32,301 nt of DNA from Oscillospiraceae bacterium. GTDB lineage: Bacteria > Bacillota > Clostridia > Oscillospirales > Oscillospiraceae. The DNA lies in contig JAJBUC010000088.1 of NCBI GenBank assembly GCA_020860545.1, positions 1 to 32,301 on the forward strand. Direction: 5' to 3'. Below are positions 1 through 32,301 of the stretch, one piece after another. Every line of letters starts with the position of its first letter. Position 1 is the first letter of the stretch. A program made the position numbers and the translations under genes. Under the pieces are notes generated by a model. It did not search any database. It was not told the origin of the DNA and worked only from the letters and a program-made list of their open reading frames with translations.

Positions 1-204
1 CATCTACACTTCCTCCAAATGTAAATATCATGGAATAAAAGGAAATTACACTTTTTTATTATAATCAAAAGAATAGATTGAAGGAAAACGCACCGCCGGT
101 TTCAGTTTCAGCACCAAAGGTACATCATCCGAATACTCTCGATCGATGCGGTTGACGAAGCGTTCGGATTTTGTTTCGTAACGACAGACTGGCTTATCAA
201 TCAT

Positions 205-240
205 AGCACATCTGCATTGCATTTGCAATGCAGATGTGCT
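205..240. repeat. Perfect inverted repeat, 17-bp arms with 2-nt (TT) centre: AGCACATCTGCATTGCA-TT-TGCAATGCAGATGTGCT
   Basis: Read directly: 205-221 is the exact reverse complement of 224-240. A related smaller one (GCAATACA-TT-TGTATTGC) is at 264-281. Confidence 0.9.
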
Positions 241-292
241 GCTTGCAATAGCGCATAATATTAGCAATACATTTGTATTGCGTGGTGATATT

Positions 293-478
293 TTGTCAAA
301 GTTTAAAGTTCCGTCTATTCCCCCTACTACAAATAAAACGATACGGTTTCCGAACGATGTTATTTCAGACATTGAGCATGCAATCAAGGGGAAGGATTGC
401 ACTTTTTCAGCCTTTGTGGTTGCTGCGGTCCGTGCTGCCTTAGAAGAAATAAAGGAAGCAGATGACCGTTCGAATTAG
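293..478 (+). CDS. Small ribbon-helix-helix-like (CopG/Arc-type) protein, probable start TTG at 293
   Basis: ORF 236..478; the part LSKFKVPSIPPTTNKTIRFPNDVISDIEHAIKGKDCTFSAFVVAAVRAALEEIKE has the beta-strand (KTIRFP) plus two-helix look of RHH proteins. Start codon uncertain; weak RBS. Confidence 0.45.
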   Translation: MSKFKVPSIPPTTNKTIRFPNDVISDIEHAIKGKDCTFSAFVVAAVRAALEEIKEADDRSN

Positions 479-615
479 GAGTTGATACATTGCTCGAGTA
501 GTTTTTATGCCACCGGCTGTATGCCTTTTGTAACGCGATATCCGGCGTACACCGCGCAGGGGAAAAAGGCATTTCCGCGCAGACAAGCGCATACCTCTTA
601 ACAGAGGTGATTACA

Positions 616-2064
616 ATGGGCTTTGTCGCGCGCCTGAGCGACTTTATCTGGAACCCGTGGCTTTTGACGCTCTTTCTGTTCGTGGGTCTATACTACTCCG
701 TGCGCACGGGTTTTTTCCAGCTGTTTGATATCAAGCTCTGGCTCAAGGAAACCCTCGGGAGTCTCTTCCAGCGGTCGGAGAAAACGAAGCAGGGCGGCCT
801 GACACGCTTTCAGGCCCTCTCCACGGCACTCGCGGCGACAATCGGCACCGGCTCCATCGCCGGGGTTGCAACCGCCATCTTTTTCGGCGGGCCGGGTGCG
901 GTCTTTTGGATGTGGGTATCCGCCTTTCTGGGGATGATGACGGGCTGCGCGGAAAAAATTCTGTCGGTGCGCTATCATCAAAAAGGCAAACATGGCGGCT
1001 TTTTCGGCGGCCCGATGTACTACATGGAAAAGGGCGTAAAAAGCCGTTTTCTGGCGTGTATGTTTTCACTCTGCTGTGTGGCGGCGTCGCTCGCGGGCGG
1101 GAATCTGGTGCAGGCCAACTCCATCTCCACCGCGTTGGAGGCTTCCGCCGGTGTGTCCCGGCTCTGGGTAGGGCTTGTGGTTGCGATCGCCGCGGGCGTC
1201 GTTATTTTTGGCGGCGTGGAGCGGATCGGGAAACTGAGTGAGCGGCTGGTGCCGTGCATGGCCATTCTATTCATCGGAGGCGGCCTTGTGGTGCTCGCAC
1301 ACCACATCGACGCGGTGCCTGCAGCGTTTTCCAGTATTTTCTCCTCCGCCTTCGGCTCTCCAAAGGCCGCAGTGGGCGGGGGGATCGGCTACGGCGTCGC
1401 GCAGGCGCTGCGCTACGGCGTCGCCAGGGGCGTCTTCACCAACGAGGCGGGCATGGGCTCCTCCGCCATGGCGCATGCAGCAGCACAGGTGAAGGAACCT
1501 GCCAAGCAGGGAATGTGGGGGATTTTTGAGGTGTTCGTCGCGAGCATTCTGGTCTGCTCGGTCACGGCGCTGGTCATCCTCACGAGCGGTGTATACGACA
1601 TGGAGTCGGCACTGCTGGCCATCCAGAGCGGCACAGTGACAAACGGGATGCTCGGCGCGCCGCTCTCCGCCGCCGCCTTTGCCACGGTGCTCGGACACGG
1701 CGGGAGCATCCTCGTCACGGTCTGCCTGATGCTCTTCGCCTTCACCTCTCTCGTGGGTTGGAGCTATTACGGCGAGCAGAGCCTGCGCTATCTGACAGGC
1801 ACGGAGCGCTTTCGCACGCCCTATCGCATCTGCTGCATGGTCATGATTGTTGTGGGAAGCATCGGCGATATCAGCCTCGTCTGGCAGATGAGTGACATTT
1901 TTAACGGACTCATGGCACTCCCTAACCTGCTGGCCCTGCTACTGCTCTCGCCTGAAGCGCTGGATTTACTGCGCCGCTGGCGATATGGGGAAAAGGGCCA
2001 TGGCAAATTGACAGAACACCTGCATTATGCTACACTGAAAACACACAGAAAAAAAATATCCTAA
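616..2064 (+). CDS. Alanine/sodium symporter, AGCS family
   Basis: ORF 607..2064; RTGFFQLFDIKLW, TALAATIGTGSIAGVATAIFFGGPGAVFWMW, GVARGVFTNEAGMGSSAMAHAAA are AGCS signatures. ATG at 616 preferred over GTG 607 because AGAGGTG at 603-609 is a well-spaced RBS. Confidence 0.92.
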   Translation: MGFVARLSDFIWNPWLLTLFLFVGLYYSVRTGFFQLFDIKLWLKETLGSLFQRSEKTKQGGLTRFQALSTALAATIGTGSIAGVATAIFFGGPGAVFWMWVSAFLGMMTGCAEKILSVRYHQKGKHGGFFGGPMYYMEKGVKSRFLACMFSLCCVAASLAGGNLVQANSISTALEASAGVSRLWVGLVVAIAAGVVIFGGVERIGKLSERLVPCMAILFIGGGLVVLAHHIDAVPAAFSSIFSSAFGSPKAAVGGGIGYGVAQALRYGVARGVFTNEAGMGSSAMAHAAAQVKEPAKQGMWGIFEVFVASILVCSVTALVILTSGVYDMESALLAIQSGTVTNGMLGAPLSAAAFATVLGHGGSILVTVCLMLFAFTSLVGWSYYGEQSLRYLTGTERFRTPYRICCMVMIVVGSIGDISLVWQMSDIFNGLMALPNLLALLLLSPEALDLLRRWRYGEKGHGKLTEHLHYATLKTHRKKIS

Positions 2065-2119
2065 TCTGTTCCCGCTCGGATCAGAATGGAAAAATTATAG
2101 ATATATTGGGTGACGTAAC

Positions 2120-3226
2120 ATGGTAACGCAAGAGGACGCGGCATTGCAGCAGCTCCGGGAATATGCCCTCAGTTATCGCCTGGATGAATATTTCAACCTT
2201 GCCAAGCACTTGCTCTCCACCGCCAGCGGAGAGATGCTCGGCAGAGTATACTTGAGCCTCGCGCAGGTAAAGCTTTGTATCACAGACGAGACGCTGCTGG
2301 ATGACTGCCTGCACGCTAAGGCGCTCTTGCCGGAAGGATACCGGGAGCAGCCATATTTTCAGCAGATGGAGCCGCATGATGCCAACACCATTTTGCTCTT
2401 TCCGCAGAAGGCCGGATATTTTATCAGATTTTTATCCGCGCTGGCGCAGGCACAGGACATATTCGAGCAATTTTTGGGGGAATACGGCAAATTTTCATGT
2501 CTGCAGGCTAAACATGAGATCCTCTACTTTACAGGCCGAATCGACGAGGATGCCGTCGCCGCCGTGAATGTGATGAATACGCGCTTCAAAGAGCTGGGGG
2601 ATCTCACCCGCGCGGTTTACACCAGCTATCTGCTTGTCCGCGGCTGTATCAAGCTGGGGCGGGTGGTGGATGCCAGACAGGCGACCCTGGATATGGCACG
2701 CTGGGCGCTGGACAATCCGGATGCGCCCTGCGGCTATATGTACAAAGGCGTCCGGTCGTGGATAAACCTGACAACAGGATGGGGCGGAGACGCCCCACGG
2801 TTTTATACCACGCCGGACGGCAGTGTGTATCCTATGCTTGATGAGCGCAACAGCGCAATGCAACAAGGCGTCGCGGAAAATGGCCCAACGGAAAAGCCGT
2901 TTGTTGCGATGGCCAGACAAATTTCTCCGGAAATCGTCACCCTGCGCTGGTACTATGCAGAGATCTACCGCGCTGTCGTATATTTTAAGTACGACGATTT
3001 AAAAAACGCGCAAGCCACATTCCAGCGCCTGTATCCGGCGGCGCATGGCAACAGAGTGAACATGCCCTTTGTGGAATACGGCGCGCAGATCGTACCGTTT
3101 CTCGATTATCTGCTGAAAAGCGGCGGGCAGTACGATCAGATGTGGCTTGCGCAGCTTCGGGATATGGCGCTCGATTATGAGGAAAAGCTCAATGCGTTAC
3201 GCCAAACAGAGGAGATCGATTTTTAA
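2120..3226 (+). CDS. Hypothetical protein, predicted alpha-helical/TPR-like
   Basis: 368-aa uninterrupted ORF, helix-rich composition, no family recognised. Confidence 0.7.
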   Translation: MVTQEDAALQQLREYALSYRLDEYFNLAKHLLSTASGEMLGRVYLSLAQVKLCITDETLLDDCLHAKALLPEGYREQPYFQQMEPHDANTILLFPQKAGYFIRFLSALAQAQDIFEQFLGEYGKFSCLQAKHEILYFTGRIDEDAVAAVNVMNTRFKELGDLTRAVYTSYLLVRGCIKLGRVVDARQATLDMARWALDNPDAPCGYMYKGVRSWINLTTGWGGDAPRFYTTPDGSVYPMLDERNSAMQQGVAENGPTEKPFVAMARQISPEIVTLRWYYAEIYRAVVYFKYDDLKNAQATFQRLYPAAHGNRVNMPFVEYGAQIVPFLDYLLKSGGQYDQMWLAQLRDMALDYEEKLNALRQTEEIDF

Positions 3227-3231
3227 GCGTT

Positions 3232-3597
3232 TTACAGATATAAGTACAGGTAATCTTCAATCACGTCAAAAAGATGCGCGTACTCCACTTCAAACTCGTT
3301 GAGCATGTCGACCAGCCCCGTGATAAATCCCTGCTTGGTTGAGATATCGGGGATCGTAAACTGTAAATCCATGCGCTCGCCCTGGCGCTGATAGACGGCA
3401 ATACCGTAACCGGTATAGGCGCTGACGTCCGGCGTGGTATAGGTCTCCTGCATGACGCAGTAAAGATACGGGAATTCTACTGCAGGATTGATTTTGGATG
3501 CATTTTCTCTACGTGCTAAACTCGGTGGAATCGGCCTGTTGGTATTTGGGTTGTAATCCGTGTTTCCCCGCGTGGGCAATGATGATTCTTTCCGCAT
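3232..3597 (-). CDS. Small conserved hypothetical protein, possibly DUF6514-like
   Basis: 121-aa ORF (YTGYGIAVYQRQGERMDLQFTIPDISTKQGFITGLVDMLNEFEVEYAHLFDVIEDYL); convergent with the preceding ORF; AAAGGA upstream of the start. The family link is a weak recollection. Confidence 0.5.
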   Translation of the reverse strand: MRKESSLPTRGNTDYNPNTNRPIPPSLARRENASKINPAVEFPYLYCVMQETYTTPDVSAYTGYGIAVYQRQGERMDLQFTIPDISTKQGFITGLVDMLNEFEVEYAHLFDVIEDYLYLYL

Positions 3598-3767
3598 CGT
3601 GTATCATTCCTTTCTTTTCCAGCCCGATGATTGATATCGGACGCGTCCGTTTACTTGTCAGATTGATTATACATGATAGTCAGCGGTAAAACGACACCCC
3701 AAAGGGTGATATTTCGATTCGATCGCTGATTTTTGTGTGGTATTCGACGTTTTCGCTATGTCGGTGT

Positions 3768-3810
3768 AAAAAAATTCCGCTGCAGGTAGATACCCGCAGC
3801 GGAATTTTTT
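3768..3810 (-). terminator. Rho-independent-type hairpin, downstream of the VWA/SLH gene
   Basis: AAAAAAATTCCGCTGC...GCAGCGGAATTTTTT; A/T-flanked on both sides, so possibly bidirectional. Confidence 0.85.
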
Positions 3811-3822
3811 CCTGTCTTTTCT

Positions 3823-6672
3823 TTATCCGTAGCTGAAAAGCTTCGGATTGGCGCTTGTCTCCTCAAGCGATTTCCAGTCTGGATTTTCCCTGATCCCCGT
3901 CCATTGCTCGTCCCCGTCTGTGTCCAGTTCATAATAGTGGGAGTTTGTAGCCTCCTGCACATCATAGTAGTACCACTTGGTGTGCTCCATATTGTCCGAC
4001 CATGTCACCATGCCCGTATAGAGTTCGTCGTCGCTATCCACATGGCGCTCCAGCACACGGTTGAGCAGTGTCATCACTTCGGCCCTTGTGATATACGCAT
4101 CCGGGCGGAAGGTACCGTCTTCATACCCTGTGATGTAGCCAAGCCGCGCTGCTTTTTCGATGTCCGCCTGGGCCCAGTGTCCGTCAATATCGCTGAAGGT
4201 GAGCGTACTGGTGCCGTCCTCTGTTTCAAACCGGGCCGCAAGCGTTGCAAACTCTGCCCTTGTGATATAACCAGAGGGCTGAAAGCTCCCATCTGCGTAG
4301 CCGGATAGGATCCCGCCATTGGCCATTGTGGATATGGCGTTATTGGACCAGCGCGCAGATGCAACATCGTTGAACCCGCTTGACTGTGACCAGTATTCTA
4401 TGCGCGAGTCATTCGTCAGAAGCCGGAAAAAGACGGTGGCCGCTTCCTCTCTTGTAATGTTGTTTTCAGGCCGCACGTCTTCTTCCGGGTAGCCTATGAT
4501 ATAGGAAAAATGGTTTTCTTTATCCAGCGCAGGCTGGCTGCCGCCACCGGAAGCCGATGTTGTCCATACTGCGTACAGATTCACATTCTTTGCCGGCATG
4601 GTAAAGGTATCACCGGCTGTATAGACTACAGTGCCGTCTACTTCCTCACTCCAGCCCAGAAAGGAATATCCGGTGGGTGCCGTAAAGATGCTGCCTCTTT
4701 TTACGGTAACCGTCGTCCCGGAGCTGATGCCGCTTGTCACATCGTCGTCTTCTCCCAGCGTGGTGTTCGGATGATAGGTCAATTTATAGGTGCTGCTGCC
4801 GCCACTTCCGCCGCCGCCTGTGGACGTGGACGTTTTCGTGCCGACCACCAGCGGAATGGGAAATTCCCTGTCCTGCCCGCCTTCGACAGGCATAAGCGTC
4901 GTCGTGTCGTTGGTTGGATACGCCTGTCCATACACAAACCCCGAAGCGTCCGTCTGAAGCGTCACCCTGTATGTAATGTACACTGTCTCACCGGCGCTCA
5001 GATTGAGCCCTTCCACCGTCACCGTGTCGTTGCTGAAAGCAACTGTTACCCCATCAAGCAGCGCGTCATCCGATGCGGCAAGTTTGAAGTCCGCGCCATC
5101 CTGCGCAGCTGACTCAAACTGAATAAAATCCGGCCCCATCGGGTCTGTGATGGTTCCATTTTGTATTGAGTCGGTAATCGCACCGTAGATCTGGCTGGAT
5201 AACACGTCAATCAGATCGTCTAACGCGCTGACATCAAAATACGTGCTGCCCTCGATCCCGTCACTCGATACGTTTTTCAGCACATACTCCGCCTGCGTTT
5301 TCATAGGAAAGGGTGAACCGAACGCAAACACCGGTCCCACAAAACCGGATCTGCCATCATAGGGGTGAACCGTGGTGCCGCTACTCCCAAACCTTGCGCT
5401 GAAATAACACGCCATGTTGGGGACGGAACCAATGTAATCCTCCAAATCGAAGTCTTTCGTCGTAAGCTGTACCTCAATTTCATATGTGGCCCCGGCGGGT
5501 ACCGTTTCGGTGTAGTTCACTGCGCCGGCTGCATTTCTGGTCACCATTTCGCTGTAGCTATATACCCCTGTCTCCACGCCGTCAATCGTAATTCTGCACC
5601 ATGTGTTGGCGATATCCGTATCCAGAAAATCTTCCAGGCCGGACGGCATGTTAAATACCATTGCACATGCCTTACCGGACGCGTCGGGATTGGTATAGCT
5701 TGCATAGAAATTGAGCGTCTCGTCGGGCGAAAAAATGCCATCCGCATTGGTTTCCGTCCAAAAAGCTTCTGTACTGCCATTGGTTAAAGTTGTACTCCAG
5801 GAGAAATTTCCGGTATAATACCCGGCCGCCGGCGTAGAATCAGAGAGCAGAATCCCCACAGAATATACGGTGTTTTGATCCGAGGCGGCTTTGAAATCCA
5901 GAATCTGTCCAATGGTAGCCTCACCGTGATTCGTCACCGCTTTGCCCCCAATGGTATATGCCTGGGCCGCTGTGCAATAAAACTGAGAGCCCGCGCCTAT
6001 GGTTGTACTGTAATCAAAGTCTGTAATTTTATAGCCGGAAAACAGGCCCGTGCCATAGTCCTGCACCGTATCATCCGTTACATCAGCGGCAGCCGTTGCC
6101 GCATAAGAGTAGGTGGGTACTCCATCGCTGAGCAGAATAATGATATGCTGATGGCCATCCGTGCTGTCGAACAGGCTTTCCGCCGCCAGAAGACCATCCT
6201 GCGTGAATGTCCCCTCCGTCATAGACGTCTGCGCGTTAATAAACGTAATCAGCTCTGTCTCATCATTCGTCAGCGGGAGCACATTGCCGGCCGTGTCTGC
6301 ATACCCTACCGCGCCAATTCTTACATTCTCCGTCTGGTTTAACGTCGTTTCGACGAATTCGACGGCGCTCTCCTGCAGTACCTGAAAGCGGGTGCCCGTC
6401 ATACTGTTGGATTCATCCAACACCAATACAATATCCGTCGGCGGTTCCTCCGCCTTGTTTTTCCCTGTCACTTCCAGTGTAATGTCATACTGATTTTTCG
6501 TGCCGGATACAAGCTCGGCGTACTTATTGAGTATCGCCTCGTCATATTCGACCCCTGCTTCCCCTCCAGGCTGCAGATTTTCGGTATCCGCTGCGACCAC
6601 AGAGATCTGCATGCTCCCTGCAAGCAGGGCAGCCGCTGCAACTGAACTAAATATTTTCTTCCACGTTCCCAT
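3823..6672 (-). CDS. Secreted surface protein: signal peptide, VWA domain (MIDAS DESNSMTG), InlB/Listeria-Bacteroides-type repeat, three SLH domains
   Basis: ORF 3823..6702; start moved to ATG 6672 (AAGGATGGGG RBS). Motifs: DIVLVLDESNSMTG; YSFLGWSEEVDGTVVYTAGDTFTMPAKNVNLYAVW; SLH units such as GYADGSFQPSGYITRAEFATLAARF and GYEDGTFRPDAYITRAEVMTLLNRVL. Confidence 0.88.
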   Translation of the reverse strand: MGTWKKIFSSVAAAALLAGSMQISVVAADTENLQPGGEAGVEYDEAILNKYAELVSGTKNQYDITLEVTGKNKAEEPPTDIVLVLDESNSMTGTRFQVLQESAVEFVETTLNQTENVRIGAVGYADTAGNVLPLTNDETELITFINAQTSMTEGTFTQDGLLAAESLFDSTDGHQHIIILLSDGVPTYSYAATAAADVTDDTVQDYGTGLFSGYKITDFDYSTTIGAGSQFYCTAAQAYTIGGKAVTNHGEATIGQILDFKAASDQNTVYSVGILLSDSTPAAGYYTGNFSWSTTLTNGSTEAFWTETNADGIFSPDETLNFYASYTNPDASGKACAMVFNMPSGLEDFLDTDIANTWCRITIDGVETGVYSYSEMVTRNAAGAVNYTETVPAGATYEIEVQLTTKDFDLEDYIGSVPNMACYFSARFGSSGTTVHPYDGRSGFVGPVFAFGSPFPMKTQAEYVLKNVSSDGIEGSTYFDVSALDDLIDVLSSQIYGAITDSIQNGTITDPMGPDFIQFESAAQDGADFKLAASDDALLDGVTVAFSNDTVTVEGLNLSAGETVYITYRVTLQTDASGFVYGQAYPTNDTTTLMPVEGGQDREFPIPLVVGTKTSTSTGGGGSGGSSTYKLTYHPNTTLGEDDDVTSGISSGTTVTVKRGSIFTAPTGYSFLGWSEEVDGTVVYTAGDTFTMPAKNVNLYAVWTTSASGGGSQPALDKENHFSYIIGYPEEDVRPENNITREEAATVFFRLLTNDSRIEYWSQSSGFNDVASARWSNNAISTMANGGILSGYADGSFQPSGYITRAEFATLAARFETEDGTSTLTFSDIDGHWAQADIEKAARLGYITGYEDGTFRPDAYITRAEVMTLLNRVLERHVDSDDELYTGMVTWSDNMEHTKWYYYDVQEATNSHYYELDTDGDEQWTGIRENPDWKSLEETSANPKLFSYG

Positions 6673-6813
6673 TTTTCGCCCCATCCTTTCTTGATTTGTC
6701 ACCGGTTATTACATTAACTTATCCAGTCCAGTTTTGCAATTGTCAAAACAACTAAAAATTACAAAACTCTACGTTTTTAGCACATATTTTTATATTTGTA
6801 ACCAATATTAGGT

Positions 6814-6862
6814 AAAAAAATGGGCTGGCGTGGGGTGTGCAAACACGCCCTACGCCAGCCCT
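6814..6862 (-). terminator. Rho-independent terminator downstream of rplL
   Basis: Minus strand: GGGCTGGCGT-AGGGCGTG-TTT-GCACACCCC-ACGCCAGCCC-ATTTTTTT. Confidence 0.85.
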
Positions 6863-6873
6863 TTGAACCGAAA

Positions 6874-7251
6874 TTACTTGAGCTCGACCTTTGCGCCGAC
6901 CTCTTCCAGCTTCTTCTTGAGTTCCTCGGCCTCGTCCTTCGAGACGCCTTCCTTCAGCGCCTTCGGTGCGGATTCAACCATTGCCTTCGCGTCGGCCAGA
7001 CCCAGTCCGGTGATCTCACGAACCACCTTGATGACCTTGATCTTCTCTGCGCCGGTTTCGGCCAGAACAACATCAAACTCCGTCTTCTCAGCGGCAGCGG
7101 CGGCCTCACCACCGCCAGCGGCGGCGGGCGCAGCCATAGCGGCGGCGGAAACACCGAATTCTTCCTCCAGTGCGTGCACCAGCTCGGACAGCTCCAGAAC
7201 GGTCAGCGCTTTGACTTCTTCAATCAAAGTGGCAATTTTTGTATCAGCCAT
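6874..7251 (-). CDS. rplL: 50S ribosomal protein L7/L12
   Basis: 125 aa: [33 protein letters not shown]...[39 protein letters not shown]. Confidence 0.98.
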
Positions 7252-7295
7252 GATAGTAAACCTCCTAAAATGTAGTATTTAATTCAGATAACTGC

Positions 7296-7973
7296 TTATT
7301 CAGCGGGTGTCTCTTCGGCAGGGGCATCCGTTGCGGCCTCCTCTGCCGGTGCTTCCGTCACGGCTTCCGAAGCCGGTGCTTCCTCTGCCGGTGCTTCTGC
7401 TGCCGGCTCGGCGACAGCTTCCTCTGCGGGGGCTTCGGCTGCCGGCGCTTCCTCTGCGGCCTTCTCTGCAGGTACGCCGCCCTTTTCCGCAATCGCCTTG
7501 ATGACAATGGCAAGGCTTGTGATCGGCGCAAGCATCGTACCGAGCACCTGCGCGAGGAGTACGTCCTTCGACGGCAGCGCGGCAAGCGCGGCGACATCGG
7601 CCAGAGGGAGTATTTTCCCCTCCATAAAGCCCGCCTTGATGGTAAACTTTTCGTCTCCGAGCGCTTTTGCGTACTTGCTGATGATACGCATCGGCGTCAG
7701 GGGATCCTCCGTGCTGGTCGCAAGCGACGTGGTGCCGTTGAGGATCGGGTCAAGCTCATCAAAGCCGATGTTTTTGACGGCAAAGCGCGCAAGGGTGTTC
7801 TTGATGACCGTGTACTCCACATTGTTTTCACGCAGCTCATTGCGCAGTGCAGTGTCCTCCGCAACGGTGATGCCCTGATAATCAATGAACAGACCGCTCG
7901 CGGCGGACTGCAGGCGCTCGGTCAGCGCAGCGACAAAAGCCTGCTTTTCGCTTAAAACTTTTGCGTTTGGCAT
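7296..7973 (-). CDS. rplJ: 50S ribosomal protein L10 with Ala/Glu/Pro-rich C-terminal extension
   Basis: 225 aa; canonical L10 body (SEKQAFVAALTERLQSAASGLFIDYQGITVAEDTALRNELRENNVEYTVIKNTL...) followed by a roughly 50-aa EEAPAAEAPAEEAVAEPAAEAPAEE... tail. Confidence 0.96.
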   Translation of the reverse strand: MPNAKVLSEKQAFVAALTERLQSAASGLFIDYQGITVAEDTALRNELRENNVEYTVIKNTLARFAVKNIGFDELDPILNGTTSLATSTEDPLTPMRIISKYAKALGDEKFTIKAGFMEGKILPLADVAALAALPSKDVLLAQVLGTMLAPITSLAIVIKAIAEKGGVPAEKAAEEAPAAEAPAEEAVAEPAAEAPAEEAPASEAVTEAPAEEAATDAPAEETPAE

Positions 7974-7987
7974 GTTTTACATTCACC

Positions 7988-8108
7988 TCCGGAAAAATAA
8001 AATGCTGCTTTCGCGTTCAAGACACGAAAACAGCATAAAAAATCATCACAAAATGCTGTATCCTCGGCAGGAATTACGGCGGGACTCCACCTGCTGTCTA
8101 TGAACACA
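7988..8108 (-). ncRNA. L10 (rplJ) leader: autoregulatory 5' UTR with an attenuator-type hairpin
   Basis: Minus strand has AGACAGCAGGTGG...CCTGCCGAGG (typical L10 leader core), then ATGCTGTTTTCGTG...CGCGAAAGCAGCAT-TTTATTTTT hairpin before the rplJ RBS GGAGGTG. Confidence 0.82.
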
Positions 8109-8114
8109 AAACGA

Positions 8115-8144
8115 ATTATAACACCCAACCTGGGGTGGTGTCAA
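8115..8144 (-). promoter_or_regulatory. Sigma-A-type promoter for rplJL
   Basis: Minus strand TTGACA (8144-8139), 18-nt spacer, TATAAT (8120-8115), just upstream of the L10 leader. Confidence 0.8.
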
Positions 8145-8150
8145 GCTTTT

Positions 8151-8915
8151 TTAAATCACACGGTTGCGCAGTACACCGATGCCCGCAATCTCCACCTCGA
8201 CGGTATCCCCTTTTTGCATCGGGCCAATGCCCGCGGGGGTACCGGTGGTCACCACGTCGCCCGGTTCCAGTGTCATTGCGGCGGTGATGAACGCCAGCAG
8301 CTCCGGTATTCTGGTCAGAAACTGCGCGGTGTTCCCCTGCTGCACCACGGTGCCGTTGACCCGTGTCCGGATGTCCAGTGCATGGGGGTCGACCGCATCG
8401 GTGAGCACGGGGCCGATGGGCGCAAAGCCGTCCATCGCCTTGGCGCGCGTCCACTGTCCGTCCAGATTTTGAATATCACGCGCGGTAATGTCGTTGAGGC
8501 AGGTATAGCCCAGGATATAGTCTGCAAAGTCTTTCGGCTTTACAGCCTTTGCCCTGCGGGAGATCACAAAGGCCAGTTCCCCCTCGTAGTCCAGTCTTGT
8601 GACAAAATCCGGCGCACATACCGCTCCCTCCGGGTGGTTCACTGTATTCGGCCCCTTGAGGAAGAGAATGGGGTGGTCGGGGACGTCATTGCCCAGCTCG
8701 AGCGCATGATCGCGGTAGTTTTTCCCGACACAGACGATTTTCGTCGCCTCACAGGGGGCGAGGAGGCGGCATGTATGCAGCGGCAGCGCCGCCCCGTCAT
8801 AGCGCAGCAGACCCGAAAAAGGCGGAACTGCAAGGGTGCGGACGGTTTCCCCCTCCAGCACGCCCCAGACCGGGGTATCCCCCCGTATTATTTTGACATA
8901 CCTCAAAGCGTACAC
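8151..8915 (-). CDS. Fumarylacetoacetate hydrolase family protein
   Basis: 254 aa: KIVCVGKNYRDHALELGNDVPDHPILFLKGPNTV...LDYEGELAFVISRRAK...GYTCLNDITARDIQ...GDVVTTGTPAGIG. Confidence 0.93.
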   Translation of the reverse strand: MYALRYVKIIRGDTPVWGVLEGETVRTLAVPPFSGLLRYDGAALPLHTCRLLAPCEATKIVCVGKNYRDHALELGNDVPDHPILFLKGPNTVNHPEGAVCAPDFVTRLDYEGELAFVISRRAKAVKPKDFADYILGYTCLNDITARDIQNLDGQWTRAKAMDGFAPIGPVLTDAVDPHALDIRTRVNGTVVQQGNTAQFLTRIPELLAFITAAMTLEPGDVVTTGTPAGIGPMQKGDTVEVEIAGIGVLRNRVI

Positions 8916-9511
8916 CCCCCATGCGCGGCAATTCGCTGGAGCAGGGCCTGCCTGCCCTCGCCGGTTTGGGCGGAGAAGGGGATGATCTGTACCGATTCAT
9001 CCAGCCCAAGCGTCTCGCGAATCAGCGCTAAATTCGGCTCTATTTCACTTTTCCTGAGCTTATCAAGCTTATTGGCCACAACCAGAAAGGGGCGCTCGCT
9101 CGCCAAAAACCAGTCCGCCATCGTGCAGTCGTTCGCCGTCGGCTTATGGCGCGCGTCCACGATCATGACGCCGAGCGTCATCAGGCTGTTGTCGGCAAAC
9201 CACTGTTCCATCAATCTGCCCCAGCGCGCCTTTTCCTCCTTGGACACCCTGGCATAGCCGTAGCCGGGTAAATCCACGAGATAAAACGTACTGTCTATGA
9301 GAAAATAATTGATGTGGGCGGTCTTGCCCGGTGTGGCCGCGACACGCGCAAAATTCTTCCGGTTCAGGAGCCTGTTGATCACCGAGGATTTGCCCACGTT
9401 CGAGCGCCCCGCAAACGCGATCTGCGGCAGCCCGTCGCGCGGGAAGTCGGCGGGCTTTACCGCCGATCGGATAAATTCCGCTTGGTTCAGGTTCAGCGGC
9501 ATCTTCGCCAC
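8903..9511 (-). CDS. ysxC: Ribosome biogenesis GTP-binding protein YsxC/EngB
   Basis: 202 aa: FAGRSNVGKSSVINRLLNRKNFARVAATPGKTAHINYFLID...DLPGYGYARVSKEEK...NKLDKL. Confidence 0.95.
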   Translation of the reverse strand: MAKMPLNLNQAEFIRSAVKPADFPRDGLPQIAFAGRSNVGKSSVINRLLNRKNFARVAATPGKTAHINYFLIDSTFYLVDLPGYGYARVSKEEKARWGRLMEQWFADNSLMTLGVMIVDARHKPTANDCTMADWFLASERPFLVVANKLDKLRKSEIEPNLALIRETLGLDESVQIIPFSAQTGEGRQALLQRIAAHGGCTL

Positions 9512-9523
9512 CTCCGTTTCTCT

Positions 9524-11938
9524 CTATTGCCTGATATTGAGTCCGTCAGCCCGTTTGCCCGATTCCGGCAGGAGATTCCCGCGCTGCTGCATGGCCGCAC
9601 CGTGCGCCGTTGTGCTGAGCGCCTCGGCGAGCACACTGTCCACCTGCTCCACCGTGATAAACTGGAGCGCGGCGCGCACGGTCTGGTCGATCTCCTCCAA
9701 ATCCTTGGCGTTATCCGCCGGAATGATCACCGTTTTGATCCCGTTGCGCAGCGCGGCCATGGTCTTTTCCCGCAGTCCGCCGATGGGCAGGACATTGCCG
9801 CGCAGGGTCACCTCACCCGTCATGGCGACCGACTGCCGCACCGGGATGCCGGTGAGCGCGGAGACCATCGCCGTGGTGATGGCAACCCCCGCCGAGGGGC
9901 CGTCCTTCGGCACCGCCGCCTCCGGGAAGTGGACGTGCAGGTCGTTTTTCTGATAAAAGTCCGGCTCAATACCCAGCGCATCCACGCGGCTGCGGATATA
10001 GGAGAGCGCGGCGTGCGCAGACTCCTTCATCACATCGCCGAGGTTCCCTGTCAGCTCAATCTTACCGGTGCCCGGCACCACATTTACCTCCACGCGCAGC
10101 AGCTCGCCGCCCACGCTCGTCCAGGCAAGCCCGTTGACCACGCCAACCTGCTCGGTCGTCACCACGCGCTCCGGGTGGTACTTGCGCACGCCGAGCAGCT
10201 TATCGAGGCTGTCCCCGGTCACGCTCACCGACTTGACCCCTTCGGAGACGATGCGCATTGCCGCCTTGCGGCAGATGGCCGCGACCTCCCGCTGGAGCAC
10301 CCGCACACCCGACTCCCGCGTGTAGGCGGTAATCAGCTCGCGGATGGCGTCGTCGGTCAGCTTGAGCTGGCTTGCGCGCAGGCCGTGGCGCTTGCGCTCT
10401 TTGGGCAGCAGAAAGCGCTTGACAATCTGCAGCTTCTCCTCGTCGGTATAGGAGGAGAGCTCAATGACCTCCATCCGGTCGAGCAGCGGGCGGGGGATGG
10501 TCTCTGTGGTATTGGCGGTGGTGACGAACATCACATCTGAAAGGTCGAGCGGCACCTCCAAGAAGTGATCGCGGAAGGTGCTGTTCTGCTCGGAATCGAG
10601 CACCTCCAGCAGCGCCGAGGCCGGGTCGCCGCGGTAGTCCGCGCCCATCTTGTCTATTTCATCGAGGAGCATGAGCGGGTTCATGCTGCCCGCCTGCCGG
10701 ATACCGTTTGCAATCCGCCCGGGCATGGCACCGACATAGGTTTTTCGATGCCCGCGAATCTCCGCCTCGTCATGCACGCCGCCGAGCGAGATGCGCGCAA
10801 GCTTCCGGTTCGTCGCCCGCGCCATACTCATCGCAATGGAGGTCTTGCCGACCCCGGGCGGGCCGATCAGGCAGAGCACCGGGCTTTTGAGCTCCGGCGC
10901 AAGCTGCTTGACGGCGGCAAAATCCAGAATGCGGGTTTTCACCTGCTCCAGACCAAAGTGGTCGGCATCAAGCACCTTACGCACCGTCTCTACCTGTAAG
11001 GTGTCTTTTGTCGTTTTCCCCCACGGGAGCTCGAGGCAGATATCCAGATAATTGCGCAAAACCGTCGCTTCCGCCGAACCAAAGGACTGCTTTTCCAGCC
11101 GGGAAACTTCCTTGAGGAGCTTTTCCTCCACCTCTTTGGACAGGTGCGCCTTGCGGATGCGCGCACGGTATTCCTCCGTCTCGCTCTCCGCGCCGCCCAT
11201 ATCGTCGCCCAGCTCGCGCTGGATGACTTTGAGCTGCTCGCGCAGATAGTAGTCCCGCTGCCCCGTCGCAATCTGCTCGCGCACTTTTTCCTGCATGTCC
11301 TGCTCAATTTCCAGCACCTCAACCTCGTGGTGGAGGGTCTGGAACAGCTTTTGCAGGCGTGGCACAGGGCGTACCTCATCCAAAATCGCCTGCTTATCCG
11401 CTGTGCGCATGGGGAGGTTTTGTGCGATATAGTCGGCGATATAGCCGGGGTCGTCGCTCGCGAGCAGATTGAGCAGAATGTCCGGCGTCAGCTTGGGCGA
11501 AAGCTCCACGTACAGCTCAAACATCTCATAGGTATTGCGAATCAGCGCCTCGGTCTTGGAGGTTGCGCGCGCGGTCTCTATGGGAAGCTCCTCCACCTCC
11601 GCCATCAGGCATGGCTTCACCTTCGTCATGGCGCGCAGGCTGCCTCTGGCGTAGCCCTCCACCATCACGCGCACCGCGCCGTTGGGGAGCCGCAGAATCT
11701 GACGCACATTGGAAATCGTCCCGATGGTATACAGATCCTCCCTGCCGGGGTTCTCCACCGACAGGTCCCGCTGCGCTACCAGAAAGATCGGCTGGCTGCC
11801 GGACATCGCCTCATCAAGCGCGTGAATGGAGTTCTCTCTGGCGACGTCAAAATGCAGCAGCATATTCGGGAAGATCGTCAGCCCGCGCAGCGCCAGCACA
11901 GGCATGATAACTGTGTTGCTCTCTATAATATCCGGCAT
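9524..11938 (-). CDS. lon: ATP-dependent protease La (Lon)
   Basis: ORF 9524..11995; preferred ATG at 11938 after GAAAGGA. Walker [12 protein letters not shown]; catalytic region [27 protein letters not shown]...[24 protein letters not shown]. Confidence 0.96.
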
Positions 11939-11982
11939 AGTAACCGTCCTTTCACCGCACACATGCGGGGCTATTGCTGAAA

Positions 11983-12002
11983 GGGGCGGAAGCAACCGCC
12001 CC
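11983..12002 (-). terminator. Possible terminator hairpin between clpX and lon
   Basis: GGGGCGG-AAGCAA-CCGCCCC hairpin; only a short T run on the minus strand. Confidence 0.35.
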
Positions 12003-12034
12003 CGCCCCCTCTATCAGTATTTCCGCTTTTCGTT

Positions 12035-13354
12035 TCAAGATACATTATCACTGCGCAGCGCCGCTCCGCCGCGCTCGGCGTGCAGGGTAGAGCTTCCCAG
12101 CCGGGGGCGCTCCAGTCGGTTCGGGTCGCGCCCCAGAATCGGCGGCAGATGCTTGCTGATGCTCTCCTCCGTAATGGTCACCTTGCAGATGGTCGGGTCG
12201 GACGGCACCTCATACATCACCGGCATCATCACTTCCTCAAGCACCGCGCGCAGGCCGCGCGCGCCAATGCCGCGGTCAATTGCCTTTTCCGCCGCTGCGG
12301 TGAGTGCTTCCGGCTCAAATTCCAGGTCGACGGCATCGTACTCCAGCAGCATCTTGTACTGCTTCACAAGGGCGTTTTTCGGCTCGGTCAGGATACGCAC
12401 CAGCTGCTCCTTACCGAGCGCCTGCAGCGCGGTCAGCACGGGTAAACGGCCCACCAGCTCGGGAATAATACCGAATTTCAGCAGGTCGTGCGGCTGAATT
12501 TCCTGAAAGAGCCCGGAGAAGTTTTTCTCCTTTTTGCTCTGGATTTCAGCGCCGAAGCCAATGCCCTTCTTATCCAGCCGCTGCTCGACGATTTTTTCAA
12601 TACCGTCAAACGCGCCGCCGCAGATAAACAGGATGTTCTTTGTGTTGATCTGAATGAATTCCTGATGTGGATGCTTGCGCCCGCCCTGTGGTGGGACGTT
12701 GGCGACAGTGCCCTCGAGAATCTTCAGCAGCGCCTGCTGCACACCTTCGCCGGAGACGTCGCGGGTGATGGAGGTATTCTCACTCTTGCGCGCAATCTTG
12801 TCAATTTCGTCGACATAGATGATGCCGCGCTCGGCGAGCTCCACATCATAATCCGCCGCCTGCACCAGACGCAGGAGAATATTCTCCACATCGTCGCCGA
12901 CGTAGCCCGCCTCTGTGAGGGTCGTGGCGTCGGCGATGGCGAAGGGTACCTTCAATATCTTTGCGAGTGTCTGGGCAAAGAGCGTTTTGCCGCTGCCGGT
13001 CGGGCCTATCATGAGGATGTTGCTCTTCTGCAGCTCCACGTCGTCCCCGCCGCCGAAATAGATACGCTTATAGTGGTTATACACCGCGACGGAAAGGGCG
13101 ATCTTCGCATTCTCCTGCCCGATGATATACTGATTGAGTATGTCGCAGATCTCCTGCGGCGTGGGAATCACGTCGGGAAGGTCGGTGTGCTCCGCCGCTT
13201 CCGGCGAGAATGTGTCGTCCAGTATGCTCACACACAGCGTCACGCATTCGTTACAAATATACGCGCCGGGGCCAGCAATGATGCGGGACACCTGCTCCTG
13301 ATGCTTCCCGCAGAAGGAGCAGCGGACACTTTTGCGTTCATCGTTCTTTGCCAT
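12035..13354 (-). CDS. clpX: ATP-dependent Clp protease ATP-binding subunit ClpX
   Basis: N-terminal zinc-binding domain CSFCGK...[32 protein letters not shown]. Confidence 0.97.
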
Positions 13355-13411
13355 AATTCATCCCCCAATTCAGCGGGAAAATTGTGCCCGCTCGGTTCAT
13401 TCTTTCAGCGG

Positions 13412-13993
13412 CTAACGGTTATAGATGACCTTATCAATCAGGCCGTATTTCGCCGCCTCTTCGGCGGGCATGAAGTTATCCCGCTCGGTGTCAATTGCAA
13501 TCTGCTCAATGGACTGCCCGGTGTTCTTCGCCAGGATCTGGTTGAGCTTTTCCCGCGTGCGCAGCATCCACTCGGCCTGAATTTTAATATCGCTCGCCTG
13601 CCCCTTGGTACCGCCGGAGGGCTGGTGGATCATGATCTCCGCGTTCGGGAGCGCGAGGCGCTTCCCCTTGGCGCCGGAGGAGAGCAGAAACGCCCCCATG
13701 CTCGCCGCCATGCCGATGCAGATGGTGGATACATCGCACTTAATATACTGCATCGTGTCGTAGATCGCCATACCGTCCGTGACGGAACCGCCGGGGCTGT
13801 TGATGTAGAACTGGACGTCCTTATCCGGATCCTGCGCCTCCAAGTAGAGCAGCTGCGCGACAACCAGGCTCGCGGTGGTCGCGTTGACCTCTTCACCAAG
13901 AAAAATGATGCGATCATTCAGCAGGCGCGAGAAAATATCATAGGAACGCTCGCCCCGGTTGGTCTGCTCTACAACATAAGGTACTAAACTCAT
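13412..13993 (-). CDS. clpP: ATP-dependent Clp protease proteolytic subunit ClpP
   Basis: 193 aa: [36 protein letters not shown]...[37 protein letters not shown]. Confidence 0.98.
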
Positions 13994-14064
13994 AATTCAA
14001 TGTCTCCTTTGGCTTGATGTAGTTATCCCAATCACACACCAGATTATGCCCGCTCACGGATGGC

Positions 14065-15585
14065 TTATTCCTCCGTCGGAGCCGCTTTGGCCGTCTTCTT
14101 CGCTGCCGGCTTCTTCTTCGTCTCGCTTTTCGCCTCCGCAGCGCCGGCCTCTGTGTCGTCCGTCTTCTTGGCCGCTTTCTTTCGCTTGGGCTTTTCCTCC
14201 GTGTCGGCGGCGGGCTCCGCTTCCGTATCCGCTTGCTTTGCCGCCGTTTTCTTCGTGCCTGCCTTCTTCGCCGCCTTGAGCTTTTCCGCCTCCTCGCCGT
14301 CTTTTACCGGGGCGTCGCCGTACTTGGCGTGATCCAGAATAAACTGCCGCGCTTTGCGGTCGAGCTCATCCTTACAGATATCGGAGGCGGGCACCGACGC
14401 CTTCACCTGCTCCATAGGCATCTGATACTCCGCGGCGATTGCCGCATAGGCCTGCTCGAGCTCTTCATCGGAGATGCTCATCCCCTCCGCCTGCGCAACC
14501 GCATGGAGCATCAGCTCCCGGCGCACCAGCTCCTGCGCGGATTCATTGGCCTGTGCCCTCAGCGCATCGACTGTCATGCCCATCATCTCAACGTAGCTTT
14601 CAAATGGGATGCCCTGCGCGGAGATGCGCTGCTGGAAGCTGTTAAACAGGCGGTCGGCCTGGTATTTGACCATGTCCTCCGGGATCTCGGCCTCCATCCC
14701 GTCCACCGCCAGCTTGATCGCGGCATCCTCAAACTCCTGCTTCGCCTGTGCCTCCTTCCCTTCGCGGGCCTTGGTCTCAAGATCTTTCTTGAACTCAGCA
14801 AGCGTTTCAAATTCTGAAACGTCCTTGGCAAACTCGTCGTCCACCTCAGGCAGAGACTTTTCCTTGACCTCGTTCACCTTGACCTTAAAGAGCACGGGCC
14901 TTCCCGCAAGCTCCGGCTGGTAATCTTCCGGAAAGGTGAGGTCAATATCGACCTCGTCCCCCGCCTTGGTCCCGATCAGCTTATCTTCAAAGCCGGGAAT
15001 AAAGCTGCCCGAGCCGAGCTCCAGCTCGTATCCGTCCGCCTGACCGCCCTCAAAGGGCTTACCGTCCATAAAGCCCTCAAAATCAATGACCACACTGTCC
15101 CACTTTTTGGCGGGACGATCCACGGAAACCAAACGGGTTGCGCGGCTGACATAGAGCTTCAGCTCATTTTCCACGTCCTCCTCGGTCACGGTGAGGTCGG
15201 GCGCAGGCACCACAACCCCTTTATAGGTGCCGAGCTTGACCTCCGGACGCACCGTCAGGCGCGCCTTGAAGGTGTAGCCGTCCTTGCCCATCTCGGCGAT
15301 GGTGACGTCGGTATAGGCGACCGAATCCAGTCCTGACTGCGCGAGCGCCTGCTCGTAGTACTCGGGATAGGACGCGTTCACCGCATCACTGTAAAAGAGA
15401 TCCGCGCCGTACATGCCCTCAATGACCTTGCGTGGGGCGTGCCCCTTGCGGAAGCCGGGGACGTGGATGCTGCCGCGCTGCTTTTTAAAGACCTTTTCGA
15501 TCGCGGCCTCGAATTCCTCCCCGCTGACTGCGATGGTCATCTCAACCTTATTGTTTTCCAGCTTTTCAACGCTCTTGACGTCCAT
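14065..15585 (-). CDS. tig: Trigger factor with Lys/Ala/Glu-rich C-terminal extension
   Basis: 506 aa: KVEMTIAVSGEEFEAAIEKVFKKQRGSIHVPGFRKGHAPRKVIEGMYG...; PPIase-like region DSVVIDFEGFMDGKPFEGG; extended low-complexity C-terminus. Confidence 0.95.
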   Translation of the reverse strand: MDVKSVEKLENNKVEMTIAVSGEEFEAAIEKVFKKQRGSIHVPGFRKGHAPRKVIEGMYGADLFYSDAVNASYPEYYEQALAQSGLDSVAYTDVTIAEMGKDGYTFKARLTVRPEVKLGTYKGVVVPAPDLTVTEEDVENELKLYVSRATRLVSVDRPAKKWDSVVIDFEGFMDGKPFEGGQADGYELELGSGSFIPGFEDKLIGTKAGDEVDIDLTFPEDYQPELAGRPVLFKVKVNEVKEKSLPEVDDEFAKDVSEFETLAEFKKDLETKAREGKEAQAKQEFEDAAIKLAVDGMEAEIPEDMVKYQADRLFNSFQQRISAQGIPFESYVEMMGMTVDALRAQANESAQELVRRELMLHAVAQAEGMSISDEELEQAYAAIAAEYQMPMEQVKASVPASDICKDELDRKARQFILDHAKYGDAPVKDGEEAEKLKAAKKAGTKKTAAKQADTEAEPAADTEEKPKRKKAAKKTDDTEAGAAEAKSETKKKPAAKKTAKAAPTEE

Positions 15586-15701
15586 TTTGTCTTTTCCTCC
15601 TGTCGGCCTGCCGGAGCGCGGAATTCCGTCCGCAGGCCCTGTAACAATGATAGTCGTTATATTGTATCAGAACGCAACTCATATTTCCATACTTTTTTTC
15701 G

Positions 15702-16379
15702 TCAGTCACAAATCTTTTTGGGAACAAACTGTAAATAATCCGCCGAAATGAGGTGATAGCGGACTCCGCCGCGTTCGCCCTCCACCGCCAGACGGTGGCT
15801 GCCGCCGTGCAGGTGCCCGTAGTAGCAGTCGCACACACCATAGCGCTCCAAGAGCTCCATGATCTCCCCGCAGGTGTAGCCCTCGTAGCAGGGCGGGTAG
15901 TGGAGAAAGCAAATTTTTTCCGCCTCGCCCGCCGCCTTGAGCGAGGTCTCCAGGCGCATCAGCTCGCGCAGAAACACCTTCCGGTCACCCGTCTCCTCAT
16001 AAAACCAGCCTCTCGTACCACACAGGGCATACGGCCCGTAGCAATGACAGTTGTTGTGGAGTATTTGCAGCGTATCAAAACCGTTCTCCGTAAAAAAGCG
16101 CTGCATCTTTGTCACGGTGGTCCACCAGTAGTCGTGGTTGCCCTTTAACAGAATCTTTTGACCCGGCAGGCGGTTCAGAAAGTCAAAATCCGCCTTCGCC
16201 TCCGCAAGCGACATGCCCCATGACAGGTCGCCGCACAGCACCACCGTGTCCGATGGGGAAACGCAGCGGAAGCCCGCTGCGAGCTTCTCCACATACCCCG
16301 TCCAGCTCCCGCCGAATACGTCCATCGGCTTGTCGCAGTCCAGGGAGAGATGGGTGTCGCCGATCGCATAGAGTGCCAA
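15702..16379 (-). CDS. Metallophosphoesterase
   Basis: 225 aa with GDTHLS, CGDLSWG, KGNHDYWW, LHYPP, YYGHLHGGSH metallophosphoesterase motifs. Confidence 0.93.
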   Translation of the reverse strand: MALYAIGDTHLSLDCDKPMDVFGGSWTGYVEKLAAGFRCVSPSDTVVLCGDLSWGMSLAEAKADFDFLNRLPGQKILLKGNHDYWWTTVTKMQRFFTENGFDTLQILHNNCHCYGPYALCGTRGWFYEETGDRKVFLRELMRLETSLKAAGEAEKICFLHYPPCYEGYTCGEIMELLERYGVCDCYYGHLHGGSHRLAVEGERGGVRYHLISADYLQFVPKKICD

Positions 16380-16383
16380 ACAA

Positions 16384-17871
16384 TCACCTCAGCATCCCCA
16401 GCACTTCGTCCGCCATGTGGTCCCGCCCGACGCACTGTTGGAAGCGCAGCGGCTTCCCTTTCAGCGCCGCAAGCGGTGCGGGGGCCGGGACGCCGGTCTC
16501 GGCGGTGAGCTGATCTAAAATATCGGTTCCGGCAGAAAACGCCGTCACGCCGAGGGCTGAGAGGACGCTGTCGCAGAATTTGAAAGGGCTCGCCGTGGAG
16601 ACCACCAACGCCTGGGTGGTGTCCCCCGTCTCGATACGGTACTGCGCGAGCACGTCGAAGGCGACGGCGGTGTGCGGATCAATGAGGTAGCCCTTTTCCT
16701 TCCACACCCGCGCGATGACGCGTTTTGTCTCCTGGTCGTCGCAAAAGCCGGCGGCAAAGTGTTCCCTGAGCTTTTCCTGTATCGCGTTATCTACTGTGTA
16801 TGTTCCATTTTCCGCAAGTTTCTCCATATAGCCGCGTACCGCCGCATCGTCCTCCCCTGTGAGGGAGAATAACAGCCGCTCCAGATTGGAGGAGATGAGA
16901 ATATCCATGGACGGAGAGAGGGTGTTGTAAAACGCGCGGTTGCGGTCGTACACGCCTGTTTTAAGAAAATCGGTCAGCACGTTGTTGCTGTTCGAGGCGC
17001 AGATGAGCTTTCCGATGGGGAGTCCCATGCGCTTTGCATAGTACGCCGCCAGAATGTTGCCGAAATTGCCGGTGGGGACGCAGACATGCACCGGCTCGCC
17101 CGCCCTGCATTTGCCCGCCTTGACCAGATCGCAGTACGCCGAAATATAGTAGACAATCTGCGGTAGCACGCGCCCCCAGTTGATGGAGTTGGCGGAGGAG
17201 AGAAAATAGCCGCGCGCGTTCAGCGTTTCCCGCAGGGCTACATCGGAAAAGAGGCGCTTGACGCCGGTCTGGGCATCGTCAAAATTGCCCTCCACGGCAC
17301 ACACACCGACGTTCTCCCCCTCCTGCGTACGCATTTGCAGCTCCTGCATGGCGGACACACCGTCTTTGGGGTAGAAAACCAGAATTCTGGTCTGCGCCAC
17401 GTCGCGAAAACCCTCCAGCGCGCCCTTTCCAGTATCGCCCGAAGTCGCCACCAGAATACACGCCGTCTTCCGCTCCCCCGTTTTTTCTAGTGAGGCTGTG
17501 AGCAGATGGGGCAGCATCTGCAGCGCCATATCCTTAAACGCGCAGGTCGGGCCGTGCCACAGCTCCAGACAGTGGGTGCTTTCATCCACCGTGTGAACCG
17601 GTGCCACGGCGGGTACATCGAACTTCTCCAGCCCATAAGCGCGCCGCGCAAACTCCGCCAGTTCATCTTTTGTAAAGCCGTCCAGATAGCGGCCCATGAC
17701 GAACACCGCCCGCTCCTGATACGTCATCTCCCCCAACTGCTCCAGCGCGTCCGGCGGGAGAAGCGGAAACGTCTCCGGCGTCAGCAGCCCGCCGTCCGGC
17801 GCAAGGCCCTGCACAATCGCCTCGGCGGCGGCAAACCTGGCCTGCTTATCCCTTGTGCTTACATAGTACAT
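16384..17871 (-). CDS. thrC: Threonine synthase
   Basis: 495 aa: ELWHGPTCAFKDMALQMLP (PLP lysine), CILVATSGDTGKGALEGF, VCVPTGNFGNILAAYYAKRMGLP. Confidence 0.95.
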   Translation of the reverse strand: MYYVSTRDKQARFAAAEAIVQGLAPDGGLLTPETFPLLPPDALEQLGEMTYQERAVFVMGRYLDGFTKDELAEFARRAYGLEKFDVPAVAPVHTVDESTHCLELWHGPTCAFKDMALQMLPHLLTASLEKTGERKTACILVATSGDTGKGALEGFRDVAQTRILVFYPKDGVSAMQELQMRTQEGENVGVCAVEGNFDDAQTGVKRLFSDVALRETLNARGYFLSSANSINWGRVLPQIVYYISAYCDLVKAGKCRAGEPVHVCVPTGNFGNILAAYYAKRMGLPIGKLICASNSNNVLTDFLKTGVYDRNRAFYNTLSPSMDILISSNLERLLFSLTGEDDAAVRGYMEKLAENGTYTVDNAIQEKLREHFAAGFCDDQETKRVIARVWKEKGYLIDPHTAVAFDVLAQYRIETGDTTQALVVSTASPFKFCDSVLSALGVTAFSAGTDILDQLTAETGVPAPAPLAALKGKPLRFQQCVGRDHMADEVLGMLR

Positions 17872-18788
17872 ACTTCGCTCACTACCCTCAACATATTATT
17901 GTAAAACAGATCTTCCAGCAGTGCCCCGCTGTAATTTCTGCGCAGCAGCGCTTCATACAGGCGCTCCAGGTCCCAGACGCCGCTGTAACAGCGCGGCAGA
18001 CGGGCACAGCCGTCCCAGTCCCCGCCGATCGCTACATGCTTCTCCCCGCCGAGGCTCCAGAAGTGCTCAATGTGCGCGATTACGGTATCCGTGTCCGGGC
18101 ATACGCCGAGAAAGTCGGAAAAAAAATTGATACCCGCGACACCTTTGCTATCTATTATCGCAGTAAATTGCCTGTCGGTCAAGTTCCTTGTATGAAAAAA
18201 GACACTGCGGGAATTTGAGTGGCTTGCAAAGAGCGGGGTATGTATCTCCTCCGCCACGTCCCAGAAGCCGGGGTCGGAGAGGTGGGAGACGTCCACAAGC
18301 ATTCCAAGCTCTTCCATTCGGCGGACAAAATTGCGCCCCTGTGCCGTCAGCCCCTGCTTTTCCCCCTCCATGTGGGAGCCGGAGAGAGCGTTTTGCCTGT
18401 TCCACGTGAGGTTCACCGCGCGCACGCCGATGGCGTGCGCCCAGTCCAGCTGCGTAATGTCGCAGCCGAGCAGCTCGCCCCCCTCCACCGAGAGGAACGC
18501 CGCCGTCCGCCCCTCCGCCGCCGCCCGCACGGCCTCCGCGCCGGTGCGGCACTGACGGATGCGGTCCGGATGCAGCGCGAGCTCCCGCTGAAAAATCACG
18601 TACTCGGCGCGGATGACCTCCTCCAGCGGGCGGCCTAGGGTATCGTCCGCAAAGAGGGCGAAAAATTGTGCCTGCCGCCGGAATTTTTTGGTGCATCTCA
18701 GGTTCCAGTGCCCATCGGCGTCGCACAGTCCCGCGCCGGTCTCATAGCAGTGCAGGAGGGTATCGCAATGTCCATCGAATAAATCCAT
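17859..18788 (-). CDS. Membrane dipeptidase-like, peptidase M19
   Basis: ORF 17859..18908; homology starts at MDLFDGHCDTLLHCYE (ATG 18788). FLSVEGGELLG, VDVSHLSDPGFWDVAE, FASHSNSR, IGGDWDG. Confidence 0.92.
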   Translation of the reverse strand: MDLFDGHCDTLLHCYETGAGLCDADGHWNLRCTKKFRRQAQFFALFADDTLGRPLEEVIRAEYVIFQRELALHPDRIRQCRTGAEAVRAAAEGRTAAFLSVEGGELLGCDITQLDWAHAIGVRAVNLTWNRQNALSGSHMEGEKQGLTAQGRNFVRRMEELGMLVDVSHLSDPGFWDVAEEIHTPLFASHSNSRSVFFHTRNLTDRQFTAIIDSKGVAGINFFSDFLGVCPDTDTVIAHIEHFWSLGGEKHVAIGGDWDGCARLPRCYSGVWDLERLYEALLRRNYSGALLEDLFYNNMLRVVSEVCTM

Positions 18789-19156
18789 CAAAACGCGTCC
18801 TCTATGTAGGTGATGTGTGGCTTTTGCGTTTTCATCCCCTGCGGGGCGAGTACCTCCGCCACGTCGAAGCGCGGCTGGAGCGCCGTGGGATGCTCGGCGA
18901 GGTAGCACATCGCCGTGGTGCGCAGGGCCTGCTGCTTTTTCCCGGTGACCGCCATGCGTCCGGGGGCGAACGCCTCGCTGCTGCGCAGCTTGACCTCCAC
19001 AAAAACCAGATATTCCTTGTTTTGCGCAATCAGGTCAAGCTCTCCGTACCGGGTACGGTAGCCGCTTGCCACAATCTGAAAGCCGCGCCGCCGCATGTCC
19101 TGCGCCACAAGCGCCTCTCCCCAGCGCCCGAGCACCTTCCAGTTGCCCCCGCTCAC
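18788..19156 (-). CDS. yraN: YraN family protein (UPF0102, endonuclease-like)
   Basis: 122 aa: GRWGEALVAQDMRRRGFQIVASGYRTRYGELDLIAQNKEYLVFVEVKLRSS. Confidence 0.92.
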   Translation of the reverse strand: MSGGNWKVLGRWGEALVAQDMRRRGFQIVASGYRTRYGELDLIAQNKEYLVFVEVKLRSSEAFAPGRMAVTGKKQQALRTTAMCYLAEHPTALQPRFDVAEVLAPQGMKTQKPHITYIEDAF

Positions 19157-19764
19157 AGGTTTTTGAGAAAGCTCCTGCGGTGTACCGGACAGGGCCCGTA
19201 TTGCCGCAGGCGCTCATAATGTAGTTTGGTCCCATAGCCCTTGTGCCGCTCAAAGGCGTACTGCGGGTATTCCTCCGCGATGCGCAGCATATAGCGGTCA
19301 CGGCTTACCTTTGCCAAAATGGAGGCGGCGGAGATGTTGGCGCTCAGGCTGTCGCCTTTGATGACGGTGCGGTGGGGGAAGGTCATGCCCGCGTCCTTGT
19401 TCCCATCCACCAGCACAAAATCGGCGGGCGGGTCGAGGGATTCAGCCGCGCGGCGCATCGCGCGCAGCCGGGCCTGCAGAATATTGATGCGGTCAATCTC
19501 CTGTTCCTCTACCCATGTGACCGACCACGAGCGCGCGCGCGCGCAAATTTCGTCATAGAGGGCATCGCGCTTTTTTGCGCTGAGCTTCTTCGAGTCGGTC
19601 AGCCCCGCAATTTGCTCCAGCGGCGGCAGAACCACCGCCGCCGCAAACACGGCGCCTGCCAGCGGGCCCGCGCCCGCCTCGTCCGTTCCTCCGACCATCG
19701 TGTAACCCTCCGCCCAGCACGCTCGCTCGTACGCCCATGTGTCTATTGTGTCTATCTCTATCAT
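19153..19764 (-). CDS. rnhB: Ribonuclease HII
   Basis: 203 aa: GTDEAGAGPLAGAVFAAAVVLPP...LTDSKKLSAKKRDALYDEI...ISAASILAKVSRDRYM. Confidence 0.95.
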   Translation of the reverse strand: MIEIDTIDTWAYERACWAEGYTMVGGTDEAGAGPLAGAVFAAAVVLPPLEQIAGLTDSKKLSAKKRDALYDEICARARSWSVTWVEEQEIDRINILQARLRAMRRAAESLDPPADFVLVDGNKDAGMTFPHRTVIKGDSLSANISAASILAKVSRDRYMLRIAEEYPQYAFERHKGYGTKLHYERLRQYGPCPVHRRSFLKNL

Positions 19765-20549
19765 ACGCCGTCCCCCCGTATTGTTTCGCCTTCCGGCGCT
19801 TCCAGCGTAAACCTCCCGAGCTTTCCGCCGCGGTATTCGTCCAGAAGTATTTTGGCCATGCGCCCGGTATCCGGCACACCGCCCGAGAGGAGAAAACCGC
19901 GCTTTTTCGCGAGCCGCTCCAGCAGGTGCCAGCCCTCCTCCCCCGCTTCCGGCGTCAGACCATACCGCGCCGCTATAGCCTCGGGATAGCGCGCGATCAG
20001 GACGGCGAGAAACCGGCAGGCGAGATCCTCCATATCCATCACCTCGTCCTTGATCGCCCCCGTGAACGCCAGATGCAGGCCGACCGATTCGTCCTCAAAC
20101 TTCGGCCAGAGGATGCCGGGCGTGTCGAGGAGGCTCAGCCAGCTGTTGACCGTCACCCACTGCTTGCCGCGCGTGACGCCGGGGCGGTCGCCGGCTCTGG
20201 TCGATTTGCGCCCCGCCACCTGATTGATAAAGGTGGATTTCCCCACGTTGGGTATGCCCACCACCATTGCGCGTACGGGCCGTCCGACCAGCCCTTTTTC
20301 CTTCCAGCGGGCTATCTTGTCCTTTAACACTTCCTCAATGACGGCGGTGAGCCGCCCGACGCCCTTCCCCTCCTTTGCGTTGGTCTCCAGCACGGCGTAA
20401 CCTCTGCCCCGGAACCACATACTCCACACGCGGTTCATCGCGGGGTCCGCCTGATCGGCGCGGTTGAGCACAATCAGGTGCGGCTTGCCCTCTGTCAGCG
20501 CATCGATATCCGGGTTGCGGCTGGCAATTGGGATGCGGGCGTCCACCAA
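19761..20549 (-). CDS. rbgA: Ribosome biogenesis GTPase YlqF/RbgA, truncated ORF lacking its N-terminus
   Basis: [15 protein letters not shown]...[10 protein letters not shown]...[20 protein letters not shown]...[12 protein letters not shown]. The same frame continues upstream behind a TAA (20552-20550) into [12 protein letters not shown]. Confidence 0.9.
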   Translation of the reverse strand: [262 protein letters not shown]

Positions 20550-20645
20550 TTACTGCACCAGATCCACCTGTTTGAGGTGGTTTTCCTTCTGCCTTCTGGG
20601 TTTGGTCAGGTGCCCGGGGTGCCACTGGATGTGGCTGACGGCCAA
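20550..20645 (-). pseudogene. rbgA: N-terminal portion of YlqF/RbgA separated from the rest of the gene by an in-frame TAA
   Basis: Hand translation from TTG 20645: (M)[43 protein letters not shown], matching the expected IQWxPGHMxKxRR...VDxVxELxDARIPxSSRNP. Confidence 0.75.
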
Positions 20646-20722
20646 ATCGTCTTTCTTCCAATATTATACAATAGAAAGCGTCTTTTTGCAATTCTTTTGC
20701 TGAAAAACCGTGTAAAAATGCG

Positions 20723-20748
20723 AAAAAGAGAGGTGACCCTCTCTTTTT
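20723..20748 (-). terminator. Rho-independent terminator downstream of rplS
   Basis: AAAAAGAGAGG-TGAC-CCTCTCTTTTT. Confidence 0.85.
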
Positions 20749-20762
20749 CCGTTGCGTGTGCA

Positions 20763-21104
20763 TTACACGCGCTCTTTGACCTTCGCCCGCTTGCCCACGC
20801 GATCACGCAGATAGTAGAGCTTCGCGCGGCGCACCTTGCCGCGGCGCACCGTCTCGACCTTCTCAACCGAAGGGGAGTGAATGGGGAACACCTTCTCCAC
20901 GCCAACCCCGTAAGAGACGCGGCGGACGGTAAATGTCTCGCCGATCCCGCCGTGCTTTTTGGCGATGACGGTGCCCTCGAACATCTGGAGACGCTCGCGT
21001 CTGCCTTCTTTTACGCGGATGTGCACGCGGACGGTGTCACCCACAGTGACGTCAGGCGCGGTTTCCTTTTGATATTTGTCCGTAAACATCTGTACCAGAT
21101 CCAT
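20763..21104 (-). CDS. rplS: 50S ribosomal protein L19
   Basis: 113 aa: [102 protein letters not shown]. Confidence 0.98.
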
Positions 21105-21181
21105 GATATCCTCCTAAAGTTTATAGGCGTTCATTCCGCCGATGACGGCGCAGAGGAACACCCTTTATTGAGTCGGAAGGT

Positions 21182-21210
21182 AGTATATCATACCGCAGAG
21201 CAAACTGCAA
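21182..21210 (-). promoter_or_regulatory. Sigma-A-type promoter for rplS
   Basis: Minus strand TTGCAG, 17-nt spacer, TATACT, upstream of rplS. Confidence 0.6.
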
Positions 21211-21240
21211 GTAAAATTGAAAATCTCTTATCTTTCCGTA

Positions 21241-22179
21241 TCAGGACGCAATCAGGCCGTTTTCCTGTAAGAATGTCTTTGCCACCTCGTCGACACTCTT
21301 CTTAACACCGTCCACGCCCACGTCTACCTGATAACTCAGGTCAGTCATGACGTCGGTGGTCAGCCTGCCGGTGAGCATATCGAGCACCTCTTCCAGGTTA
21401 GGCGCCACATCCTGCATGCGGTCAAAGAGGTCGGCTCGCACGAGCAGCGCGCCGTTATACTCGGGGAAAAAGTTCCGGTCATCCTCCAGAAGCACCAGCT
21501 CGGCCTCCTTATTCAGTCCGTCCGTCGCGTACACCCCCGTAACATCCATGTTGCCGTTCTGGACGGCGGAATACTTCAAATTAATGTCAATCTGCTTTGC
21601 CTCCTTAAATTGCAGGCCATAGAATTCGGTCAGCGGAATATATTTTGCGCTGCCCTCCTCGGTGAAGAAGTCGTGCTCCGCGGCAAACACAAGCTGATCG
21701 GACACCGCGGCGAGGTCGCTGATGGTTTTCAGATTATATTCGTCGGCGATTGCCTGGGGAACCGCAACCTGGTAGGTGTTATTCAGCCCCAGCTTTCCGA
21801 GCAGCCGAACGCCCTCGGAAGCCGCCTCCTGATTGGCATAATCGTAGAGTGTCATGTCCTCCGGCACATCGGAGGGGTCGAGATGCAGGAAGGTGGTGAG
21901 CAGGGTGCCGTCATAGCTGTTCATGAGGTCGGCATTCCCCCGCACGATCTCGCTATAGGAGGCGGGCGGTGCCATCTCGTCCTTGATAGTCACCTTCGCG
22001 TCCGTATGTTCCTCCACCAAAAGCTTCACCATCCTGTGTATCAGCTGCATCTCGGCAAATTGTCCGTCATAGATCACAATGGTATCCTCGCTCTGTGTTC
22101 CGCTGCCACATGCAGTGAGCGTCAGGGCCAATACCCCCGCCAGCATTCCGGCCAGCCACTTTTTCATGTTTGTTTTCAT
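21241..22179 (-). CDS. Osmoprotectant (glycine betaine/carnitine/choline-type) ABC transporter substrate-binding lipoprotein
   Basis: ORF 21241..22254, preferred ATG 22179; lipobox LTLTACGSG; IYDGQFAEMQLIHRMVKLLVEEHTDAKVTIKDEM...YDGTLLTTFL...ATDGLNKEAELVLLEDDRNFFPEYNGALLVR fits the OpuCC/OpuAC type. Confidence 0.9.
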   Translation of the reverse strand: MKTNMKKWLAGMLAGVLALTLTACGSGTQSEDTIVIYDGQFAEMQLIHRMVKLLVEEHTDAKVTIKDEMAPPASYSEIVRGNADLMNSYDGTLLTTFLHLDPSDVPEDMTLYDYANQEAASEGVRLLGKLGLNNTYQVAVPQAIADEYNLKTISDLAAVSDQLVFAAEHDFFTEEGSAKYIPLTEFYGLQFKEAKQIDINLKYSAVQNGNMDVTGVYATDGLNKEAELVLLEDDRNFFPEYNGALLVRADLFDRMQDVAPNLEEVLDMLTGRLTTDVMTDLSYQVDVGVDGVKKSVDEVAKTFLQENGLIAS

Positions 22180-22811
22180 ACTTCTTCCATTCCTTTCTTT
22201 TGCTCCGGTGTGGAGCGCTTCATGCGTTGTTCTTTCATCCGTCTTTCGATCCATGCCATACCCATGTCGAAACCCACAGCCATCGCCATCAGCACGAGGG
22301 TTCCGCCTATAATCTGGGGCATGTCTCCTGTCTTGATGCCGCGGGTAATGATGCCACCCAGTCCGCCGCCGCCAACCGAGGCGGCAAATACCGCCACGCC
22401 GATCGCTGTTACCGTGGCAATTCTGATCCCCGTAAAAATAAGGGGAAAGGCAAGGGGCAGCTCCACAAGGAGCAGACGGTTACGCCTTGTCATTCCCATA
22501 CCGGTGGACACCTCCTTCAGGACAGGGTCTACCTCAGAAAGCCCCACATAGGTATTGAGTACCACGGGAAGCAGGGAGTACAGGAGCAGTCCAAGGATCA
22601 CGGTGGGCTTTCCTCCCCCCAAAAACACCATGATAATACCCAGCAGCGCCAGCACCGGAATGGTTTGCAGTACCTCCACCGCCCACAAAATGGGCTTTCG
22701 CACCAAGGGAAAGCAATAGGCACAGATACCGACGGGTACACCGACCACAATGGTACACAATACGGCCAGCACAACAATCAGCAGGTGATCAAGCACCATG
22801 GTCACTGTCAT
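22176..22811 (-). CDS. Osmoprotectant ABC transporter permease (OpuCD/OpuCB type)
   Basis: 211 aa: VGVPVGICAYCFPLVRKPILWAVEVLQTIPVLALLGIIMVFLGGGKPTVILGLLLYSLLPVVLNTYVGL. Confidence 0.9.
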   Translation of the reverse strand: MTVTMVLDHLLIVVLAVLCTIVVGVPVGICAYCFPLVRKPILWAVEVLQTIPVLALLGIIMVFLGGGKPTVILGLLLYSLLPVVLNTYVGLSEVDPVLKEVSTGMGMTRRNRLLLVELPLAFPLIFTGIRIATVTAIGVAVFAASVGGGGLGGIITRGIKTGDMPQIIGGTLVLMAMAVGFDMGMAWIERRMKEQRMKRSTPEQKKGMEEV

Positions 22812-23464
22812 GACGCATCCCTCCTCAATGACCTCGGGATGACACGGCGCCTGAGCAGTTCAATGACCCAGCTCAGGAGCATCGCCATGACCGCGGCGGG
22901 AATGGCACCTGCCAGGGTCAGCATATTGTTGTTGCTGCTGATGCCGGAATAAATCAGGTCGCCCAGCCCGCCCAGGCCGATCATCGCCGCTAAAACCGCC
23001 CAGCTCACGGTATAGACGGTGGACATGCGCAGTCCGCTGAAAATCACGGGCATAGCCAGGGGCAGCTCAATATGCCACAGCACCTGTAACGGCGACATGC
23101 CGCACCCCTGCGCCGCCTCCTTATAGTGCGCGGGCACCTCAATGAGCCCCACAAACGTATTCTTCAAAATGGGAAACACCGCGTAGGTTGCCAGCGCAAA
23201 GATGACGGTGGAGGGCACCATGCCGTTATAGAGGAAAAGCACGCCGATGAAGACAATACCGGGAATGGTCTGGAGGACGGATAAAACGGGCAGAATCACA
23301 TTGGCCCAACGCGGCATTCTGGACAGGAGAATCCCGAGCGCCAGCGCAATCACAAAAGCGATCGCCACGGAAACCAGCACATAGACCAGATGGACGCCAA
23401 ACGCGGTGACGATCCGCCGCCAATAGAGCTCCAGGAAGTGCAGTATCATACCGTATCCCCCCAA
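22808..23464 (-). CDS. Osmoprotectant ABC transporter permease (OpuCB/OpuCD type)
   Basis: 218 aa: HLVYVLVSVAIAFVIALALGILLSRMPRWANVILPVLSVLQTIPGIVFIGVLFLYNG...TYAVFPILKNTFVGLIEV. Confidence 0.9.
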   Translation of the reverse strand: MGGYGMILHFLELYWRRIVTAFGVHLVYVLVSVAIAFVIALALGILLSRMPRWANVILPVLSVLQTIPGIVFIGVLFLYNGMVPSTVIFALATYAVFPILKNTFVGLIEVPAHYKEAAQGCGMSPLQVLWHIELPLAMPVIFSGLRMSTVYTVSWAVLAAMIGLGGLGDLIYSGISSNNNMLTLAGAIPAAVMAMLLSWVIELLRRRVIPRSLRRDAS

Positions 23465-24573
23465 ACCGCGTCGGCCAGGGCTTTGGCGATGCTTGTCTTG
23501 GTGACAATCCCCGCCAGCGTGTTGTCGTGCCTGAGTACCACCACATAGTTCGCGTCTCCGCTGAGCAGCTTTTCAAAGCAGACATGCGCGTCCTCATCCA
23601 CGTAGGAGACGGGATTCGACTGGCGGAGCAGCGGTTCCACCGTTTGAATCGTACTGCCCTTCTCCATGCGGTTGATGTCCGCGATGGAGACAATACCCGC
23701 GTAAGTCTCATCCCGATTCATGACGACGAGGGTATCCACATTCCGCCTCGCCATCAGTTCCACCGATTCCCGAATTCTGGCGTCAATATATGTGGTGGAG
23801 ACGTTCTGGCGCAAAAAATCCGCCGCTGTCTGCGGCATAGCCTGCTCCGCGATGCTCCGCTTGCCCATAAAGCTGCGGATCAGATCGCTCGCCGGATGCT
23901 CCAGCATCTCACCGGGCGGTGCCATCTGCACGATTTCGCCCTGCTCCATGAAGATGATCTTGTCCGCCATATTCAGGGCCTCATTCATATCATGCGTCAC
24001 AAAAACAATCGTCTTTTTCAGTTTTTTCTGGAGGTTTCTGACCTCATCCTGAAGCGTGGCGCGCGTAACCGGATCCAACGCGCCGAAGGGCTCGTCCATC
24101 AGCACCACGGGAGGAGAGGCCGCCAGGGCCCGCAGCACGCCGATCCGCTGTTGCTGGCCGCCAGAGAGCTCATGTGGATATTTGTGCGCATACTCGTCAT
24201 AGGGCATCCCGACCATCTCCAGCAGCTCGTGCGTCCGCTCCCGCATTTTCCTCTTCTCATATTTCAGCAGATGAGGCACGACACAGATATTCTGCTCCAC
24301 GTTCATATTGGGAAACAGGCCAATTTGCTGGATCACATAGCCGATGTTCCTGCGCAGCTTCACAGGGTCGGTCGTTGCAATATCCTCGTTGCCGATGTAG
24401 ATGCGCCCCTCGTCAGGCTCAATGAGCCGGTTTATGGTCTTTAACGTTGTGGTTTTCCCGCATCCGCTGGGACCGATTAAAACCGCCAGCTCCCCCTCAT
24501 CAATATGAAAACTGATTCCTTTTAAAACCTGCTTGTCCCCATAGCTTTTTCGGACATTCTCAAAACGAATCAT
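23446..24573 (-). CDS. Osmoprotectant ABC transporter ATP-binding protein with CBS domains (OpuCA type)
   Basis: 375 aa: Walker A GPSGCGKTTTLK, signature LSGGQQQR, Walker B VVLMDEPFGALDP; C-terminal CBS-like region. Confidence 0.93.
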   Translation of the reverse strand: MIRFENVRKSYGDKQVLKGISFHIDEGELAVLIGPSGCGKTTTLKTINRLIEPDEGRIYIGNEDIATTDPVKLRRNIGYVIQQIGLFPNMNVEQNICVVPHLLKYEKRKMRERTHELLEMVGMPYDEYAHKYPHELSGGQQQRIGVLRALAASPPVVLMDEPFGALDPVTRATLQDEVRNLQKKLKKTIVFVTHDMNEALNMADKIIFMEQGEIVQMAPPGEMLEHPASDLIRSFMGKRSIAEQAMPQTAADFLRQNVSTTYIDARIRESVELMARRNVDTLVVMNRDETYAGIVSIADINRMEKGSTIQTVEPLLRQSNPVSYVDEDAHVCFEKLLSGDANYVVVLRHDNTLAGIVTKTSIAKALADAVWGDTV

Positions 24574-24650
24574 CTCCCGCTCCTTTCCTGTGCCCTAAAA
24601 TAGAATTCCACCTCCAAAGAGAATTCTGCGCACGATATTATATATCTTCT

Positions 24651-24679
24651 ATTATAGGAAATGATGGGCTCAGAGTCAA
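24651..24679 (-). promoter_or_regulatory. Sigma-A-type promoter for the opuC-like operon
   Basis: Minus strand TTGACT, 17-nt spacer, TATAAT. Confidence 0.8.
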
Positions 24680-24784
24680 GCCATATATCCCCATTTTGAG
24701 CAGATGTGCACACAAATTATCGTCCCTTTATACAAATAATTATGTATACATCGTAACAAGACTGTTCCTTTTTACAATTTTCTC

Positions 24785-24813
24785 TTCACAAACACGCCAT
24801 TATGTGTTAGAAT
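24785..24813 (+). promoter_or_regulatory. Sigma-A-type promoter for the acyltransferase gene
   Basis: TTCACA, 17-nt spacer, TAGAAT. Confidence 0.7.
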
Positions 24814-24867
24814 AAAAATAGTCTGCCTTTCTACATCGGCGCGATGATATCCTTCAGGAGGAATGCA

Positions 24868-26604
24868 ATGAACTCTTATGAACATGATCCCCATTTGCCG
24901 CGTCTCCCAGTCCCTACGCTGGACGAGACCGCCGATGAACTGAAGAAGCGGATGAAGCCCATTGTATGTGAGGCGGATTTTTCCGCCCTCTGTAGGGCGC
25001 TGGAACGCTTCTGTGCGCCGGATGGGGAGGGGCCTGTCCTGCAGGAACGTCTGCTCGCCTTTCAGCATGCCCTGCGGGGTAACAGCAGCTGGCTGCGTCC
25101 GCTCTGGGATGATCAATATTTAGCTTATCAGTCATCCCTGCCGCGCAATATGCACTACACCCTGCAGCTGCGCGCTGAAAAATACGCGCCGAACGCGCTG
25201 CCCCATTTTACCGCCGCCATGGCGTGCACCATTCAAAGGATCCGTTGGGAGCATGTCCCCCCGGAGATGGCGGGTGGGGCTTATACCAGCATGGATACCA
25301 TGGGCGGCATGTTTTATACCCGTATTCCCGCACCCCAGCGCGACGTGTTGTACTACCCACGCCTGACGGATCCTCTGACGGCGGCGGTGGTCTGCCGGGG
25401 CCATTGGTTCATTCTCTCCCTTACGGACGATGCGGGCATCGTCCACTCTCCCGACACACTGCAAACGGCCTTTCAACTCATCCGGGAACAGGCAGCCGCA
25501 CTGTCGGCCGCTCCCGGCGTCGGTGCCTTTACCTGTGCCGACCGCGCGGAGGCGCTTGCGCTGCGCGGTGCCCTGTCTCATCACCTGCTCAACCGCCTGA
25601 GTCTGGAGAGCGTGGAAAAGGCGGTTTTTGCCGTCTGTCTGGATGAGGATGGCGCGGGAGAGGTCCCGTTTGGGCATAGCGTTCTGGCGGGCGACGCATC
25701 CAACCGCTGGTTTGATAAGTCACTTCAGCTCATTTCCTCTGGAGAGCGCCTCGGTGCCAGCCTGGAGCACGCCGGCTGTGACGGGATTATGTTCGCCTAT
25801 ATCCTCGGACAGGCCGACCAGGGGCTTTTAGACTATTCCTTCCGGTATTCTGAGGATACGTCTCCCGCCCATGTTCGTCCGCTCGATTGGTTTGTGCCCG
25901 CGCCGGTTGCCGCCAAACTGGGTGAAGTCCAGGCGGCCTTCGCAGCCTGGAACGCCTCTATATGCTTTGATGAGACGCGCATTGCCGCCCTGTCGAAAGC
26001 GACGCTCAAGCAGCTGCGGTGCAGCCCTGACGCCGTCGTACAGCTTCTGCTCCAGACGGCCTACTACCGCTGTGCCGGCAAGCTCCCCTCTGTATATGAG
26101 GCGGTGTCCACCCGGAGGTTTTACGCGGGCCGCACGGAGGGAATCCGCAGTGCGACGGAGGAATCCCTGTCCTTTATTGAGGCCTTTTGCACCGGGCAGC
26201 CCAACGCCGTGGTCGAAGCGCGTTTTCGGGCGGCGGTAGCCGTCCACAGTGAAAATACGGCACGGTGCAAGGCCGGCCTGGGCTGTGAGCGCCATATGAC
26301 GGGGCTTTCCTGTATGCATCAGATGTATTTCCCCGAAAAGGAACTCCCGGCCGTATTTCAGACGGCCGCTTACCGGACGCTGAAGTACGACACGCTTTCC
26401 ACGAGCAGTATCCCCGGCTCCGCCGTGGACTACTTTGCGTTCGTCCCCGTGGTGCAGGATGGGCTCGGTGTGGGCTACGCCCTGTATGACAGCGGCCTGC
26501 ATGTGTCCGTCTCCTCCTACGCAGAGAGCGGCATCCGCCCCAGCGACTTTCTTCTCGCCTTAGAGGATGCCGGATGCAAGCTGCTTGCGCTGGCAGGGCT
26601 GTAA
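24868..26604 (+). CDS. Choline/carnitine O-acyltransferase family protein
   Basis: ORF 24844..26604, start ATG 24868 after AGGAGG. LPRLPVPTLDETADELKKRMKPIV (N-terminal signature); NRWFDKSLQLI...LEHAGCDG (catalytic His codon 25768-25770, cf. EHAAAEG in animal CrAT); SPDAVVQLLLQTAYYRCAGKLPSVYEAVSTRRFYAGRTEGIRSAT; CERHMTGL; LSTSSIPG (STS); FVPVVQDGLGVGYALYDSGLHVSVSSYAES. Confidence 0.93.
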   Translation: MNSYEHDPHLPRLPVPTLDETADELKKRMKPIVCEADFSALCRALERFCAPDGEGPVLQERLLAFQHALRGNSSWLRPLWDDQYLAYQSSLPRNMHYTLQLRAEKYAPNALPHFTAAMACTIQRIRWEHVPPEMAGGAYTSMDTMGGMFYTRIPAPQRDVLYYPRLTDPLTAAVVCRGHWFILSLTDDAGIVHSPDTLQTAFQLIREQAAALSAAPGVGAFTCADRAEALALRGALSHHLLNRLSLESVEKAVFAVCLDEDGAGEVPFGHSVLAGDASNRWFDKSLQLISSGERLGASLEHAGCDGIMFAYILGQADQGLLDYSFRYSEDTSPAHVRPLDWFVPAPVAAKLGEVQAAFAAWNASICFDETRIAALSKATLKQLRCSPDAVVQLLLQTAYYRCAGKLPSVYEAVSTRRFYAGRTEGIRSATEESLSFIEAFCTGQPNAVVEARFRAAVAVHSENTARCKAGLGCERHMTGLSCMHQMYFPEKELPAVFQTAAYRTLKYDTLSTSSIPGSAVDYFAFVPVVQDGLGVGYALYDSGLHVSVSSYAESGIRPSDFLLALEDAGCKLLALAGL

Positions 26605-26683
26605 TGCGCCGGAGGCAGAGAACCGCGCGCAAAAATCGCCCGGTTCTATGAGCCGGGCAGAATGACCATCAAACTATGGAGAC

Positions 26684-26729
26684 AGGGGCTCCTGACATTG
26701 CGTTTCCTACGCTTGTCAGACAGCCCCTT
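26684..26729 (+). terminator. Possible terminator/stem-loop after the acyltransferase gene
   Basis: AGGGGCT-C-CTGACA...TGTCAG-AC-AGCCCCT followed by a broken T-rich stretch. Confidence 0.4.
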
Positions 26730-26789
26730 CTCTTGTTGTTTCCAGCTTTGATTACCGGATTGCTCCTGAAATGCGGTAGCCCTTCCCGT

Positions 26790-27416
26790 CTAGGCGGAAA
26801 CGCGCCGCCGCGCCGTCTTCCGGCGAATAGACGCCGCCACAAGCCACAGGGCGGTCAACAGGAGCGTCCAGCTCCCTACACGCAGCACCAGCAGCGCCGC
26901 CCCGCCAACCGCGAGGGCGAGAGAAAAGCACAGCGAGACCACACCTACCACGCGCGACGCGGCCTCCTCCGGCAGGCACAGATCCAGCAGGTACCATAAA
27001 ATGCGCCCCCCGTCCAGCTGTGCGATGGGGAGCAGGTTAAAGATACACAGTGTCACATTCACGCCGATGCAGAGTGAGGCCAGTTCGCTCCCCCGCCCTG
27101 CAAAGGGAATGCAGAAATAGATGACCGCAAAATTGGCCGCCGGACCGGAGAGGGCGATGATGATCTGCTTCCAGTTGGCCAGCGGCCTGCGCGGCGAGAG
27201 CATCATTTCAGCGCCCACGCAGCTCAGGCGGAGCTTTTACACCCGACCAACGAGCAGGTTTTTGGCAACGAGGTGCACAAGCTCATGCATCACGGCCCCC
27301 GCAAACGCCTGCAGGAGGAGTTTCTGCGTGTCGAAATAAAAAAGCACAGCCGCCAGCAGGAGAAACCCGCCGGTGATCTCCAGCCGTTTCCATCGAATCG
27401 TCCCTGCCTTGCGCAT
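26790..27416 (-). pseudogene. spoIVFB: SpoIVFB-like M50 site-2 metalloprotease interrupted by in-frame TAA at codon 60
   Basis: Hand translation from ATG 27416: MRKAGTIRWKRLEITGGFLLLAAVLFYFDTQKLLLQAFAGAVMHELVHLVAKNLLVGRV*KLRLSCVGAEMMLSPRRPL...; HEXXH (HELVH) before the stop and NLLPIAQLDGGR after it. Confidence 0.75.
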
Positions 27417-28471
27417 CAGTTGCTTTCGATGTAGTAAATGGGGTTTAAGAGCACACCGTCCCGCTTAATCTCGAAATGCAGATGCGGCCCTGTGGCGTTG
27501 CCTGTCTCCCCCGCCTCAGCCACCTTCTCACCCTTGGACACAATCTGCCCCTTTTGGACACAGAGCTTACTGCAGTGGGCGTAAAATGTCTTGATACCGT
27601 TGCCGTGGTCGAGCTGGAGGTATAGCCCGTAAACCGGGCTATCTCCGATGTAATCCACCGTACCGTCGGCAAACGCGCCGATCGCCGTACCGGTGTCCAC
27701 CGCGATATCCACACCGTTGTGAAACTTATCCTCCCCGTCCCCCGGATGGATGCGCCAACCGAACCCGGAGGAGACCACCCCCATCGCAGGGGTGACAGTG
27801 TCCGACAAGCCGAGGCTGTATTTGTCCATCGGCGCGTTGTCCGGCAGCGGCTCACCGCTGTAGTCCATGTGGATGACCTCCGGCTCCGGTGTGGCGGACG
27901 GCGCTGCTGTCTCGGCAGGCGTCTCCGCCGGTGCCTGTACTGTGGTCTCCTCCGCTGCCTGCACCGTCGTCACCTCCTCCGCCGCGTCGGGCAGTCCGAG
28001 CACCTGCGCCAGGGTCTGGGTGCTTTCAGCGTCAAACAGGCTCGCCGTCCGGTCCTCATATACCGCAAAATCCATCTCCGGCGAAAAAACGTGCGCGCTC
28101 ACCTCCGTCGCCGTCATGCCGGACGGGCTGAACACCTCTACCCACAGCTGCTGCATCGTGTCCGCCACGGGCTCACCGCTCGAGATGGCGTAGCCGAGGT
28201 TGGAAAACACCGCCTTGTAATCCGTATCCGCGTGCAGCACCTGCACCATGCGCGCGCGCAGCACCTCCATTTGTTCCGGGAACACCCCCTTGCCAAAAAA
28301 TACGCCAAAAAACAGCACCAGACAGACGCACAGCTGTGCCAGCCGCCGTTTTTCCCGCCTGCCCAGAAGCGCCTTGTCCTGCCGCCTGTGCCTGTTTTCT
28401 GGCCGACCTCCTGTCCGGCGGCCTGCCGTCTGCCGCCTCTTCTCTCCCGTACGATAGGTTGTCTCCATCAC
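27416..28471 (-). CDS. M23 (LytM-type) peptidase-domain membrane protein, SpoIVFA-like
   Basis: 351 aa: N-terminal basic region plus TM (LCVCLVLFFGVFFGKGVF); GFGWRIHPGDGEDKFHNGVDIAVDTGTAIGAFADGTVDYIG...LDHGNGIKTFYAHCSKL...GNATGPHLHFEI. Stop overlaps the start of the downstream M50 gene (TGATG). Confidence 0.88.
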   Translation of the reverse strand: MMETTYRTGEKRRQTAGRRTGGRPENRHRRQDKALLGRREKRRLAQLCVCLVLFFGVFFGKGVFPEQMEVLRARMVQVLHADTDYKAVFSNLGYAISSGEPVADTMQQLWVEVFSPSGMTATEVSAHVFSPEMDFAVYEDRTASLFDAESTQTLAQVLGLPDAAEEVTTVQAAEETTVQAPAETPAETAAPSATPEPEVIHMDYSGEPLPDNAPMDKYSLGLSDTVTPAMGVVSSGFGWRIHPGDGEDKFHNGVDIAVDTGTAIGAFADGTVDYIGDSPVYGLYLQLDHGNGIKTFYAHCSKLCVQKGQIVSKGEKVAEAGETGNATGPHLHFEIKRDGVLLNPIYYIESN

Positions 28472-28583
28472 CGGCGACCATCCCTTCTGTGTAGCATGAT
28501 TTCCTGCGTCATCTATATGCGGACAGGTCGTCGCTTATGAGTGCGGCCGGGTATTTATTATGATGCGCAAGCGGGTTCTGCCG

Positions 28584-28612
28584 TTGACAAGCGCGCGCAA
28601 ATCAAGTAGAAT
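28584..28612 (+). promoter_or_regulatory. Sigma-A-type promoter of rnpB
   Basis: TTGACA, 17-nt spacer, TAGAAT, about 8 nt before the RNA 5' end. Confidence 0.85.
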
Positions 28613-28619
28613 AATCTCC

Positions 28620-28980
28620 GCAAGCAGGCTGGACAGCCGCGCCGGCGGCCCCAACGGGCCGCCGGTGAGGAAAGTCCGGGCTCCATAGGGCAAGGATAAC
28701 GGGTAACACCCGCCGGGGGCGACCCCAGGAAAAGTGCAACAGAGATATACCGCCAGCGTATCCTGTGGGACACGCTGGTAAGGATGGAAAGGCGGAGGTA
28801 AGAGCCCGCCCGACGGTCGGGAACGGTCCGTCGCTGTAAACTCTATCCGGAGCAACGCCGTGGAGGAGCATTCAGGTTGACCCGACCGCTCCGAGGAGGC
28901 GGCTTGAGCGTGCCGGCAACGGCACGCCTAGATAGATGGCTGTCTTAAATGACAGAACCCGGCTTACAGGCCTGCTTGCT
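28620..28980 (+). ncRNA. rnpB: RNase P RNA, bacterial type A-like
   Basis: GAGGAAAGTCCGGGCTCC and ACAGAACCCGGCTTACAGGCC conserved blocks; 5' GCAAGCAGGC pairs with 3' GCCTGCTTGC. Confidence 0.97.
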
Positions 28981-28992
28981 TTATGAAAAAAT

Positions 28993-29030
28993 GAACGGGA
29001 GATGTGCGTCATGAAGCACATCTCCCGTTC
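28993..29030. other. Perfect 15-bp stem-loop following rnpB
   Basis: GAACGGGAGATGTGC-GTCATGAA-GCACATCTCCCGTTC; no U-tract directly after it. Confidence 0.8.
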
Positions 29031-29057
29031 CGATCTTAATAGAGCACGAAAAATTAG

Positions 29058-29087
29058 GGCAAAAGACAAATTTTTTGCCTTTTTTTA
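29058..29087 (+). terminator. Rho-independent terminator (rnpB transcription unit)
   Basis: GGCAAAA-GACAAATT-TTTTGCC-TTTTTTT. Confidence 0.75.
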
Positions 29088-29088
29088 G

Positions 29089-29117
29089 TTGTCGCAGCCG
29101 CAAAAAAATGATATACT
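29089..29117 (+). promoter_or_regulatory. Promoter of the Big2/SLH surface protein gene
   Basis: TTGTCG, 17-nt spacer, TATACT; AAAGGAG RBS before ATG 29193. Confidence 0.65.
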
Positions 29118-29192
29118 GGGTTACATAAGTTTTCTGTTCGTCTGGCACGGGGCCAGATTATCCGGAAAACACCATACGAAAGGAGTTCCCTC

Positions 29193-32108
29193 ATGCAAAT
29201 CAATTTACGAAAGCGTATTCCCGCATTTTTGCTTGTTTGCGCGTTGATATGTTCCCTTGCACCGTCTGTCTTTGCAGCCATTACGCTGGATACATCAGTT
29301 ACCGTAGTCGCGGGCGAGACAGTACAGCTTACCTGCAGCGACTCCGCTGCAACCTTTGAAAGTACGGATACAACGGTTGCCACAGTGGATTCCACCGGCC
29401 TTGTAACCGGCAAAAGTGCCGGCACCGCTACCATCACGGCAACCGCCTCCGACGGTAGCGCCGACACCGCCACATGCGCGGTCACAGTCACGGCAGCGCA
29501 GGAGACGACAACCCCCGCCATTTCCCTGAACGCTTCCACCCTCTCCCTCACTGCGGGCAGTACCTCCACGCTTACGGCGACGGTAACGCCCTCGGGCCAG
29601 AGCGTTACATGGACGAGTGACACGGAATCGGTCGCAACCGTTTCCAGCAGCGGCAAAGTTACGGCGGTCGCTGCAGGCTCGGCAGTCATTACCGCGACGA
29701 TTACGGTGGATGGTACCGACTATTCCGCGACCTGTACTGTGACGGTCACCGCCGCATCCACCTCTACATCCACCACCCTGTCCACCATCTCCTACACCGT
29801 GGAGGCGGGGGATTATGTCACCTTCAACAAATCAAATTTCTATAACGCGGTGAGTAGTCTTTCCAGCAGCACATTGAATTATATCAAGATCTCGTCGTTA
29901 CCCTCCTCCAGCAGAGGCACACTCTACTACGACTATGATGACGGCGATTACGACAGTGACGTCGATACCTCCACCAAGTATTACTACAGCACCAGCCAGA
30001 GCTATAACATTTCCGGTATCTCCTTTGTGGCTTCCTCCTCCTACAGCGGAAGCTTCACCATCAGCTACACCGCCGTTGACACGGCGGGGACGTCGTTTAC
30101 CGGCTCCATCAAAATCACGGTGGAGGAGGGCGACTCCTTCACCTATTCCACAGATCAGGATGAGCCGCTCACCTTCGACGCATCCGACTTTAACAGCTAC
30201 TGCAAGGATCAGACCGGCTACAATGTCAATTATATTACCTTCACGCTGCCCTCCTCGTCATACGGTGTGCTCTACTACGACTACGACGACGGCGATTATG
30301 ACAGCAAGGTAACCGCCTCCACCAAATATTACCGCTCTGATGACCCGTCCATTGACGATGTGACTTTTGTGCCCAAAAGCAGCTATACCGGCACCTTCAC
30401 CCTCAGCTTCAGCGGAAAGACGACCAACAGCACCTCCTTTTCCGGCTCGGTGAAGATCACTGTCGGCGCTTCGGATGAAATTACCTACTCCATTGATGAA
30501 GACGAGGCGCTGACCTTTGACCTTTCCGACTTCACCTCATACAGCAACAACGCGGTCGGCGGGACGCTAAGCTATGTCCAGTTCACCCTGCCGGGCTCCT
30601 CAAAGGGTACCCTTTATTACAAGTATGACGACGGAGACTATGACAGCAAGGTGTCCGCCTCCACGAAATACTACCGTTCGTCCTCCCCGAAAATCGGCGA
30701 CGTGACGTTTGTCCCAGCGAGCGGCTACACCGGCACCGTCTCCATCTCCTTCTCCGGGGAAAATACGTCAGGCGACAGCTTTGACGGTACGATTAAAATC
30801 AGCGTTGATGACGACGACAGCAGCAGCGGCGACGTCACCTATACGGCCAAGAAAGACGTGGTTGTCACCCTTTCGGCCAGCGATTTTAACGATTACTGTA
30901 AGGACGATACCGGCAGCAACCTCAACTATATTACCTTCAGCTCCCTGCCGAGCTCTTCCTACGGCAAGCTCTACTATGAGTACGATGAGGACAGCGGCGA
31001 CTATGACAGCGCCGTGAGCACGTCCAAGAAATACTACCGCTCCTCCTCGCCCTATATTGACGACATCAGCTTCGTACCCAAAAGCGGTTACACCGGGACG
31101 GTCTCCATCAAGTTCTCCGGCGTATCCACCGGCGGCGATAGCTTTTCCGGCACGATGAAGATTACCTACTCCTCTTCGTCGTCCTCTTCCTCTTCCTCGT
31201 CTTCGTCCTCGTCCTCCAGCAGCAGTACCACCGTCACCTATTACACCAGCTATGCGCCGATCTCCTTCCTCCAGTCCGACTTCCAGAGCATCTGCACCGC
31301 GCAGAACAGCTCCACCCTCTCTTCCATCGAGTTCAGCACCCTGCCCTCCTCCGCTGCGGGCAAGCTCTATGTGGGCTATGCAAGCCCCTCCTCCACCGGC
31401 ACGGCGGTCACGACAGGGGTATCCTACAGCGCATCCAACATCTCCGGTATCGTCTTTGTCCCCAAGGCGGAGTACACCGGGACGATCACCATGACCTACA
31501 CCGGCACCGATACTAAAGACGACACCTATACCGCCTATGTGACCATCAACGTCACCGCCGCCACTTCCTCCGCGGTATTTAGCGATATGGGGAGCTACGC
31601 ATGGGCGGCAGGCTCCGTGGACTATATCTACACCTATGACATCACAACAGGTACCACCAGCACAACCTATAACCCCGCCGGGAATATCACGCGCGGCGAC
31701 TTTATCCTCATGCTCTACCGCGCCTTTAACCTGCAGGGGGACAGCTCCTCAAACTTCCCGGACGTACCCGCCGACAGTTATTACGCGACGGCCATTGGTG
31801 TCGCTAAGGATCTCGGCATCGCCCAGGGGAGCGACGGATACTTCCGCCCCACAGACGCCCTGACGCGCGAGGATGCGTTGGTTTTGATTCTGCGCACCAT
31901 GCAGCAGAGCGGATACAGCATCAGCACCGCGACCTCCCTGAGTGACTACACCGACGCCTCTGCCGTATCGAGCTATGCCATTGAGGCCTGCGCAACCCTC
32001 TCTCAGGCGGGCGTGATCAAAGGGGACAGCGCCGGAAACCTCAATCCGAAAAATTCCCTGACCCGCGCGGAAATGGCCGTCATCCTCCATCGAGCGCTGA
32101 CATTATAA
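29193..32108 (+). CDS. Surface protein: signal peptide, two Big2-like Ig domains, five tandem ~105-aa repeats, poly-Ser tract, SLH domains
   Basis: Big2 features (TVVAGETVQLTCSDSAATFESTDTTVATVDSTGLVTGKSAGTATITAT); repeat core LPSSSxGTLYYDYDDGDYDSxVxxSTKYYRS; SLH units at the C-terminus. Confidence 0.92.
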   Translation: MQINLRKRIPAFLLVCALICSLAPSVFAAITLDTSVTVVAGETVQLTCSDSAATFESTDTTVATVDSTGLVTGKSAGTATITATASDGSADTATCAVTVTAAQETTTPAISLNASTLSLTAGSTSTLTATVTPSGQSVTWTSDTESVATVSSSGKVTAVAAGSAVITATITVDGTDYSATCTVTVTAASTSTSTTLSTISYTVEAGDYVTFNKSNFYNAVSSLSSSTLNYIKISSLPSSSRGTLYYDYDDGDYDSDVDTSTKYYYSTSQSYNISGISFVASSSYSGSFTISYTAVDTAGTSFTGSIKITVEEGDSFTYSTDQDEPLTFDASDFNSYCKDQTGYNVNYITFTLPSSSYGVLYYDYDDGDYDSKVTASTKYYRSDDPSIDDVTFVPKSSYTGTFTLSFSGKTTNSTSFSGSVKITVGASDEITYSIDEDEALTFDLSDFTSYSNNAVGGTLSYVQFTLPGSSKGTLYYKYDDGDYDSKVSASTKYYRSSSPKIGDVTFVPASGYTGTVSISFSGENTSGDSFDGTIKISVDDDDSSSGDVTYTAKKDVVVTLSASDFNDYCKDDTGSNLNYITFSSLPSSSYGKLYYEYDEDSGDYDSAVSTSKKYYRSSSPYIDDISFVPKSGYTGTVSIKFSGVSTGGDSFSGTMKITYSSSSSSSSSSSSSSSSSSSTTVTYYTSYAPISFLQSDFQSICTAQNSSTLSSIEFSTLPSSAAGKLYVGYASPSSTGTAVTTGVSYSASNISGIVFVPKAEYTGTITMTYTGTDTKDDTYTAYVTINVTAATSSAVFSDMGSYAWAAGSVDYIYTYDITTGTTSTTYNPAGNITRGDFILMLYRAFNLQGDSSSNFPDVPADSYYATAIGVAKDLGIAQGSDGYFRPTDALTREDALVLILRTMQQSGYSISTATSLSDYTDASAVSSYAIEACATLSQAGVIKGDSAGNLNPKNSLTRAEMAVILHRALTL
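29781..31560 (+). repeat. Five tandem protein-coding repeats of ~105-115 aa, boundaries approximate (29781-30137, 30138-30479, 30480-30833, 30834-31170, 31228-31560)
   Basis: Recurrent xTYSxDxDExLTFxxSDFxxYxxxxxGxxLxYIxFxxLPSSSxGxLYYxYDDGDYDSxVxxSTKYYRSxxPxIDDVTFVPKSxYTGTxxISFSGxxTxGxSFSGxIKITV; the fifth copy is degenerate. Confidence 0.85.
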
Positions 32109-32123
32109 GCAGATTTTGAACGG

Positions 32124-32164
32124 AAAGAACCGCTGTGCGCGAATGCGCACAGCGGTTCTTTTGA
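32124..32164 (+). terminator. Strong terminator hairpin after the Big2/SLH gene
   Basis: AAAGAACCGCTGTGCGC-GAAT-GCGCACAGCGGTTCTTTTGA: perfect 17-bp stem. Confidence 0.85.
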
Positions 32165-32220
32165 TCCTATTCATTTCTTTGTTGTAATTAAGTATGCTTT
32201 ACCCTTGCGCAAAGAATAAA

Positions 32221-32301
32221 TTACTCCGCGGGGGTCTCCGTGGGGGCAGTCAGGCCCTCGTCATCGGCTGCCTCATCGGGTGTCTGAGACTCGTCAACAG
32301 G
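32221..32301 (-). CDS. Partial CDS, acidic C-terminus running off the window
   Basis: Hand translation: ...PVDESQTPDEAADDEGLTAPTETPAE*; stop TAA at 32223-32221. Confidence 0.5.
   Translation of the reverse strand, partial: PVDESQTPDEAADDEGLTAPTETPAE

Follow-up and report, generated by a model that had tools for sequence, protein, structure and literature searches.

Carnitine acyltransferases are textbook eukaryotic enzymes, and the occurrence of a gene for one in an Oscillospiraceae bacterium, directly facing an operon for an ABC importer, raises the question of whether the two function together and, if so, on which compound. Within the window, a stretch of 32,301 nucleotides, the importer operon (OpuC/ProX type, encoding a CBS-domain ATPase, a pair of permeases and a lipoprotein) occupies positions 21241-24573 on the minus strand and lies head-to-head with a choline/carnitine O-acyltransferase gene at 24868-26604 on the plus strand. 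All five genes were identified by Pfam and NCBIfam and every frame is open and intact, in agreement with the initial annotation, which had described an intact minus-strand importer operon in this arrangement. The operon comprises an OpuCA/ProV-type ATPase with a CBS domain (375 residues, 23446-24573; TIGR01186 proV, 364.6 bits against a cut-off of 326.6; PF00005 and PF00571), permease 1 (218 residues, 22808-23464; PF00528, with ProW as the closest NCBIfam family, below cut-off), permease 2 (211 residues, 22176-22811; PF00528) and, as its last gene, a substrate-binding lipoprotein with an OpuAC domain (SBP; about 312 residues, 21241-22179; PF04069, E 1.5e-39). The operon thereby has the makeup of an OpuC/ProU-type osmoprotectant importer, for which a CBS-bearing ATPase of the ProV type, permeases of the BPD type and an SBP with an OpuAC domain should be encoded together. 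The listed reading frame of the lipoprotein extends to 22254, but judged from the sequence (MKTNMKKW...LTAC lipobox) its start is most likely at 22179, where it overlaps the permease 2 stop as ATGA.

The start of the acyltransferase (578 residues) was corrected from 24844 to 24868, because a ribosome-binding site AGGAGG, read off the sequence, is found at 24856-24861 on the plus strand and homologues begin with MNSYEHD; GGAGG is kept in the congener. The 294 bp between the starts of the ATPase and the acyltransferase contain two promoter-like sites, both facing outward. The one ahead of the importer operon (TTGACT-17-TATAAT, 24651-24679, minus strand), identified by a motif scan with shuffles, is one of two exact TTGACW-N(15-19)-TATAAT matches in the whole window, where shuffled sequences gave an expectation of 0. 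The site ahead of the acyltransferase (TTCACA-17-TAGAAT with an extended TG, 24785-24813, plus strand) is weaker.

The acyltransferase matches PF00755 over its full length (385 bits against a cut-off of 22.3, positions 1-561 of 574; E 8e-115). An AlphaFold model built from an alignment of 24 sequences reached a pLDDT of 94.3, superseding an earlier model from 6 sequences (pLDDT 77) with a poor catalytic loop, and its best solved match is human carnitine acetyltransferase (CrAT; 1nm8; TM 0.92, 2.4 Å rmsd). The catalytic His and the Ser-Thr-Ser motif are retained at the equivalents of CrAT His343 and Ser552-Thr553-Ser554, as are Tyr452, Thr465 and Arg518, while Asp466 is replaced by Glu. Arg518 and Thr465 hold the carnitine carboxylate in CrAT, and their equivalents are found in the window protein and in most of its bacterial relatives. 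We refer to residue 564 as the acyl-length gate because the PDB contains M564G CrAT, in one entry with hexanoylcarnitine; at this position, where CrAT has Met, the window enzyme carries Phe, a bulky residue closing the acyl tunnel, and a short-chain carnitine acyltransferase is therefore predicted from the sequence. The enzyme thus resembles mitochondrial/peroxisomal CrAT (1nm8, 2h3p) in predicted fold, catalytic His, STS motif, carnitine Arg, length and bulky gate, but differs from it in sharing only about 25% identity, in its gate Phe, in an Ala in place of Ser454, and in being a bacterial protein encoded beside an importer, without an organelle to shuttle across.

The acyltransferase family is very rare in bacteria: within the same GTDB family it occurs in 3 of 301 genomes, and in a phylum sample in 4 of 399. 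The head-to-head arrangement is intact in the one congener examined (L004). An OpuAC-domain importer lies within about 5 kb of the acyltransferase in 10 of the 35 other carrier genomes, against 0.27 expected. Importer and acyltransferase lie side by side in the congener, Planctomycetaceae (L017 and L022/L093), a Clostridiaceae bin (L024), Tindallia (L036), Arcobacteraceae (L026/L028/L030), Anaerophilus (L031) and an actinobacterium (L037). In Planctomycetaceae, Tindallia and the Clostridiaceae bin, OpuC operons run straight into the acyltransferase gene, and the gap between importer and enzyme is about 6-60 bp in complete co-directional cases. In Oceanirhabdus, a co-operonic pta-ackA-acyltransferase cluster stands beside two BCCT carriers; a search for a BCCT carrier in the source genome and the congener returned none. 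Beyond the genus, adjacency is seen in at least six further lineages, with differing orientations and differing importer types. Three acyltransferases that group in one clade with that of the window (L013, L014, L018) come from genomes in which no such importer was found. Conservation of the pair in the congener, together with recurrence far above chance, bears out the adjacency on which the initial annotation had staked its proposal, and on these grounds the view that importer and acyltransferase are functionally linked is well supported.

Which compound the importer carries is less readily answered. By sequence, the PDB relatives of the SBP are EgtUC, OpuCC/OpuBC and ProX, and also engineered acetylcholine-sensor proteins. 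Its aromatic cage of four Tyr is kept (equivalents of positions 63, 111, 190 and 214; OpuC/ProX type, cluster F-III), and Thr66, at the end of the Y-x-G-T loop, is retained where choline-specific wild-type OpuBC has Asp (RYTGD). However, the protein belongs to a divergent 'SYDGT' subfamily of OpuC/ProX proteins. With EgtU and A. fulgidus ProX, which are among its nearest solved SBPs by sequence, it shares the aromatic cage, but it lacks the residues that hold the ligand carboxylate there (Lys242/Lys13 and Arg379/Arg149); Gly and Glu stand in place of ProX Lys13 and Arg149, the Arg149 column lying in a variable loop where the alignment is less sure, and an added Asp is found beside the cage. 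These residues also led us to reject an EgtU (ergothioneine) identity, since the window protein has Tyr at the Y63 position, where EgtU has Phe, and lacks Lys242 and Arg379. A choline-specific OpuBC identity was likewise rejected, the diagnostic Asp being absent and the Thr kept. The window importer resembles B. subtilis OpuC in its ProV-type CBS ATPase, two permeases, OpuAC-domain SBP, four-Tyr cage and the Thr at the OpuCC/OpuBC switch; it differs in having SYDGT instead of RYSGT, Gly instead of Gln at the Lys13 position and the SBP gene in last place, and OpuC has no known acyltransferase partner. B. subtilis OpuC imports carnitine, betaine and choline, and also acetylcarnitine (PMC5979481).

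In the SBP tree, the window protein falls into a clade of 8 (support 100/98), every member of which comes from an acyltransferase-carrying genome, the two genes being unlinked in four, although sampling for this clade came mainly from acyltransferase-bearing genomes of one family. SBPs as close as the clade members were found in only 2 of 399 phylum genomes, both of them acyltransferase carriers. The wider SYDGT subfamily also occurs in 13 sampled family members without an acyltransferase, where a gene for a GntR-type regulator often precedes the importer. The SBP trees rejected one common origin for the six OpuC-linked SBPs (AU p 0.017), with Tindallia and the Clostridiaceae bin apart from the others; the shared arrangement is therefore not the simple inheritance of one module.

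Taken together, the five genes probably form an uptake-plus-transacylation module for carnitine and/or short acylcarnitines, with acyl exchange with CoA. The OpuC-type importer would bring in a trimethylammonium compound, for which carnitine, short-chain acylcarnitines or both are the likeliest candidates, and the cytoplasmic acyltransferase would swap a short acyl group according to acylcarnitine + CoA <-> acyl-CoA + carnitine. On balance the reaction would most likely run from imported acylcarnitine to acyl-CoA, retaining the thioester that is lost to a hydrolase like HocS, and the carnitine set free would remain as an osmolyte or as an acceptor for excess acyl-CoA; importer and enzyme may be co-regulated. 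Any of the roles put forward in the initial annotation (buffering of CoA, production of acylated osmolytes, salvage of acylcarnitines) may apply; the genes that neighbour the acyltransferase in other genomes, among them pta-ackA and one for a CoA-transferase homologue, point more to acyl-CoA or energy metabolism. Against such a module speaks the binding protein, which without Lys13/Arg149 and with an Asp by the cage fits a carboxylated ligand less well, yet has kept Thr66. The SYDGT SBPs of family members that lack the acyltransferase, the three acyltransferases from genomes in which no such importer was found and the rejected single origin of the linked SBPs also weigh against it. The initial annotation had suggested that the importer supplies the substrate of the acyltransferase; the recurrent adjacency upholds the link itself, whereas carnitine is a more tentative ligand, as the SYDGT subfamily lacks the usual carboxylate-binding Lys and Arg and also occurs without an acyltransferase.

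The same chemistry could run in reverse, with the enzyme acylating imported carnitine; the product, such as acetylcarnitine, would serve as an osmolyte, or the reaction would act as an acyl-CoA sink that frees CoA in fermentation overflow. Known members of the family catalyse a reversible reaction, and a bulky gate suits acetyl and similarly short acyl groups; in addition, searches of the source genome (77% complete) and the congener returned neither a CoA-transferase of the CaiB type nor a demethylase of the MttB type, so that in this genus imported carnitine would persist. We nevertheless consider this direction unlikely on the whole, as the importer works inward and an exported acylated product would need another carrier, while the co-operonic pta-ackA of Oceanirhabdus fits both directions. 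Rather less probable is that the importer is an ordinary osmoprotectant system of the family (betaine/choline-type), the acyltransferase obtaining its substrate from elsewhere and the head-to-head arrangement in this genus having arisen when a transferred gene happened to insert there. ATPases with CBS domains are established osmosensors, as in the title of a paper cited in PMC5979481, and many family members have the importer subfamily without the enzyme; moreover, the source genome and the congener each encode one OpuAC protein, the only such system found there, so the importer may serve osmoprotection too. However, chance insertion is difficult to reconcile with adjacency recurring across lineages, orientations and importer types, and the nearest SBPs all come from acyltransferase-carrying genomes.

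Least probable among these alternatives, and in our view improbable, is a choline acyltransferase paired with a choline or acetylcholine importer. The missing Lys and Arg and the added Asp of the SBP would suit such a ligand, as would the acetylcholine sensors among its relatives, and in Anaerophilus (L031) an enzyme without the carnitine Arg adjoins an SBP weakly matching the choline-binding family. The window enzyme, however, has the residues of a carnitine enzyme at the positions equivalent to Arg518, Thr465 and Glu466, whereas choline acetyltransferase has Asn at the Arg518 position, and the SBP has kept Thr66, unlike choline-specific OpuBC.

Bacterial de novo synthesis of carnitine is unconfirmed (PMC5979481). 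In the literature consulted, the bacteria described as using acylcarnitines hydrolyse the ester, by HocS or by esterases. The caiX-cdhCAB-hocS locus of Pseudomonas aeruginosa resembles the window in combining a gene for a carnitine-binding protein with one for an enzyme that removes the acyl group from short acylcarnitines (PMC5806209). HocS, however, hydrolyses the short acylcarnitine ester and thereby wastes the acyl bond, whereas the window enzyme is predicted to be a CoA-dependent transferase, and its locus has no carnitine-to-betaine genes alongside. A search of the open-access literature returned no description of a carnitine acyltransferase from bacteria, nor of a module that pairs such an enzyme with an importer. 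A tentative broader picture, which we hold as quite possible though short of probable, is that of a eukaryote-like bacterial carnitine system, a dedicated importer subfamily joined to a short-chain acyltransferase, that converts host or dietary acylcarnitines directly to acyl-CoA or uses imported carnitine to buffer the CoA pool, and that was assembled several times and spread between phyla of animal guts and anaerobic habitats. The locus also draws attention to an uncharacterised subfamily of importer proteins (SYDGT), for which the partner genes give a hint of the ligand. If a bacterial transferase works with an importer of its own, the acyl bond would be kept in the form of acyl-CoA, and gut bacteria would gain a direct route to host or dietary acylcarnitines, or a means of CoA buffering.

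The initial annotation had described an importer operon lying head-to-head with an acyltransferase gene, and domain and profile matches bear this out, with all five genes real and intact. On the minus strand, the operon (21241-24573) comprises genes for a CBS-domain ATPase of the ProV/OpuCA kind, for two permeases and for a lipoprotein with an OpuAC domain, the substrate-binding protein (SBP), while profile searches identified the product of the plus-strand gene (24868-26604) as a full-length PF00755 protein. For the acyltransferase, a start at 24868, behind an AGGAGG, is preferable and shortens the listed ORF by eight residues; for the lipoprotein, a start at 22179 is preferable, giving an ATGA overlap with a permease gene. 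Promoter-like sites point in both directions within the 294-bp divergent region, the importer-facing one being one of two exact strict-pattern matches in 32 kb, where none would be expected. Downstream of the importer operon lies rplS (20763-21104; profile match). Elsewhere in the window, two large proteins of surface type contain S-layer homology domains (3823-6702, minus strand; 29193-32108, plus strand); of these, one carries VWA and pilin-tip-like Ig domains and the other Big_2 repeats.

The acyltransferase has sequence relatives in the PDB, namely CPT2, choline acetyltransferase, carnitine acetyltransferase (CrAT) and carnitine octanoyltransferase. A structure model, computed with 24 bacterial relatives as input (pLDDT 94.3, pTM 0.92), superimposed best on human CrAT (TM 0.92, 2.4 Å). 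In an alignment to mouse CrAT, the protein shares the catalytic His, Tyr452, Thr465, Arg518 and the STS motif, likewise has an acidic residue at 466, and carries Phe in the position of Met564. PDB entries for M564G CrAT, one with hexanoylcarnitine, identify 564 as the position studied as the chain-length gate. The predicted identity is a short-chain carnitine acyltransferase.

Within the window's GTDB family, 3 of the 301 genomes sampled carried a PF00755 gene; the order sample gave 1 of 295, namely the window's own genome, the phylum sample 4 of 399, and a set of 14 control genomes none; the window's MAG (1.98 Mb, 77% complete) contains one. Scanning 84,980 species genomes yielded 36 acyltransferase loci, a lower bound, as divergent members escape the two peptide patterns used; they are spread over Bacillota, Planctomycetota, Pseudomonadota, Campylobacterota, Actinomycetota, Myxococcota and other phyla. 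In the acyltransferase tree, the window falls into a fully supported clade of ten. Its members come from Bacillota, Planctomycetaceae, a Coriobacteriia bin and an Alphaproteobacteria bin, a mixture indicative of inter-lineage transfer. Several bins of this clade bear the sample codes Lab288, Nt197 and Emb289, which also occur in papers on higher-termite gut metagenomes.

No OpuAC system other than this operon was found in the window's genome (77% complete) or in that of its congener, and BCCT carriers were found in neither. The operon's SBP falls in a subfamily whose motif reads S-Y-D-G-T rather than the usual E-Y-T-G-T. Relative to ProX, the SBP retains the four-Tyr cage and Thr66, whereas Gly and Glu replace the carboxylate-binding residues Lys13 and Arg149, respectively. 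At the Thr66 position, wild-type choline-specific OpuBC has Asp, in contrast to the Thr that the window SBP shares with OpuCC and the OpuBC variant of 6eyg. Judging by these residues, the pocket fits a trimethylammonium ligand, without specifying which. In the SBP tree, eight proteins, all from acyltransferase-bearing genomes, form a supported clade; in four of these genomes (G966, G967, G971, G984) importer and acyltransferase are encoded apart from each other. Among the 399 phylum-sample genomes, an SBP this close was found only in the window's genome and G934, both with the acyltransferase; more distant SYDGT importers are present in family members without it, often behind a GntR-type regulator.

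When conservation of the head-to-head pair was checked, the sole congener compared (G001) had the identical arrangement. An importer of this kind lies upstream of the acyltransferase on the same strand in Planctomycetaceae (L017; about 25 bp from SBP stop to acyltransferase start), Tindallia (L036; gap of about 6 bp) and a Clostridiaceae bin (L024; about 60 bp), where a second acyltransferase gene faces it. In the Planctomycetaceae bin MI.B8_8 a contig end splits the pair, the SBP gene being followed by an acyltransferase N-terminus; at three Arcobacteraceae loci (L026, L028, L030) an OpuAC protein adjoins the acyltransferase in other orientations, with ProVW-like genes in two cases; and in Anaerophilus (L031) a lone OpuAC protein lies 60 bp upstream. 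The actinobacterial stretch L037 holds ProXV-like genes, a betaine-homocysteine methyltransferase and a DAO/GCV_T oxidoreductase. Overall, an OpuAC gene lies within about 5 kb of an acyltransferase gene in 10 of 35 genomes, against 0.27 expected from the OpuAC genes counted per genome; the crude Poisson-binomial p values (about 3e-14, or about 5e-9 collapsed to seven lineages) ignore conserved operon structure and sampling, and mean 'far above chance' rather than exact probabilities. The six OpuC-linked SBPs form no single clade in the SBP tree, and the linkage has therefore probably arisen or been lost on more than one occasion. Enzyme and importer each belong to an already known family; the open-access literature searched yielded no description of their recurrent bacterial pairing or of the accompanying SYDGT subfamily.

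The two L024 acyltransferases (4921-6660, plus strand; 6745-8469, minus strand) lie tail to tail, with the OpuC operon next to them; at the chain-length gate one has Phe and the other Ala-Gly-Tyr at 564-566, which suggests one short-chain and one longer-chain enzyme. In Anaerophilus nitritogenes (L031:3902-6745), the acyltransferase has Gly for the carnitine Arg and Ile for Thr465, and possibly uses a different acceptor alcohol; the SBP upstream weakly matches the choline-binding family. A second Anaerophilus acyltransferase ends a gene run (L023:5331-11737) resembling, on a by-eye reading, shikimate-pathway enzymes, and a Syntrophomonadaceae acyltransferase adjoins a gene (L025:2481-3806) resembling butyryl-CoA:acetate CoA-transferase (TIGR03948, below cut-off). 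The alphaproteobacterial PF00755 branch (L038-L043 except L040), with proteins of about 640 residues and conserved neighbour genes, has Gln for the carnitine Arg and Asn for the first STS Ser, and probably acts on another substrate.

OpuC is a known importer of carnitine and acetylcarnitine, and de novo carnitine synthesis is not known in bacteria (PMC5979481). In P. aeruginosa, the gene paired with that of a carnitine-binding protein encodes HocS, a hydrolase of short-chain acylcarnitines (PMC5806209); the window module would perform the corresponding step by a transferase, through which the acyl group would be retained as acyl-CoA. From the identity of the ligand onward we infer every step of this mechanism, and reverse use of the module, as a CoA buffer, would be nearly as possible judging by sequence. 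In Oceanirhabdus sp. (L019:7764-16006), phosphotransacetylase (pta), acetate kinase (ackA) and acyltransferase genes stand in a row, with no OpuAC gene at the locus, followed by an AraC-type gene and, about 3 kb off, two BCCT carriers; there, pta-ackA could convert the acyl-CoA product to acetate and ATP. CaiB-type and MttB-type genes were found neither in the window's genome (77% complete) nor in its congener, so that in both organisms carnitine would be retained rather than degraded.
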